Shown here piece by piece: positions 1 through 64,000 of a DNA stretch of 64,000 bases. The notes beneath the pieces are model-generated. The model did no database searches. It saw only the letters and a program-made list of their open reading frames with translations, and was not told the DNA's origin. The DNA comes from Marinicella meishanensis. Its GTDB lineage: Bacteria; Pseudomonadota; Gammaproteobacteria; Xanthomonadales; Marinicellaceae. The stretch spans positions 186,001 through 250,000 of the forward strand of contig NZ_JAIOUV010000001.1 of the NCBI RefSeq assembly GCF_019931145.1, given 5' to 3'. Numbering within the stretch: position 1 is the first letter of the stretch; each line of letters begins with the position of its first letter. Position numbers and translations under genes: made by a program.

Positions 1-1399
1 TGTTGTTGGGGTTGAACAGGCTGCCATCAGACATCAGTTGACCATCACCAACACCACCCCACAAAAACAGCTCGCTGCCAGTCCAAGTGTGGGCCGCCGC
101 ATAGCGGCCGGACAATGCCTGGTCCTGACTGGTGCTGATCCAGGCATCATGAGACGCCACATAGATCCCACCGGTATCAATGCCGGTGGTGCTGGACAAG
201 CGACCACCCCAGACCACCATGAAAGACCCGGTCCAGACCATGTGGGGATATGCGTGGCCAGCAGGCGCATTGACTCCGGTGATGGCCGTCCATTGATCCA
301 AATCAGGCTTGTATCTGGCATTTCCACCGCCCCAAAGTAGCATCTCAGAGCCGGTCCAAATGGCCGCATGTCCCGCATTGGGAGTGGGCGCATTGAGGAG
401 GCTCAGGTCGCGCCATTGGTTGCTGCTGGGATCATAAGCCTGCCCATCGCCTTGGCCAGAAGGCAGGTACCCACCCCAAATGATCATTTCTGTTCCCGAC
501 CAAACCGCGGTGTGTAAATACCTGGGCTCAGAAATTCCGCTGGCAGTGGCTTGCCACATACCGGTTGTCGGGTTGTACCTGCCACCGCTGTTGAGTTCAC
601 CATGGACGAAATCATTCAAGCCGCCCCAAACAATCATTTCCTGCCCGGTCCAAACAGCTGAGTGTTGAAAACGACCTTCTGGCGCATTGGCCGATGAGGT
701 GAACTGCCATTGATCCAACACCGGATCATACAGGGCCCCAGACCGCAACGCATACTGGTCAAAAAAATCCTGCCAATAGCCCCCCCAGATGATCATGTGG
801 TTTCCATCCCAAATGGTGGTGTGTCGCGTCCTTGGGCTTGGAATCCTGGGGGCTGGCAAAGTTGAGCCCTGCTGGATTGGGTGTCTTTGCAATTGGCGCC
901 AGTCAAGCCCCAATAAAGCGTCGGGATCACCCACAGCCGAGAAGTGTTGTGCCACCAAGGCTGGCCGCACCAAACACGCCAAGATTTGTTGCTCGTCGTG
1001 TCCCAATGCCGCCATGTATTGTTGCAAGCGTTTGGGCATCTGACTGGCAGCTTGGATCCGCTGCCATTCTGCTTGCACCACTGCCGCACTGAAGTACCAG
1101 GATTTCTGCTGCTGCAAATACACTTCTTGTTTGAGGTTTCGCAGCACCGCTGCCCTGATTTGGGCGGCACTGGCAGTGGGATTGTGCGTGGGTTTTGGAT
1201 GCCGGTTGTGTGCTGGCCAGTGCTGAAAAGACCACCGCAAATCAACCAGTTTTTGCTCACACACAAGGCGAGATTGTAAATAAGAATCCGGGTCTTTCAA
1301 GCCCCAAGACGTTTGCTGCAAATTGGCGACAGCCCCTGTGGCACCCAACAACAACATGCATGCCATCAACAACCGTTTGCAACGAAAATTTCCTATCAT
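1..1399 (-). CDS. secreted kelch/galactose-oxidase-type beta-propeller protein, 3' end outside window
   Basis: The frame is open from an ATG at 1399 to the left edge, so at least 466 residues are present and the C-terminus is missing. Residues 1-25 form a signal peptide (basic start, then a leucine-rich core, cleavage near AVA). Residues about 70-165 are helical and resemble the N-terminal chaperone segment of SurA-type proteins (resemblance only). From about residue 190 there are at least five repeats of roughly 50 residues with the pattern H-T-(A/T)-(V/I)-W-(T/S)-G-x-E-M-(I/L)-x-W-G-G, which is the kelch/galactose-oxidase blade signature. The likely role is an exported beta-propeller binding protein; no catalytic residues of galactose oxidase are visible. 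It points away from the tRNA at 1524 and shares a 124-base intergenic region with it. Confidence 0.75.
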   Translation of the reverse strand, partial: MIGNFRCKRLLMACMLLLGATGAVANLQQTSWGLKDPDSYLQSRLVCEQKLVDLRWSFQHWPAHNRHPKPTHNPTASAAQIRAAVLRNLKQEVYLQQQKSWYFSAAVVQAEWQRIQAASQMPKRLQQYMAALGHDEQQILACLVRPALVAQHFSAVGDPDALLGLDWRQLQRHPIQQGSTLPAPRIPSPRTRHTTIWDGNHMIIWGGYWQDFFDQYALRSGALYDPVLDQWQFTSSANAPEGRFQHSAVWTGQEMIVWGGLNDFVHGELNSGGRYNPTTGMWQATASGISEPRYLHTAVWSGTEMIIWGGYLPSGQGDGQAYDPSSNQWRDLSLLNAPTPNAGHAAIWTGSEMLLWGGGNARYKPDLDQWTAITGVNAPAGHAYPHMVWTGSFMVVWGGRLSSTTGIDTGGIYVASHDAWISTSQDQALSGRYAAAHTWTGSELFLWGGVGDGQLMSDGSLFNPNN

Positions 1400-1523
1400 G
1401 CAACCATTTTAACACCAATCTGCTGATCTTTTGTTACGCCAACGTTAAATCGGATGGTCCATGGAAAATCATTGAATTCACTTGTTTTCAACCGATTTCC
1501 CGTTAAAATACACCCTCAAATCC

Positions 1524-1600
1524 GCGCCCATAGCTCAGCTGGATAGAGTAACTGGCTTCGAACCAGTTGGTCGGGAGTTCGAATCTCTCTGGGCGCGCCA
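1524..1600 (+). tRNA. tRNA-Arg (anticodon TCG)
   Basis: A complete cloverleaf of 77 bases can be folded: acceptor stem GCGCCCA/TGGGCGC (all seven pairs), D arm GCTC/GAGT, anticodon stem ACTGG/CCAGT with loop CTTCGAA (anticodon TCG), T arm GGGAG/CTCTC with loop TTCGAAT, and an encoded CCA end. A promoter-like -10 (TAAAAT, 1504-1509) with a weak -35 (TTGTTT, 1482-1487) lies just upstream, and a strong terminator follows at once. TCG reads the CGA codon and, by wobble, others of the CGN box. Confidence 0.95.
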
Positions 1601-1606
1601 CACATA

Positions 1607-1633
1607 CAAAACCACCTTAATGGTGGTTTTTTT
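1607..1633 (+). terminator. Rho-independent terminator of tRNA-Arg
   Basis: An ACCACC/GGTGGT stem with a TTAA loop is followed by seven T residues, seven bases after the tRNA CCA end. Confidence 0.85.
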
Positions 1634-1749
1634 GTGTCAGGTGATCAGAGAATGAGTACTCCCTCAGTTCGACTGAAATGACTGGATCATTTCAGCCCGT
1701 CAGCTGGCTGACGACCCCGAAGGGGTGGAGCACATGGATGTGCGGAATA

Positions 1750-1810
1750 ATCTCTCTAGGCGCGCCACACAAAGAAAGCCACCTTTTTTATGGTGGTTTT
1801 TTTGTGTCTT
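1750..1810 (+). repeat. displaced copy of the tRNA-Arg 3' end plus its terminator
   Basis: The stretch ATCTCTCT(A)GGCGCGCCACACA matches the last part of the T arm, the acceptor 3' strand, CCA and the first flanking bases of the tRNA (1583-1604) with one mismatch, displaced by 167 bases. It is followed by a similar GCCACC...GGTGGT hairpin and T-run (1779-1803). The rest of the tRNA is absent. It could be a decayed tandem tRNA copy or an attachment-site scar of an integrated element. A weaker trace (GGGCGTGCCACAC) lies near 2454-2466. Apart from this and the terminator I see no gene between 1601 and 1910. Confidence 0.6.
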
Positions 1811-1910
1811 TCATTCAATGCATCAGTCAATCTCCACTGTCATCATTAACACCCCTTTTTATTGTCAACGCTTGTTTTTGACTGCGCCAATATTCGTATG
1901 CCTTGCCCAC

Positions 1911-2309
1911 TTAATCCTCATAGTCATAATAATCGGTGGTGTAGAGTACGAATACTTCTTGATCCGGCTGGATGAAAAAAATACCCCGTTCAAGTATGGC
2001 AGGCACTGAAACATCACAACCAAATAACTTCAGTTCTTCAACCCCAAAGGCTTCACCTTTTAACAGCCTTTGAGGAATGACGGTGACCTTGTATTCGGGG
2101 GTTGAATCAGGAAAGGATGCGAACTCTTTGCCGTCTCTCAAAGCACGAATGGTTTTGTCTTGGTACCCATGCAAGTGGATACCCACCACCTGACCGATGT
2201 AAATTGACTCATACCGATCAAAGTTGAGAGAAGGTTTCTTTTCTGGAAGACACCCCAAACTGTATCCTGATGACATAAACAACACAAACATCAGTAACTT
2301 TTTAAACAT
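1911..2309 (-). CDS. small exported protein of unknown function
   Basis: 132 residues. The start at 2309 is fixed by an AAGGAG box about 9 bases upstream. Residues 1-20 are a signal peptide; the Cys at about 20 follows S-L-G, a poor lipobox, so lipoprotein processing is possible but uncertain. The mature part has a segment with the pattern S-I-Y-I-G-Q-V-V, reminiscent of small secreted domains that begin with an 'xIFxGxV' strand, a second Cys near residue 98, and an acidic, tyrosine-rich tail. I do not recognise the family. It stands alone between the tRNA region and the next minus-strand gene. Confidence 0.6.
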   Translation of the reverse strand: MFKKLLMFVLFMSSGYSLGCLPEKKPSLNFDRYESIYIGQVVGIHLHGYQDKTIRALRDGKEFASFPDSTPEYKVTVIPQRLLKGEAFGVEELKLFGCDVSVPAILERGIFFIQPDQEVFVLYTTDYYDYED

Positions 2310-2486
2310 GTTTCAAACTCCTTTTTTAAATGAACTGATGAAAGTAGTGTGGTCAATTTGGGTATTTCACAAGGGGAATGGGGGTGGTATCAGATAACTG
2401 AAAGGGACAGAAATTCATTCAAATATGGCTGAGCACATGAGTTCTTTATATGGGCGTGCCACACTGCCAATCCCAATCAAAATTTC

Positions 2487-2834
2487 TTACCGAGACTCCT
2501 TTAAAAAAGGCAGCAGCTGTTCACCGGTGACTTGGTGTTGATCGATCAAACACAGGCGGATGGGGTTGGAAATGGTGATGCGGGCACAGCTGTATTGGGT
2601 ATCGGGATCGATTTCGGCCGCAAAGGCGTGGTCCCATTGCGCCGCATGTCGAATGCTTGCAACGGGAATCCACACCACCTGATCGGTTCCGCACAGTTTG
2701 AACAAATAATCATCCAGGCAGGCACCCAACCACTGGTCTTTGCTCAAGATCACGGTCGAACTGGCGTTCTCCCGGTTCAACGGCTGGGTGGCCCGACGGG
2801 CCGTGATGGGGGTGATGTTGTGGGCGGTATTCAT
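2487..2834 (-). CDS. hypothetical protein, 115 aa
   Basis: I chose the ATG at 2834 because CAGGA lies about 7 bases upstream; an in-frame ATG at 2888 would add 18 residues without a clear ribosome site. The protein has no signal peptide or membrane segment. It contains three Cys, a W-x-P motif (VVWIPVASI) and a DPDTQYSCARITI segment. I do not recognise the family and infer a small soluble cytoplasmic protein. It lies 78 bases downstream of the repeat-domain gene (2913-4502), on the same strand, and could be co-transcribed with it. Confidence 0.5.
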   Translation of the reverse strand: MNTAHNITPITARRATQPLNRENASSTVILSKDQWLGACLDDYLFKLCGTDQVVWIPVASIRHAAQWDHAFAAEIDPDTQYSCARITISNPIRLCLIDQHQVTGEQLLPFLKESR

Positions 2835-2912
2835 GACAATTCCTGTGAGGGTAGTCACACCTGACCCACATGACGGGGAAGGTATCATGCATTGGATCAG
2901 GTGTGACTTTCA

Positions 2913-4502
2913 TCATTGCAACACGACCGACAAGTAAACCGTGCCGCCTTGTTTCACTTCAATCAGTTGATTCAGTGGGTCAAAGGTCAAAGGCAATTTA
3001 CCCGGTTCTACCGGATCCCTGAATTCCACTTCCACTTCATCGGCATTGACGTTGAGACTGGCCACTTGGGCGCCACCCACCACCAGTTGATAGGTGCCGA
3101 AGTTCAAGTCTTCAACTTCCACTTTGAAATCCCGGCGGTCATCCCGCACTTCATATTCAACCGTGCCACTGGCATCGGCATCGACCCCGGCATTGATGAA
3201 GTCGCGCTCGATTTCCAATTCTTGGTTGTTGCCGCCGCCGTTACCACCACCATTACCACCGCCATTGCCCCCACCGTTGTTCGGACCAGAGCCGGGTTCA
3301 GCAGGGAATTCCAGGGTGAAGAACACGGTGGCGCCTTGGCTGATGCTGAGGAATTGACCGAATGGATTGAAATCCAACAGTTCTTTTCCGGCTTCCACTG
3401 GGTTGCGGAATTCCAATTCACCTGCCAAGCCCGCCGCGGTTTGACTGACTTGGATGATGCCTGCGGTCACGCCATCAACATTGAAATCATAGAAGCCGGC
3501 AGGCACGTCTTCCAGTTCCACCTGAAAGTCCACCCGATCAGCCCGCTGTTCCAATTTGGTTTTGGCTTGACCCAATGGCACCACACCGGTATTGACCATA
3601 TAGACTTCGGTCTCGCTGTCACCAAATGGTGGGGCATTTTGACTGCTGCCTCCGCCGCCATTGCCGCCACCGTTGCTGCCATCGGAGGTCAAATAGACCA
3701 GACCATTGCGCACAATGTCGATCACTTGACCCTGTGGATCAAAGTCCAAGGGCAATTTGCCGGGCTCCACCGGATCCCTGAATTCAATTTCACCTTCGGC
3801 GCGACCATCGGCTTGCATCACCACATTGATGTCACCGCGGTGCACGGCTCCCACCATCAACTGATAAGTGCCCAGCGGCAGGTCTTCAATTTCAACTGAA
3901 TAATCAATCCGGTCGGTTCTTTGCTCGTACTTGGTTTTGCCATGGGCATCGGCATCCAATCCGGTGGTCAACAGTGGGGTGATGACCTCGGTTTCGGTGA
4001 GGGTGTCGCCCAATTCATCGAACAAGCCGCCAGTGCAGTTCAAGTTGTTGATCACGGTGCTGCGGGTGATGGGCATGGATCCGGCTGTGAACCCCGGCAA
4101 TTGCGGTTGCCAACTGACGGTGCCGTTGTTGCAATCTTGAAAAGTGAAGGTGACTTCACCCCAAGGCGTGTTGGTCATGTTGGCGGGGTTGTGCGCGTTA
4201 CCAAACAACCCCCCTTCGGGCAGCATCATATCGAACTGGATGGATTGGTCTTCAATGGAACCCACGCCGATTAACCAATATTGGTTGCCCACCGTGTCAA
4301 AGGTGAACCACGTGGTCAAGGCCTGCTTTTGTTGGTTGCTTTTGATGATTTCCAGCAAAAACCCTTGACCACTGGTGGCTGGATTGAACCAACCGCCGGT
4401 GAAACTTTTGGTGATGATCAACTCCCGGGCATGGCTGGGAGGTGACGCCATGGTCATCAAAATGACCAACATATATATGGTGTGTTTTAAGGGGTATTTC
4501 AT
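2913..4502 (-). CDS. exported protein with a GWFNP domain and three copies of a ~100-residue repeat
   Basis: 529 residues. Residues 1-26 are a signal peptide (cleavage near SHA-RE). Residues about 35-165 form a domain starting GGWFNPATSGQGF, a module also present in the giant RHS protein at the right of this window (AWWNPDQSGTGWHFYW). Three repeats follow (about 175-275, 300-400 and 425-529), each with the core (K/E)xExRxDRxDFxVExED...G-Y...V and ending in EFR(D/N)PVE-(P/A)-GK-x-L-x-F(D/N)P. The repeats are separated by Gly/Asn-rich linkers (for example GGGNGGGN tracts near residues 405-425). The repeat looks like a beta-sandwich adhesive or carbohydrate-binding unit, which is inference. It is divergent from the DUF6502 gene, with an AT-rich intergenic region between them. 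Confidence 0.7.
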   Translation of the reverse strand: MKYPLKHTIYMLVILMTMASPPSHARELIITKSFTGGWFNPATSGQGFLLEIIKSNQQKQALTTWFTFDTVGNQYWLIGVGSIEDQSIQFDMMLPEGGLFGNAHNPANMTNTPWGEVTFTFQDCNNGTVSWQPQLPGFTAGSMPITRSTVINNLNCTGGLFDELGDTLTETEVITPLLTTGLDADAHGKTKYEQRTDRIDYSVEIEDLPLGTYQLMVGAVHRGDINVVMQADGRAEGEIEFRDPVEPGKLPLDFDPQGQVIDIVRNGLVYLTSDGSNGGGNGGGGSSQNAPPFGDSETEVYMVNTGVVPLGQAKTKLEQRADRVDFQVELEDVPAGFYDFNVDGVTAGIIQVSQTAAGLAGELEFRNPVEAGKELLDFNPFGQFLSISQGATVFFTLEFPAEPGSGPNNGGGNGGGNGGGNGGGNNQELEIERDFINAGVDADASGTVEYEVRDDRRDFKVEVEDLNFGTYQLVVGGAQVASLNVNADEVEVEFRDPVEPGKLPLTFDPLNQLIEVKQGGTVYLSVVLQ

Positions 4503-4604
4503 GGTAGCCTCATTTCGGTTGTTTGTACTATATATGATGTTTTCACATCTCTTACTGCAAAATATATAGCAAATAACAGGGCTAAATCAAGTTTTTTCTG
4601 ATTT

Positions 4605-4647
4605 ATTTGCAATAATTGTTGCAAATAGGCATCGAACTTGCTATAGT
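4605..4647 (+). promoter_or_regulatory. promoter with operator-like dyad before the DUF6502 gene
   Basis: A perfect 8-base inverted repeat, ATTTGCAA-TAATTG-TTGCAAAT (4605-4626), overlaps a -35 candidate TTGCAA (4619-4624). The spacer is 17 bases and the -10 is TATAGT (4642-4647), which places the start of transcription near 4654, some 20 bases before the ATG at 4674. The overlap suggests repression, perhaps by the downstream winged-helix protein itself; that link is inference. Confidence 0.55.
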
Positions 4648-4673
4648 GGGCTCAACTGGCAAGAGTATGAACC

Positions 4674-5492
4674 ATGAAAAATCAATTAAAAAGCGTGATC
4701 ATCCAAATGTTGATACAAGTCTTCCGCCCATTGGCCAAGATCTTGTTGCGACTGAAAGTCCCCTTCAATGAGGTCAGTGACGTGTTGAAATGGACTTATG
4801 TGGATGTGGCCAACGAACATTTTGGCCTGAACGGCAAGCCCCCCACCAAATCCCGCATTTCGGTGATCACTGGCTTGTCCCGAACCCAAGTGGACATCCA
4901 AATGAAAGCCAACCTGTTCCAAACCGAAACCGATCAATATAAATGGAATCGCGCGGTGCGGGTGTTGACCGGCTGGGTGGAAGACAAAGATTATTTGGAC
5001 CAACATGGCAAAGCCCGCATCATTCCGCTGGAAGCCGAGGGCAGTCACGACTTCAAGTCCCTGGTTGAAAAGTATTCCGGCGGCGCCACCGTGCGGTCCA
5101 TCCTGGACGACTTGGCGGCCTCTGGTTCAGTGCAAACCAATGGCGACCAAGTTGAATTGCTGAAGCCTTATTACTTGACCGTCAACGATCCCGATGACGA
5201 ACAAAAATTGAATTTCCTGGGCGTGTCCACCCAATACCTGTTGGAAACCATTGACCACAACATCGACCCAGACAAATCGGATCCACGCTTCCAACGCATC
5301 GTGATCCACCATGAATTACCCAAATCATTGATCAACATCGCCGAATCTTATGTGCGAGACAAAAGCCAACAATTGGCCAATGACGTGGATGAATACTTAG
5401 AACACCTGATCCAATACGCCAACGACGATGGTGGGGAAACCGTTCCTTACCTGGGCCTTGGCTTATACTATTACCAAGGAGACCGACCATGA
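4674..5492 (+). CDS. DUF6502 family protein, winged-helix-like
   Basis: 272 residues, close to the usual size of the DUF6502 family. The N-terminal part (residues 1-75) carries the typical features: a hydrophobic helix with FRPLAKILLRLKVPFNEV, then the segment PPTKSRISVITGLSRTQV, which looks like the recognition helix of an HTH/winged-helix fold. The C-terminal half is acidic and of unknown role. The gene overlaps or abuts the start of the exported DUF5666 protein (an ATG at 5489 overlaps the stop as ATGA), so the two are probably one operon. Function is unproven; a DNA-binding regulator is inferred. Confidence 0.75.
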   Translation: MKNQLKSVIIQMLIQVFRPLAKILLRLKVPFNEVSDVLKWTYVDVANEHFGLNGKPPTKSRISVITGLSRTQVDIQMKANLFQTETDQYKWNRAVRVLTGWVEDKDYLDQHGKARIIPLEAEGSHDFKSLVEKYSGGATVRSILDDLAASGSVQTNGDQVELLKPYYLTVNDPDDEQKLNFLGVSTQYLLETIDHNIDPDKSDPRFQRIVIHHELPKSLINIAESYVRDKSQQLANDVDEYLEHLIQYANDDGGETVPYLGLGLYYYQGDRP

Positions 5493-5554
5493 ACAGCCCC
5501 AAACACCGAATCCAAACCCAAACCCATATTTTGAATCTCATTCAGGAGAAAACC

Positions 5555-7081
5555 ATGAATCCCATCAAACGCATGATGTGCCTGGCTGTGTTGTTGACTG
5601 CCAGCACCCTACAAGCTGCCGACACCACGCCCATCAACCCAAACCAAGCACCGATCATCCAGGGCCAAGGTGGCACCGGCATCACCATCAATGACATCCG
5701 GAATTTCCAGATCGATCAAAACACCATCATCCGTGAAGACGGGGTGGTGGTTTCGGCGGCCCGTGGCCAAGGCGGCACCGGCTTCAAAGTCCGCTACCGC
5801 ATTGGCGATGACGTGAACCCGTCCATCACCAATGGCACCATTGATGAGATCGATTTGATCAACACCCACAAAGGGCCGGTCACTTCGCTGGACCCGTTCA
5901 GAATTTTCAATGTGGATGCCCAAATCACTGCCAACACCTTTTTTGATGACAACTTGACCTTTGCCGACATCAACATCGGCGATGAATTGAAACTGTCGGG
6001 CTTTGTCGATGCCAATTCCAGCTTGCTGGTCAGCCGCGTGGAAGCCGACGACGACCCATTGACTGAGTGGAAATTGTCGGGTTATGTGTCGGGCTTGACT
6101 GCGACCGAATTCAACATCCAAAACCAAGTGGTGGTGATTGGTGGCGTGGTTCCCAATGACTGTGACACCGGCTTGACCAATGGCGAGTTCGTGGAAATCG
6201 AAGCCACCCCTGACGCCATGTTCATGGCCGGTTCGCCACTGACCACCGTGACCAAGATTGAATGCAAGCCCGAAGGCATCGTGACCTTACCGGGCGACGT
6301 GATTCCGGTGGCCTTGGAAGGACTGGTGGATTTTGAAGACATCGAAATGAACAACTTGTTCACCATTGCCGGACAACAAATCAATGTCAGTGGCACCACC
6401 GTTTACATCAATGGTGAAGTTGATGACATCGTGGTCGGCGCCAAAGTAGAAGTCGAAGGGCTGATGAACACCACCACCTCAATCATCGATGCCTTGAAAG
6501 TGAAGTTCAAAGAAGTTCGCTTTAAATTTGAAGAACCCGTGTTGCCGGCTGATGTGTCACCCGGTCAGTCCATCCAGTTGTATGGCCGCACCATCTTATC
6601 CACCCCCCAATTGCGAGATGAGGACGGCATCATGGGTTCAGGCTTGGGTGTTGAGACCCAAGTGGAAGTCCGGGGTTACGCCGACAGTGATGGCAACTTG
6701 TATGCCACCCGTGTGCGTGAACGGGGTAACCCCGACGCCACTGACGTCAGTGCCGATGGCCAAATCACTGCCATCAACGACCCCTTGATTGAAGTGTTTG
6801 GCATCACCGTGGACACCAGCACCAGTGTGTTCTTTGACATCAACAACATGCCCATCACCGCCACCGATTTCTTCAACCAGATCGCGGTGGGCACCGAAGT
6901 CGAAGTGGAAAATGCGGTGGTCAATGAAATGACCAACGTGATTTCCGGCGGCATCATCCGCATTGACGAAGACGATGATTTCACCTTCATCGGCACCACC
7001 GAGGCTGGCACCACCGAAGGATTGGGGGTGGGCACCATCACCGGTGCAGCCGACCTGATCTTTGCTGATTCATTCGATTGA
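5555..7081 (+). CDS. exported DUF5666-repeat protein with C-terminal LIFADSFD motif
   Basis: I chose the ATG at 5555 because CAGGAG lies seven bases upstream and because the product then begins with a clean signal peptide (MNPIKRMMCLAVLL..., cleavage near LQA-AD). An in-frame ATG at 5489 would overlap the previous stop and give 530 residues with an odd polar extension. The mature protein has repeated beta-rich units of about 70 residues of the DUF5666 type, with phrases such as VGAKVEVEG, VETQVEVRGYADSDGNLYATRV and IAVGTEVEVENAV. It ends in DLIFADSFD, the terminal motif also seen in the protein at 42717-42986. Likely periplasmic or surface located, co-expressed with the DUF6502 gene. Confidence 0.75.
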   Translation: MNPIKRMMCLAVLLTASTLQAADTTPINPNQAPIIQGQGGTGITINDIRNFQIDQNTIIREDGVVVSAARGQGGTGFKVRYRIGDDVNPSITNGTIDEIDLINTHKGPVTSLDPFRIFNVDAQITANTFFDDNLTFADINIGDELKLSGFVDANSSLLVSRVEADDDPLTEWKLSGYVSGLTATEFNIQNQVVVIGGVVPNDCDTGLTNGEFVEIEATPDAMFMAGSPLTTVTKIECKPEGIVTLPGDVIPVALEGLVDFEDIEMNNLFTIAGQQINVSGTTVYINGEVDDIVVGAKVEVEGLMNTTTSIIDALKVKFKEVRFKFEEPVLPADVSPGQSIQLYGRTILSTPQLRDEDGIMGSGLGVETQVEVRGYADSDGNLYATRVRERGNPDATDVSADGQITAINDPLIEVFGITVDTSTSVFFDINNMPITATDFFNQIAVGTEVEVENAVVNEMTNVISGGIIRIDEDDDFTFIGTTEAGTTEGLGVGTITGAADLIFADSFD

Positions 7082-7102
7082 CCTCTCACTTCAGCATGGA
7101 GA

Positions 7103-7131
7103 AAAGGCCTGGCATTTGCTTGGCCTTTTTT
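7103..7131 (+). terminator. Rho-independent terminator after the DUF5666 gene
   Basis: AAAGGCC and GGCCTTTTTT arms enclose an 11-base loop, 22 bases after the stop codon. Confidence 0.8.
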
Positions 7132-7210
7132 GTTTTGGGCACCATGAAATCTTTCAGCAAGTTCATGACGGGACCACGATGTCTGTGAGAAAATACAATT
7201 TTGATCACTG

Positions 7211-7879
7211 ATGGCTTTGATGCAAGCAGATTTCTGGTACGACAAATGGAGCAGCAACGAGATTGGCTTTGACCAAAACCAGCCCAACCCACTGCTGGTG
7301 GCACAATGGCCTGCCTTGAACCTGCAACCCGGCGCCAAGGTGTTTGTGCCTTTGTGTGGTAAATCGATTGACATGGTGTGGTTGTTGCAACAGGGTTTCC
7401 AAGTGGTCGGTAACGAGCTCAGTGAAGAGGCCATTCAGCGTTTTTTCCAATCCCTGGAAATCGAGCCCAACATCACCCAAGTGGGCGATTTCACCCTCTA
7501 CCAAACCACCATGGTCCGCATCTATGTCGGCGATTTTTTTGCCCTCAAAGACACCCACCTGGGCCTGGTCGACGCCACCTATGACCGCGCCTCACTGGTG
7601 GCGCTTCCGGCTGAGATGCGGATCGATTACGCCCAACACCTGCAAACCATCACCAACCGGGCTACCCAACTGCTGATCACTTTTGACTACGACCAATCCC
7701 AACAAGCCGGTCCACCCTTTGCCATCCCGGCTGCCGAAATCGAAACCCATTACGGGTCTGAAAATCAGCTCAAACAACTGGCCAGCATGCCGGTCAAAGG
7801 CGGTTTGAAAGGCGGCTGTGAGGCCTTGGAGCAGGTGTGGCTGGTGGCCGCTGAAAACTCAGTTGTTCAAAAAGATTGA
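7211..7879 (+). CDS. tpm: thiopurine S-methyltransferase (TPMT family)
   Basis: 222 residues, the normal size for bacterial TPMT. These enzymes transfer methyl from S-adenosylmethionine to thiols and, in some bacteria, to selenium or tellurium compounds. Family features: FWYDKWSSNEIGFDQ at residues 8-22, the SAM-binding segment VFVPLCGKSIDMVWLL (about 44-59), VVGNELSEEAI (about 65-75) and YDRASLVALP (about 122-131). A second ATG at 7220 (MQADFW) is an equally plausible start, as neither has a clear ribosome site. It stands alone, between the terminator at 7103 and a convergent gene. Confidence 0.9.
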   Translation: MALMQADFWYDKWSSNEIGFDQNQPNPLLVAQWPALNLQPGAKVFVPLCGKSIDMVWLLQQGFQVVGNELSEEAIQRFFQSLEIEPNITQVGDFTLYQTTMVRIYVGDFFALKDTHLGLVDATYDRASLVALPAEMRIDYAQHLQTITNRATQLLITFDYDQSQQAGPPFAIPAAEIETHYGSENQLKQLASMPVKGGLKGGCEALEQVWLVAAENSVVQKD

Positions 7880-7938
7880 CAAGCAAACTCCCATTGACCT
7901 GATTCATATTCATTGAAACAGGCCAAAATCTGCGATGA

Positions 7939-8283
7939 TCAATGTTTGCTTTTGACCTTGATGCGGGAGATTTGCGCCTTTTCCGGCAAGCCCCTGATTC
8001 GCGTCCAATATTCCGCACGCACGTCTTCATCAATTTCTGCTGTGGTGGTGTACAGCGCATCACGACCGTCTTTGCGACAACCTGATATCCAGTAAGCCTC
8101 ACCGGTTTCTACATCAAAATAGTTGGATTTAAATCCTTGACCTTTACGTGTTTCAAAAGTTTTTCCGGCATAATGAATTGATTGGCCTGATTTTGAAAAA
8201 GTCACGCGTCCAATGCGAGCCTGCCCAACAATTCCATCATCCCCTTTGTGTTCAATGTACACGATTCTGCTTTTGGGTCTCAT
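7939..8283 (-). CDS. small conserved protein of unknown function
   Basis: 114 residues, no signal peptide. The core reads RIGRVTFSKSGQSIHYAGKTF (about 23-43), then KGQGFKSNYFDVETGEAYWISG and a tail with YTTTAEIDEDVRAEYW. I recognise this as a small conserved family found in many bacteria, sometimes labelled '1-deoxy-D-xylulose-5-phosphate synthase' in databases; it has none of the thiamine-binding domains of that enzyme, so the label is wrong. Function unknown, cytoplasmic. Confidence 0.7.
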   Translation of the reverse strand: MRPKSRIVYIEHKGDDGIVGQARIGRVTFSKSGQSIHYAGKTFETRKGQGFKSNYFDVETGEAYWISGCRKDGRDALYTTTAEIDEDVRAEYWTRIRGLPEKAQISRIKVKSKH

Positions 8284-8375
8284 TGGGTGCTCATTAAGTT
8301 AGGTGAAAATGCGCAGTCAGCAACACCCAACAAAAAGTGGATGGTTGTGGTGCCAATTGTTTTCAACATGGGTGG

Positions 8376-8849
8376 TTACTCGATAGGCAAACCTTTGTCC
8401 AACAGCCCAACACATTCCACTTGGATGCTGATGGTGGCCAGGTATGGCAGTGTACCATCAGGATTTTCAGAAATTTCTAAGACGTCATCCATGGTCACTT
8501 TGTTGACATTGGAAACGTCTCCACAAACAATCAATACTTGAGAGAGTAATTGTTCTTTCAGCGTGTTGATGTATTGGTTGTATTGGTTTTCTCGATTCAA
8601 AGAGACCTCTAACAGACCTTTGACATCGGCAGATTGATCAGAAGTTTGGTTGAGCTCAAAACCCTTAAAATGGGTGATGGGTGTGTTGGCCAAATCCTCT
8701 TCACTGAGCTTGATTGGGCCATCCTTGGTGTTAAAAGTGATGCCTGAGCTGTTCTCTTTGGCTTGCGTTGAATGGGTGATGAAGATCGCCATCAATGCCA
8801 CAGCCATCAAGGCTTTTTTGACTGGAACCAGTATGTGTTTATTGATCAT
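8376..8849 (-). CDS. exported hypothetical protein, 157 aa
   Basis: A basic start followed by a hydrophobic stretch ending near THSTQA-KE gives a clear signal peptide (residues 1-30). The mature part is polar and mixed, with two Cys (in VCGDV and VECVG) that may form a disulfide, and a central helix-forming stretch (NRENQYNQYINTLKEQLLS). I do not recognise the family. It lies 92 bases downstream of the 7939-8283 gene's start, on the same strand, with no terminator visible between. Confidence 0.55.
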   Translation of the reverse strand: MINKHILVPVKKALMAVALMAIFITHSTQAKENSSGITFNTKDGPIKLSEEDLANTPITHFKGFELNQTSDQSADVKGLLEVSLNRENQYNQYINTLKEQLLSQVLIVCGDVSNVNKVTMDDVLEISENPDGTLPYLATISIQVECVGLLDKGLPIE

Positions 8850-8980
8850 GCTGACGTCCTTTTGATGATTGATGGATCATTATAAGCCAGTTCTTCAATT
8901 AATGCGGGATCGAAGATCGTGATTCAGGAACAAGGTAGCTGAAGTCATGTTTTTCATTTGATCCCAGAAACACCTTTCTC

Positions 8981-9115
8981 GGAGCGCCGACTTCAGTCGG
9001 CGTCGGGCTGCACAGAATGTTCGATAAGAATGTTGGCAGTGATCTGCCCATAAGGTCTAAAAAAGATGGCTGCGGCTTGGCGCCTGGCCATTTCACCGAC
9101 TGAAGTCGGTGCTCC
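8981..9115. repeat. REPIN-like pair of inverted palindromic repeats
   Basis: GGAGCGCCGACTTCAGTCGG at 8981-9000 and its inverted partner CCGACTGAAGTCGGTGCTCC at 9096-9115 are each palindromic about TTCAG/CTGAA and stand in opposite orientation about 90 bases apart. This is the architecture of a REP doublet (REPIN), which is mobilised in trans by RAYT transposases. No RAYT gene is in the window. Confidence 0.65.
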
Positions 9116-9204
9116 AGTGGGGAGGGGCAGGATGCCAAAAAAGCCGGTCATTACGAGCCACGCAGTGGCGCGACAACCTTCATACGGCTGTCCACTACAT
9201 AAAT

Positions 9205-9900
9205 ATGACCGGTCGAAATGGAGATTCCTGCTTGCGCAGGAATGACGCGAACAAGATGTGGTCATCCCGACCGAACGCAGTGAGTGGAGGGATCTCAAGG
9301 GCGGACTGAGATCCCTGGCCTACATGGATGTAGGTCTGCCGCGTGAGCAGGACGCGAAAGCGGCCGGCTTCGCTCGGGATGACTTTGATTCTTTTTTTAG
9401 CGCTGAGGTGTGTCGTCGCGGAAACGGACGGCTTCATTCTTCAAAGACAATACTCAGGATCGCAGAGCTTGTCGAAGCGAATATGTTGTTTGAAGTATTT
9501 TCCAAAACACAATGACACTTCGACAGGCTCAGTGACCTGACTGAATGTTTTTGGGTCCCTTACAACCAGAGACAAAGGTATGCCGTATGAGCAGGATGCA
9601 ATAACCGCCAGGTTCGCACTTAATGACAATACTCAAGATTGCTGAGCCTGTCGAAGCGAATATGTTGTTTTAAGTATTTTCCAAAACACAATGACACTTC
9701 GACAGGCTCAGTGACCTGACTGAATGTTTTTGGGTCCCTTACAACCAGAGACAAAGGTATGCCGACTGAGCAGTAAGCGGATACGGCCGGTTTCAAAAAC
9801 TTTTGCTGCGCTTGCCGAATTTGTAGTCGAATGCACTTGATGAGGTCCCTCGCCTCCATGGACGGAGGTGTGCCGTGCAAGCAGGACGCGGAAACGCCGG
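9205..9900. repeat. dispersed hairpin repeats of the ATGGAT/CATCC family
   Basis: Several short hairpins recur: CCTACATGGATGTAGG (about 9318-9333) followed by TCTGCCGCGTGAGCAGGACGCG; CCTCCATGGACGGAGG (about 9854-9869) followed by TGTGCCGTGCAAGCAGGACGCGG; TTCCTGCTTGCGCAGGAA (9225-9242); and GTCATCCCGACCGAACGCAG (9261-9280). Relatives are at about 1732-1742 and 28412-28425. Together with the REPIN and the tandem repeat they fill 8850-9940, a stretch with no credible gene: the small ORFs here cross repeat boundaries and have no ribosome sites. Confidence 0.55.
9446..9766. repeat. two near-identical ~142-base direct repeats, period 179
   Basis: Copy 1 (9446-9587) and copy 2 (9625-9766) differ at only a few positions. 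Each copy carries inverted arms (GAGC(T/C)TGTCGAAG ... CTTCGACAGGCTCAG), so each can fold into a large hairpin. Both end in the phrase CAAAGGTATGCCG. Confidence 0.8.
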
Positions 9901-9941
9901 TGTGCTGAGATTGCTCGGGTTGACAGTGGTGTTGTTGGATG

Positions 9942-9966
9942 AAAGGCGCCCATTTTGGGCGCCTTT
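9942..9966 (-). terminator. possible terminator of the PDH gene cluster
   Basis: AAAGGCGCCC-ATTTT-GGGCGCCTTTT is a strong GC-rich hairpin 16 bases past the lpdA stop. The T-run on the minus strand is short (CTTTC), so termination strength is uncertain. Confidence 0.55.
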
Positions 9967-9981
9967 TGGTTCGCGGTTTGC

Positions 9982-11757
9982 TTAATTCTTCTTCGGCATA
10001 TACAAATCGGTGATGGTGCCTTCGAAGGCTTCGGCGGCCATGGCGACCGATTCGGCCAGAGTCGGGTGGGGGTGGATGGTGAGGCCGATGTCGGCGGCTT
10101 CGCAGCCCATTTCGATGGCCAGGCACAATTCACTGATCAGCTCGCCGGCGTTGGTGCCAACGATGCCGGCGCCGAGGATGCGGTCGGTTTCGGGGTCGAA
10201 CAGCAGCTTGGTGAAGCCTTCGGTGCGGTCGTTGCCGATGGCGCGGCCGGAGGCGGCCCACGGGAATTTACCCACTTCGTACTTCGTGCCGTTTTCTTTG
10301 GCGTCATTTTCGGTCAAGCCGACCCAGGCCACTTCGGGGTCGGTGTAGGCCACCGATGGGATGACCAGGGCATCGAAAAACACCTTCTCACCGTGCGCCA
10401 CTTCGGCCGCGACTTTGGCTTCGTGGGTGGCTTTGTGGGCCAGCATCGGTTGGCCGACGATGTCGCCGATGGCGAAAATGTGCGGCACGTTGGTGCGCAT
10501 TTGTTTGTCCACCGGGATGAAACCGCGCTCGGTGACATTGACCCCGGCTTGATCGGCGTCGAGCAGGTTGCCATTCGGCACCCGACCAACGGCCACCAAG
10601 ACACGGTCATAGGTGACTTGGTCGGCGCCGTCGAACTCCACTTGTAAGCCGTCGTCTTGGGCCACACAGGCGGTGACTTTGGATTTGAGTTTGATGTCTT
10701 TGTATTGCTTCTTGATGTGTTGCATCAAGGGGCGCACCAGGTCTTTGTCGGCACCGGGGATGATCTGATCCATCATTTCGACGATGGTGATCTCGGTGCC
10801 CAAGGCGGAATACACACAGGCCATTTCCAGGCCGATGATGCCGCCACCGATGATCAGCATGGAGCCAGGGATGTCGGTCATCTCCAGGGCGTCGGTGGAA
10901 TCCATCAGACGCTCATCATCCCAGGGCATGCCAGGCAGTTTGAACACCTGTGATCCGGCGGCGATGATGCATTGGCCAAAGGTCAGTGTTTCGCCGCCAA
11001 TCGACACGGTGTGTTGGTCGATGAATTTGGCTTCACCGGTTTGGCGCTTGACCTTCCTTTGTTTCGCCATTTGGCCCAAGCCGCCAGTTAGTTTTTGCAC
11101 CACCGAGTTTTTGAAACCCAGCAGTTTTTCGCGGTCGATTTCCGGTTTTTGGAAGGTCACACCGTGGTGGCCCATTTGTTCGGTTTCGCGGATGATGGCC
11201 GCGGTGTGCAGCAGGGCTTTGGACGGGATACAACCGACGTTCAAACAAACACCGCCAAGGGTGTCATAACGCTCGACCAAGGTCACGTCCATACCCAAAT
11301 CAGCAGCGCGGAACGCCGCGGTGTAACCACCGGGTCCGGCTCCGATCACCAACAATTCGGTGTCAAAATCGCCTTGCGGCGCCGCCGTTGTGGCAGCAGG
11401 GGCTGGCTCAGCCGGCTCGTTGGTTTGGTTGGATGGCTCTGATGGCTTAGACGCTGCAGCCGATGATGATTCAGCGGCGGGGCTTGCTGGATCTGCGGCC
11501 TCGACAATTGCCGACTCATCCACCGCCAAGGTGCCAATCACTTGACCAATCGACACCTCATCGCCTTCTTGCACCGCCACCGATTCGATGGTACCTGCCT
11601 GCGGGCTGGGGATTTCCATGGTGGCTTTGTCACTTTCCAAGGTGATCAGTGACTGGTCTTTTTCAACGGTGTCGCCGGCGGCCACCAGCACTTCGATCAC
11701 GGGTACGTTGTCGAAATCGCCAATGTCTGGAATTTTGATGTCAATGGTTTTGCTCAT
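9982..11757 (-). CDS. lpdA: dihydrolipoyl dehydrogenase (E3) with N-terminal lipoyl domain
   Basis: 591 residues, longer than the usual 470 because a lipoyl domain is fused at the front. Residues 1-80 are the lipoyl domain with the lipoylated Lys at 44 in LESDKATMEIP; an Ala/Pro/Ser-rich linker spans about 85-125. The flavoprotein follows: FAD site VIGAGPGGYTAAFRAADLG, the redox pair GGVCLNVGCIPSK, the NAD site IIGGGIIGLEMA, and the C-terminal HPHPTLAESV carrying the catalytic His-Glu environment. It reoxidises dihydrolipoamide in the pyruvate dehydrogenase complex and reduces NAD. It is the last gene of the aceE-aceF-membrane protein-lpdA run, 18 bases after the preceding gene. Confidence 0.96.
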   Translation of the reverse strand: MSKTIDIKIPDIGDFDNVPVIEVLVAAGDTVEKDQSLITLESDKATMEIPSPQAGTIESVAVQEGDEVSIGQVIGTLAVDESAIVEAADPASPAAESSSAAASKPSEPSNQTNEPAEPAPAATTAAPQGDFDTELLVIGAGPGGYTAAFRAADLGMDVTLVERYDTLGGVCLNVGCIPSKALLHTAAIIRETEQMGHHGVTFQKPEIDREKLLGFKNSVVQKLTGGLGQMAKQRKVKRQTGEAKFIDQHTVSIGGETLTFGQCIIAAGSQVFKLPGMPWDDERLMDSTDALEMTDIPGSMLIIGGGIIGLEMACVYSALGTEITIVEMMDQIIPGADKDLVRPLMQHIKKQYKDIKLKSKVTACVAQDDGLQVEFDGADQVTYDRVLVAVGRVPNGNLLDADQAGVNVTERGFIPVDKQMRTNVPHIFAIGDIVGQPMLAHKATHEAKVAAEVAHGEKVFFDALVIPSVAYTDPEVAWVGLTENDAKENGTKYEVGKFPWAASGRAIGNDRTEGFTKLLFDPETDRILGAGIVGTNAGELISELCLAIEMGCEAADIGLTIHPHPTLAESVAMAAEAFEGTITDLYMPKKN

Positions 11758-11775
11758 AATGATCTCATTCGTGTT

Positions 11776-12456
11776 TTAAGAACCATCCCACAGGGGCACG
11801 CCCAGTGCGGTGGCCAAGGTTTCGGCGTCTTCGATCACCGCCGCGTGTTTGCCGTGATCGATGACGTTGATGCGGCTGGCATCGGCCAGCACCAAATTCA
11901 ATTCGTAACTGTAATAAGCGCTGTTTTTGCCGCTGACCCGTTCACGGATCACTTGCACCGCTTCGACCTCAGTCAGGGGCACCGGGCCTTTTTTGCGGTC
12001 CCGGGCGGTGCCCAGGGTCATCGAATCTTGCGGCTTTTTGCGGCCTTTGTAATACACGCCGTAAAAGGTGTCGAACACCCGCGGCATGGTCATGAAGTAC
12101 AGCATCAAGGCCCCCACACCCAGGAAAATTCCACCAAACAACACCGCAAACAGCAACAGGGTCCATTCCTGCATGCCACCGCTGATGAAAATGGCGCCGG
12201 GAATGATGATCCCCAACAAGCCAAAAAAGCAGAAGATGCCGGCAAACCAATACGCCCCTTGGGTGCATTTGAACACCAACAAATCGGGGTTGGAACTGTC
12301 CAGACGGTGGGTTTGGAAATTGGCCCCGCCGCCGGCCAGCGGATGCCAATCGGTGGCCTTGGCCAAGGGGTGGTTGAACACCTCGGTGTCGATCGAAGCC
12401 ACCGCGCGTTTTTGCGCTTCTTCGACGATCTCTTTGAGTTTGTCCAAAAACCCCAT
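11776..12456 (-). CDS. unknown membrane protein embedded between aceF and lpdA
   Basis: 226 residues. An amphipathic N-terminus (MGFLDKLKEIVEEAQKR), then two transmembrane segments (about 88-110 and 115-140), then a soluble tail with DRKKGPVPLTEVEAVQVI and SYELNLVLADASRINVIDHG. The tail's 'EAVQVI...Y.YELNLVL.D..R.NV..HG' pattern resembles bacterial proteins that keep PH-like or YcxB-like domains after two helices; this is a resemblance only. It sits 7 bases after aceF and 18 bases before lpdA, on the same strand, so it is surely co-transcribed with pyruvate dehydrogenase. No link to that enzyme is known to me. Confidence 0.7.
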   Translation of the reverse strand: MGFLDKLKEIVEEAQKRAVASIDTEVFNHPLAKATDWHPLAGGGANFQTHRLDSSNPDLLVFKCTQGAYWFAGIFCFFGLLGIIIPGAIFISGGMQEWTLLLFAVLFGGIFLGVGALMLYFMTMPRVFDTFYGVYYKGRKKPQDSMTLGTARDRKKGPVPLTEVEAVQVIRERVSGKNSAYYSYELNLVLADASRINVIDHGKHAAVIEDAETLATALGVPLWDGS

Positions 12457-12463
12457 GATCAGA

Positions 12464-13795
12464 TCACAACAGCATTTTTTTCATGTCGGACAAGATGCTC
12501 GACAAATACACAATAAAGCGGGCCGCATCGGCACCATCAATCACCCGGTGGTCATAGCTCAATGACAAAGGCAACATCAACCGTGGTTCGAATTCTTGGC
12601 CGTTCCACACCGGTTTGATGCTGGAGCGCGACACCCCGAGGATGGCCACTTCCGGCGCATTGATGATCGGCGTGAACGCAGTGCCGCCGATGCCACCCAA
12701 GGATGAAATCGAGATGCAACCACCTTGCATGTCACGTGGGGCCAATTTGCCTTCGCGGGCTTTGATCGACACATCGCGCATTTCTTTGGCGATCTCAAAC
12801 ACCTCTTTCTTGTCGCAATCGCGAATCACCGGCACCACCAAACCATTGGGGGTGTCCACCGCGATGCCAACGTGGAAGAATTTTTTGTAGATCAGGTGTT
12901 CACCATCCACGTCCAGTGAGGTGTTGAATTTGGGGAACTTCTTCAAGGCTTTGGCCATGGCTTTGACCATGAAAGCCAAAGGTGTCAGGTTGAAGCCCTG
13001 CTCTTTGGCCTCAGCTTTGTTTTCCTGGCGGAAGGCTTCCAGCTCGGTGATGTCCGCTTCATCATACTGGGTGACGTGCGGGATGCGCACCCAATTGCGG
13101 TGCAAATACTTGCCCGAAATTTTCTGGATGCGGCTCAAAGGCTGGGTTTCCACCTCGCCGAATTCGGTGAAATCCACCGCCGGGAACGGTGGCACATCAA
13201 AGTTTGAAGTGACCACGGTTTGACCGCCGGATTGCATCGCGGTTTTGACGTGTTGTTTGACGTCTTCGCGGGTGATGCGGCCTTTGCGACCGGTGCCGGT
13301 CACCGCACTGATTTCAACCCCCAACTCGCGGGCGAACTTGCGCACCGCCGGAGAGGCATGGGCCAATTTGCCACTGGCCCGCTTGGGCAACTCGGTGGGC
13401 ACGGGTGGCGCTTGCGGGGCGGCTTTGGGCATTTCGCTTTGTTCCACTGGCGGTTCAGCTTTGGGCGGCTCGGCTTTGGCGGGTTCTTCAGCAACTTCTT
13501 CTGTTGTCTCTTGAGCAGCAGCCGGCTCCGCCGCCGACGCCGCGGCGGCATCACCGGCGGTTTTCAATTCAATCATCGGCGTGCCTTCAGACACCATATC
13601 GCCTTCTTTGACCAGCAGCTTGACGATTTCACCGGCGACCGGGGTCGGCACTTCGATGGTGGCTTTTTCCGACTCCAAAGAAATGATGGCGTCTTCGGCA
13701 TCGACTTGATCACCGGCTTGCACCAGCACTTCTATCACTTCGACGTTTTCAAAGTCGCCAATGTCGGGGATGTTGATGGTTTGGGTATCACTCAC
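12464..13795 (-). CDS. aceF: pyruvate dehydrogenase E2, dihydrolipoyl acetyltransferase
   Basis: 443 residues starting at GTG (13795), with GAGGAA about 6 bases upstream. One lipoyl domain at 1-78 (Lys44 in [11 protein letters not shown]), an Ala/Glu/Pro-rich linker, a peripheral-subunit-binding domain at about 145-185 ([14 protein letters not shown]...[11 protein letters not shown]), and the acetyltransferase core with the active-site motif [15 protein letters not shown] near the end. Only one lipoyl domain is present against three in E. coli; the second lipoyl domain of the complex is on E3. It lies 10 bases after aceE. It carries acetyl groups from E1 to coenzyme A and forms the complex core. 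Confidence 0.96.
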
Positions 13796-13805
13796 AATCG
13801 GTTCC

Positions 13806-16469
13806 TCATCGGGTGCGTGGGTCAGCGACCGCAGCGTCTATGTTGTAGGCTTTCTTGGCTTTGGCAATGGCGGTTTTTGGCAGGTCACCGGCGCGCACCA
13901 ACTCCACCACGGTGGTGTAAGCAATGTGGTTGCGGTCCACTTCAAAGAATTTACGCAACTGTTCGCGGGTGTCACTGCGACCAAAACCATCGGTGCCCAA
14001 AGTGGTGTAGGGACCAGGCACCCAAGGTCTGATTTGTTCGGCAAAATCATGGGTGTAATCGGTGGCCGCTATCACCGGCCCTTGGGCCTTGGCCAAACAC
14101 TGTTCGACGTAACTCACTTGCGGCTTCTTGTCGGCATGCAAGCGGTTGTGGCGGCTGACACTTTGCGCCTCGCGCTTCAATTCGGTCAGTGAGGTGGCAC
14201 TCCAGATGTCACACTGCACTTTAAAGTCCTTGGCCAACTGCTCGGCGGCGGCTTCGACTTCGCGCAGGATGGTGCCCGAACCCAGCAGTTGGGCTTTGAT
14301 CTTGCCCTTGCCACCGTCTTTCAATTGGTACAGGCCCTTGATGATGCCCTCTTCTTGTCCGGCAACCATTGCTGGGTGCGGGTAGTTTTCGTTCATCAAA
14401 GTCAGGTAGAAATACACGTCCTCGTTGTCGGCGAACATGCGCTTCAAACCGTGTTGGATGATCACCGCCACTTCATGGGCGTAGGTTGGGTCGTAGGACA
14501 CGCAGTTGGGCACGGTGCTGGCGATCAGGTGCGAATGGCCATCCTGGTGTTGCAATCCTTCGCCGTTCAGTGTGGTGCGCCCGGCGGTACCGCCCAACAA
14601 AAAGCCTTTGGCCCGCATGTCACCGGCGGCCCAGCACAAATCACCGATGCGTTGGTGACCGAACATCGAATAGTAGATGTAAAACGGGATCATCGGAATT
14701 TGGTAGTTGGCATACGATGTCGCCGCCGCAATCCAGGAGGACATGGCACCGGCTTCGGTGATGCCTTCTTGCAGGATCTGGCCATCGGCCGATTCTTTGT
14801 AGAACATCAACTGATCCGAATCTTCTGGCTCATACACCTGGCCTTGGTGCGAATAGATGCCCAGTTGGCGGAACATGCCTTCCATGCCGAAGGTGCGGCC
14901 TTCGTCGCACAGAATCGGCACAATGCGTTCTTTGATGTTCTTGTCCCGCAACAACAGCGCCAGGGTTCTGACAAAGGCCATGGTGGTGGAGATTTCCCGC
15001 TCGCCACTGCCTTTGGTGATGCTTTCAAAGGCCTGCAGTTCCGGCACCTGCATCACTTCTTGGTTGACCAGGCGACGTGGCAGATATCCACCGAGTTCTT
15101 CCCGACGCTGTTGCAAATACTTCAGTTCTTCGGAATCTTCAGCCGGTTTGTAATACGGCACCTCTTCCAATTGTTCGTCTTTGATCGGCACCCGGAACTT
15201 GTCGCGGAAGTGGCGGATCGAGTCGGTATCCATTTTCTTTTGTTGGTGGGTGGTGTTGGCCGCTTGGCCGGCATGGCCCATGCCATAACCCTTCACCGTC
15301 TTGGCCAGGATCACGGTGGGCAGACCATCGGATTCGTTGGCCGCGGCATAGGCGGCAAACATTTTGTGCGGATCATGACCGCCCCGGTTCAAACGCCAGA
15401 TGTCGTCATCGGTCATGTTTGAAACCATTTCTTTCAACTCGGGGTACTTGCCAAAGAAATGTTCGCGCACATAGGCGCCGTCTTTGGACTTGTAGTTTTG
15501 GTAGTCACCATCGACCGCTTCTTCCATGCGCTTGCGCAACAAGCCGTCTTTGTCTTTGGCCAACAATTTGTCCCAATAGGAACCCCAGATCACTTTGATC
15601 ACGTTCCAACCAGCACCACGGAACACGCCTTCGAGCTCTTGGATGATTTTGCCGTTGCCGCGCACCGGGCCATCCAAGCGTTGCAAGTTGCAGTTGATCA
15701 CGAACACCAGGTTGTCCAGTTTTTCCCGACCAGCGAGGGAAATGGCACCCAGGGATTCTGGCTCATCGGTCTCACCATCACCCAGGAAACAATAGACCTT
15801 CTTGTCGGTTTTTTCGATCAGGCCGCGGTTTTGCAGGTACTTCATGAAGCGTGCCTGGTAAATGGCCTGGATCGGTCCCAAGCCCATCGACACGGTGGCA
15901 AACTGCCAAAAGTCCGGCATCAACCAAGGGTGTGGATAAGACGACAAACCTTCGCCATCAACCTCGCGGCGGAAGTTGTCCAATTGTTCGGCACTCAGGC
16001 GCCCTTCCAAAAAGGCCCGGGCATAAAAGCCGGGGGCGCTGTGGCCTTGCACATACAGCAAATCACCTCCGGATGGGTGGTCGGCGCCGCGGAAAAAGTG
16101 ATTGAAGCCGACATCATAGATGGTGGCCGCTGAGGCAAACGAAGCAATGTGCCCACCCAAAGCACCGGGGCGGCGGTTGGCCCGCACCACCATGGCCATG
16201 GCATTCCAACGGATGATGGCACGGATGCGCCATTCCAGGTCGTTGTTACCGGGTGAGCGTTTTTCTTCGCCCACCGGAATGGTGTTCAAGTAAGCGGTGG
16301 TCGCCTGGTATGGCAGGTGTCCGCCCGAACGGCGGTTCAGATCGATCAGTTGTTCGATCAAAAAGTGCGCCCGTTCTGGACCTTCTTCGTTGATCACGGC
16401 GGTCAAGGCGTCCAGCCATTCCTGGGTTTCAATCGGATCGAGGTCTGGGGTGGTTTTGATGTTTGTCAT
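13806..16469 (-). CDS. aceE: pyruvate dehydrogenase E1 component, homodimeric type
   Basis: 887 residues, the same length as the E. coli enzyme. It decarboxylates pyruvate with thiamine diphosphate and acetylates the E2 lipoyl group. The ThDP/Mg motif GDGETDEPESLG lies at about residues 230-241, followed by NCNLQRLDGPVRGNGKI, a signature of the AceE family. Also visible are HLPYQATTAYLNTIP (about 55-69) and GLQHQDGHSHL (about 640-650). The ATG at 16469 lies 5 bases after the maeB stop, so translation is probably coupled. Confidence 0.97.
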   Translation of the reverse strand: MTNIKTTPDLDPIETQEWLDALTAVINEEGPERAHFLIEQLIDLNRRSGGHLPYQATTAYLNTIPVGEEKRSPGNNDLEWRIRAIIRWNAMAMVVRANRRPGALGGHIASFASAATIYDVGFNHFFRGADHPSGGDLLYVQGHSAPGFYARAFLEGRLSAEQLDNFRREVDGEGLSSYPHPWLMPDFWQFATVSMGLGPIQAIYQARFMKYLQNRGLIEKTDKKVYCFLGDGETDEPESLGAISLAGREKLDNLVFVINCNLQRLDGPVRGNGKIIQELEGVFRGAGWNVIKVIWGSYWDKLLAKDKDGLLRKRMEEAVDGDYQNYKSKDGAYVREHFFGKYPELKEMVSNMTDDDIWRLNRGGHDPHKMFAAYAAANESDGLPTVILAKTVKGYGMGHAGQAANTTHQQKKMDTDSIRHFRDKFRVPIKDEQLEEVPYYKPAEDSEELKYLQQRREELGGYLPRRLVNQEVMQVPELQAFESITKGSGEREISTTMAFVRTLALLLRDKNIKERIVPILCDEGRTFGMEGMFRQLGIYSHQGQVYEPEDSDQLMFYKESADGQILQEGITEAGAMSSWIAAATSYANYQIPMIPFYIYYSMFGHQRIGDLCWAAGDMRAKGFLLGGTAGRTTLNGEGLQHQDGHSHLIASTVPNCVSYDPTYAHEVAVIIQHGLKRMFADNEDVYFYLTLMNENYPHPAMVAGQEEGIIKGLYQLKDGGKGKIKAQLLGSGTILREVEAAAEQLAKDFKVQCDIWSATSLTELKREAQSVSRHNRLHADKKPQVSYVEQCLAKAQGPVIAATDYTHDFAEQIRPWVPGPYTTLGTDGFGRSDTREQLRKFFEVDRNHIAYTTVVELVRAGDLPKTAIAKAKKAYNIDAAVADPRTR

Positions 16470-16474
16470 GGCTA

Positions 16475-18784
16475 TTATTCTGCAGTTTGGGCGTTGGCTT
16501 CGGCGGCTTGGGCCTGGGCATGGGTCTGGGCATCGACGGCGGCAATTGCCACCATATTCACAATGCGGCGTACCGATGAAGACGGGTTCAACACATGGGC
16601 CGGTAATTGGGTGCCCATCAACATGGGACCCACCGTCACGCCTTGGGAAAAGTATCTTATCATGTTCAATGCCATGGTGGCGGCATCGAGGTTAGGCATC
16701 ACCAACAGGTTGGCTTGCTCGGCAAAGTTGGCATTGGGAAACACGTGGGCCCGGATGTTGGGCATCAGGGCGTATTCGGCATCCATTTCACCTTCCACCG
16801 CCAGTTCTGGCGCTTGCTGGCGGATGATCTGCAGCGCTTTGCGCATTTTTTCCGGGCTGTTGCCATCGCGGGTGCCGAAGTTGGAATAGGACATCAAAGC
16901 CACCCGAGGGGTTTTGCCAAAGGCTTTGACTTTTTCCGCCGCACTGAGTGCCATGTTGGCCACCTGTTCAGCGGTGGGGTTGGGATTGACGTTGGTGTCG
17001 GTGACGAAATAACTGCCCATGTCGGTGGCCACCGCCGACAAGCCTGATGGGGTCTGGTCTTTGAGGCCAATCACATCGATGATGTGTTGCAGCACTTTGT
17101 GAAAGCGCCCGGTCAAGCCGGCCAGCATGGCATCGGCTTCACCACGCTTGACCATCAAGGCAGCGATCACCGTGGTGCGGGTGCGAACGATGGCTTTGGC
17201 GATTTCCGGACTCACCCCTTGGCGTTCCATGATGCTGTGGTACAGCATCCAGTATGCTTTGAAGCGGGGGTCGTCTTGTGGGTTAACCAATTCAAAATCT
17301 CGACCAATTTCCAAATTCAAACCGATGCGCTTGATGCGCTGGTTGACCACCTCAGGGCGGCCGATCAGGATGGGGGTGGCCAGTTGGTCGTTGTTGACCA
17401 CTTGCACCGCCCGCAACACCCGTTCGTCTTCACCTTCGGCCATCACCACGCGCTTGCGGTCTTTGCGGGCGGCGTCGAACACCGGCCGCATCAACAAGCC
17501 ACTTTGGTAGACGAATTCATTGAGCTTGTGCTCATACTCGGCCATGTCCTCGATGTCGCGGGTGGCCACACCAGAATCCATCGCGGCTTGGGCCACGGCG
17601 GGGGCCACATGGATCAAGATGCGCGGATCAAAGGGTTGTGGAATCAAATATTCACGACCAAATTTCAATTCTTTGCCACCATAGGCTTTGGAACTGACTT
17701 CACTGACTTCCATGCGGGCCAACTGTGCCAGGGCATGCACACAGGCGGTTTTCATCGCCTCATTGATGTGCGTCGCGCCGACATCCAGAGCCCCGCGGAA
17801 AATGTAGGGGAAGCACAGCACGTTGTTGACTTGGTTGGGGAAATCCGAGCGACCGGTGGCGATGATCGCATCCGGCCGGGCTGCCAGCGCCACATCCGGC
17901 ATGATTTCTGGCACCGGGTTGGCCAAGGCCATGATCAAGGGATCTTTGGCCATGTTTTTAATCATTTCGGGTTTCAGCACCCCAGCGACCGACACGCCGA
18001 GGAACACATCGGCGCCATCCAAAGCCTCGGTCAGACTTTGTTGTTTGACGCCTTTGGCATACGCGCGTTTGCGGTCTGACTCCAGGTCTTCGCGGCCTTC
18101 GTACAACACCCCTGACGAATCCGACACGATGATGTGGTCCATGTTCATGCCCAGGGCCACCAACAGATCCAAACAGGCCATGCCGGCTGCGCCGGCCCCT
18201 GAGGTCACCAGTTTGACTTCGCTGATGTCTTTGCCAACCACATGCAGGGCATTGATCACCGCCGCGCCACAAATGATCGCGGTGCCGTGTTGGTCGTCAT
18301 GGAACACCGGCACCTTCATGCGTTTTTTCAGTTTTTCCTCGATGTAAAAACATTCCGGTGATTTGATGTCTTCGAGGTTGATGCCGCCGAAAGTCGGCTC
18401 CAATGAGGCGATGATGTCGATCAGTTTATCGGGGTCTTTTTCATCGATTTCGATGTCGAACACATCGATGCCGGCGAACTTCTTGAACAACACGCCTTTG
18501 CCTTCCATCACCGGCTTGGAAGCCAAAGGACCGATGTCACCCAAGCCCAACACCGCGGTGCCATTGCTGACCACCGCCACCATGTTGGCGCGTGAGGTGT
18601 AATCGGCGGCGGTGGCCGGATCTTCGGCAATCGCCATCGATGGCGCAGCCACGCCCGGGGAATAGGCCAATGCCAAATCCTGCTGTGTGGTCAACGCCTT
18701 GGTGGCGGTGATTTTTATTTTGCCAGGCCGTGGATTCTTGTGGTACTCCAAAGCCGCTTGCTTGATGTCTTCTCTGAGACTCAT
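16475..18784 (-). CDS. maeB: NADP-dependent malic enzyme, malic-PTA fusion type
   Basis: 769 residues from the ATG at 18784 ([16 protein letters not shown]), which has a GGGGGC stretch 6 bases upstream; an in-frame ATG at 18847 would add 21 unlikely residues. The malic enzyme part (1 to about 430) has [10 protein letters not shown], the NAD(P) site [16 protein letters not shown] and [15 protein letters not shown]. The C-terminal part (about 440-769) is a phosphotransacetylase-like domain ([30 protein letters not shown]) that is regulatory, not catalytic, in this family. It converts malate to pyruvate with NADPH. It lies directly before aceE, so pyruvate made here can feed straight into PDH; the genes are separated by five bases. 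Confidence 0.95.
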
Positions 18785-18914
18785 GATGTTGCCCCCAACA
18801 TTGTCATTGAGACGACAACGCCCATGACTGAATTGGTGCCTCAGCATGAGCGTCGTTGTGTGTTACCGGTGCCCTTGCGATCCTGCAAGTTGGCCGGGTT
18901 TGTTTACCGTTGTA

Positions 18915-19940
18915 TTATGCTTGTTCGAGTTTGGACTCGTATTGTCCCATGGCCGCCAAACCGTTCATGCGGGCCCGGTGGGCCAGTTCCGCTTGGGCGG
19001 CTTGGACGTTGTCTTGTGGGTTGGCTCCCCACACTTTCAAAGCCGATGCTTGCAGCGCCCGACCATAAGAAAAACTCAGTGGCCAAGGCAAATCGCCCAG
19101 GCGGTTCATCGCATCCAAATGCTCGGTGGCTTCGATTTCTGATTGACCACCTGACAAGAACACGATGCCTGCCAACGAGGCTGGTACGGTGTTCAAGAAA
19201 CAATCCAAAGTGGCTTCGGCCACTTCATCGACATCGGCTTGTTCCGGACAATCGGCACCGGACACCACCATGCTGGATTTCAGGATACAGGCTTCCAGGA
19301 TCACGTTTTGCTCATACAGCTGGTCGAACAAGGTTTTCAAAGTCAACAAGGTGACTTCATAAGCGGTTTGGATGTCGTGGTCACCGTCCATCAGCACTTC
19401 AGGTTCTACCATGGGCACCAGGCCGGCTTCTTGACACAAGGCGGCATAGCGGGCCAAAGCATGGCAGTTGGCCTCGATGCAGGCTTGTGAAGGGTTGTCT
19501 TCAGCAATGGTGATCACCGCGCGCCATTTGGCGAAGCGGGCACCCAGTTCGTAGTATTCGTTCAAGCGATCGCGCAAACCGTCCAGACCTTCGGTGATTT
19601 TTTCACCCTCGAAACCGGCCATGGGGTGGGCGCCTTTGTCGACTTTGATGCCTGGAATCACGCCATTGTCACGCATGACGTCAACGAAAGATTTGCCTGC
19701 AGCCGAAGATTGACGCAAGGTTTCATCGAACAAGATCGCGCCCGAAATGTGTTCACCCAAATCCGGGGTGCTCAACAACATGTGGCGGTAATCACGGCGG
19801 TTTGGTTCGGTGCATTCCACCCCAATGCTGTCAAAGCGTTTTTGGCAGGTGCCGGTGCTTTCATCTATGGCCAAAATGCCGCGGCCGGCAGCCACCATGG
19901 CCGCCGCTGTTTCAATCATTTCATTCAGTTTGTCTGTCAT
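18915..19940 (-). CDS. fba: fructose-bisphosphate aldolase, class I
   Basis: 341 residues from the ATG at 19940, which has CAGGA about 9 bases upstream; a start at 19979 would add 13 residues with no ribosome site. It is the Schiff-base type also found in animals: GRGILAIDESTGT (about 20-32), FAKWRAVI (Lys of the substrate site), and LEACILKSSMV, whose Lys is the Schiff-base residue, then FLSGGQSEIEA and LSFSYGRALQ for the phosphate site. It cleaves fructose-1,6-bisphosphate to two triose phosphates. It follows pgk by 54 bases and precedes maeB by 130 bases. Confidence 0.93.
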   Translation of the reverse strand: MTDKLNEMIETAAAMVAAGRGILAIDESTGTCQKRFDSIGVECTEPNRRDYRHMLLSTPDLGEHISGAILFDETLRQSSAAGKSFVDVMRDNGVIPGIKVDKGAHPMAGFEGEKITEGLDGLRDRLNEYYELGARFAKWRAVITIAEDNPSQACIEANCHALARYAALCQEAGLVPMVEPEVLMDGDHDIQTAYEVTLLTLKTLFDQLYEQNVILEACILKSSMVVSGADCPEQADVDEVAEATLDCFLNTVPASLAGIVFLSGGQSEIEATEHLDAMNRLGDLPWPLSFSYGRALQASALKVWGANPQDNVQAAQAELAHRARMNGLAAMGQYESKLEQA

Positions 19941-19994
19941 GCTCAATTCCTGTGTTGTGTTCTTGTCGCCAAGATTCACTGTGGTTGTGTTCGT

Positions 19995-21170
19995 TTATTG
20001 GGCCATTTCTTCCAAAATGGCCACGGCAGGCAGTTTTTTGCCTTCCAAAAATTCCAGAAAAGCCCCACCGCCGGTGGAAATGTACGATAGTTTATCTGTT
20101 ATTTGATATTTATCAACCGCAGCAAGCGTATCTCCGCCTCCTGCCATAGAAAAAGCGTCACTTTCCGCAATTCCAAGGGCCAAAGTGCGGGTTCCTTCGC
20201 CAAATTGATCGAATTCGAAGACCCCCACCGGACCATTCCAAATCACGGTTTTGGCCGCTTGGGCCATTTCGGCATACATGGCGGCGGTCTTGGGACCGAT
20301 GTCCAATATCATTTCAAATGGGCCCACTTCAGCCACGTCCTTGATGATGCCCTGGGCGTCTTCGCTGAACGAGGTGGCCACCACCACATCCACCGGCACC
20401 GGGATTTCCTTTCCGGCTTGTTTGGCCTCATCCAACAACGATTGGGCCAAGGGAATCAAATCCGGTTCATGCAGGGACTTGCCCACCGGATGCCCGGCCG
20501 CGGCAATGAAGGTGTTGGCGATGCCACCACCGACGATCAACTGATCGACCTGCTCGAACAGGCTTTGCAGCACCGTCAATTTGGTCGACACTTTGGAGCC
20601 ACCCACAATCGCCATCATGGGCCGGGCGGGTTCATCCAAGCCCTGGGCCAAAGACTGCAACTCATGCGCCAACAAGGGACCGGCACATGCCACCGGGGCG
20701 AATTTGGCCACCCCATGGGTCGAAGCGTGGGCGCGGTGGGCGGTGCCAAAGGCATCCATCACAAACACATCGCACAGGGCCGCCAAGCGTTTGGCCAGGC
20801 CATCGTCATTGGCTTTCTCGCCGACATTGAAGCGGATGTTTTCCAACAACACCACTTCACCCGGCTCCACCGCAATGCCGCCATCCCAATCGGTGATCAG
20901 GTGCACCTGTTGGTTCAAAGCCAGGCTCAAATATTCGGCCACCGGGCGCAATGAAAAATTGGATTCAGGCTGACCCTCAGTGGGCCGGCCCAGGTGTGAC
21001 ATCAGCATCACCGCCGCGCCTTGTTTCAAAGCCATTTTGATGGTGGGCAAAGACGCCAAAATGCGTTGGTCACTGGTGACCACGCCATTTTTGACGGGGA
21101 CATTCAAATCTTGCCTGATCAACACTTTCCGGTTGGTCAAGTCTTGATCGGCCATTAACTTCACGTTCAT
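19995..21170 (-). CDS. pgk: phosphoglycerate kinase
   Basis: 391 residues, normal length. It transfers phosphate between 1,3-bisphosphoglycerate and ADP. Motifs: [14 protein letters not shown] (about 17-30), [12 protein letters not shown] (about 56-67), VDAFGTAHR(A)H (about 137-146), GGSKVSTKL (about 190-198), and the nucleotide site [10 protein letters not shown] near residue 350. It lies 25 bases downstream of gap and 54 upstream of fba, the common gap-pgk-fba order but without pyk. Confidence 0.97.
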
Positions 21171-21195
21171 TTGTTTCTACCTGTTCAGTGATTAC

Positions 21196-22200
21196 TCACG
21201 GTGCTTGCATCAATGCCACACTGACATCCAACATGCGGTTGGCAAAACCCCATTCATTGTCATACCAGGCCAGCACTTTGACCAAATTGCCATTGTTGAC
21301 TTTGGTCATGCCGGCATCAAAGATGGAAGACGCCGGATGGTGGTTAAAATCTGAGGAGACCAGCGGTTGATCACAGTACGCCAGCACCGAGGATTGTTCA
21401 GCCGCCAATTTTACCACTTCATTGACCGCTGCGACCGAAGTTTCTTGGCTGGCCACAAAAGTCAGGTCAACCGCCGAGACATTGACGGTGGGGATGCGCA
21501 TGGCATAGCCGTCCAACTTGCCATCCAATTCCGGCAACACCAAACCAACCGCAGCGGCAGCCCCGGTCTTGGTCGGAATCTGATTCAAGGCAGCACTGCG
21601 GGCGCGGCGCAAGTCTTTGTGGTAGCTGTCACCCAGCACCTGGTCGTTGGTGTAGGCGTGGATGGTGGTCATCAAGCCCGACTCAATGCCGATTTGCTGA
21701 TGCAGCACTTGGGCCAAAGGTGCCAAACAATTGGTGGTGCATGAGGCGTTCGAAATCACCTCATGACTGGCTTGTAAAATGCCGTGATTGACCTCATAGA
21801 CCACGGTGGCATCGACCCCAGTTCCCGGTGCCGAAATGATGACTTTTTTGGCCCCAGCTGCCAGGTGTTTGACGGCCAATTCGCGGCTGCGAAATTTGCC
21901 GGTGCATTCCAACACCACATCGACACCCAATTCGCCCCAAGGCAAAGTGGCTGGATCGGCTGCCGCCAGCAAGCGGATGCGGTCACCATTGACCAACAAA
22001 TCATCACCGGACAAACCCACCTCGGCTTGAAACGGCCCGTGGGTGGTGTCATGGCGGGTCAAATGAGCCATCGCCTCGTGGTCGCCCAAGTCGTTGATGG
22101 CGACAATTTTCAAGTTGTCATGCTTTTGGTATTCGTACAGAGCGCGCAGGATGCAACGACCGACCCGGCCGTAGCCATTGATGGCAATTCTTATCGTCAT
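21196..22200 (-). CDS. gap: type I glyceraldehyde-3-phosphate dehydrogenase
   Basis: 334 residues. It has the NAD fold [17 protein letters not shown] at the N-terminus, catalytic Cys154 in SNASCTTNC, the HAYTNDQ motif with the catalytic His, and [12 protein letters not shown] near the end. The HAYTNDQ and GAAAAVG...LPEL segments are those of GAPDH, while [11 protein letters not shown] and the overall N-terminus also recall erythrose-4-phosphate dehydrogenase (Epd). Position before pgk and the HAYTNDQ motif favour GAPDH, but Epd activity cannot be excluded. First gene of the carbon cluster; the promoter should be in 22201-22345. Confidence 0.9.
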
Positions 22201-22345
22201 TTTCTTCTCTTTAATTTCTGCTTTTGATGATTAATTATTGTCGGTTATTTCACAGGCGGACTCAAGCCATGCCATGAAATAACCACCCACCTTATGTGCA
22301 AAAGCAGTGCGGCCAACGACCGAGCAGGCGGCTGGCCTGCCTGGA

Positions 22346-23866
22346 TCAGCGATTGAACACAACCCGGCCTGATTTCACATCGGCCATGAATTCGGCCAAT
22401 TCTTGCTTAACCACCGGTGCCAGGTAATACAGCCCAATGATGTTGGGGAACGACATGGCCAAGGTCATGGCAAAAGAAAACCCAATGACCGCACCCAAAT
22501 CCAAGGTCGAGCCAATCACCACAAACAGCAGAAAAATGACTTTGAAGGTGTTTTCTTGGGTTTTGTTTTCTCCAAACAAGTAAGTCCAGGCACGCACCCC
22601 GTAGTATGACCAAGAAATCATGGTCGAGAAGGCAAACAATATGGCCGCCACCGTGAGCACATAGGGGAACCACGAAACCGCACTGGCAAACGCATTGGAA
22701 GTCAGCGGGATGCCTTGTAAACCGGTGCTGTCATCCAATGATCCGGTGATCACAATCACCAACGCAGTGACGGTACAGACCAACACGGTGTCAATGAATG
22801 GTTCATACAAGGCCACCAGGCCTTCGGTTACTGGCCGATCGGTTTTCACCGCAGAATGGGCAATCGCGGCCGAGCCGATGCCGGCCTCGTTGGAAAACGC
22901 CGCCCGCTGAAAGCCCACCACCATCACCCCAATCACCCCACCAAGGGCGGCACTTGGGTTGAACGCACCGTGAAAAATTTGCCCCATGGCCCAAGCCAGC
23001 CGGTCGCCATTCATGCCAATCACCACCAAGCCAGTGATGACATATATCAAGCCCATGATCGGCACCAGCTTGGACGTGACCCGGGCGATGCTCTTGATGC
23101 CACCCAGTATGGTGATGCCGGTCAGGGTGGCCAGCAGCAAACCGAACAACCACCCTTTGCCGGCCATCACACCATCGGCGCCACCGGTGATGTTTTGCAG
23201 TTGGGCGAACGATTGGTTGGCTTGGAACATGTTGCCCCCACCCAAAGCGGCGCCCACACACAAAATGGCAAACATCACCGCCAACACCCGACCCAAACCC
23301 GCATGCCCATTTTCTGCAAAGCCTTTGGACAAGTAACGCATGGGACCACCGGCCACCGTGCCATCGGCATGCACATCGCGGTACTTCACCCCCAATGTGC
23401 ATTCCACGAACTTGGACGACATGCCCAACAGACCGGCCACGATCATCCAGAAGGTGGCACCGGGACCACCGATGCTGACGGCCGTGGCCACCCCGGCAAT
23501 GTTGCCCAATCCCACGGTGCCGGACACGGCGGTGGACAATGCCTGGAAATGGGTGACTTCACCGTCCGCTTTGGAAGTGTCGTACTGACCGCGAATCAAT
23601 TTCATGCCCACCCCAAATGAGCGCAGGTTGATGAATTTGAAATAAACCGTGAAAAAAGTCGCCGCCACCACCAACCAGATCACGATGAATGGCGCACTGC
23701 CCACCAACGGAATGGGGATTTGGGTCATGAAAAAGGCATCAATCGCATTGGCCACCGGGGTCAAAAACTCATTGATGGTTTGGTCAATACCAACAGCAGC
23801 GGCTGGCTGACTGGCCAGCAGCATGGTGGTCACAAAAATCAGGGTGGGGCGAAAATGGGCAATCAT
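22346..23866 (-). CDS. sodium:alanine/glycine symporter, AGCS family
   Basis: 506 residues with about 10-11 hydrophobic helices. Family signatures are clear: FFTVYFKFINLRSFGVG (about 71-87), FQALSTAVSGTVGLGNIAGVATAVSIGGPGA (about 105-135) and GFQRAAFSNEAGIGSAAIAHSA (about 318-339). It imports alanine, glycine or related amino acids with sodium across the inner membrane. A hydrophobic N-terminal segment may be an extra helix. It is the downstream member of a tandem pair; the terminator at 23911 separates it from its paralogue. Confidence 0.93.
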   Translation of the reverse strand: MIAHFRPTLIFVTTMLLASQPAAAVGIDQTINEFLTPVANAIDAFFMTQIPIPLVGSAPFIVIWLVVAATFFTVYFKFINLRSFGVGMKLIRGQYDTSKADGEVTHFQALSTAVSGTVGLGNIAGVATAVSIGGPGATFWMIVAGLLGMSSKFVECTLGVKYRDVHADGTVAGGPMRYLSKGFAENGHAGLGRVLAVMFAILCVGAALGGGNMFQANQSFAQLQNITGGADGVMAGKGWLFGLLLATLTGITILGGIKSIARVTSKLVPIMGLIYVITGLVVIGMNGDRLAWAMGQIFHGAFNPSAALGGVIGVMVVGFQRAAFSNEAGIGSAAIAHSAVKTDRPVTEGLVALYEPFIDTVLVCTVTALVIVITGSLDDSTGLQGIPLTSNAFASAVSWFPYVLTVAAILFAFSTMISWSYYGVRAWTYLFGENKTQENTFKVIFLLFVVIGSTLDLGAVIGFSFAMTLAMSFPNIIGLYYLAPVVKQELAEFMADVKSGRVVFNR

Positions 23867-23910
23867 GGCAAGCTCCAGTCAGCTGTTATCAAGTCCCTAT
23901 ATTCTGACAC

Positions 23911-23936
23911 AAAAAAGCCCAACCGGGGTTGGGCTT
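23911..23936 (-). terminator. Rho-independent terminator between the two AGCS genes
   Basis: On the minus strand AAGCCCAACC-CC-GGTTGGGCTT is followed by TTTT, 28 bases past the stop of the 23964-25472 gene. The pair is therefore probably two transcription units. Confidence 0.85.
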
Positions 23937-23963
23937 GATGCATGGCTTTTGGGTATCCAAGCT

Positions 23964-25472
23964 TCAGGATGACGGTTTGATTTCACCGGATTTGATTTTG
24001 GCCATGTAATTGGTCAATTCACGTTTGACCACAGGCGCCAAGAAATACAGGCCGATCAGGTTGGGGATCGACATGGCGAAAATCATCGCATCCGAAAAGC
24101 CGATGACCGCGGTCAGGCTCATGGATGAACCGATCACGATGAAACCCAGGAACATGATGTGGTAGGCCAGATCCACACTTTTGCCGTGACCAAACAAGAA
24201 GTTGAACGAACGCAGACCATAATAGGACCAGGCCAACATGGTGGAAAAAGCGAACAACACAGCGGCCAGGGTCAACACATACGGGAACCAAGAGATGGCC
24301 GAACCAAAGGCCGCAGAGGTCAGGGCGATGCCTTGACCAGCAGTGGGGGCTTCGGGAATGAAACCAGCAATGCCAATCACCAAAGCGGTGATGGTACAGA
24401 CCACCACGGTGTCGATGAATGGCTCATACAAGGCCACCAATCCTTCGGTGACGGGATGATCGGTTTTCACTGCCGAATGGGCGATTGAAGCCGAACCAAT
24501 ACCGGCCTCATTGGAGAAGGCCGCCCGTTGGAAACCGACGATCAACACACCGACCAAGCCACCAAACGCAGACTGGGCCGAAAATGCACCGTCAATGATG
24601 GCGCCAAAGGCCGCAGGCACATGATCCAGGTTCATGAAAATCACCACCAAACCGGTGATCACATACAACACACCCATGAATGGCACCAAGCGGGCAGTCA
24701 CTTTACCGATGCTTTTGATGCCACCAATCACGGTGATGCCGACCAAGGCAGCCACCACCACACCGAACACCCAGCCGTGCTGGGCCAAGAATGATCCCTC
24801 ACCACCAGTGACACTGACCACTTGCTCCAAGGCTTGGTTGACTTGGAACATGTTGCCACCACCGAATGAACCACCGATACAACAAATGGCAAAAATCACC
24901 GCCAGCACTTTACCGAATCCACCCATGCCTTTTTCGGCAAAGCCTTTGGTCAAATATTTCATCGGCCCACCGTGCACATGGCCATTGGGCAACACGTCGC
25001 GGTATTTCACCCCCAGGGTACACTCGACAAACTTGGTCGACATGCCCAAAAAGCCACAGACGATCATCCAGAACGTGGCCCCGGCACCACCGATGCCGAC
25101 GGCCGCGGCCACCCCGGCGATGTTGCCCAAGCCCACGGTGCCTGACAATGCCGTTGACAAGGCTTGGAAGTGGCTCACCTCGCCAGGCGCATTGGAATAA
25201 TCATACTTGCCCCGCATCAAGGCAAAGCCATGGCGGAAGGAACGCAGGTTGATGAACTTAAAGTAGACCGTAAAGAAGGTCGCAGCTACCACCAACCAAA
25301 TGACCACCCAGGGTACGGTGGTGCCAAAGAACGGAATGGTGGCAAAAATGATGTTGGTGAATTCGTTCAGATAAGGACCCACGGCGTTGTTGATCCGATC
25401 GTCCAAAGTGTCGGCTTGCACCAGACCCGACAGGGTCAATAGCAGGGCGGTTAGTTTCAGTTTGATGTTCAT
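23964..25472 (-). CDS. sodium:alanine/glycine symporter, AGCS family (paralogue)
   Basis: 502 residues, strongly similar to the neighbour at 22346-23866 throughout, including FINLRSF, ALSTALSGTVGLGNIAGVAAAV and QRAAFSNEAGIGSASIAHSA. It starts with a signal-like hydrophobic stretch (MNIKLKLTALLLTLSGLVQA). The tandem arrangement indicates local duplication; the two differ mainly at the N-terminus, the periplasmic loops and the C-terminus, so substrate preference may differ. Confidence 0.93.
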   Translation of the reverse strand: MNIKLKLTALLLTLSGLVQADTLDDRINNAVGPYLNEFTNIIFATIPFFGTTVPWVVIWLVVAATFFTVYFKFINLRSFRHGFALMRGKYDYSNAPGEVSHFQALSTALSGTVGLGNIAGVAAAVGIGGAGATFWMIVCGFLGMSTKFVECTLGVKYRDVLPNGHVHGGPMKYLTKGFAEKGMGGFGKVLAVIFAICCIGGSFGGGNMFQVNQALEQVVSVTGGEGSFLAQHGWVFGVVVAALVGITVIGGIKSIGKVTARLVPFMGVLYVITGLVVIFMNLDHVPAAFGAIIDGAFSAQSAFGGLVGVLIVGFQRAAFSNEAGIGSASIAHSAVKTDHPVTEGLVALYEPFIDTVVVCTITALVIGIAGFIPEAPTAGQGIALTSAAFGSAISWFPYVLTLAAVLFAFSTMLAWSYYGLRSFNFLFGHGKSVDLAYHIMFLGFIVIGSSMSLTAVIGFSDAMIFAMSIPNLIGLYFLAPVVKRELTNYMAKIKSGEIKPSS

Positions 25473-25588
25473 GTTGTTCCCGGAATGGTTGATGGACTGG
25501 TGGGGTCTCTGCTGTTGTGGTTATCGACCCAGCACCGCGATATCGGCCAACATCATAACTGGTTTTTCACAGTTGCGGTAGGTCCAAG

Positions 25589-26035
25589 CTAATTTTTCAA
25601 CTCAATGATCAGTTCATCGCCGGGTTGAAAACCGTATTGTTCACTCAAGCCGGCATTGATTTCCAGCACGTATTTGGCGGGTCTGACACTGGGATAATTG
25701 GGACAGCGGGTGGTGGTGTTTTTACAGGGAGGGGTCCGTTCACTGATGTTGATCAGTTTGCGGTTTTGATCAAAATACAAAATGTCCAGGGGAATCAGGG
25801 TGTTTTTCATCCAAAAAGCCAAAGGCTGTGGCTGCGGGAAGATGAACAACATGCCGGCATCACTGGCCATGTTTTCGCGGAACATCAACCCCATGGCCCG
25901 GCTTTGGTTGTCATTGGCCACTTCCACGTCAAAAGTCTGTCCTTTCAATGTCACCCGGTTTTGGGCAGGCTGGCAGCCACACAAAAGCAAAATCAGCAGG
26001 CCAAGCAGTGCGTTTTTTTTCATCTTCAAAGACAT
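25589..26035 (-). CDS. DUF192 family lipoprotein
   Basis: 148 residues from the ATG at 26035; GTG at 26065 and ATG at 26023 are alternatives and none has a good ribosome site. The N-terminus is a lipoprotein signal with lipobox LLCGC, so the protein is probably membrane anchored. The body matches DUF192: RAMGLMFRENMASDAGMLF, LAFWMKNTLIPLDILYFD, and a C-terminal VLEINAGLSEQYGFQPGD. DUF192 proteins are small beta-rich exported proteins of unknown role. It diverges from pilT, with 75 bases between. Confidence 0.85.
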   Translation of the reverse strand: MSLKMKKNALLGLLILLLCGCQPAQNRVTLKGQTFDVEVANDNQSRAMGLMFRENMASDAGMLFIFPQPQPLAFWMKNTLIPLDILYFDQNRKLINISERTPPCKNTTTRCPNYPSVRPAKYVLEINAGLSEQYGFQPGDELIIELKN

Positions 26036-26110
26036 TTTTTTATCGAGTAAACTGGAATTTATCACTTAACAAAGCTAAACTCAATACAAGTTAATTGATA
26101 GGGTTTTCAA

Positions 26111-27148
26111 GTGGATATAGCGGAGTTATTAGCCTTTACCGTAAAAAACAAAGCCTCTGATTTGCATTTGTCAGCAGGTTTGCCACCCATGATTCGTGTC
26201 GATGGGGACGTGCGCAGAATCAATTTACCCCCGTTGGAGCACAAAGAGCTGCACGACATGATCTATGACATCATGAACGACTACCAACGCAAAGAGTTTG
26301 AAGAAACCTTTGAAATTGACTTCTCATTCGAAATTCCTGGACTGGCCCGTTTCCGGGTCAACGCCTTCAACCAAAACCGCGGTTGTGGCGGCGTGTTCCG
26401 AACCATTCCCACGGAAATCCTGACCTTTGAAGACCTGAACTGTCCGGCCATTTTCAAAGATTTGATCGACGTGCCGCGGGGCTTGATCCTGGTGACCGGA
26501 CCCACCGGTTCGGGTAAATCCACCACCCTGGCGGCGATGATTGATTACCTCAACAAGAAAGAACACGGTCACATCCTGACCATTGAGGATCCGATCGAGT
26601 TTGTGCACACCAGTAACAAGTGTCTGATCAACCAGCGTGAGGTGCATCGCGACACCAAGAGTTTTGAAAACGCCTTGCGTTCAGCCTTGCGTGAAGACCC
26701 TGACATCATCCTGGTGGGTGAGCTGCGGGACTTGGAGACCATCCGTCTGGCCCTGACCGCGGCGGAAACCGGTCACTTGGTGTTCGGCACCTTGCACACC
26801 ACCTCAGCGGCCAAAACCATTGACCGGATCATTGACGTGTTCCCCGCCGGGGAAAAACCGATGGTGCGTTCCATGCTGTCAGAGTCCCTTAGGGCAGTGG
26901 TGGCCCAAACCCTGATCAAACGGGTCGGTGGCGGCCGGGTGGCGGCGCATGAAATCATGGTTGGCATCCCGGCGATCAGAAACCTGATTCGGGAAGACAA
27001 AGTGGCGCAAATGTATTCATCCATTCAAACCGGTCAATCGGTTGGCATGCAGACCCTTGATCAGTGCTTGATCGAGCTGGTGCGCAAAGGTTTGATTTCC
27101 AAAGCCCAAGCCCGTTCACGGGCGGTTAAGAAGACTGATTTTGATTGA
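26111..27148 (+). CDS. pilT: type IV pilus retraction ATPase PilT
   Basis: 345 residues, starting at GTG (26111). Walker A is GPTGSGKSTT (about 130-139). The Asp box is HILTIEDPIEFVH, Walker B DIILVGELRD, and the His box HLVFGTLHTTSAAKTIDRIIDVFP. The N-terminal PAS-like domain starts ASDLHLSAGLPPMIRVDG. It depolymerises the pilus for twitching motility as a cytoplasmic hexamer. The usual AIRNLIRE motif needed for retraction is present near residue 290. It is followed 44 bases later by pilU, the standard pair. Confidence 0.97.
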   Translation: MDIAELLAFTVKNKASDLHLSAGLPPMIRVDGDVRRINLPPLEHKELHDMIYDIMNDYQRKEFEETFEIDFSFEIPGLARFRVNAFNQNRGCGGVFRTIPTEILTFEDLNCPAIFKDLIDVPRGLILVTGPTGSGKSTTLAAMIDYLNKKEHGHILTIEDPIEFVHTSNKCLINQREVHRDTKSFENALRSALREDPDIILVGELRDLETIRLALTAAETGHLVFGTLHTTSAAKTIDRIIDVFPAGEKPMVRSMLSESLRAVVAQTLIKRVGGGRVAAHEIMVGIPAIRNLIREDKVAQMYSSIQTGQSVGMQTLDQCLIELVRKGLISKAQARSRAVKKTDFD

Positions 27149-27192
27149 TCCGAATCGGCATGCGGGCTTAACCAAACAACACAGGAGCAACC

Positions 27193-28314
27193 ATGGACTT
27201 TAATTCGTATTTAAAACTGATGGTCCACAAAAAGGCCTCTGACCTTTTCATCACGGCCAACCTGGCACCGAGCATCAAAATTCATGGTCGGGTGATCCCC
27301 ATCACCCAACAACCGCTGACCAAAGCCCAAGCCAGGGACATGGTCACCGGTATCATGTCACCGTATCAAAAAGAAGAATTCGAACGGACCCACGAGTGTA
27401 ACTTCGCCATCGGCGTGTCGTCAGTGGGCCGCTTCCGGGTCAGTGCCTTCTACCAAAGGAATGCGGTGGGCATGGTGATCCGACGGGTGGAAACCAAAAT
27501 CCCCACCTTCGAATCCTTGAAACTGCCAGAAGTACTCAAAGAGTTGTCCCTGACCAAACGCGGTATCATCATTTTCGTCGGCGGTACCGGTACCGGTAAA
27601 TCGACCTCTTTGGCGGCCATGGTGGGCTATCGCAATGTCAACACCACTGGTCACATCATCACCATTGAGGATCCGATTGAATATGTGCATGAACACCAGG
27701 GATGTGTGATCACCCAACGGGAAGTGGGGCTGGACACCGAATCCTTTGAGGTGGCTTTGAAAAACACCTTGCGGCAAGCACCCGATGTGATCATGATCGG
27801 TGAGATTCGAACCTCCGAAACCATGCAACAGGCGGTGACTTTTGCCGAAACCGGTCACTTGTGTTTGGCCACCTTACACGCCAACAACGCCAACCAGGCC
27901 TTGGACCGGGTGTTGCACTTCTTCCCCAAAGACGCCCGTGAACAGCTGTTGATGGATTTGTCTTTGAACCTCAGGGCAATGGTGGCACAACAATTGATCC
28001 CTACCCCCGATGGCACCGGCCGCCGGGCGGCGGTGGAAATCTTGATCAACTCACCACTGGCCCAGGAATACATCCGCAAAGGCAAGATTGAGAAGCTCAA
28101 AGATTTGATGAAAAAATCCACCAACATGGGCATGCAAACCTTTGACCAGGCGATGTTCGACCTGTACCAAGCCGGCGAAATCACTTACGAAGACGCCCTG
28201 CGTCACGCCGACTCGGCCAACGAAGTGCGCCTGGCGATCAAGCTGTCCCAAGGCGGCGACGCCGATTCCTTGTCCATGGGCATGGACGGCATTGGCTTGG
28301 AAGAGGACAAGTGA
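27193..28314 (+). CDS. pilU: PilT-dependent pilus retraction ATPase PilU
   Basis: 373 residues. It starts with the ASDLFITANLAPSIKIHGR segment and has Walker A VGGTGTGKSTS, HIITIEDPIEYVHEH, Walker B PDVIMIGEIRTSE and HLCLATLHANNANQALDRVLHFFP. It has the longer acidic C-terminal tail usual for PilU. A CAGGAG box precedes the ATG by 8 bases. PilU assists PilT under load and cannot act alone. Confidence 0.96.
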   Translation: MDFNSYLKLMVHKKASDLFITANLAPSIKIHGRVIPITQQPLTKAQARDMVTGIMSPYQKEEFERTHECNFAIGVSSVGRFRVSAFYQRNAVGMVIRRVETKIPTFESLKLPEVLKELSLTKRGIIIFVGGTGTGKSTSLAAMVGYRNVNTTGHIITIEDPIEYVHEHQGCVITQREVGLDTESFEVALKNTLRQAPDVIMIGEIRTSETMQQAVTFAETGHLCLATLHANNANQALDRVLHFFPKDAREQLLMDLSLNLRAMVAQQLIPTPDGTGRRAAVEILINSPLAQEYIRKGKIEKLKDLMKKSTNMGMQTFDQAMFDLYQAGEITYEDALRHADSANEVRLAIKLSQGGDADSLSMGMDGIGLEEDK

Positions 28315-28567
28315 CAGACAGGCTGTCCTGAGCCAGGATCATTCAGTCCAGTTAAGTGTTGAAAAGCATTCAATACACAAAATTGGCATCTGTCTGTCAT
28401 CCTCGGGCTTGGCTTACATGGATGTAAGTCCTAGAATCGAGACGGGATCGGAGATCGTGACCCGGGGATCCATTTCAACAGACAGGCTGTCCTGAGCCAG
28501 GTTCATTCAGCCTGGTTGGATGTTGAAAAGCATTCAATTCAAAAGATTGGCATCTGTCTGCCATCCT
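28314..28567. repeat. direct repeat pair, ~90 bases, period 164, with inverted ends
   Basis: Copy 1 at 28314-28402 and copy 2 at 28478-28567 share ACAGACAGGCTGTCCTGAGC at the left and GGCATCTGTCTG near the right end, so each unit is bounded by inverted ACAGACAG/CTGTCTGT arms. Copy 1 starts on the last base of the pilU stop codon. Between the copies is an ATGGAT-type hairpin (TTACATGGATGTAA) like those near 9320. Confidence 0.75.
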
Positions 28568-28606
28568 GAGCGCTGTCGAAGGATCTACCAATCTCAAGCC
28601 ATCCCC

Positions 28607-28636
28607 AAAGCCCTGTCCATCAACGGGGCTTTTTTT
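28607..28636 (+). terminator. Rho-independent terminator downstream of pilU
   Basis: AAAGCCC and GGGGCTTTTTTT arms enclose an 11-base loop. It lies about 290 bases after pilU, beyond the first repeat pair. Confidence 0.7.
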
Positions 28637-28646
28637 GAACCCCAAA

Positions 28647-28832
28647 CACCCAAGCGCCCAGAGCCTGTCGATGAGTTTGAAGGCTTGGATGGGCCCTCAG
28701 CCATACATGGGCACTTCGACAAGCTCAGTGATCTATTAGGTCACAATTCACCCAAGCACCCAGAGCCTGTCGATGGGTTTGAAGGCTTGGATGGGCCCTC
28801 AGCCATACATGGGCACTTCGACATGCTCAGTG
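28647..28832. repeat. two 84-base direct repeats, period 102, each a hairpin with GAGCCTGTCGA ends
   Basis: Copy 1 (28647-28730) and copy 2 (28749-28832) differ at only a few bases. Each has left arm GAGCCTGTCGATG and right arm CACTTCGACA(A/T)GCTC, and an internal palindrome GGGCCC. The arms match those of the tandem repeat near 9446, so this is the same repeat family. The right copy ends 16 bases before the stop of the convergent TonB receptor gene. Confidence 0.8.
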
Positions 28833-28847
28833 GCCTTGAGAATTGGT

Positions 28848-30770
28848 TTAAAACCGGCCCCGCAAACCAATAGAATAAGCCGCACCGGGGCGGGCATAGC
28901 CCAGCACTTCTTCGTAGTCTTCATCAAAGATATTTTGGCCCTTCACATAGACTTGGTATTCGTCGGTCAACTGCCAATTGAAAGTCACATCAAAGGTGGT
29001 GTAGGCGTCCAATTTCACGTTGGATGATTCGAAGGTGCTTGGATCAAAAAACACATCCAATTGATCGTCCTGGTAATTCAGTTGTGCACGCAGCTGACCG
29101 CGGTCACCGGCAAAGCGGTAATCCAGGCTGGCAGAGGCCATATTTTCAGGGCGGCGCACTTCTGCCACATCACCACCGGTTGGACCGGGTTCTGTGGCAT
29201 CGGTATGGGTGTAGTTCACGGCAAATCCCAGGTCATCACTGATCTGGCCAGACCAATCAAACTCCAAACCTTGTCGTTCACTGTCACCGGCCTGGTTCGC
29301 TGCAGTGAACAATCCCGAGTCCGGGTCAAACACAAAACCATTGATCTCGTTGGTCAAGTCTTGATTGAAATAAACCACTTCAAAGCGCGACTGTTGCCAG
29401 CTTTTGGCAACCGCCACTTCAAAGGCATCGGATTCTTCGGGCTCCAAGTTGGGATTACCGATGAAATTGGCCGGGAAAAAGCCAAACCGCTCAATGAATG
29501 AAGGGGCTTTGCTGCCGGTCCCGTAGGAACCCCGCACACGCCATTCTGCCTGTAACTGATACGCAGCGGCCAATTTGAAATTACTGACATCGGCAAATCG
29601 GTTGAACGTGTCGTTGCGACCTGACACACTCCAGTTGAAACGGTTATTCACCTGGTGCTGAATCTCGGCGGCCAGCCCAGTGGTGTGGTAACTTTGGTCC
29701 TGATTCGGGTCACCAAAGGGAGAAGCGTCGCCCCGTTGAGAAAAATCAATCGCCCGGTGGTCTGCCACAAAAGACACGCGGTACTGATCATGTTCACCCA
29801 GTTTCAGGGTGCTGTTGAAGGTGTACTCATCGGTTTCAGCTGAAGTTGCCGAGGTGATGCCCAAACCAAAAGTGAAGTTGTCTGCGGCCACATCGGTGCG
29901 TTGGTAGGCAAAACTGGAACGCCAATCGGTACTGTGTTGGTAAGCCACATGCAACTGGCCGGTTTGCTGGCTGCGTTCGGTCCACAAATCGGCATCGGTG
30001 GGCAAGCCGCTCACCACAAAATCAGTGCCGTCAAATTCATTCAAGGCATCGGCATGCTTGAAGGACAAGTCCAGGTCCCAACGGTCACTCACGTTCAGGC
30101 CATACTTGACGTGGGCGGTCCAGTTTTCAAAACCATCTTCCTCATAACCGGACCTGGAAATATTGGTGCCCGCCGTGTCCAAAACGTTGATCCCGGCATC
30201 CAACTGCCATTTTGCTTTGGCCAGGCCGCCATTGAAGGCCAGGCGATTGGTGTTGAATGAACCCACTTCGGCATCAAAATTGAAGTGGTTGCGGGTCGAG
30301 GTTTTGGTGATGATGTTGATCACCCCGCCCAGGGCATCGGTGCCCCAGATGGCACTTTGCGGACCACGGATGATTTCGATGCGTTCGACGTTGTCCAACA
30401 AAGCGTAGTTGAACAAATATTCATCGGCAGCCGTGGGGTCATTGACCCGCACGCCGTCGATCAAGACCAACACGTGGTTGGCCTCTGAACCCCGTGCCCG
30501 CAGTTGGGTTTGGCTGCCTGGTCCACCAGACTGGTTGATGGCGAACCCAGGCACGCGCCTGAGCACATCAGACAAGTAGGTGGCTTGGGCCGCTTCGATC
30601 TCGGCCGCGGTGATCACCGTCAAAGAACCGGCGAATTGATCCAAGGCGATCGGCGCCAAACCACCGGTCACGATCATGTTTGGCAAAGCCTGGTTTTCTG
30701 TTGATTGTGCCTGAACGGCGATCGGCGTGACCAGCGCCCACGCGGCCACGAAGGTGAATTTATTTTTCAT
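28848..30770 (-). CDS. btuB: TonB-dependent receptor, BtuB-like (cobalamin uptake)
   Basis: 640 residues. Signal peptide 1-21 (cleavage near VQA-QS). The plug domain has ITAAEIEAAQATYLSDVLRRVPG, LRARGSEANHVLVLIDGVRVND and VERIEIIRGPQSAIWGTDALGGVINIIT, the pattern of BtuB plugs. The rest is a 22-strand barrel-type sequence ending in the terminal aromatic SIGLRGRF. Role as outer-membrane cobalamin receptor is strongly supported by the cobalamin riboswitch just upstream. No periplasmic BtuF or inner-membrane BtuCD lies nearby. Confidence 0.9.
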   Translation of the reverse strand: MKNKFTFVAAWALVTPIAVQAQSTENQALPNMIVTGGLAPIALDQFAGSLTVITAAEIEAAQATYLSDVLRRVPGFAINQSGGPGSQTQLRARGSEANHVLVLIDGVRVNDPTAADEYLFNYALLDNVERIEIIRGPQSAIWGTDALGGVINIITKTSTRNHFNFDAEVGSFNTNRLAFNGGLAKAKWQLDAGINVLDTAGTNISRSGYEEDGFENWTAHVKYGLNVSDRWDLDLSFKHADALNEFDGTDFVVSGLPTDADLWTERSQQTGQLHVAYQHSTDWRSSFAYQRTDVAADNFTFGLGITSATSAETDEYTFNSTLKLGEHDQYRVSFVADHRAIDFSQRGDASPFGDPNQDQSYHTTGLAAEIQHQVNNRFNWSVSGRNDTFNRFADVSNFKLAAAYQLQAEWRVRGSYGTGSKAPSFIERFGFFPANFIGNPNLEPEESDAFEVAVAKSWQQSRFEVVYFNQDLTNEINGFVFDPDSGLFTAANQAGDSERQGLEFDWSGQISDDLGFAVNYTHTDATEPGPTGGDVAEVRRPENMASASLDYRFAGDRGQLRAQLNYQDDQLDVFFDPSTFESSNVKLDAYTTFDVTFNWQLTDEYQVYVKGQNIFDEDYEEVLGYARPGAAYSIGLRGRF

Positions 30771-30871
30771 GATGACTCCTGTTCCACCCGAACATGAAGG
30801 GTCTCAATGCCAAGCTTTGGCGATTGAGAAAAAGTTGCAAATTGAACGCCAAGGCGCCCACTCAACTTCGA

Positions 30872-31062
30872 GAGGTCGGTCTCCGGACTCGTCTTCTGGG
30901 TGGTCATGAAGTGACTTTGACCCTCAATCAACCGCCTTCCCATGCTTGCACACAGTGGCATCTTGGTTGATCATTTCCAACTTACCGTTGCGGGGGCAGT
31001 GCTGGCCTTGAAACCAAAAGTTTCGCACCAGCTTCCCGTTTAACCTGGCAGAACCAGGACCT
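30872..31062 (-). ncRNA. cobalamin riboswitch
   Basis: On the minus strand, about 100 bases before the receptor ATG, are the conserved elements in order: ACGGGAAGCTGGTGCGAAAC (near 31042), CCAGCACTGCCCCCGCAACG with GTAAG (about 31000-30976), and the B12 box-like GAGTCCGGAGACCGACCT (about 30890-30873). The spacing is right for the cobalamin riboswitch. It should lower expression of the receptor when cobalamin is plentiful. The approximate ends are set by the outermost conserved bases. Confidence 0.93.
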
Positions 31063-31142
31063 TTCAAAGGGTCATGACATGCTAATGAGTGGCCCAACCA
31101 TTGTCAACCCCAAATTGCCCCTTGTGGTTGAGCTAACCTGGG

Positions 31143-31406
31143 TCATATCGACAAGGCCAATTTGTACAACAGCATCAAGCCAATGATGACCATTGCCACA
31201 ATGACTCCACCAACGATTCGCCACTTGATGATCAGCACAGCGAAGGCCAAAATCACCAACGCCAGAATCACCAACGCCATGAACACATGAAAGCCCGATA
31301 ATCCCATACCCGGGAACGAATTCACCCCAACCTGTTGGGCCTGTGCTTGCAAGCAGATCATCAACAACACCAACATTCTGATGATTATGTACTTCGTGGC
31401 ATTCAC
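31143..31406 (-). CDS. small exported/membrane protein, 87 aa
   Basis: It starts at GTG (31406) directly after the TAA of the preceding gene, so translation is likely coupled. Residues 1-24 are a signal peptide (ends QAQA-QQ). The rest holds two hydrophobic helices (about 41-60 and 65-85). I do not recognise the family; a small inner-membrane protein is inferred. Confidence 0.5.
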   Translation of the reverse strand: MNATKYIIIRMLVLLMICLQAQAQQVGVNSFPGMGLSGFHVFMALVILALVILAFAVLIIKWRIVGGVIVAMVIIGLMLLYKLALSI

Positions 31407-31784
31407 TTATTCTTTGGGGGGTCCGAAGGATTGACCACACAGGGTTTGGCGGTATTTGACATACAAGCAATACGCACCAATGGCAGCCACCGGGATCGCG
31501 GCAATACCAATCAACAACAGCAGGGCGAAGACATTAAACACCATTGTCAAAACTCCCGTGAGCTTTGCTTTTTTGGCTTGTTTATTGTTGAGTGCCAGCT
31601 TGAATTTTTGATACAAAATGTAGTTGATGCTCACAACAATCAATGCCATGACCACCAAAATCAACACGACCATGAATCCCAGATCCCAATGCCCGGTTGG
31701 CAGTCCTGTGCCCATGGCCACGGTCGGCATCCAGGCCAAAAGACCACACAAGCTGCGATGCGATTGATGCTGTTTTGAATTCAT
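31407..31784 (-). CDS. small membrane protein, 125 aa
   Basis: Two clear hydrophobic segments (about 36-58 and 79-104) are joined by a basic linker (NNKQAKKAKLTG), preceded by a polar N-terminus (MNSKQHQSHRSLCG) that might be part of a weak signal. I do not recognise the family. It is the upstream gene of a two-gene unit with 31143-31406; stop and start are adjacent. Confidence 0.5.
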   Translation of the reverse strand: MNSKQHQSHRSLCGLLAWMPTVAMGTGLPTGHWDLGFMVVLILVVMALIVVSINYILYQKFKLALNNKQAKKAKLTGVLTMVFNVFALLLLIGIAAIPVAAIGAYCLYVKYRQTLCGQSFGPPKE

Positions 31785-31939
31785 GGCCTGGATTCTACCT
31801 CAAATGAAGGTGGCATATATGGGCAGTTTGTCAACCGCCCACTCGGTCTGGTGGACAAGCTGTCAAGCCAAGACCCACAACCCCAAACGGTGTGTGGTCA
31901 TTAAATGATTCTGACTGAGGCGATTTGGAACCAGCTTGC

Positions 31940-32287
<348 letters not shown>

Positions 32288-32950
32288 CTACCAGGGTAAT
32301 TGTTCGCCTTCAGCATGCCAGAATTGGCCGCTGTTTTCCATACGTAATTGTGCGATCCTCTGCAACAGACCTTGGGCTGAATGCCGGGTGTCGACAAAAC
32401 CATTGTGCCCAGTCATGTTGGTTTTCACATAGCCGGGGTGCAACAAACCCACGGCGATGCCGCGGTCTTTGAGGTCGATGGCCAAGCTGGCGCCAGCCAT
32501 GTTCACCGCGGCTTTGCTCATGCGGTAGCCATAATGACCGCCTGAATCATTGTCTGCCACTGAACCCATGCGACTGGTGATGATCGCCACTTTCGATCCG
32601 GCATGTAAGTTGGGCAACAAAGTTTCGGTGACCAACAGCGGCCCCATGGCATTGACCCGGTATTGATGTAACACCGTGTCATAGTCAATTTCACCCAAGG
32701 CATTGCGTGACAACACCCCGGCGTTGTTGATCAACACATCAATCGACGTGTCACCCAAACGCTCAGCCAATTGTTTGACGGCAGCGGGATCTGACACATC
32801 ACAGTCCGCCAACACCCGCACACCCAAGGCATCCAGTTCCGGGCTGCTTTGGCGACACACCGCAATCACTGCATGACCGGCGGCTTTGAGTTGTTGGCAA
32901 AGTTCCAGACCGATGCCGCGGTTGGCGCCGGTGACCAAATATGTATCCAT
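32288..32950 (-). CDS. short-chain dehydrogenase/reductase (SDR) family protein
   Basis: 220 residues from the ATG at 32950, chosen because AGGAGG lies 5 bases upstream. NAD(P) motif VTGANRGIGLELCQ at residues 5-18, NNAG (about 74-77), the catalytic Ser in ITSRMGS and YxxxK in YGYRMSKAAVN. This is the classical SDR catalytic set; NADPH preference is suggested by ANRGIG. Substrate unknown; similar proteins are called C-factor-like or carbonyl reductases. It lies 9 bases before the PII gene on the same strand. Confidence 0.88.
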   Translation of the reverse strand: MDTYLVTGANRGIGLELCQQLKAAGHAVIAVCRQSSPELDALGVRVLADCDVSDPAAVKQLAERLGDTSIDVLINNAGVLSRNALGEIDYDTVLHQYRVNAMGPLLVTETLLPNLHAGSKVAIITSRMGSVADNDSGGHYGYRMSKAAVNMAGASLAIDLKDRGIAVGLLHPGYVKTNMTGHNGFVDTRHSAQGLLQRIAQLRMENSGQFWHAEGEQLPW

Positions 32951-33080
32951 GATTTCCTCCTGTGCTGTTGGGTTGCTTGAGCCTGGGCTCGGCAAAATGA
33001 CTGGGTTGATTCAAGCCCATATGGACTTTCGTCGGCATTTGACCTATAAAGTGGGATCACAGATCATCTTTTCAATGCCC

Positions 33081-33272
33081 ATGTTGTTAATGAAACCCCA
33101 ATGTGAACGCTGTGACAAGCCCTTGCCCAAGCATTCTGAGCAAGCTTTTATTTGCAGTTATGAATGCACCTTTTGTGCCGAGTGCACCACCGGGCCCTTG
33201 CAGCACCGCTGTCCCAACTGTGGTGGCAACTTGCAGCCACGACCCAGCCGCGTGGAAACAGCTGAATCCTGA
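33081..33272 (+). CDS. DUF1272 family zinc-ribbon-like protein
   Basis: 63 residues. I chose the ATG at 33081; ATGs at 33075 and 33090 are alternatives. It has eight Cys: C-E-R-C near the start, C-S-Y-E-C-T-F-C-A-E-C in the middle and C-P-N-C-G-G near the end, then PRPSR. This is the DUF1272 pattern, probably binding zinc. Function unknown. Convergent with phoU. Confidence 0.85.
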   Translation: MLLMKPQCERCDKPLPKHSEQAFICSYECTFCAECTTGPLQHRCPNCGGNLQPRPSRVETAES

Positions 33273-33290
33273 AGCTGGCTTGACTGGGGA

Positions 33291-34004
33291 TCAGTCGAAC
33301 AAGTCTTGTTTGACTTCGTCGATGTCGGTGTGTCGCACGTCTTTACCGATCACCAGGTAGATGATGTTTTCACAGATGTTCTTGGCGTGATCACCGATGC
33401 GCTCCAATGCCTGGGCACAATGGCTCATTTTTAAGTAGGGTTTGACCTTGTTGGGGTCTTTGACCATGTGCTTGATCAAATGGCCATTCAACTCATCAAA
33501 ATGGGCATCAATCACCTGGTCTTTTTGCGCAATCTTGATCGCTTCTTCGGCATCCAAGCGGGCCAAAGCATTCAAGGCCGCCGACAGGTTGGCCAGCACT
33601 TCTTGACCCAGGTGGTCAATCTCCTTGAAATACTTGGATTGAAAATCCCGCCTGATCAGTTTTTTCAACAAGCGCGCCATCTTTTCGGTTTCGTCGCCAA
33701 TGCGCTCAATGTCAGTGATGCTTTTCATCACCGCCACGATCAAACGCAAATCACTGGCGGCCGGTTGTCGGATGGCAATGATGCGGGTGCACTCCTGGTC
33801 CAAATCAATTTCCATTTGGTCGATGTCATCGCCTTGGGCCAACAACTCATCGGCCAGCTCTTCATCATTTTCCAGCATCGCGGTGAGCACGGTGCGCAAT
33901 TGGCTTTCGGCTTTGCCACCCATTTTTAGTAGGTGGTTTCTGATGTCTTCCAGCTCCGCTTCAAATTCGCTGGAGGTGTGTTTGTCTATGTCAAATTGTT
34001 CCAT
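33291..34004 (-). CDS. phoU: phosphate signalling protein PhoU
   Basis: 237 residues with two PhoU helical repeats: the N-terminal one has LLKMGGKAESQL and IRQPAASDLRLIVAVMKSITDIERIGDETEKMA; the second one has HCAQALERIGDHAKNICENIIYLV. The E/D-xxx-D motifs in both repeats bind metals in this family. It represses the PhoR/PhoB response through the Pst transporter when phosphate is high. Last gene of pstC-pstA-pstB-phoU, 11 bases after pstB. Confidence 0.96.
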   Translation of the reverse strand: MEQFDIDKHTSSEFEAELEDIRNHLLKMGGKAESQLRTVLTAMLENDEELADELLAQGDDIDQMEIDLDQECTRIIAIRQPAASDLRLIVAVMKSITDIERIGDETEKMARLLKKLIRRDFQSKYFKEIDHLGQEVLANLSAALNALARLDAEEAIKIAQKDQVIDAHFDELNGHLIKHMVKDPNKVKPYLKMSHCAQALERIGDHAKNICENIIYLVIGKDVRHTDIDEVKQDLFD

Positions 34005-34015
34005 GTGATTAACCT

Positions 34016-34891
34016 TTAACCGAATCGACCGGTGATGTATTTTTCTGTCAGCTCATGTGCTGGGTTGGTGAATATTTGATCGGTTTCACCCACTTCAATC
34101 AACCGCCCCATGTGAAAATAGGCGGTGCGCTGTGACACCCGGGCGGCTTGTTGCATGGAGTGGGTCACGATGACGATGGTGAAATTTTCTTTCAGCTCAT
34201 TCATCAGCTCTTCAATTTTGGCCGTGGCAATCGGATCCAAGGCCGACGCCGGTTCATCCATCAGAATCACTTCTGGCTGCACCGCAATGGTGCGGGCGAT
34301 GCACAAACGTTGTTGCTGACCACCGGACAGACCTGTGCCTGGCGCATGCAAGCGGTCTTTGACCTCGGCAAACAGGCCGGCTTTGATCAAAGAATCTTCG
34401 ACCAGATCATCCAGCTCTGATTTGTTGCGGGTCAAGCCATGGATGCGTGGGCCATAGGCCACGTTGTCATAAATGGATTTGGGGAAGGGGTTGGGTTTTT
34501 GGAACACCATACCCACCCGGGCACGCAACAACACGGGGTCTTGTTTTTTGCTGTAAATGTTTTCATCATCCAGCAAAATTTTGCCTTCCACCCGACAAAT
34601 GTCGATGGTGTCGTTCATCCGATTCAAGGTGCGCAAATAGGTTGATTTACCACAACCCGATGGCCCAATCAAAGCAATCACTTCATGGGCGCCGATGTCC
34701 AATGAAACATTGTGAATCGCTTGGTTGTCGGCATAAAAAACATTCACATTTTGGGTTCTGATCTTCGCCTTTTCACACAGCGGTTGACCCACCGTGTCGG
34801 TGTATTCGATGTTCAAAGAATCTTCGGTTTCTGGATTGGATCTGGCATTCATTGTTGGGTCCACCAACTCGTTCATTACGGCTTCATTCAT
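34016..34891 (-). CDS. pstB: phosphate ABC transporter ATP-binding protein PstB
   Basis: 291 residues, about 30 longer than usual because of a polar N-terminal extension ([20 protein letters not shown]). Walker A is [19 protein letters not shown], the signature [13 protein letters not shown], Walker [14 protein letters not shown], and the switch His in IVTHSMQQA. It powers phosphate uptake with PstA and PstC. It lies 6 bases after pstA. Confidence 0.97.
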
Positions 34892-34897
34892 GATACT

Positions 34898-36184
34898 TTA
34901 CCATTTTTTCTCAAACTTTTTACGCAGATAAATGGCGATGGCATTCATTGCGACCAAAAAGAACAGCAACACCATGATGGCGGCTGAGGTTTTTTCTAAA
35001 AATCCACGTTCTGGGGAATCGGCCCACAGAAACACTTGAATTGGCAACACCGTGGCCGGATCGGCCACTGATTGGGGGATATCGACGATGAAGGCCACCA
35101 TGCCGATCATCAACAACGGTGCGGTTTCACCCAAGGCCTGGGCCATGCCGATGATGGTGCCGGTCAAAATACCGGGCAAGGCGGCTGGCAGCACATGGTG
35201 GAACACGGTTTGCATTTTCGACGCACCCAAACCCAAAGCGGCTTCGCGCAAGGAGGGTGGCACGGCTTTGATCGCCGACCGTGAGGCAATGATGATGGTC
35301 GGCAAGGTCATCAAGGACAACACAATACCCCCGACCAGCGGTGCCGAGCGCGGCAAGGTGAAAAAGTTGATGAACACCGCCAAACCCAACAAACCGAATA
35401 CGATGGACGGCACCGCCGCAAGGTTGTTGATGTTGATTTCAATGAAGTCAATGAAACGGTTTTTCGGGGCAAACTCTTCCAAGTAAATGGCGGCCGCCAC
35501 GGCGATGGGGAAACTCAAGGCCAAGGTCACCAACAAGGTGTAAAACGAACCCAAAATGGCGCCTTTGATGCCGGCCATTTCTGGTTCCCTTGAATCGCCA
35601 CTGGAGAAAAAATGCCAATTGAAGGCGGTGTCGATTTGACCGCTGGCTTCCAAAGTTTCAATCCAAGCCAACTTCTGGTCTTTGACCCGGCGATCGGATT
35701 CCGGCAAAGTGCGGTCAATCGAGCCTTTGATCACCGCATCGACATCGTCATCGGCCATGAATGGCACGGTGATGGTTTGACCCAACAAACTGAGGTCATC
35801 AATCACCATATCTCGCAACTGAAATTCCGCGCCCATGCTGGTTAAGGTGTACAACTCGCGTTTGTCGCGGCGGCTGGTCACTTCCGGGAATTGGGCCAAC
35901 AAGGCATCGCGGATCACCAGGCGGAAGTCGGCGGCCATCAACTCGGCTTCATCGGGCTGGGCACTCAAGCCCAAACGATCCCGGTCTAATTCAACGGTCA
36001 GCTCCAATTGCGTTTGGGAAAAGGCCGGCAGGGCCTTGCTGGTGATGTCAGCCAACAAGATCAACAAAAATATGATGGCGGTGGCAATCGAGACCAAGCC
36101 CAATGACCGAAACAGGCGTTCTTTGAAATAACGCTTGCGCAAACTTTTTTTCACCAAATCGGTGTTGTTCAGGGTGTTATTCAT
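34898..36184 (-). CDS. pstA: phosphate ABC transporter permease PstA
   Basis: 428 residues from ATG 36184 (MNNTLNNTDLV), which overlaps the pstC stop by 8 bases; an ORF start at 36220 would lie deep inside pstC. The first helix (about residues 30-50) is followed by a soluble segment of about 150 residues, the long form of PstA found in many gammaproteobacteria, then the permease core with the EAA loop SLREAALGLGASKMQTVFHHVLPAALPG (about residues 310-337). It forms the inner-membrane channel with PstC. Confidence 0.93.
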   Translation of the reverse strand: MNNTLNNTDLVKKSLRKRYFKERLFRSLGLVSIATAIIFLLILLADITSKALPAFSQTQLELTVELDRDRLGLSAQPDEAELMAADFRLVIRDALLAQFPEVTSRRDKRELYTLTSMGAEFQLRDMVIDDLSLLGQTITVPFMADDDVDAVIKGSIDRTLPESDRRVKDQKLAWIETLEASGQIDTAFNWHFFSSGDSREPEMAGIKGAILGSFYTLLVTLALSFPIAVAAAIYLEEFAPKNRFIDFIEININNLAAVPSIVFGLLGLAVFINFFTLPRSAPLVGGIVLSLMTLPTIIIASRSAIKAVPPSLREAALGLGASKMQTVFHHVLPAALPGILTGTIIGMAQALGETAPLLMIGMVAFIVDIPQSVADPATVLPIQVFLWADSPERGFLEKTSAAIMVLLFFLVAMNAIAIYLRKKFEKKW

Positions 36185-37559
36185 ACTGTTCTCGGTATTT
36201 TCTGACCACATGCAAAGCAATCACATTCAAAATCAAGGTGGTGACAAACAACATCAAGCCCAAGGCAAAGGCCGCCAAGGTTTTGGCGCTGTCGAATTCC
36301 TGGTCACCGGTCAACAAGGTCACGATCTGCACCGTGACGGTGGTCACCGCTTCCAGCGGGTTGACCGTGAGGTTGGCTGCCAAACCGGCCGCCATCACCA
36401 CAATCATGGTTTCACCGATGGCCCGCGAGGCGGCCAACAACACGCCACCGACAATACCGGGCAGGGCCGCGGGGATCAACACCTTAATGATGGTTTCCGA
36501 TCGGGTGGCACCCAAGCCCAAAGAACCCTCACGCAAGCTTTGTGGCACCGCCGAGAGGACGTCATCGGACAAAGATGAGACAAACGGAATGATCATGATG
36601 CCCATCACCAAACCGGCCGCCAGGGCGCTTTCAGAAGCCACCGACAAGCCCAATGATTCGCCCAAATCGCGGATGAATGGGGCCACGGTCAAGGCGGCAA
36701 AAAAGCCATAAACCACGGTGGGGATACCGGCCAAAATCTCCAACACCGGTTTGGCCACTGACCGAATTGACTTGCTGGCATATTCAGACAGGTAGATGGC
36801 CGACATCAGACCCAAGGGCACCGACACCAACAAGGCGATGAACGAAATCAACATGGTGCCGACAAACAAGGGCACCGCACCAAAGGCCGCCGAGGAACCG
36901 ACTTGGTCGGCGCGGATGGCGGTTTGTGGCGACCATTCGGTGCCAAACATGAAAGACAAGATTGGCACTTCACCGAAGAATCGGGTCGATTCAAACAACA
37001 CCGAGAAAACGATGCCAACCGTGGTCATGATGGCAATCGATGCCGCCAACAACAAAATCCCTTCGATGATTTTTTCAAACACCTTGCGCGCTGGGGTGTC
37101 GGTGTTGATTTTCTTCAAACCCCAGATGGCCAGCAGGATGGACAGGGCCAACACCACCACGGAGATGGTGCGGTTGGTGGTGGTTTCAATTTCGTGATAG
37201 CGCTGATAAACCTGTTGTTTTTCCGGACTCAGGGCACTGACTTTTTCCGGGGTATCGGCGCTTTTGATGTCATTCAGGTACAAGTCCAAATCTTCATTGG
37301 CATCGATGTTCGACTCCACGATGTAGGCCGAAATCTCGCTGTTGATGTAAGGCTCTTCGACCACCTGTAAGAAAAACAACACCAACAAGGCCGGCAACAG
37401 CGAACACAGGGCCGCCACATAACCGAAATACTTGGGCAGGGTGAGGATTTTCTTTTTCTGCTTGTGCTGGCGGTAGGCGGTGGTGATTTTCTGCCTGGCC
37501 ATGAAATAACTGAAGGCCGCAAACAGCAACAACAAAAAGATCAGGGCGCTGAATTTCAT
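36177..37559 (-). CDS. pstC: phosphate ABC transporter permease PstC
   Basis: 460 residues. It has two N-terminal helices, a periplasmic insert of about 70 residues (about 70-130), then the permease core with the EAA loop SLREGSLGLGATRSETI...LPAALPG (about 360-385) and ASRAIGETM. This is the long PstC form. First gene of the permease unit; pstS lies 118 bases upstream behind a terminator, so pstC-A-B-phoU may be expressed at a lower level than pstS by read-through. Confidence 0.93.
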   Translation of the reverse strand: MKFSALIFLLLLFAAFSYFMARQKITTAYRQHKQKKKILTLPKYFGYVAALCSLLPALLVLFFLQVVEEPYINSEISAYIVESNIDANEDLDLYLNDIKSADTPEKVSALSPEKQQVYQRYHEIETTTNRTISVVVLALSILLAIWGLKKINTDTPARKVFEKIIEGILLLAASIAIMTTVGIVFSVLFESTRFFGEVPILSFMFGTEWSPQTAIRADQVGSSAAFGAVPLFVGTMLISFIALLVSVPLGLMSAIYLSEYASKSIRSVAKPVLEILAGIPTVVYGFFAALTVAPFIRDLGESLGLSVASESALAAGLVMGIMIIPFVSSLSDDVLSAVPQSLREGSLGLGATRSETIIKVLIPAALPGIVGGVLLAASRAIGETMIVVMAAGLAANLTVNPLEAVTTVTVQIVTLLTGDQEFDSAKTLAAFALGLMLFVTTLILNVIALHVVRKYREQYE

Positions 37560-37614
37560 CGGATTTTCATCTCACTGAATACAATCAAAGGCCCACATCT
37601 GTGGACCGCGTTAA

Positions 37615-37652
37615 TAAAAAGACCGCAACCGAGGTTTACCCGGTTGCGGTTA
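37615..37652 (-). terminator. terminator between pstS and pstC
   Basis: On the minus strand ACCGCAACCG-GGTAAACC-TCGGTTGCGGT is followed by CTTTTTATT, 26 bases after the pstS stop. It probably lowers transcription into pstC relative to pstS. Confidence 0.85.
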
Positions 37653-37677
37653 AAGGTCATAAAAACGTAATCTATTT

Positions 37678-38715
37678 TTACAACTCGAGGTTGTTCAATT
37701 CCATGGTGTCGGTTTTCACTTTGTTGTAAAGCTCGCCACCCAAAGGAATCAATCCTTTGTCAGTCAAGTAGCCTTCTTCACCCATGGCTTTTTCGCTGGT
37801 GAATTCTGCCAAGAATTCTTTCATGCCAGGAATCTCTGCGACGTGGGCTTTTTTCACGTAGAAGTACAGCGGTCGAGACACGGGGTACTCACCCGAAGCA
37901 ATGGTTTCAAACTCAGGCGCGGCACCATCCACCAATGACCCTTTCACCAGGTCGGCATTTTGGTCCAAGAAAGAGAAGCCGAAGATGCCCAAAGCGTCTG
38001 GGTTCTTTTGCAGTTTTTGAATGATCAGGTTGTCATTCTCACCGGCTTCGACATAAGCACCGTCTTCACGGATGCTGTGACAAATGGTTTTGTATTGGCT
38101 CTTGTCGCTGTCTTTGGTGGCTTTGATCCAAGGGAATTTTTTACAACCCCCTTCCATGGCCAATTCCACAAAAGCGTCGCGGGTACCCGAAGTGGGTGGC
38201 GGACCCAAAACTTCGATTTTCACCGCGGGCAACTCAGCATTCACTTCGTTCCACATGGTGTATGGGTTGGGCACCAACTCACCATCTTTCTCGGTCGGTA
38301 CTTCTTTGGCCAGGGCCAAAAACAGGTCTTTGCGCGACAGTTTGAAATCATGCGAACTGATCTCATTGGCCACCACGATGCCGTCATAACCAATCAACAC
38401 TTCAACCACACCGTCCACGCCATTGTCATGACACATGGTCAACTCAGACTCTTTGATGCGACGTGAGGCATTGGTGATGTCTGGGGTGTCCACGCCGTTG
38501 CCTTTACAGAACAACTTCATGCCACCGCCGGTGCCGGTGGATTCGATTTTGGGGGTTTTGAAAGAAGTTGATTTGCCAAAACGCTCAGCCACCACAGTCG
38601 AGAATGGGTAAACCGTAGAAGAACCCACCACACTGATGTAGTCTCGGCCTGCGGCTTGAATTTGACTGGCTGCAACCAAACCGGCAACCAAAGTGATTTT
38701 TTTCAAAGTTTTCAT
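37678..38715 (-). CDS. pstS: phosphate ABC transporter substrate-binding protein PstS
   Basis: 345 residues with a signal peptide (residues 1-21, cleavage near IQA-AG). VVGSSTVYPFSTVVAERFG and the phosphate loop STGTGGGMKLFC are the PstS/SphX-type signatures, as are DALGIFGFSF and YPVSRPLYFYV. It binds phosphate in the periplasm and delivers it to PstC/PstA. A three-copy PHO box lies about 50 bases upstream of the ATG. Confidence 0.95.
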   Translation of the reverse strand: MKTLKKITLVAGLVAASQIQAAGRDYISVVGSSTVYPFSTVVAERFGKSTSFKTPKIESTGTGGGMKLFCKGNGVDTPDITNASRRIKESELTMCHDNGVDGVVEVLIGYDGIVVANEISSHDFKLSRKDLFLALAKEVPTEKDGELVPNPYTMWNEVNAELPAVKIEVLGPPPTSGTRDAFVELAMEGGCKKFPWIKATKDSDKSQYKTICHSIREDGAYVEAGENDNLIIQKLQKNPDALGIFGFSFLDQNADLVKGSLVDGAAPEFETIASGEYPVSRPLYFYVKKAHVAEIPGMKEFLAEFTSEKAMGEEGYLTDKGLIPLGGELYNKVKTDTMELNNLEL

Positions 38716-38764
38716 ATTAAAATCATCTTGAAGATTGAGATGCTGGGCATTGTATTGGGCAATT

Positions 38765-38793
38765 GTTACAGTAATATGACAATATTGTCACAA
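38765..38793 (-). promoter_or_regulatory. PHO box upstream of pstS
   Basis: On the minus strand TTGTGAC-AATA-TTGTCAT-ATTA-CTGTAAC gives three 7-mers repeated every 11 bases, close to the known CTGTCAT-N4-CTGTCAT pattern bound by PhoB dimers. It ends about 50 bases before the pstS ATG, in position for activation. Confidence 0.85.
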
Positions 38794-38863
38794 AGCTTAA
38801 ACAATCCCACAATCGCCTCAGATTGTTTCAGCCTACTGAATCTTTATAACGGCTTGATGACAA

Positions 38864-40165
38864 TCAGTCCGCGATCAAAGTGCGGTGTCTGGGAAACACC
38901 ACTTTGAACTGTGACCCTTGGTCTGGTTCGCTTTCAATGTCCAGTTCGGCGCCGTGCTTGAGACAGATGTGTTTGACAATGGCCAAACCCAAACCGGTGC
39001 TTTGTTGGTTGCGGTCTTTGGAATTGTCGACCCGATAAAACCGCTCAGTCAAATGTGGGATGTGCCGGGTGTCAATTCCCGGCCCGCTGTCGGTGACCCA
39101 GAAGTTGGCTTCGCCGTTGCGTTCAAACCACTTGATCGCCACCGCGGTGCCCGGCGGGGTGTGAATGATGGCGTTGTGCATCAGGTTCAAACAAATACTG
39201 GTGATTTCCGACTCGTCGCCTTTGATTGACAGGGCCGAGTTGATCTCGGCCGACAGCTGGTGGTCTTTGGCATCGACACTGGACTTGATGTCATTGAATA
39301 AACCATTGAGCAGTTCCGGCATGGCAATTTCCTTGTCATCCGACTCGATGACCCGGTCGTGCTCGATTTTCGACAGTTTCAACATGTCTTCGATGATCTT
39401 GGACATGCGGTTGGCCTGGTCCTTGGCCTGGTCGATGGCATCGGTCCAGTCATCACTGATGTCGGCCGACGATTGCAGCATTTCCAGGTATCCTGAGATC
39501 ACCGTCAGTGGCGTGCGCAATTCGTGGGAGGCATTGGCCACAAAGGCCTTGCGCGATTGTTGCAGCGCTTCCTGGGCACTGATGTCACGGGCCACCATCA
39601 AATACCGCTCCTTGTTGATTTTGATCAGGCGGATGTGGATGCTTTTGTCGTTGTACTTACCGTGTGGCAGTTTGACCGCTTGGTCTTGTTTGCCTGTACT
39701 CAACAATTTCACAAAGGCCGGTAGGCGGATGATGTTGTCGATGCGGGTGTTGGTGTCGCCATCACCGATGTTGAGAATTTCTTCAGCGATGTGGTTGCTC
39801 CATTGAATTTCAAATTGGCGGTTCAACAAAATGGTGGCAAACGGCAAAGCCTGGGCGGTGATGACGAACTGTTGCAACAGGAATTTGTTGCGTTTTTGTG
39901 CTTCCTTGGTTTGCGCTTTGTTGTTGATGACTTTGCAGGTGATGGCTTCGAACACCCCATGGTTGATCGGCACATATTTGCGTGACGCCCCTTTCATGTA
40001 CCAGTCATAAAAGGTTTTGAACTCGGTGATTTTCCAAATCACATACACCAACAGCCAGGCCAACAGGCTCCAGGACCAGTAACCACTGACCCAACCGGTG
40101 ACCAGTGCCAGGCACACAAACACCAGCACCGCGATGCGTTCTTGCTTCCAACCGGAAATTTGCAT
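38864..40165 (-). CDS. phoR: phosphate regulon sensor histidine kinase PhoR
   Basis: 433 residues from ATG 40165 (MQISGWKQERIAVLVF), the usual PhoR length; upstream in-frame ATGs add an unlikely Cys/Trp-rich extension. Two hydrophobic helices (about 10-50), a PhoR-type linker, a PAS domain (about 95-190), the H box ASHELRTPLTVISGYLEML, the N box NLMHNAIIHTP, and GLGLAIVKH. It lies directly upstream of pstS on the same strand, but phoB, normally the partner gene just before it, is absent: the upstream neighbour is the divergent porin. It senses phosphate through PstSCAB-PhoU. Confidence 0.9.
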   Translation of the reverse strand: MQISGWKQERIAVLVFVCLALVTGWVSGYWSWSLLAWLLVYVIWKITEFKTFYDWYMKGASRKYVPINHGVFEAITCKVINNKAQTKEAQKRNKFLLQQFVITAQALPFATILLNRQFEIQWSNHIAEEILNIGDGDTNTRIDNIIRLPAFVKLLSTGKQDQAVKLPHGKYNDKSIHIRLIKINKERYLMVARDISAQEALQQSRKAFVANASHELRTPLTVISGYLEMLQSSADISDDWTDAIDQAKDQANRMSKIIEDMLKLSKIEHDRVIESDDKEIAMPELLNGLFNDIKSSVDAKDHQLSAEINSALSIKGDESEITSICLNLMHNAIIHTPPGTAVAIKWFERNGEANFWVTDSGPGIDTRHIPHLTERFYRVDNSKDRNQQSTGLGLAIVKHICLKHGAELDIESEPDQGSQFKVVFPRHRTLIAD

Positions 40166-40353
40166 ATTGATGAAACCGAGAATGACACAAAACCAACAGG
40201 GACCTGTATTATAAGGTATGTCGCACACCCACGACCGATGACACATCACAGCGGCCCAAGAATTCTCAACCTGACCACCGCGCATCAGCCATGTCATGCC
40301 ATCTTAGCGCAATGCTTCCTATAATGGCGCTGAATTTTGTGCTTTTCGGGCAT

Positions 40354-40411
40354 TTGTCACACAACTGTGTTCTGAATGTAATAATTGTCATGAAACTGTC
40401 ACATTTGTCAC
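40354..40411 (+). promoter_or_regulatory. PHO box region upstream of the porin gene
   Basis: TTGTCAT (40385) and CTGTCAC (40396) stand 11 bases apart, followed by a third TTGTCAC at 40405. Further upstream TTGTCAC (40354) and CTGTGTT (40365) again stand 11 bases apart. Two PhoB dimer sites are therefore plausible, the proximal one about 40-65 bases before the ATG at 40451. The intergenic region also serves phoR on the other strand; nothing else is seen in it. Confidence 0.75.
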
Positions 40412-40450
40412 CTAACATTCACATTTTTCCAATCATCAGTGGGTATTCAC

Positions 40451-41668
40451 ATGAAAAAGAAACTTTTGGTAACGTCATTGTTACTGTCCATGGGCGCGCC
40501 AGCTTGGGCCGATTCAACACAAGATGAAATCGCCATGCTGAAAGAACAGCTGAAAATGTTGACGCAAAAAATTGAACAGTTGGAAGCCAAAACCAACGAC
40601 AACGCAGAAGCCGTTGAGCAGGCCGCAGAACAAGCCGCCGAAGCCAAAGCCGCAGAGAAATCGGAGTCTTGGGCCGACCGCATCACCTTTTCTGGCGACT
40701 TCCGTTACCGCGAAGAATACATCGACGAACGCGGCAAAGAAGCCCGCAACCGCAACCGCATCCGTTTGCGTTTGGCCGCCAAAACCCAAGTCAATGACCG
40801 CTTGGACGTGAATTTCCGCTTGGCCACTGGCGTGGACGACCCCGCTTCTGGTAACCAAACCTTGGACGGCGGCTTCAACACCAAAGATTTCGGTCTGGAC
40901 CGCGCGTACTTCAACTACCAGTTGACCGATGCCTTGACCCTGACCGCCGGCAAAATGGCCAACCCCGCTTACAAAGCCGGTAAAAACCAAATGATCTGGG
41001 ACAACGACGTCAACCCCGAAGGCATTGCTTTGCAATTGGACAGCAACGGCTGGCAAGGCAACCTGGTGGGCTATGCGGTGGAAGAGTTCAGTGGTGATGA
41101 CGACATCTTGATGTTCGGTGGTCAATTGAACCGCACTTTTGATTTCGACCAAGGCAGCTTGATTGCCGGCGTCAGCTACTACGACTATGACAACTTGCAA
41201 GGCAACTTCCCTGCCTATGACGGCAAACCCCGCAACAACTCAGTGGATGCCTCCGGTCGTTTGATCAATGACTACAACCTGCTGGAAGGTTCTTTGGAAT
41301 ACCAAACCAAGTTGAATGACAAACCATTCTCGGTATTCGGCAGCTACGTGGAAAACCTGGAAGCCGATGTGGCCGAAAGCGGTTTTGCCCTGGGTGCCAA
41401 CTACGGTAAAGTCAGCGGTCCTGGCACCTGGAATGTCAGCTACACCTTCATGGACATCGACGCCGATGCCGTGGTCGCAGTGTTCAACGACTCGAACTTC
41501 GGTGCCGGTGGCCCCGATTCCAAAGGTCACTTGCTGCGTGGTGGCTACGGTTTGAATAAAAACACCTCATTGGCTTTCGCCTACTTCAGCAACGAGCTGA
41601 AAAAAGACCAAGCCAACCCAGTGGATTACGACCGCTTCCAATTGGACTTCATCTTGAAATTCAAATAA
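40451..41668 (+). CDS. putative outer-membrane porin, likely phosphate-starvation induced
   Basis: 405 residues from ATG 40451 (MKKKLLVTS...); an ATG at 40439 is less likely. Signal peptide 1-21 (PAWA-DS). A coiled-coil-type stretch (about 25-70, MLKEQLKMLTQKIEQLEAKT then Ala/Glu-rich) precedes the barrel, as in trimeric porins of the 'putative porin' (Porin_5-like) group. The barrel starts RITFSGDFRYREEY and ends DRFQLDFILKFK with a terminal aromatic residue near the end. The PHO-box repeats upstream make a role in phosphate or anion uptake likely, analogous to PhoE or OprP but of a different family. Confidence 0.85.
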   Translation: MKKKLLVTSLLLSMGAPAWADSTQDEIAMLKEQLKMLTQKIEQLEAKTNDNAEAVEQAAEQAAEAKAAEKSESWADRITFSGDFRYREEYIDERGKEARNRNRIRLRLAAKTQVNDRLDVNFRLATGVDDPASGNQTLDGGFNTKDFGLDRAYFNYQLTDALTLTAGKMANPAYKAGKNQMIWDNDVNPEGIALQLDSNGWQGNLVGYAVEEFSGDDDILMFGGQLNRTFDFDQGSLIAGVSYYDYDNLQGNFPAYDGKPRNNSVDASGRLINDYNLLEGSLEYQTKLNDKPFSVFGSYVENLEADVAESGFALGANYGKVSGPGTWNVSYTFMDIDADAVVAVFNDSNFGAGGPDSKGHLLRGGYGLNKNTSLAFAYFSNELKKDQANPVDYDRFQLDFILKFK

Positions 41669-41686
41669 GCGGCATCGCACAAGCCT

Positions 41687-41717
41687 AAAAAAACCCCGGC
41701 CAGTCCGGGGTTTTTTT
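41687..41717 (+). terminator. bidirectional terminator between porin and the 41736 gene
   Basis: AAAAAAACCCCGG-CCAG-TCCGGGGTTTTTTT is a near-perfect hairpin with T-runs on both strands, 18 bases after the porin stop and 19 before the stop of the convergent gene. Confidence 0.9.
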
Positions 41718-41735
41718 GTGCCTGACTGAGGTGGA

Positions 41736-42671
41736 TCAATCCACCGCCAAGCACCACACCGTGGCGGTCACGGTCTCTACAAAATTAGGATTTCGGTTGA
41801 TTACTTTACACAAGAGCCGGGCAGGATTCACATCGTTGTCCACTGCCGTCAATCGTTCAAAGAGTACACTGATACCAGAATTATCCGATGGCACATTACA
41901 CGCATGATTGATCAACAGGTCTTTGGCCCCGGTACATGTCACCGCCACCTGATCGATAAAACCTCCTACAGCGATGGAGTTGGTATTAACATAAACACTG
42001 CCTTTTCGGTTGAACACATTCCCATCAATGTCTGCTGGGAAAATGCCGCCATCCTCTACCTGGTCGGTGCCGATGGCATCATTGGCTATCTTGGCCCGCG
42101 TCACTGCAGCCGAATCCAGGTCCACGGTCCGCACCTCGCCATTGGCGATGCTGCCAGAGATCACCGCGCCGTTGTCGATTTTACCCAAGGTCACCGCTTG
42201 CTCAGCCAGTTTTTCCTCGGTCACCGCGCCGTTTTGCAACGCGGCCGTGTCCACCGCACCGGGCGCCACAAACAGGGTTTCGATGGCGAACGGTGAGGCG
42301 CCGACCCGCTGCCTGGGACTCAAAGTGGTGTAGACACCGCCACCGGCCTCGCGCACCGCAATCTCCAACCAGCGCGGCGCGCTGTTGAACGGCGCATCAC
42401 CGAAATCCAACAGCACCTCAAACACCCCATCGGCGACATCAATGCCAGTTTCATTCAAAGTGACACCCACTTGGTTACCGGCACTGTCGGCATCGTACAA
42501 GGCAAAAGTCATGTCATACGGACCCTGAGCGGCTTGGCCGGATTGGCTCAACTGGCCTTGGTAGGTGAAGCTGGTTTCGGCCAGGCTGGCGGTTGTACCA
42601 ATCAGCATCGTGCCGATCAAAATCAATTGGCAGACGGTGCTCTTTACACGCATTCGAATCTGAGGTTTCAT
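41736..42671 (-). CDS. exported protein with FTYQGQL domain and short repeats
   Basis: 311 residues. GAAGGAG lies 9 bases before the ATG. Signal peptide 1-31 (SLA-ET). The first domain begins FTYQGQLSQSG and contains MTFALYDADSAGNQVG and SPRQRVGASPFAIE, a module seen in many secreted bacterial proteins. Residues about 130-210 hold repeats of about 15 residues (GAVTEEKLA, GAVISGSIANGEV, AAVTRAKIANDAIGT), typical of beta-helical or trimeric stalk proteins. The C-terminal third has four Cys. Likely secreted or surface located. It follows the small secreted gene 42717-42986 by 45 bases and is probably co-transcribed. Confidence 0.75.
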   Translation of the reverse strand: MKPQIRMRVKSTVCQLILIGTMLIGTTASLAETSFTYQGQLSQSGQAAQGPYDMTFALYDADSAGNQVGVTLNETGIDVADGVFEVLLDFGDAPFNSAPRWLEIAVREAGGGVYTTLSPRQRVGASPFAIETLFVAPGAVDTAALQNGAVTEEKLAEQAVTLGKIDNGAVISGSIANGEVRTVDLDSAAVTRAKIANDAIGTDQVEDGGIFPADIDGNVFNRKGSVYVNTNSIAVGGFIDQVAVTCTGAKDLLINHACNVPSDNSGISVLFERLTAVDNDVNPARLLCKVINRNPNFVETVTATVWCLAVD

Positions 42672-42688
42672 CGGTTTGGCTCCTTCAC

Positions 42689-42722
42689 GGGTTCATTCTT
42701 GGGTTCATTCTTGGGTTCATTC
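42689..42722 (-). repeat. 12-base tandem repeat at a stop codon
   Basis: GGGTTCATTCTT is repeated nearly three times. On the minus strand the unit GAATGAACCCAA starts with the GAA-TGA that ends the upstream gene, so each copy repeats the last codon and stop. It sits between two co-directional secreted genes. Confidence 0.8.
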
Positions 42723-42986
42723 AAAATTATCAGCAAAAATCAGGTCATTGGGCGGTGGTGTGGTGGCCCAAAAACCGCTGTGCAGGGTGAACTCACCACC
42801 GCTGGTGTGGCCCACTGCAGGTTGTCCAAACGTGCCCTGCAGTTGATATTCTCCGGCCGCAGTGCTGCCACCGGCTGGAGCCTGTACCGAAGAATCCATC
42901 GTGTACAGCTCGCCTGATTGGGCGCAAAAAGCCAAAAACAGGGTGACCAGCCAAATTCGCTTGATGTTCGTGGTCAATGTGATCAT
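42717..42986 (-). CDS. small exported protein with C-terminal LIFADNFE motif
   Basis: 89 residues from ATG 42986; a TTG at 42998 would add four residues. Signal peptide about 1-23, then a short beta-rich unit: GEYQLQGTFGQPAVGH and GGEFTLHSGFWATT, a pattern of small secreted proteins in which the same phrase 'GxxxLxGTxGQP...GGxFTLxxGFW' recurs. It ends DLIFADNFE like the exported DUF5666 protein (LIFADSFD). Role unknown; the conserved tail may be a sorting or processing signal. Confidence 0.7.
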   Translation of the reverse strand: MITLTTNIKRIWLVTLFLAFCAQSGELYTMDSSVQAPAGGSTAAGEYQLQGTFGQPAVGHTSGGEFTLHSGFWATTPPPNDLIFADNFE

Positions 42987-43139
42987 GGGCTTATCCAAAG
43001 TCTTTGTTTTGATGATTGATAACTCTTTAACCCATGAGCGGGGCCTTAACTGACAGCTTTTTTTAAAAAATTGTAACCATTGCGGGTTCGGGTCGTTAAT
43101 GGCTAATAACGATTAAAAAAGAGGAGCTTAAGAACCCCC

Positions 43140-44546
43140 ATGCTGTTCAACACACCGATCTTTTTTGCTTTTTTGATGGTGTTCTTGTTGTTTTATGGCT
43201 TTGTGTTTTTGCGCCATAAACCCAGGATCTACTTCATCCTCGTCTCTTCGCTGGTGTTTTACGGCACCTGGAATTACCGCTTCATCCCGCTGTTGGTGGG
43301 CTCGGCGGTCATTGACTATTTCCTCGCCCAAGCGATTTACAATGCCAGTGACCAACGGCGCAAAAAACTGTTTTTGACCTTGTCGGTGGTGATGAACCTG
43401 GGCATCCTCGCGCTGTTCAAGTACGCCGACTTTGCCATCCAGTCGGTGGCTGATTTCCTCGGGGTGTTGGGTTACCAGTCCGACTTGGGCTCGCTGTCTT
43501 GGGTGTTGCCGGTGGGCATTTCCTTCTACACCTTCCAATCCTTGAGTTACACCATCGACGTCTACCGCGGCGAGATGAAAGCGCGCAAAGGCCTGGCCGA
43601 ATTCACCACCGCGTTGGCGTTTTTTCCCCAATTGGTGGCCGGTCCGATCCTCCGGGCCAAACACATCCTGCCGCAGTTCCATAAACTGCCGTTGCCGACC
43701 TGGCTGATGGTCAAGAACGGCTTTTTGTTGATCACCATCGGCTTGTTGAAAAAAACCATGGCCGATTTGTTGGCGGCGCCAGCAGCCATGGCCTTTGATC
43801 AAGGGCCGGTGAGTTTGCTGGAAACCTGGACCGGGGTGCTGGCCTTTGCCGGTCAGATCTACGGCGATTTTTCCGGCTACAGTGACATGGCCATCGGCAT
43901 CGCCTTGTTGATTGGTTTCAAGATTCCGCTGAACTTCCGCTTGCCGTATTTTGCGCTGTCACCGGTGCAATTCTGGCAGCGTTGGCACATATCCCTGTCG
44001 ACCTGGTTGCGCGATTACCTGTACATCTCCTTGGGGGGTAAATACAACCGCATCCGCAACGTGATGATCACCATGTTGCTCGGTGGCTTGTGGCACGGCG
44101 CGGCCTGGACCTTTGTCGCCTGGGGTGCCTTCCACGGCCTGATCATCATCGCCACCCACCAACTGGGCACCAGCGCGGCATTTGCCGGCTTTGCCCAGAG
44201 CCAGCGCTTTTTCAACAAGCTGTTCAAATGGCTGATCACCTTCTACCTGGTGTTGATTGGCTGGGTGTTGTTCCGCGCCACCGGCATGGATTCGGCTTGG
44301 GACATCATCACCCAGATGCATGGCTTGGCGGGCAGCTTGCCGGCGTCGGGCTCCAAAGCCCTGATCATCTTTGGACTGACGGTGGGTGCCTTGATTTTCA
44401 TGCACCTGATTGATGCCCTGGTGCTGAAAAAATCAGCCGGTTGGATGGCCCGCTGGTGGCTGTTCTGGCCGTCCTTGATCCTCATCCAAGCCATTTGTTT
44501 ACTCATTGGAGAACCCAGCAATGCCTTCATCTATTTCCAATTCTGA
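43140..44546 (+). CDS. MBOAT family O-acyltransferase (AlgI-like)
   Basis: 468 residues with about ten hydrophobic helices. N-terminus PRIYFILVSSLVFYGTWN, then WVLPVGISFYTFQSLSYTIDVYRGE (about 120-144), FFPQLVAGPILRA and the active-site region FWQRWHISLSTWLRDYLYI with the catalytic His in GGLWHGAAWTFVAWG (about 316-330). Such proteins move acyl groups, usually acetyl, across the inner membrane to extracellular polysaccharides or to other acceptors. The next gene (SGNH/AlgJ-like) starts inside its last 26 bases, so they act as a pair. No alginate synthesis genes are nearby. Confidence 0.92.
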   Translation: MLFNTPIFFAFLMVFLLFYGFVFLRHKPRIYFILVSSLVFYGTWNYRFIPLLVGSAVIDYFLAQAIYNASDQRRKKLFLTLSVVMNLGILALFKYADFAIQSVADFLGVLGYQSDLGSLSWVLPVGISFYTFQSLSYTIDVYRGEMKARKGLAEFTTALAFFPQLVAGPILRAKHILPQFHKLPLPTWLMVKNGFLLITIGLLKKTMADLLAAPAAMAFDQGPVSLLETWTGVLAFAGQIYGDFSGYSDMAIGIALLIGFKIPLNFRLPYFALSPVQFWQRWHISLSTWLRDYLYISLGGKYNRIRNVMITMLLGGLWHGAAWTFVAWGAFHGLIIIATHQLGTSAAFAGFAQSQRFFNKLFKWLITFYLVLIGWVLFRATGMDSAWDIITQMHGLAGSLPASGSKALIIFGLTVGALIFMHLIDALVLKKSAGWMARWWLFWPSLILIQAICLLIGEPSNAFIYFQF

Positions 44547-45855
44547 CTCAACTGACATGAACGCAAGTAACTTGAACACAGGCACCGGCGATCCAAAAAA
44601 CAGCGACCCAGGCAACAAACACCCCATGTATCCGGTCGGGGCACAAGGGGAAAATCTGGAGGCGTCTGAAGGGATGCGCCAAGGTATTTATGGCAAAACC
44701 CTGTTGTTAATTTTACTTGGCATGGGCCTGGCGCTGGCCATGATCCGCGTCTTTGCCTGGTCAATGGATGCCGGACCCACCGACTTTTTAGGTCGCGTGT
44801 TGGAAGCCAAAGACGCCCTGCCGCAGGTGGTCAAAGAAGACAAAGAGCTGGTCATGGTATTCGGCTCTTCCATGGTGCAAGCCGGTTTTTCACCCCGCGA
44901 ATTTGACCAATGGGCGGCAGAACGCGGTTATGAGAACATCAAGTCCTTCAATTACGGTTTTGGTGGGCTCAACCCCTTTTACCAAGAGGTCCTGACCCGC
45001 CGCATCAAAGACGTGTTCGATGAAAACAACCGCCGATTAAAAGTGGCGGTGATTGAATTCAATCCGTTCCAAACCACCATCACCCGCTACAACCGCAACC
45101 GCATCCTGGAAGATTCATACCTCACCATTTTGGGTACCAATGCCGAGTTGTGGGACATCATGCTGGCCGATCCCACCCGTGGCTTTCGCTTGTTCAACAT
45201 CAAATACCTGCGCAACAGCATCTCGGCCGAGATGGCCACCAGTTTTTTGGGTGGCTCCTTGCGCGAACCCCGCAAACGCACCGAATTGGAGCGTGATCCC
45301 GAACGCAGGGAACGCTTGGATGAGGTGGGTGATTTGTTGAACCAAGCCTTCGAGGAAGAATACCCCGACTATGTACCCAGCAATTGGTCCTATGAATGGC
45401 AAGGTGGTGGCACCATCGCGGCTGAACGCAAACCAGAAACCCTGGCCATCTTCGAAGAGTATTATGAGTTGATCAGAGACCCGGCAAGGATGGATGATGC
45501 GCGCTTGAACCGCATCCACACCGCCGACATCATCGACATGCATTTCAGCGAAGAATTGGTCGTTAAATTCATCGACCTGGTCAACCAATTCAAAACCTTT
45601 TCCGATCACGTCGAGGTGGTGATGCTGCCGCGCAACACCAAATGGATCACCCATTCGGCAGCCGGCGCGAAGCGACTGCGTGAAACCGTGCAACGCATCG
45701 AGCAAGCCACCGGCGTGACCATTGCCAACCACCAGGACTTGCCGGTGATCAAACCAACCATGTTCAGCGACGCCACGCATTTGAATCGCTATCAGGGGGC
45801 ACACAACTACACCAAGTACTTGGTGGATTACATTGAACCCCACTTGCGACCCTGA
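44521..45855 (+). CDS. membrane-anchored SGNH/AlgJ-like partner of the MBOAT protein
   Basis: 444 residues from ATG 44521 (GGAG eight bases upstream); a TTG at 44506 is possible but less likely. A polar N-terminus of about 55 residues, one transmembrane helix (about 60-78, LLLILLGMGLALAMIRVF), then a periplasmic domain. It has VMVFGSSMVQAGFSP (about 117-131; GxS near the SGNH block I position), NYGFGGLNPFYQ and a C-terminal SDATHLNRYQGAHNYT with the D-x-x-H pair of SGNH enzymes. It overlaps the MBOAT gene by 26 bases. Likely completes transfer of the acyl group to its acceptor outside the membrane; acceptor unknown. Confidence 0.82.
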   Translation: MPSSISNSDSTDMNASNLNTGTGDPKNSDPGNKHPMYPVGAQGENLEASEGMRQGIYGKTLLLILLGMGLALAMIRVFAWSMDAGPTDFLGRVLEAKDALPQVVKEDKELVMVFGSSMVQAGFSPREFDQWAAERGYENIKSFNYGFGGLNPFYQEVLTRRIKDVFDENNRRLKVAVIEFNPFQTTITRYNRNRILEDSYLTILGTNAELWDIMLADPTRGFRLFNIKYLRNSISAEMATSFLGGSLREPRKRTELERDPERRERLDEVGDLLNQAFEEEYPDYVPSNWSYEWQGGGTIAAERKPETLAIFEEYYELIRDPARMDDARLNRIHTADIIDMHFSEELVVKFIDLVNQFKTFSDHVEVVMLPRNTKWITHSAAGAKRLRETVQRIEQATGVTIANHQDLPVIKPTMFSDATHLNRYQGAHNYTKYLVDYIEPHLRP

Positions 45856-45882
45856 TGCCGCGACACCCAGCCACGTGGTAAA

Positions 45883-46422
45883 ATGGCTGGGATGAAACGC
45901 CGCAAATTGTTGAAAAGGTCTTTGTTGTTGGGTACCGCCGGATTGGTGGCCGGTGGCGGTTGGTGGCTGCACAACGGAGAAGACCTGGCCATGCTGACCA
46001 TCGAACAATGCCAACAGCGCTTGCGTGATCTGCCGTTGAATCGGATCAAAGTGGTTGGTGAATGGAACCTGGCGCAGGTGTTCAATCATTTGGCCCAGAG
46101 CATCGAGTATTCGATGACCGGCTACCCCCAACACAAATCCGACGCCTTCAAAAAATACCTGGGGCAACACGCCTTTGCGGTGTTTACCTACCGCGGTCGC
46201 ATGGCCCATGACCTGGCCGAAGCGATTCCGGGTGCGGCACCCTTGGCCGACCACAACGCCGAGCAGGCACTTGCTCGTTTGCTGCAAGCCTTGACGGATT
46301 TTCAAAACCACCCAGGTGACTTGCAGCCGCATTTTGCCTACGGTGAATTGACCCCACAAGAATACACCTGGGCCCATGTGATGCATGTGTACAATCACTT
46401 GGAAGCTTTTGAGGTGGTGTAA
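45883..46422 (+). CDS. DUF1569 family protein with twin-arginine-like signal
   Basis: 179 residues (176 from the ATG at 45892, which is equally likely). The N-terminus KRRKLLKRSLLLGTAGLVAGG has a twin-arginine pair followed by a hydrophobic core, suggesting Tat export. The body has WNLAQVFNHLAQSIEYSMTGYP and TPQEYTWAHVMHVYNHLEAF, the helix-bundle pattern of DUF1569, a DinB/metal-binding-like family of unknown role. It lies 28 bases after the SGNH gene and may be co-transcribed. Confidence 0.8.
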   Translation: MAGMKRRKLLKRSLLLGTAGLVAGGGWWLHNGEDLAMLTIEQCQQRLRDLPLNRIKVVGEWNLAQVFNHLAQSIEYSMTGYPQHKSDAFKKYLGQHAFAVFTYRGRMAHDLAEAIPGAAPLADHNAEQALARLLQALTDFQNHPGDLQPHFAYGELTPQEYTWAHVMHVYNHLEAFEVV

Positions 46423-46449
46423 TCAAAGATCAATGAAGTGGTTGGTGCG

Positions 46450-46828
46450 AAAAACCTTGGCTCATCCTTGAGCTGATTTCCTTGCTTTCCTTGATATAAA
46501 CTGTTGCTGGCTTGGCTCCTGCCAAAGCACCGCCTGGTTGCCTGCCTGCGCCCATCCCTGGGACCCAAACCCTTCCTGGTGGCATTCCCTGCTGGGCCAT
46601 TCCTGGGCCCGGTTCCCGGTCCTTGTCCTGACCGTTTTTTGGCGGCATCCTGCCTGCCATTGCCATCCTGGCCACCACCGTCCTGTGGTGCTGTGAGGCG
46701 GTCTTCCTGACCGACCCCAAAATTTTTGAACGCCACTGCTTGCCTTGATCCATCCTTGGCCCATCCTTGGGCAATTGGCTCCTTGCCGTCCGTCGTTTTT
46801 CAACAAGAAAGAGGAGTCAGCAATGTGT
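46450..46828 (-). ncRNA. CsrB/RsmZ-like CsrA-sequestering RNA (candidate)
   Basis: The minus strand of this gene-free stretch holds 20 GGA trinucleotides in about 380 bases, 15 of them as AGGA. Most sit in apical loops of short hairpins: GCCC-AAGGAT-GGGC (46772-46759), GGTC-AGGAA-GACC, ACCAC-AGGACG-GTGGT, GCC-AGGAT-GGC, GGC-AGGAT-GCC, CGGTC-AGGACAAG-GACCG, GGGCC-CAGGAAT-GGCCC, CCC-AGGGAT-GGG, GGC-AGGA-GCC and GCTC-AAGGAT-GAGC (46473-46460). This is the design of CsrB-type RNAs, which bind many CsrA dimers, and the length matches CsrB (about 370). A -10-like TATAAG lies at 46840-46835; a TTGACA (46870-46865) is too far for a normal -35, so activation may be needed. The 3' end is set by the last hairpin and TTTTT (46454-46450). 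ORFs across it are low-complexity and frame-inconsistent. Confidence 0.82.
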
Positions 46829-46991
46829 TGCTTACTTATATACTCGCGAAACGGCGCCAAACCTTGTCAAAAAAGTTGAAAAAAGTTTGTTGGCGCTGTT
46901 TTACCACCCCAGCCAAGCCCACCGTTGACATGGGTGACCGCACCAAAAGAGGCTGGTACAATGATTGAATATCCCCAAGACAGCAGCCGCC

Positions 46992-48629
46992 ATGCCCGAC
47001 ACCCACCAAGTCAAAAACCAACCTTTACCATTGCACAACCACAACCTGTACTTGAGCGACCCACAACTGCAACACTGGCTGTCTTGTTATGGTGGTGACT
47101 GGGGGGCCAAGTCGGTCAGCCGCCTGGGTGCCACTTTGGGCCAGGAAGCCTGGATCGAGCGGGGCTTTTTGGCCAACCAACTCACCCCGGAATTGCACAC
47201 CCACGACACCCGAGGCCACCGCCGCGACCTGGTCAAATACCACCCGGCTTACCATGAACTGATGGCCCTGGCGATCAAACACAACATCCACGCCTTACCG
47301 TGGCAACAGCCTGAACCCGGGGCCCACCTGGTGCGCCTGGCCAAAAATTACTGCCATAATCAAAACGAAGCCGGCAGCGCCTGTCCCTTGACCATGACCT
47401 TTGCCTGTGTGCCGAGCTTGCAACAATCGGCCGCTTTGAGCCAACACTGGATTCCCAAGGTGTGGTCCAGCCAGTACGATCCCAGCAATCGCCCCATGCA
47501 AGACAAAACCGGCCTCACCATTGGCATGGCCATGACCGAAAAACAAGGCGGCACCGATGTGCGGGCCAACACCAGCCGCGCCTCCCACCAAGGCTCAGGC
47601 GCATGGGGTGAACGCTACGCCTTGACCGGGCACAAGTGGTTTTGTTCGGCGCCCATGAGTGATGCCTTTTTGACCTTGGCGCAAACCGATCAAGGCCTGG
47701 GTTGTTTTCTGCTGCCCCGCTGGCAACTCGACCAAAACAAAAACCGCGTGCACATCCAACGCCTAAAAAACAAACTCGGCAACCGCGCCAACGCCTCGTC
47801 TGAAATCGAGTTCGAACAGGCCGAAGCCTGGTTGATCGGTGAACCGGGGCGTGGGGTGGCGACCATCATCCAAATGGTGGCCTTGACCCGTTATGACTGC
47901 ATGATCGGCTCCACCGCCTTGATGCGACAGGCCCTGGCTCAAGTGGTCAACCACATCAGCCAGCGCCAAGTCATGGGTCAGTTGTTGATCGACCAAGCCT
48001 TGATGCAGAACGTGGTGGTCGATCTGGCCTTGGATTGGGTCGGGGCCTTGGCCCTGACCGCCCGCATGGCCCAGGCTTTGGACCACAGCGATCAGCCCAC
48101 CGAACAGCACCTGATCCGACTGCTCACGTCGGTGGGTAAATTTTGGATCTGCAAACAAGCCATGGCGGTGACCGCCGAAGCCGCCGAATGTTTGGGCGGC
48201 GCCGGTTACATCGAAGACCACATCAACGCCCGGCTGTTTCGCGAAGCGCCGGTCAACTCGATCTGGGAAGGCAGCGGCAACGTGCAATGCCTGGACGTGA
48301 TCCGGGCGCTGCAAAAAAGCCCCGAAGTGTGGCCAACCCTGACCCAACTGTTGCAACAAGCCGCCGGACAACACGCGGGGTTTGATCGGTCGCTGAGTCA
48401 GTTTTTGGAGGACAGCGACATCCAGCAACTGCAACCCTTCGCGGCGCGCCATTGGGTCTCGCGGCTGGCGGTGTTGACCCAAGCGGCGTTGTTGTTACAA
48501 CATGGCCACCCGGAATGGGCCCAAGCCTATTGCGATGCCCGCCTGGAATCAGCGGTGTTCGGCCCATATGGCCAGTTACCACGCTCGGTCGACACCGATG
48601 ATTTGATCCGCAAGATTTTGTTGCTGTGA
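46992..48629 (+). CDS. aidB: acyl-CoA dehydrogenase family protein, AidB-like
   Basis: 545 residues from ATG 46992, close to E. coli AidB (541); a TTG at 46965 would add nine residues. It begins VKNQPLPLHNHNLYLSD, a close match to AidB's N-terminus pattern. It has GMAMTEKQGGTDVRANT (about 183-199) and WFCSAPMSDAFLTLAQ, the substrate and FAD region of the family, and AECLGGAGYIEDHINARLFREAPVNSIWEGSGNV (about 410-443). AidB is an FAD protein with weak isovaleryl-CoA dehydrogenase activity, induced with the adaptive response to alkylation damage. No ada or alkB is nearby. Confidence 0.9.
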   Translation: MPDTHQVKNQPLPLHNHNLYLSDPQLQHWLSCYGGDWGAKSVSRLGATLGQEAWIERGFLANQLTPELHTHDTRGHRRDLVKYHPAYHELMALAIKHNIHALPWQQPEPGAHLVRLAKNYCHNQNEAGSACPLTMTFACVPSLQQSAALSQHWIPKVWSSQYDPSNRPMQDKTGLTIGMAMTEKQGGTDVRANTSRASHQGSGAWGERYALTGHKWFCSAPMSDAFLTLAQTDQGLGCFLLPRWQLDQNKNRVHIQRLKNKLGNRANASSEIEFEQAEAWLIGEPGRGVATIIQMVALTRYDCMIGSTALMRQALAQVVNHISQRQVMGQLLIDQALMQNVVVDLALDWVGALALTARMAQALDHSDQPTEQHLIRLLTSVGKFWICKQAMAVTAEAAECLGGAGYIEDHINARLFREAPVNSIWEGSGNVQCLDVIRALQKSPEVWPTLTQLLQQAAGQHAGFDRSLSQFLEDSDIQQLQPFAARHWVSRLAVLTQAALLLQHGHPEWAQAYCDARLESAVFGPYGQLPRSVDTDDLIRKILLL

Positions 48630-48757
48630 TCCCCATTGAGTCGTCAACGAGGGTGAGCAAACCCAAAATCCATCCCCCTCAATAAAATATCAACCTCTTC
48701 GTAACAAAGCCCAAACACGGGACTTTTTAAGGTGGGCGCTTTTTTGAGGAGAACCCC

Positions 48758-49366
48758 ATGATGAAGAAAACGAAGCATTGGCTTGGACTGTTGTGTGTGA
48801 TGGCTGCACCCGCCCAGGCTGATGGCCAAGGTGACTACGATTGGCAGGCCTTTTCCATCGGTTTGAGCCACGCATCGGTCTCTGACCAGTACCGCAACTG
48901 GGGCGTGAATGCCACTTATGAATTTTCCAAAAGCATCAACGATGACTGGTTTTGGACCGGCGAAATCAGTGGACCCATTTATCAACAAGGCCGCTTCATC
49001 GAACAAGCCTTGTACGGCGATGTCGGCTTGGGCCGTCACTGGGCCATCAACGACCGCTCCGACATTTACCTGGGCCTGTCTTACTTCAAAGCCATCGACA
49101 CGTCATTGCGCAACGATTTTGACTACCTGCGCTTGAAAGGCGGTTCGAAAACGGCGTTGACCGAGCGCATCGACTTGATCACCGAGTGGTCTTACAATCA
49201 CGTCAGCAATGAACCCGACCCCATCAATGGCCATGATTTCCGGGCTTTGGCGCCATTGGATCGGTTTGAATTTGAGGCCTATGGGGTGTTTGAAACCAAA
49301 TGGCGTTGGCAGTTTTTGACCGGCATCAGCACCCACCGGGGCCTGTTTTTTGGCTTCACTTTTTAA
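48758..49366 (+). CDS. outer-membrane beta-barrel protein, 202 aa
   Basis: GAGGAG lies nine bases before the ATG. Signal peptide 1-21 (AQA-DG). The mature part alternates hydrophobic and polar residues in strands with many aromatic residues and ends in RGLFFGFTF, a terminal Phe as in outer-membrane barrels. The size fits an eight-strand barrel. I do not recognise the family. Its last bases overlap the stop of the convergent gene by four bases. Confidence 0.65.
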   Translation: MMKKTKHWLGLLCVMAAPAQADGQGDYDWQAFSIGLSHASVSDQYRNWGVNATYEFSKSINDDWFWTGEISGPIYQQGRFIEQALYGDVGLGRHWAINDRSDIYLGLSYFKAIDTSLRNDFDYLRLKGGSKTALTERIDLITEWSYNHVSNEPDPINGHDFRALAPLDRFEFEAYGVFETKWRWQFLTGISTHRGLFFGFTF

Positions 49367-50490
49367 AGCGGATCCGGCCACACCACCAAATCGGGGTCGG
49401 GCCAGTTGAATGGGTTGTAGGAAAAGCCGGTGTTGTTCATCCAATCTTGGCAAGCTTGGATTTGATCCGGGCGGCCTTGGAAAGTGAAATAGCGTTCACA
49501 CAATTGACCGACCAAGGCGCTGCGGCATTGACCCATGGTCACTGGGCGGTACTGTTGGCGGTAGCTTTGCGCATTGGTCCAAGCAATTTGTTGCATGGCC
49601 GTGCCCATGTCGGTGGCGATGCTGGCCGGGATGAAACCACCCTCTGGCGAGCGTTGGTTGAGCATGGCAAAACTGAAGGCCGCCACATAATAAATGCCCG
49701 GCTCATTCAGGTGCACGTTGTCGTTGAACAAGGCATCCACTTTCTGTTGGTCGGTACCGGTGAAACCGGGCACTTCGTCATTCAGGATGCGCTGCAACAG
49801 ATCGGTCAAGGCCCAACCGGCCGGCACCACATTGACCGCCGGCGGCAAACCATCGGCCTCCAGGGTCAGGTTGATCTTGTTGGCCACACATTCCCACACC
49901 AGTCGCATGTCTGACTCAAAGCCGATCCAATCCTGCGGGTCGTTTTCATCGATGTCGAGCCAGGATTGATACAGATAGGTCTCGCCCGCTGGATTACCGG
50001 TCAGCAAGCGGTTGTGGTAGTGGCGGATCAGGCTGTTGGTCATTTCCCAACGGATCACATCCAAAATGTCGTGGCGCTCGGTCAACAGCAAGGACTCATA
50101 AACCTGCCCCGCACCAATGGTCGCTGGCGCCGCCAACTCGGCAATCACATCCATGTCGAAAGTGTCGCGGTTCTTGCCCACGCGGTAACCGGCCCAGGCA
50201 TTGGGCGGCATTTGGTTGCCACTGGTGCGCACCCGCACCGGCGAACCAATGCCTATTTGCTGGTTCCACGAACCCTGCACCCCTAAGGAGTCTCCAATTT
50301 CACCCATGAAATCGGCAAACGGGTTGTCGGTCAAAGAATGCCCGGTGACAAAAAAGTAATTGCTGGGCACCTCAAAATCATCGGCCATCACCACATCCCA
50401 CTGCTGCGCCGTGACACGCCCCATCAAGGACAACATCAACAAGCAGCAAAGTGACGACCACCAATCAGTTTTGATCATGAGTGAATCCAT
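49363..50490 (-). CDS. exported GDSL/SGNH-like protein
   Basis: 375 residues (ATG 50490; 50478 is an alternative). Signal peptide about 1-28 (VTA-QQ). The mature N-terminus reads WDVVMADDFEVP, which resembles the C-terminal (I)FADxFE motif of other exported proteins here but lies at the front. Then FFVTGHSLTDNPFADFM (S at a possible catalytic position), and near residue 260 FNDNVHLNEPGIYYVAAF with a D-x-V-H pair as in SGNH hydrolases (block V). Function is probably a secreted esterase-like enzyme; substrate unknown. Confidence 0.65.
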   Translation of the reverse strand: MDSLMIKTDWWSSLCCLLMLSLMGRVTAQQWDVVMADDFEVPSNYFFVTGHSLTDNPFADFMGEIGDSLGVQGSWNQQIGIGSPVRVRTSGNQMPPNAWAGYRVGKNRDTFDMDVIAELAAPATIGAGQVYESLLLTERHDILDVIRWEMTNSLIRHYHNRLLTGNPAGETYLYQSWLDIDENDPQDWIGFESDMRLVWECVANKINLTLEADGLPPAVNVVPAGWALTDLLQRILNDEVPGFTGTDQQKVDALFNDNVHLNEPGIYYVAAFSFAMLNQRSPEGGFIPASIATDMGTAMQQIAWTNAQSYRQQYRPVTMGQCRSALVGQLCERYFTFQGRPDQIQACQDWMNNTGFSYNPFNWPDPDLVVWPDPL

Positions 50491-50584
50491 GGTTTAAAAG
50501 CATGTGTCATGTTATCAGCTGCGTCATTTCGCTGCTGTGATTGGCTTCAAATAATGAACACAGGATCATGGGATCCAATTCATT

Positions 50585-50612
50585 AAAACCCACCTTAATT
50601 AAGCTGGGTTTT
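50585..50612 (-). terminator. weak terminator downstream of the RHS locus
   Basis: AAAACCCA ... TGGGTTTT hairpin 55 bases past the stop of the 50667 gene. Symmetrical, so it could act on either strand. Confidence 0.45.
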
Positions 50613-50666
50613 GGTGGCTGAATTTAAAGTTAATGGCGTTTAGAGAATTGTCATTGGTCCCATGGG

Positions 50667-51350
50667 TTAATTTTCCCACGCTTGCAAAAAATCATATAAA
50701 TATTTTAAATGACAAGGTCTCAGCTCTTTATTTTTGATCAATTCATATGACTGAAAAACAATATCTTCTTGAATATATTCCAGTAACGAGTGCTCGAACA
50801 ACAATACTGAAATGACAAACAAATATTGATAATCAAGGTACTTTATACAGTTTTCATTCGCAGCACAAAATCGACTGTCGTGTTTCAGTATGTCTTTAAG
50901 AATTGCCAGAGACGGCTCCATCAATCTCCTGAAATCCAAATCAAAAGTCTCACCATTGAGTGTACAAGCTTCTGTTTGATGATGTTGGGTGTATTTCTTC
51001 CTCAAGATTTCAGTAAAGATGAATTGAAGGTCATGAGATTTTCTTGCCTGATCAAAGTTCTTTTCCGTTATAAAACTTTTATTTTTGTTAACGGCAACAA
51101 TGCTTTCTTTCATTAGAGCCAGGAATTCATCGTTATATCCATGTCCTATATCCAAGAGGATCTCATTGAAATCAAGATATGCCTTGTTCATCAAGCGTTC
51201 CTTCAATTCAGCTGTATCTTTGATGATGCTGACCGTATTTCCATCAAGACAACTCTGAAACTCCAACCATTCATCATGGGAGTCTTCCTCGGTTTGCGCA
51301 AAAATTGCACAGCCATATAATAATAAGATATATGCAATTGTATTTTTCAT
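50667..51350 (-). CDS. small exported protein following the RHS gene, possible immunity protein
   Basis: 227 residues. A signal peptide (MKNTIAYILLLYGCAIFAQ) is followed by a mostly helical, Lys/Glu/Asp-rich protein with four Cys (QSCLDG, EACTLNG, RFCAANENC). The start at 51350 directly abuts the stop of the RHS gene (51351), so it is translated right after it. The gene is clearly more AT-rich than its neighbours, a common trait of exchanged toxin/immunity cassettes. I do not recognise the family. Position and composition suggest a periplasmic immunity protein against the RHS C-terminal domain; this is inference. Confidence 0.6.
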   Translation of the reverse strand: MKNTIAYILLLYGCAIFAQTEEDSHDEWLEFQSCLDGNTVSIIKDTAELKERLMNKAYLDFNEILLDIGHGYNDEFLALMKESIVAVNKNKSFITEKNFDQARKSHDLQFIFTEILRKKYTQHHQTEACTLNGETFDLDFRRLMEPSLAILKDILKHDSRFCAANENCIKYLDYQYLFVISVLLFEHSLLEYIQEDIVFQSYELIKNKELRPCHLKYLYDFLQAWEN

Positions 51351-54300
51351 TTAATAAGATCCTTTGTGAATCACGGCTGACATCGGTACATTTTGACCGG
51401 CAGTTAGTGTTGTGTATACTTTCGAAGTTATTCTCGATCCAGGCCTGGGCCCACTGTAATTCAAAGCCGTTTCTGAATTCAAATAATAATACTGTTGATT
51501 TTGGGCAAACAAATACAGCGGCCTGTGTTTACTTGTGTCCGTTGTATGATGAGTGACATAGTCCACATCCTGAGGGCTGAACTCCAAATTGCCATCCACA
51601 TGGGTGTGACCAGAACTCATGAATTTATATGTATCCGTATCAGAATACCGCTTTCCAGGATAAACTGCTGTTTTAGTCCCTACATGAGCAAATGTGTAAG
51701 TAAATGAACCGTCTGCGTGTTGATACACGTTCCATCCATACTCTTTTTCCTCTTTGATAGACAAAGCCACATAAGCTTCGGCTGCGGCTAAATGAGCTGC
51801 GTCTTCGGTTTTCCATGAGCAATTGGACTGACACACAAACCTGCCGGGCTTGGCATATTTGCCCAGTGGCTTATCGCCAACCATCAAGATATGGTTGAAC
51901 GCCACTCTGAAGGCTGCATTCAATGCTCCATTGGAGAATTTACCGCCGGTCAGTTCTGAAATGGTACCAGCAACAACTGCGTTGGCAACAATCCTGGTTG
52001 CTGCTCGATCTATATGGGCCAAGCCCAACTCATCAGCACCCATTGACAAAATGGCAGAAGCAAACCCATGTCCAAATTTACCACCATCCACCTCTGCGCT
52101 GATACCACTGACAATGGAATGAGCCATCGTGGTGCCTGTTTTTCCGAACAGTGCTCGACCGCCTCCGCCTCCATGACCAATTCCGAAGGTGAGTGCTGCC
52201 ATCACCCCCCCCTTAACGGCTCCCTTCAAATTGCCAGAAGCAACCGCTCCTGAAATTGCGCCACCAACAATACTGGTGATCAATGCAGCCGAGACCGCGT
52301 TGGCACTGGTGATCGTTGCCATGGTTGAACCGAATAGCCCTATGGTTGCTGTGTTGGCAGTTCCAACCAAAGACATCAGGCTGCTGGCAGCACCAGCCGT
52401 ATATATCGAGACTGCAATGGCTACCGGCATGCGCCACCACCCTTTGCGCAGTCTTGAGTAACCGCTGGGATCGGTGTAGCTCAAGGGGTTGTTCATCACG
52501 TAGCTGTAGCGGTTCAGGCTTTGTGTGTTGTAAGGATCCTGGATGATCGGGTCGGCTTGCAGGAAACGGCCCATACTGGGATCGTAAATCCGGCCATTCA
52601 TGTGGATGATGCCCACCTGATCGAAGTGCTCATGCCCAGTGAATCCGCGGTTGGTGGTGTTGTCGATGGCATCGGCCATGCCAATGCTGTCATAGCCATA
52701 CCAGTAAGGCCAGAAAACGTGCGGTTCATTGCCTGTTAATGGTGGTCTACGACGTTCACCCCAGGCACTGAAATTAAACCGTTCAATTTGCTGGCCTTGC
52801 TTGTTGACCACCGTGTGAGTCGAGCCCAAATGATCTTTCAGCAGGTGGCTGAATTGCCATTGGTTACGAAGCACTGAATGGTCTTGTAACTCAATTACGA
52901 TGTCGCCCAAATGACGTTTAATACGTGTGGTACCACTTTCATAGATGTACTCCACCGTACCCAGGTAATGGGTAACACGCGCATCACTGCCATCATCGCG
53001 GCGGTCTTTGCGCAAGAAACGGCCACGCCCCGCAGCGTAACGGATGTCACTGATCCAGCCATTGGCCTCCATGCGTGTGGCTTTGTCAAAGCTGCTGTAA
53101 TCAATGGTGGTCATGCCCGTATTTTGGTTGTTCAAGCTGTTGCCGATGATTTGAGTGACATTGCCGTTGTTGTCATAATGGTATGTTTTGTCTACACTGC
53201 CGCCATGAGTGCGGGTCACCGCATGCGGTTTCGCTGGATGGTTATACTCCATGGTCAGGCCCAAACCACGATTGGCTCCGCTGTTGTACAACAGGTTACC
53301 AGTGGCGTCATAAGTGTGGCGGCCTCGGCGTTGCAAGGTTTGGTTATAGGTGCCCAAATTGCCCACGTCATTGGCATCCCAATAAACGTCCTTTAAGCGG
53401 TTCATTCCATCGTATTGAAAATACTCATTAACACGGTGCTGCACAAATCCCAGTTCGATCACGCTGTCTGTGCGGCGGGTCAGGTTGCCAATGGGATCAA
53501 AGGCATAACTCATGGACTGCACCACTTCATTGAATTGATCGCGGGTTTCACTGAATTTCAATAAGCCGGTTTGTGGGTCATAGCCCGTCCAGGTTTCGAA
53601 GTTGCCATGTTTGCGCTCATGCACCACTTGACCGCGTTGATCGACGGCCAACAAGCGGTAATACTCTTGGCCGTTTAGCCCATTTTCAGCATCACGGGTC
53701 AGATGCTGGTATCCATAATTGTTATAGAAATATTGCAAACCATTAGGCAGCTCATCGAAGCTGTCGTCCAAACTGTCAAACTGCTGGAATACCCGACTGT
53801 ATTGATCATAAGTGGTTTTTGCTACATACGTCACCACCGCAGGTGTCAGTGGATCTTGTTCATCATAGACCGTAGTTATTATTTCTGATGGTCGGATGTA
53901 TTGATCAAAATCCATGCGCTTACTTTGAGCAATACCCTGAGTTTGGTATTGGCCCCGCACGTGTTCGCCCACCAGCAGACCATACTTGTTGTAGATGTCA
54001 TATTCCCAAATACTGCGAGAACCATCTGCATCCACCCGGTATACCATTCGGCCTTGGATGTCGTACCAATTGCGCACACTCCAATTGTTGCCCGAATTGG
54101 CTGATTTTTGTTCGATCACTTCACCGGCGGCGTTATGAATGTACTGCCAGAAACCTTTGTCTGGATCATTCATGCTGACCTTGCGACCCAAATGATCGTA
54201 CTGCATGGTGATGGTAATCGGGTTGCCATTCAGGTAACTGGTGGTTTCGGTCAAGTTGCCCTGGGCATCATAGCCATAGTTAACCACCCCGCCGAGCGCA

Positions 54301-57300
54301 TCCTGTGATGACATCACTTTGCCGGTGAGGTCGAACATTTGCGACGTGGTTTGATTCACTGCATTGGTGGTGGCCACCATCAAGCCGTTGTATGTGGTGG
54401 TGGTGATGATGTCGGTGTTGACACACGATGGGTTTTCAGGAGCTTGTGCACCCACCGAAGCGACAAAGTTCTCCACACATTGGCTGGGGTTCTGGATAAA
54501 TACCACCCGGTCCAGCGGGTCAAACTTGGTCACCGTCCAAATCGGCGAACCGCCTGAGGTGATTTGACCCGAACCGGTCATGGTGTAGGGGTCGGATTGA
54601 CGCACTGTACGACCCATCACATCATATTGGGTGTCGGTGGTTTGCCATTCGCCGATGAAATTTCGCACTTGGCTGCGCACTTCGCGACCCATGGTGTCAT
54701 AAAAGTTACGAGACGTGGGCGCACCCGAAGCTTGCTTGATCAACACTGTACTGGCGGTGGCTGGACACTGATAGGTGTTGATGTTGGCAGCCGAGCACCA
54801 TCGTTTGGTGGTGCTGGAACTGCCACCAGTGACAGAAGCCGATGCATGGGCATCACCAAAAGCCCCATAGACTGTTCTGGTTTCTATGCCATTAATATTG
54901 CTCACCAAATAGGGACTGCCATAAATATTCCTCAATGGCGCGCCAGGTTGATTAAAATCAGGATTGACTCGCATGGTAGACGCATTGATCACTTGACCAG
55001 GGTCCAACACAAAATCAGTGCTGTTTTCAACCGCATTGGTATCACTAAAATGATCAAACGGTTCAAAGTAAGCATGTGGTACTTTCGATAAGGCCACATA
55101 CTGATTCCATTCGTTGTCATACACCGTTTCACTGAAACGGTGTATGTAGGTGTTGTCCGCAGGACGGCTTTTAATGCCTTGAGGAATCGTTGGGCAAATG
55201 GCGTCGGATACACCCTGAGAACATTGATATTTACCTATACTTTGTCCATATTCATCATAGGTATAGAAAGTTTTCAGGTACTGCAAAGCGTTACCTAAAA
55301 TCTCTTCTTTGGTCAGCTGACCACTGACTGGATCATAAGCAAAGGCTGCTTCGCGTATACTGGTGCCATAACCGCCACTGCTCAACAAACGCTGGGAAGT
55401 GGTTTTGGAGCTGGCCAAACGGCCCAGGAACCAAGCACTGGCGTTGTCGGCATAGGTGTTTTCAGTGAATTTACGCTCAATCATTTTCTGACCAGGCTGG
55501 CCACAGACCGCGTCCAAAGAGGTGACCAAAGTGGGCTGAGCCACCGAAGCCACACAGGTGCGCACATCGGATTCACTCAGGTTGCCATGCACGATGTCGG
55601 AGATGTCGTAGGTAAAATCAGAAATCACCACTTTGTGATCCACCGCGCCATTAACGGAGTAACCTGCTGAGTTGGCTAAATCACGGTCACCAGTCACATT
55701 CAATAGTTGGCTCTTTTCATAACTGCGTTTCAGGTATGGAAACACCGTTTGTTTGCCATCAGCGAGTGGGAAGCTGTGAGCCAAATAATCCAAATGGCTG
55801 TATGACAAGATGTGCCCGTCATGATCCACCTGGGTCAACTGCGGCATGCCAATGAAAGGGAAATCTTGGCGATACTGCGTTGTGGTCAACACATCGTGAT
55901 AAGGATCGTAGGTCATGATCGCAGCAAAACCCAATGCGCCGCGACCGCCGCCTTGCATCTTGAACCCTTCGTAGGCATAAGTCACCTGTGCCAAACCATT
56001 GGGGTTGGCTGTGGTGGGGGCGGTTTTGCCCACTTGGCTGACCAAGTACATGGGGGCAAACACATCAAACACCGGCGAACCCTCACCGTGGTTGGTCAAG
56101 TTAACCAGACTGCCGTGGTTGCGGGTATATACCGCACTGCCTGGCTCTGTCGCCGCCACATAATCGATGGTGATTTTGGACTCCAAATTCTGAGCCCCCA
56201 ATTGATTTTCAATCTGGGTGATTTTGTTGCGGGTTTGCCACGAATTGCTGCCCAGTTTGACGACTTGTTTGGTGTCCCAGTCGCCGTCGTTGTCTTGGCG
56301 CCGCAGCAAGCTGAAATAATCATAATGTGAATCACCATTGACATCCCAGATGGCGTTGTTGAAATCTTGAGGCTGTCGATTGGAACTGGTGTAATAGGCC
56401 TGCAGAGTGGTGTTGATCGGCGCGGAATAACCAAACTCGCCATTGTCTTGCAGTCCATATCGATGCAACTGGTAATAACTGGTCGTGGGGATGCCTTCAG
56501 CGACCAATTTTGGCATCAGCACATCCAAGTCACCATCCAGGTCATAGTCGATGAACTGGGTCAAAAAGTTCCGGGCACAGGCGTTGGTGTCGTCATTGTC
56601 CCGATCTCTGACATCACAGGTTTTCAATTGTCCGGAGGGGATGCCATCCTGGTTGATGTCTGCCGCCGGAGAAAATTGCAGTTTTTCAAAACTGTAGCCT
56701 GGAGAGATGCCAGAATCATAGGTGTAGGTTTCGGTGTAGCCCAAGTTCAGTTGATAGCGGTAGTTGCCATTCCTGTCCAAGTACAGCAAATCACCCAAAC
56801 CATCGCCATTCACGTCTTGAACCCGAGAGGAATCGTGTTTACTGGCCATGTTGGGCAAGCATGAAGAGGTGCCCACACCGGCTTCACACTCGGTCACATA
56901 GATCAGGTTACTCTTCAAAATGCCCGCACGACCGGCGTAGTTGAATTTAACCTGGCCATTGGTGTCGGTTTCGGCCACCAAAAAGGCCTTGAATTGTTGG
57001 GCACATGGCTCTGATAAATTGCCGATTCCCAGCAAAGGCTCCAGCTCGGACCCGGCCACGGGTCTGGCCTGGTAGTCTGGATATTCCGTTTTCTTGGCAT
57101 CTTGCCCCCGTTGGAAAGCGGGCAATTCACAGGTGTCGGTGTCATCAAAACCACCACGCAAATATTCATAGGTGTAGGTCAACATCAGGTCATTGACGCC
57201 GTCACCATTCAAGTCTGTTGGTGAGAGTTCTACTTTGTCGATGTAGGTCTTGGTCCCGTAATCGTTGAACGCGTAGATGTCCACACACAAGTTGCGGGCA

Positions 57301-60300
57301 AACACGCCACCACCTTGCTCCGGAGGAATCGGCACGTTTTCACAGACCATGTCTCTGGGCGCCAACAAGTCCGAATCCAAGTCCACGGCATAACTGCCCA
57401 CGGTGCTGGGCACAACGTGGCTGCCGGAAATCACGGTGGATGGGAAAATTTTGTATTGGTAGACTGAATCACTGATTTCATCAAAGGTCATCAAGTCAGG
57501 CAAACCATCCCCGGTGAAATCCAGGAAGGCGCTGCCACTGAGGGTGAAATTGAATGGAATGCCGGTGTTGATGGGTGCCATGCCCGAACAGCCAGATTGG
57601 GTTGCCGATTGACAAATGGTTTGGCCATTGGACAAGAAAATTTGGTAATTTTCAAAACCATCACCATCACGGCGGGTGGACAACATGTCTTGATTGCCAT
57701 CTGCGTTGAAATCGTAAATGAACCACATTTCGGCATTGTAGTCATGGTATTCATCGGCATGGAAGGGTTGGATGCCGGTGTTACACACCACATCAAAGTG
57801 CTGGTTGCCGTCATTCAAATCGACACAACCATTACCACCCCAAGGCCAGTTGTCATCACCGATGCCTTGCAAAGCGATGGTGTCTTTCTTGGCGGCGATC
57901 CAGTACCTGGCATCCAGGTTCTGTTCCAGCCAGTTACCCCGATCATAGCCACGGATGAACATCATTTCCATGATGCCATCGCCATTGATGTCGATGGGCT
58001 TGTATGAGCCATAACCCATTTCTTGCAAGGCATGGATCTCGTCACCGGCAAAGATGTCGGCCGATGCGGTGGAAATTCCGGTTGCGGTGTTGCCATCATC
58101 CCAGGTGAATTCCACCGGTTGCAGACAGGTTCCGGCATTCAGACACTGTCGGGCACTGATCAGGCGCTTGGCACCGGTGGGGTTGTTGGCGGTGTGCGGC
58201 TCCTCATAGGTCAGTTGCAGCCGGCGCACTTCTTGCAACGCGGCGGCAGTTGAATTGGCTTCGCGAATGTAGGTCGATACGTAATCCAGGTTCAACAAAC
58301 TCTTGTACTCGGTGTTGATGCCATAATGGTGCATGGCATCGGCGCGCACGTTGTCTTGGTCGTACTGGAAATGAACCTCATAGTGGGGCACTTCGCCGGC
58401 ATCGAAATTACTCCACCGCACCAGGCTCAAATAACTTTCACCGTCTTGGGTGTCATAAGAAAACTTGATGCGGTTCAAGTGGGTGGTGTCGGTCTTGGTC
58501 TCGGCGATTTGCGCCAACAACCAAGTGTGCACGGTTTCGCCGTCGTTGGCCAGGATCTGGGCACCGGTGCTGGTTTCGACTGGAAATATCATGCCGGCTT
58601 TGAAGGCACCACCGGGAGAACCATAACCCCAGGTTTCACCGCTCTTGGTGTAGACGGTGAATTTGCGTGGTCCATTGGGATAATCAACGTGTTTTTGGGC
58701 GATGATTTTGCTGAAATTGGCAAGCTCGGTGCGGTACTCCACTTCGGTGGCGGTTTCCGACACTTTGTGCAAACGCATGCCATCCAGACAGAAGGCATCA
58801 TCCCAGGTCATGGTGATGGGGCCCAGGTCAGCCAGGGCAATGCCCGGATCATGTTCTTTGGATTTCAAGCAGCGGGTGATGGAAGATGTGCCGCTGATGT
58901 TCCAGCCTTGGCCGGCGATGCCGTTACCGGCATTGGAGTTGTAGGACAGGGCCAACTGCGGCGCCAAGCCGCCGCGTCCTTTCGGCGCGAATATCGGCAG
59001 GCTGTAATTAGCCGAGCCCGATTCGTCGACATCGAACGCCCCGGCAGTGACGCCGACCAAATCATTCAACGGATCCGGTGCAATCAGTTCCATGTGGTTC
59101 TCCGGTCCTGGCGGTTCTGCTGCAGCCAGCGGTTGGGTGGTGCCGTCACAGCCATTACCGGGCAAACAGGCTTCGATGGTCAGGATTTCTGACATGGCAA
59201 TTTCCACCGTGGGTTGGCCAGGGATGTAGTTGTCCTTGTGCAAGTAGAAGCGATATTCACCAGCCTCAGTGATGCTGTCACAAACAAAGTTGGTGGTCAC
59301 GAACTGCCCCATGGGCACGCCCGGACACAGGTCATTCAGCGGTTGTTTCGCTGACCAACTGCCATTGGCTTGTTTTTGGCTGTAGTATGGCTCAATGCTC
59401 TCAAAGTAATCATCGGTGAACCAAGTGAAGCGGATTTGACAGCCGTTGAACAATGAATTGTTGGGATCACAGGTGTGCTCCCATTCGTTTTGTTCGTTGA
59501 TGAAGAAGCGGATGTCGTGGAACGAGGCCTGTTTTGACATGGGTGTCATGTTGAACTGACTGCCCTCAATGATGTTCAAATCCCGAACCACATTGCCTTC
59601 AACCACATCGTTGGTCACATGTAACCAGAACTGGCCTTGGATGTGGCTTTCCACGCCATTGCCGGCGAATTGTCGACCACCGGTGCCAAGATGGACCAGT
59701 TGATCGGCCAGGATGAACTCATCTTCCTCGCCATCACCCGAAGGTGTGGCGCCCAGGGGGTTGAAACCATTTTTGACGGTTTTGATGGTGTAATTGCTGT
59801 CATCTGGGCTGACGTAGTTATCAAAGTAACCTGCCACTGGATAATTGCTGTGGTCACAGTCAGGATCAAGCTCTGGATTGCGCGAACAGGTTTCGGCTTG
59901 CAACCAAATGGGATCGCCGGCCTCATCGTAGGTCAAGATGGTGGACACTTCCACATAGTGATCAATCCAGGTCAACCAGGAAATCCTTGGATTCACTGAG
60001 CCATCTTGGTTTTGCATGGCCCAGGCGCCGGAATAATGATCGGCGTTGTTGTCATAAGTCAAACTGGGATCAACAATCAATTGATCAAAGCTCTCGATGT
60101 TGATGTTGACCTCGTCAGCAATATAGGTGATTGAATCGGCGCCGGATGATTGTGGACGTGAAAACACATTGTTCTCATAATCGACATCGAATTTCAGTTG
60201 CACGTGTTGGTTGTCACCATTGTCAAAATGCACCTGCAATCGACCGACACTGGTCTGGTCGATGGCGCTGCCATTGGCAGTCACGTACAACAGCTCACCT

Positions 60301-63300
60301 TGAAAGTACTGCTGGTTGCCCAAGCTGGTCTGCTTCATCAAAGAGTAAAACCAAGTGGGTGTCCACACGCCCTCTGGGGTCTGTTTGTAGGCCATCCAAT
60401 AACCCAATAGATCATAAGTTTTGCCATAGTTTTCATGTACGGCTGGGTAGCGCAGTTCGCTGGCCCAATAAAAATGCCAGCCCGTACCGCTCTGGTCAGG
60501 GTTCCACCAGGCGCCGGGTTTCATGTCACCAGGACCGCCAATGATGGTTTCCGTGAAAGCTGGAGGTGGCGATGGTTCACTCATGGGCGGGGTTGAAAAA
60601 TCCACCACATACATTTTGTTGAAAGTAAAACTACCTGTGTATTGTTTACCACCACACCCATTGCCATTGGTGCATGGGTACAAAGCCATTTGACCCCCGT
60701 GGGTGTTGGGGTCTTGCAGGTTGCTGACGTTGTTGGTGGTGGCATTCATTTTGATGTCATCACAATGCGCTGCGGAATCGAACACACCACCATCCACCTT
60801 GGCATAATCAATGGAAATCGAAGCGCTGTATTCCCAGGTGGTTTTTTGTGGGTTGGTGTAGTTGATGCAATAAGTGGGGCTCGCTCCTGAATCCGTTTCG
60901 AGAATGAAGCGGTCGGTTTTCACACTGTTTGCAGGGAAATTCCAGCGCACGCCAAAGGTGCCATCGGCCCTTTGGTACCAACCTTGGTTGGTGATTCTGT
61001 TCAACAAGCCACTGCTGACATCGCTTCTGCGCACATGCCATTCCAAGTCACCGCTGTTGGATGCGGCCGAACACACGTCTCCATTGATTCGATCACGCGA
61101 ACAGGCCCTGATGGTGAAACCATATTCACCACGGGTCATGCGTTTCAGGTCCAGAGGTCCAGTAACATCATCGCTATAAAATTTGATGGTTTTGTTGTTC
61201 AGATAGCCAATCGGCTGAAACCCAACCGCAAAGAACGAACTGTGACCACCATAAGGTTGGCTTTCGGTGATTTCGATGTAATCCACCACTTCTTCAATGT
61301 CTTGCTGAGTCCAACCAGCCGGATAGGTCCAAGCCAAACTGAATTCAGAACCAGACACGTTGGTGATGTTGTTGCTGCCATTGAAGACGATCTCAGGCAC
61401 CGGCAAATCGGCCGATTCCAGCGGTGTTTTCAGCACCATATAGTAGGGCGCACCACAACCCAAGGCGACGCTGCACGCACTGATGCTGAAGTCTTCACCA
61501 ATGAAGTCATTTTCATTGATTGGGGCTGAATTCCAGGTGGTGCGGAAGGTGTTGCCGGCCGGCACGATGATTTCATCGGCTTCGGTCTCGAACAGGGGTT
61601 TGATCGAAAAATGATCGGGTTTACCGTAGGTGCTGTTGAAGGCCGCTTGCGGGTAGGCAAAACTGATCGTCACTTCGAATTGACCTGGGGTGCTGATGTT
61701 CCATGTGGAATCCACATCAGTGACTTTGGCCAGACCTGGTTCAAACACACTGTCGGTGACTTCTGGGCCACAGGTGTTGACATCACACAAGCTGATGCCA
61801 TACATGGTGGGGATGCTGTCGTTGATCAACAGGTGGTTTTGATTGATGTCAAACTCAGTGATCAACTGATCAATCACGTTCATGTTTTGGTCGTACATCA
61901 GAATCTTAACCGTTGACACCCCGGGGAATTCTGGCAAGGCATTGGCATCAACCGACCAGGCCAACATGCGGGTGTTGCTGGGTAAATCTTCAGCCACATT
62001 GAAGCTTTGGACGGCCGGAATGGGGTCGTTGGGCAGGTCCAACTCAAACCAATTCCCTTTGGTACAGCCCAAGTCATAACTGCATGCCTTGACCAAAAAG
62101 TAGTGACCAAAATAGTCCGGGTAATAGATGGTTACCGAGCTCCAGCTGCTTTGGTGGCCACTCACTTCAATGATGGGAATCTCGGGGGTGCCAGCAGGTT
62201 GTTGGTAATCCGGGACGATTTGTAAGTAATCCGGCCGGCCTTTGCCGTCGGCATCATCGAACACACTTTGTGGGTACGTGAAGTTGAACACCACTTGGTA
62301 TTCATCCAGCCACTGTTGCGAGGCTACGGCGGGCTCAGTCAGGCCTTGTTTGATGGTGAAATTCTCACGGATGTAACCGCATTCACTGTCTTTACAGGCC
62401 GCCACACCGATGTTGCGATTGATCGGCAAACCACCGACGGCTTGAATGGGCGCATCCATGGCCAGGGGATCGGTGCGGTAAATTTCACCGTTGGTGTCGT
62501 AGGCATAAAAGTCATGTCGATTCACGCCCCACACATTATAAGCTTCAGCAACCGCATCACTGGTCACTTCCCATGTGGCAAAACGGTTGCCAGATGCGGT
62601 GTCGTCATACAATGTCAACACGTCAGGTTTGGACATTTTGCAACCATCGGGCATGGTCACCTGCGGTTGGCTGGTGGGCACCAAACAACTGGACAACTGA
62701 TCTTGTTCTGCCAAGAATGGATCCAACACGGCCGCCATATCGGTCAAATGTGGCACACTGGGGTCACTCATGGTGGCCACGTTGGGGTAGTACAGATGAC
62801 ACTTCACCGCTTCACTGCCGGACATGTCCAACCAATGGGGTTTGAAATGACTGGTTGACAAAGGAATCACCCGATTCATGGTGGGGTTGTTTTGTAAACT
62901 CAGGTATTGAATGGGCGTTCTGTCCAAAGGCCAACCGGTTGGCATGCCGCTGGTAACAGACTTGATGCCATTGATGTTGGCGTTGTTGGCGGTTAAGGCA
63001 CACAAACCTTTGAATCCACTGACTTCTATTTCTCGGCTGGGGGCCCCAGAGAAATCGGTGTCATTCAAGGTCAAGTAACGCAAGCCATTGACGGCACCAT
63101 ATGCGTTCATGTTGTTGAGTTGGTGGCCTGACAAATCCAATGCTTTGACGTGATAACCAGAAAGGGTGTTGAGTAAATCGGTTTCAAAATTGCTGGGTTG
63201 AGTCAATGCCGGGTCACGGCTTAAGTCCAGTGCCTGGATGTTTTGGTCGCGGTTGCGGTCTTCAAACGGATTGCCGGTTTCGATCAACAGGCCAATGCTG

Positions 63301-64000
63301 CTGGTGATGTTGTTACCGCTGAGATCAATGTAGGTTGAATTGCGCGGCACATGTGGCATGACAGTTAAACCTGAGTCGGTGTAGACAAAGCTGTCAATTT
63401 GCCCATATTGGTCAAAGGAATTCAGGTTAGCCGTGTTGTTGCCAGAAATTTCAAACCATGACAAAAATGACAACTGACCCATGCCACCGAATGTGGTGAT
63501 GCTGGGATTGTTTGACAAATTCAGTTTGCGTAAACCGCCCATGTTGTTCTGGATTGTGGTGCGGTCATTGTCGTCCAAATTGCCATTGGCACAGTCCAGC
63601 TGTTCAATGTCCATCAGCAATGTTTGATCAGGATAACCATTGACCAGGATGCAGTTCTTCAAGGGGCCTGGAGCCAGATTGACCACCGTTGCAGAATCGG
63701 CCTCAACGTTGACATCAGATGCATATGACCAATAGGAATAGTAATTGTTGCTTGACTTGTTGTTTGCTGAACCAGCTGATTTGGCCACTGGATTCACCCC
63801 ATCATACAAGGCCCTGACGTTGATTTTATAGGGGCTTGTTTCGTTGACATTGATGTGCACAAATTGCAATTTTGGCGGCTGGTCATCTTGGAAAAACTCA
63901 GGCTCAATGTCAACCACCACATAACGACCCTTCAAGTTGGTGGTGGTGCCAGCTCGCCAGGTCATGTACATTTGGTAGCCTTTCAGGTCATCGGTTGCCC
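51351..64000 (-). CDS. giant LRR/FN3/SpvB/RHS protein with JAMM-type C-terminal domain, 5' end outside window
   Basis: At least 4215 residues; the frame is still open at the right edge, so the N-terminus is missing. Residue numbers here count from the ATG at 63971. Leucine-rich-repeat-like stretches (NLSNNPSITTF, YIDLSGNNIT, ALDLSGHQLN) lie at about 100-400, then fibronectin-III-like domains (about 480-1100). A GAWWNPDQSGTGWHFYW module is near 1150. The SpvB/TcaC-type domain starts near 1639 (GSANYSLPIFAPKGRGGLAPQ). FG-GAP-like DxNGDGxxD repeats span about 1990-2560, a TcdB-middle-like part is near 2640-2730, and YD/RHS repeats span about 3150-3700. The RHS core has HLLKDHLGSTHTVV (about 3710) and NRYSYVMNNPLSYTDPSGY (about 3827). 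After a hydrophobic Gly/Ala segment the end holds HTHVDGNLEFSPQD (about 4119), an exact H-x-H-x7-S-x2-D JAMM motif. Likely a secreted or surface polymorphic toxin. Confidence 0.85.
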   Translation of the reverse strand, partial: ATDDLKGYQMYMTWRAGTTTNLKGRYVVVDIEPEFFQDDQPPKLQFVHINVNETSPYKINVRALYDGVNPVAKSAGSANNKSSNNYYSYWSYASDVNVEADSATVVNLAPGPLKNCILVNGYPDQTLLMDIEQLDCANGNLDDNDRTTIQNNMGGLRKLNLSNNPSITTFGGMGQLSFLSWFEISGNNTANLNSFDQYGQIDSFVYTDSGLTVMPHVPRNSTYIDLSGNNITSSIGLLIETGNPFEDRNRDQNIQALDLSRDPALTQPSNFETDLLNTLSGYHVKALDLSGHQLNNMNAYGAVNGLRYLTLNDTDFSGAPSREIEVSGFKGLCALTANNANINGIKSVTSGMPTGWPLDRTPIQYLSLQNNPTMNRVIPLSTSHFKPHWLDMSGSEAVKCHLYYPNVATMSDPSVPHLTDMAAVLDPFLAEQDQLSSCLVPTSQPQVTMPDGCKMSKPDVLTLYDDTASGNRFATWEVTSDAVAEAYNVWGVNRHDFYAYDTNGEIYRTDPLAMDAPIQAVGGLPINRNIGVAACKDSECGYIRENFTIKQGLTEPAVASQQWLDEYQVVFNFTYPQSVFDDADGKGRPDYLQIVPDYQQPAGTPEIPIIEVSGHQSSWSSVTIYYPDYFGHYFLVKACSYDLGCTKGNWFELDLPNDPIPAVQSFNVAEDLPSNTRMLAWSVDANALPEFPGVSTVKILMYDQNMNVIDQLITEFDINQNHLLINDSIPTMYGISLCDVNTCGPEVTDSVFEPGLAKVTDVDSTWNISTPGQFEVTISFAYPQAAFNSTYGKPDHFSIKPLFETEADEIIVPAGNTFRTTWNSAPINENDFIGEDFSISACSVALGCGAPYYMVLKTPLESADLPVPEIVFNGSNNITNVSGSEFSLAWTYPAGWTQQDIEEVVDYIEITESQPYGGHSSFFAVGFQPIGYLNNKTIKFYSDDVTGPLDLKRMTRGEYGFTIRACSRDRINGDVCSAASNSGDLEWHVRRSDVSSGLLNRITNQGWYQRADGTFGVRWNFPANSVKTDRFILETDSGASPTYCINYTNPQKTTWEYSASISIDYAKVDGGVFDSAAHCDDIKMNATTNNVSNLQDPNTHGGQMALYPCTNGNGCGGKQYTGSFTFNKMYVVDFSTPPMSEPSPPPAFTETIIGGPGDMKPGAWWNPDQSGTGWHFYWASELRYPAVHENYGKTYDLLGYWMAYKQTPEGVWTPTWFYSLMKQTSLGNQQYFQGELLYVTANGSAIDQTSVGRLQVHFDNGDNQHVQLKFDVDYENNVFSRPQSSGADSITYIADEVNINIESFDQLIVDPSLTYDNNADHYSGAWAMQNQDGSVNPRISWLTWIDHYVEVSTILTYDEAGDPIWLQAETCSRNPELDPDCDHSNYPVAGYFDNYVSPDDSNYTIKTVKNGFNPLGATPSGDGEEDEFILADQLVHLGTGGRQFAGNGVESHIQGQFWLHVTNDVVEGNVVRDLNIIEGSQFNMTPMSKQASFHDIRFFINEQNEWEHTCDPNNSLFNGCQIRFTWFTDDYFESIEPYYSQKQANGSWSAKQPLNDLCPGVPMGQFVTTNFVCDSITEAGEYRFYLHKDNYIPGQPTVEIAMSEILTIEACLPGNGCDGTTQPLAAAEPPGPENHMELIAPDPLNDLVGVTAGAFDVDESGSANYSLPIFAPKGRGGLAPQLALSYNSNAGNGIAGQGWNISGTSSITRCLKSKEHDPGIALADLGPITMTWDDAFCLDGMRLHKVSETATEVEYRTELANFSKIIAQKHVDYPNGPRKFTVYTKSGETWGYGSPGGAFKAGMIFPVETSTGAQILANDGETVHTWLLAQIAETKTDTTHLNRIKFSYDTQDGESYLSLVRWSNFDAGEVPHYEVHFQYDQDNVRADAMHHYGINTEYKSLLNLDYVSTYIREANSTAAALQEVRRLQLTYEEPHTANNPTGAKRLISARQCLNAGTCLQPVEFTWDDGNTATGISTASADIFAGDEIHALQEMGYGSYKPIDINGDGIMEMMFIRGYDRGNWLEQNLDARYWIAAKKDTIALQGIGDDNWPWGGNGCVDLNDGNQHFDVVCNTGIQPFHADEYHDYNAEMWFIYDFNADGNQDMLSTRRDGDGFENYQIFLSNGQTICQSATQSGCSGMAPINTGIPFNFTLSGSAFLDFTGDGLPDLMTFDEISDSVYQYKIFPSTVISGSHVVPSTVGSYAVDLDSDLLAPRDMVCENVPIPPEQGGGVFARNLCVDIYAFNDYGTKTYIDKVELSPTDLNGDGVNDLMLTYTYEYLRGGFDDTDTCELPAFQRGQDAKKTEYPDYQARPVAGSELEPLLGIGNLSEPCAQQFKAFLVAETDTNGQVKFNYAGRAGILKSNLIYVTECEAGVGTSSCLPNMASKHDSSRVQDVNGDGLGDLLYLDRNGNYRYQLNLGYTETYTYDSGISPGYSFEKLQFSPAADINQDGIPSGQLKTCDVRDRDNDDTNACARNFLTQFIDYDLDGDLDVLMPKLVAEGIPTTSYYQLHRYGLQDNGEFGYSAPINTTLQAYYTSSNRQPQDFNNAIWDVNGDSHYDYFSLLRRQDNDGDWDTKQVVKLGSNSWQTRNKITQIENQLGAQNLESKITIDYVAATEPGSAVYTRNHGSLVNLTNHGEGSPVFDVFAPMYLVSQVGKTAPTTANPNGLAQVTYAYEGFKMQGGGRGALGFAAIMTYDPYHDVLTTTQYRQDFPFIGMPQLTQVDHDGHILSYSHLDYLAHSFPLADGKQTVFPYLKRSYEKSQLLNVTGDRDLANSAGYSVNGAVDHKVVISDFTYDISDIVHGNLSESDVRTCVASVAQPTLVTSLDAVCGQPGQKMIERKFTENTYADNASAWFLGRLASSKTTSQRLLSSGGYGTSIREAAFAYDPVSGQLTKEEILGNALQYLKTFYTYDEYGQSIGKYQCSQGVSDAICPTIPQGIKSRPADNTYIHRFSETVYDNEWNQYVALSKVPHAYFEPFDHFSDTNAVENSTDFVLDPGQVINASTMRVNPDFNQPGAPLRNIYGSPYLVSNINGIETRTVYGAFGDAHASASVTGGSSSTTKRWCSAANINTYQCPATASTVLIKQASGAPTSRNFYDTMGREVRSQVRNFIGEWQTTDTQYDVMGRTVRQSDPYTMTGSGQITSGGSPIWTVTKFDPLDRVVFIQNPSQCVENFVASVGAQAPENPSCVNTDIITTTTYNGLMVATTNAVNQTTSQMFDLTGKVMSSQDALGGVVNYGYDAQGNLTETTSYLNGNPITITMQYDHLGRKVSMNDPDKGFWQYIHNAAGEVIEQKSANSGNNWSVRNWYDIQGRMVYRVDADGSRSIWEYDIYNKYGLLVGEHVRGQYQTQGIAQSKRMDFDQYIRPSEIITTVYDEQDPLTPAVVTYVAKTTYDQYSRVFQQFDSLDDSFDELPNGLQYFYNNYGYQHLTRDAENGLNGQEYYRLLAVDQRGQVVHERKHGNFETWTGYDPQTGLLKFSETRDQFNEVVQSMSYAFDPIGNLTRRTDSVIELGFVQHRVNEYFQYDGMNRLKDVYWDANDVGNLGTYNQTLQRRGRHTYDATGNLLYNSGANRGLGLTMEYNHPAKPHAVTRTHGGSVDKTYHYDNNGNVTQIIGNSLNNQNTGMTTIDYSSFDKATRMEANGWISDIRYAAGRGRFLRKDRRDDGSDARVTHYLGTVEYIYESGTTRIKRHLGDIVIELQDHSVLRNQWQFSHLLKDHLGSTHTVVNKQGQQIERFNFSAWGERRRPPLTGNEPHVFWPYWYGYDSIGMADAIDNTTNRGFTGHEHFDQVGIIHMNGRIYDPSMGRFLQADPIIQDPYNTQSLNRYSYVMNNPLSYTDPSGYSRLRKGWWRMPVAIAVSIYTAGAASSLMSLVGTANTATIGLFGSTMATITSANAVSAALITSIVGGAISGAVASGNLKGAVKGGVMAALTFGIGHGGGGGRALFGKTGTTMAHSIVSGISAEVDGGKFGHGFASAILSMGADELGLAHIDRAATRIVANAVVAGTISELTGGKFSNGALNAAFRVAFNHILMVGDKPLGKYAKPGRFVCQSNCSWKTEDAAHLAAAEAYVALSIKEEKEYGWNVYQHADGSFTYTFAHVGTKTAVYPGKRYSDTDTYKFMSSGHTHVDGNLEFSPQDVDYVTHHTTDTSKHRPLYLFAQNQQYYYLNSETALNYSGPRPGSRITSKVYTTLTAGQNVPMSAVIHKGSY

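Follow-up and report, generated by a model that had tools for sequence, protein, structure and literature searches.

An intergenic region of Marinicella meishanensis very probably encodes, on its minus strand, a stand-alone RNA that sequesters CsrA and resembles CsrB in function. The region lies at positions 46450–46828 of the window, the 64,000-nucleotide stretch of DNA that was analysed. The sponge reading is well supported, and the kind of RNA is already known. Two features of the functional class are seen here: many GGA motifs, mostly AGGA, are held in hairpin loops beyond chance, and the organism's own genome encodes CsrA/RsmA. The initial annotation had proposed such a sponge, and the proposal is supported by loop tests, by results at least equal to those of E. 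coli CsrB, used as a yardstick, by a match, far below threshold, to the Rfam model RF00018, by the presence of csrA and by a promoter box and 3′ hairpin that recur in three other Marinicella. It had also called the RNA ‘the’ Csr sponge of its lineage; this is too strong, because 29 of 33 family genomes lack both of these signatures and the genome itself holds other arrays.

The expected transcription, CsrA binding and cellular effect are modelled on the CsrB system, as treated in a review (PMC7652899); like the exact ends, they are predictions. Transcription would run on the minus strand from the box at 46831–46870 to about 46450. The hairpin loops of the RNA would then display AGGA as sites for CsrA dimers, allowing one RNA to titrate several dimers away from mRNA leaders. 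Production of the RNA would relieve CsrA control and free the mRNAs.

Placement of GGA in the intergenic array

The array sits in a gap that opens after a DUF1569 gene (end at 46422) and closes at 46992 with the ATG of an AidB-like acyl-CoA dehydrogenase gene, limits that agree with those first reported. Both genes are on the plus strand, and the predicted RNA is oriented toward the former and away from the latter. Elsewhere in the window, an MBOAT acyltransferase gene precedes one whose DltD match is weak and below the cut-off (43140–45855), a pair which we take to be reminiscent of those for polymer O-acetylation. At 8970–9690 there is a REP-like intergenic stretch full of palindromes and repeated words, similar words being found after a gene in another genome (G012:C19). 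The features of the predicted RNA are as follows; hairpins come from the perfect-stem test unless stated otherwise.

46831–46870, minus strand: conserved promoter box TTGACAAG-N-TTT-N7-TTT-NN-CGAGTATATAAGTAAG, 0 mismatches here
46450–46829, minus strand: proposed non-coding RNA, about 380 nt, ends predicted from box and T-run, with the GGA count and loop placement as evidence
46805–46816, minus strand: C/U-rich stretch near the 5′ end, aligned by eye with C/U-rich counterparts in relatives
46770–46787, minus strand: hairpin with GGA in the loop and a 5-bp stem
46759–46772, minus strand: hairpin GCCCA-AGGA-TGGGC
46699–46713, minus strand: hairpin CGGTC-AGGAA-GACCG
46673–46690, minus strand: hairpin CACCAC-AGGACG-GTGGTG
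46662–46672, minus strand: hairpin GCCA-GGA-TGGC
46644–46658, minus strand: hairpin GGCA-GGCAGGA-TGCC
46617–46634, minus strand: hairpin CGGTC-AGGACAAG-GACCG
46594–46610, minus strand: hairpin GGGCC-CAGGAAT-GGCCC
46551–46562, minus strand: hairpin CCCA-GGGA-TGGG
46512–46525, minus strand: hairpin TTGGC-AGGA-GCCAA
46460–46473, minus strand: conserved 3′ hairpin GCTCA-AGGA-TGAGC, shared with at most 1 mismatch by the 4 of 33 family genomes that have the box
46450–46454, minus strand: T-run after a 5-nt gap from the 3′ hairpin, a possible RNA end (sequence and terminator scan)

A count on the minus strand returned the 20 GGA in about 380 bases originally reported; 15 of these motifs are AGGA and 11 fit ANGGA, and the plus strand of the same locus has only 2 GGA. 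This is the densest GGA cluster in the window, where other stretches of 379 nt reach at most 14 GGA or 7 AGGA. The annotation had further placed at least ten GGA in the loops of short perfect hairpins. Consistent with this, 10 of the 20 lie inside hairpin loops in the minimum free energy fold, and perfect stems of at least 4 bp close 11 of the 20. The shuffle test proposed at the outset was carried out, and 500 dinucleotide shuffles of the array gave 1.13 ± 1.09 GGA in loops with a maximum of 6. When the GGA were held fixed and the remainder shuffled (n = 2000), the controls had 1.69 ± 1.22 stem-closed GGA and a maximum of 8. Ensemble sampling of the fold yielded means of 10.1–10.4 loop GGA for four choices of ends, compared with 5.8% of the GGA of 149 other window segments. 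Across the window as a whole there is no marked loop excess of GGA in stems of at least 6 bp (14.5 per 1000, other triplets ranging from 8.2 to 14.5).

The signal of the locus is the position of GGA, not the stability of the fold, because the folding energy of the minus strand is unremarkable (z −1.31, mildly unusual, with 3% of shuffles equally low) and that of the plus strand is z −2.74. Stem sequences vary among the hairpins, and GGA is constant in the loop; this is the pattern that selection for a protein-binding loop would be expected to give.

Ends of the predicted RNA and its relatives in Marinicella

The TATAAG first described as a −10-like element upstream of the array is present at 46840–46835 on the minus strand. 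The promoter box is single copy in its own genome (searched at up to 3 mismatches) and occurs at 11 places in 4 of 33 family genomes. Eleven boxes were aligned, namely ten of these places (all but G007:C315, which is at the end of a contig) and a degenerate one beside a match to the 3′ tail; common to all are TTTTGACAAG, TTT, CGAGTAT and most of ATATAANTAAG. A promoter scan found no sigma-70 site on the minus strand at the locus. TTGACA and TATATA do occur in the promoter region, but at a spacing of 22 nt they are too far apart for an ordinary sigma-70 site. Upstream of four RNA copies, a search for the UvrY/GacA consensus TGTAAG-N6-CTTACA with up to 3 mismatches found no such box.

In two of the other genomes, G007 (L018) and G009 (L017), the promoter box also stands upstream of open reading frames with signal-peptide-like starts, as judged by eye; neither frame has a Pfam match. 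This arrangement suggests that the RNA may share a regulon with these genes. In one RNA copy of G009 (G009:C423; L022/L028), a stretch with inverted ends appears by eye to have been inserted in the promoter box.

At the 3′ end, the hairpin at 46473–46460 is followed by CAAGG and then by TTTTT at 46454–46450. The terminal hairpin and five T residues of the initial annotation thus both exist, but CAAGG stands between them, so that the arrangement does not read as a textbook rho-independent terminator. A terminator scan returned 3 terminator-like sites against 1.1 in shuffles.

When the locus was compared with 41 genomes, two pieces of it matched, namely the roughly 40-bp promoter box and the 3′ end containing the hairpin GCTCAAGGATGAGC; the matches were in its own genome and in three more. 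Separate searches of 33 family genomes with box and hairpin identified the same four, which besides its own are M. marina X102 (G003) and two uncultured Marinicella (G007 and G009). A loose scan for the box among 84,980 species genomes, a set that may leave out the window's own genome, returned 8 stretches, 1 in M. marina and 3 and 4 in the two uncultured Marinicella. Among 398 genomes of the order (Lysobacterales in the NCBI taxonomy), a model of the 3′ tail, run with filters able to lose weak matches, had 7 hits, all in the same 4 genomes. A further hairpin match in M. marina (G003:C17 near 42.4 kb) was set aside, there being no box nearby in the stretch read.

Between box and 3′ hairpin, the RNAs of the four genomes carry from about 3 to 20 GGA. 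As cut, the M. marina segment is 92 nt long with 4 GGA, that of G007 194 nt with 7 and one from G009 126 nt with 3. These short relatives do not rise above the controls of the loop test, of which 382, 169 and 360 in 1000 reach them. The RNA gene is not at a conserved genomic place, and the neighbours of the copies differ between genomes. No array was found upstream of six AidB-like orthologs outside the own genome, all from genomes without the promoter box; for two of them the flank available was no longer than 738 and 201 nt. A check for covariation among relatives had been called for; it speaks neither for nor against the prediction, because the shared 3′ hairpin is identical in 5 sequences, with all 5 pairs invariant, and the other hairpins are without a counterpart in the relatives.

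Comparison with known CsrA-sequestering RNAs

The genome has one csrA. The core that it encodes is nearly identical in 27 loci from 26 family genomes and matches solved CsrA/RsmA chains, and L4 and R44, residues highlighted in a review of CsrA (PMC7652899), are in place. The RNA-binding core of the encoded CsrA is conserved. In all, 7 of 33 family genomes gave no csrA match. G007 and G009, which make up half of the genomes with the RNA, also show none; both are metagenome-assembled genomes, of 340 and 530 contigs, and gaps may account for the missing gene. The genome also encodes a UvrY/GacA-like protein with 50% identity to E. coli UvrY and with response-regulator and LuxR-type domains.

An Rfam search had been suggested at the outset, and its outcome is divided. 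The CsrB/RsmB model RF00018 scores 24.0 bits on the locus against a gathering score of 71 (E 1e-4 over 601 bases), yet the locus is the only match to this model in its own genome at E ≤ 0.1 (E 1.6e-4 for the whole genome). Matches below the threshold also occur in the controls Bacillus subtilis and Thermotoga maritima, and such matches are not specific. With E up to 10, the locus matches CsrB and, weakly, four unrelated families; an RsmY/RsmZ/RsmX-type family was not among the matches listed, a listing that omits one lower score from the same clan. The only other RF00018 match in the family (G005:C171, E 0.04) was rejected, as it overlaps open frames. Within the window, Rfam thresholds are reached only by a tRNA and a cobalamin riboswitch (30857–31079, minus strand, 109.9 bits). 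Because of the low score and the lack of specificity below the threshold, the RNA is not assigned to RF00018 and is named a CsrB-like sponge; judged by sequence, it is not a demonstrated member and has no clear kinship to CsrB.

The likeness to E. coli CsrB is one of layout. CsrB and the predicted RNA are both about 370–380 nt long and intergenic, with a stand-alone gene that in Marinicella is putative, and about half of their GGA lie in hairpin loops: CsrB of MG1655 has 22 GGA, 9 in loops and 7 with stems, the corresponding figures for the window RNA being 20, 10 and 11. In the test with GGA held fixed, 2 of 1000 controls reach E. coli CsrB. Unlike CsrB, the window RNA has a different promoter box, no UvrY/GacA box within 3 mismatches and no textbook terminator. 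Its predicted working principle is shared with RsmY, RsmZ and RsmX of Pseudomonas, which are closer in size to the short Marinicella copies (about 90 to 190 nt, 3 to 7 GGA); unlike these, the Marinicella RNA has no GacA box that could be found upstream. A CsrA/RsmA-sequestering RNA from the same order, RsmU of Xanthomonas campestris, is described in PMC7694677: it has 3–4 GGA and is cut from the 3′ UTR of comEA, and changing all four GGA did not abolish its binding or effect. The window RNA, by contrast, has 20 GGA, lies between genes and is preceded by a conserved box of its own.

Two further arrays of the same genome are more like RsmU, as described there, in their location at the end of an mRNA. 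They came from a search for three close AGGA, which has 55 matches in the genome, 9 of them at the window locus as the largest cluster; next in size are 5 matches in G000:C15 near 56.1 kb and 3 in G000:C8 near 504.7 kb. The reversed control built into this search is useless, AGGA reading the same backwards. Each of the two lies directly after an open frame, in the case of C8 a TonB-like gene. The C8 array (L127:929-1066) has stems of at least 4 bp at 5 of its 9 GGA, which 0 of 1000 controls reach, and ends in a hairpin with an AGGA loop followed by TTTTT. It is not conserved: the 300 nt after the stop codon at 29 other loci with related genes hold at most 3 AGGA, as against 5. The C15 array (L126:1120-1380) consists of tandem copies of a unit of about 43 nt, with hairpins resembling CCCAAC-AGGA-GTTGGG and a terminal T-run, and does not stand out in the loop test, where 85 of 1000 controls equal it. 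From their sequences, C8 is a possible second and C15 a possible third CsrA-binding RNA. Rfam searches of six loci, including both arrays, returned nothing at E up to 0.1. Their position after genes recalls RNAs predicted from 3′ UTRs in Vibrio fischeri (PMC5568370).

The AGGA-triple pattern, listed with G013 covered in part and G007 and G017 left out, has other clusters. One in M. marina (G003:C17, L128:906-1080) is intergenic, has 8 AGGA and ends CACAAGGATGTGATTTT; 159 of 1000 controls reach it. Others are G013:C1, G012:C12 near 247.8 kb and G012:C12 near 252 kb, the last having no stem of 4 bp. The G012:C19 cluster was rejected, since by eye its hairpin and following words resemble the window repeats near 9317–9370.

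Alternative readings and significance

It is unlikely that the RNA, although real and perhaps able to bind CsrA, works mainly by base pairing with mRNAs through its C/U-rich 5′ part. The window copy and the relatives aligned with it have a C/U-rich stretch close to the 5′ end despite the changing length of the array, and PMC7652899 names McaS and GadY as RNAs that act by base pairing and antagonise CsrA as well. However, the stretch is largely paired in the predicted folds of the window and M. marina copies, and 20 CsrA-type sites far exceed what a side function would need. Less probable still is a REP-type cluster of intergenic repeats or palindromes, GGA-rich by chance and without a transcript of its own. 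The genome does contain palindrome-rich intergenic repeats, such as those at 8970–9690, to which the G012:C19 cluster turned out to be similar. Against this, internal repeats at the locus are short and imperfect only, the stems change from hairpin to hairpin while GGA remains in the loop, and the ends recur in other species with the array shortened or removed.

A short protein-coding gene on the minus strand is the most improbable of these readings. Open frames run through the locus at 46395–46736, 46430–46774 and 46462–46860, but the scarcity of T (15%) leaves all three frames mostly open. The GGA are in mixed phases (9/7/4) and the minus-strand frames have no Pfam match, on which grounds the array region is taken to be non-coding; the short relatives, moreover, are without the array.

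The preferred reading, a stand-alone CsrA-sequestering RNA, can be carried further, to a proposal that seems possible but against which we on balance incline. Marinicella would have its own family of Csr sponges, arisen apart from CsrB, RsmY and RsmZ, with constant ends (box and 3′ AGGA hairpin), from about 3 to 20 sites and varied genomic places. Its members would be driven by a regulator other than GacA, shared with genes for exported proteins, and in the window's own genome the CsrA-binding arrays after genes would serve as backup.

In one collection of papers, to which the literature search was confined, no work on CsrA in Marinicella was found, and small RNAs together with Marinicella returned, by title and abstract, only studies of microbial communities. 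If the prediction is true, a CsrB-like RNA with a gene of its own in Marinicella would close a gap apparent from PMC7694677 for one more family of the order. It would also suggest that CsrA sponges originate de novo, and through expansion of the array.
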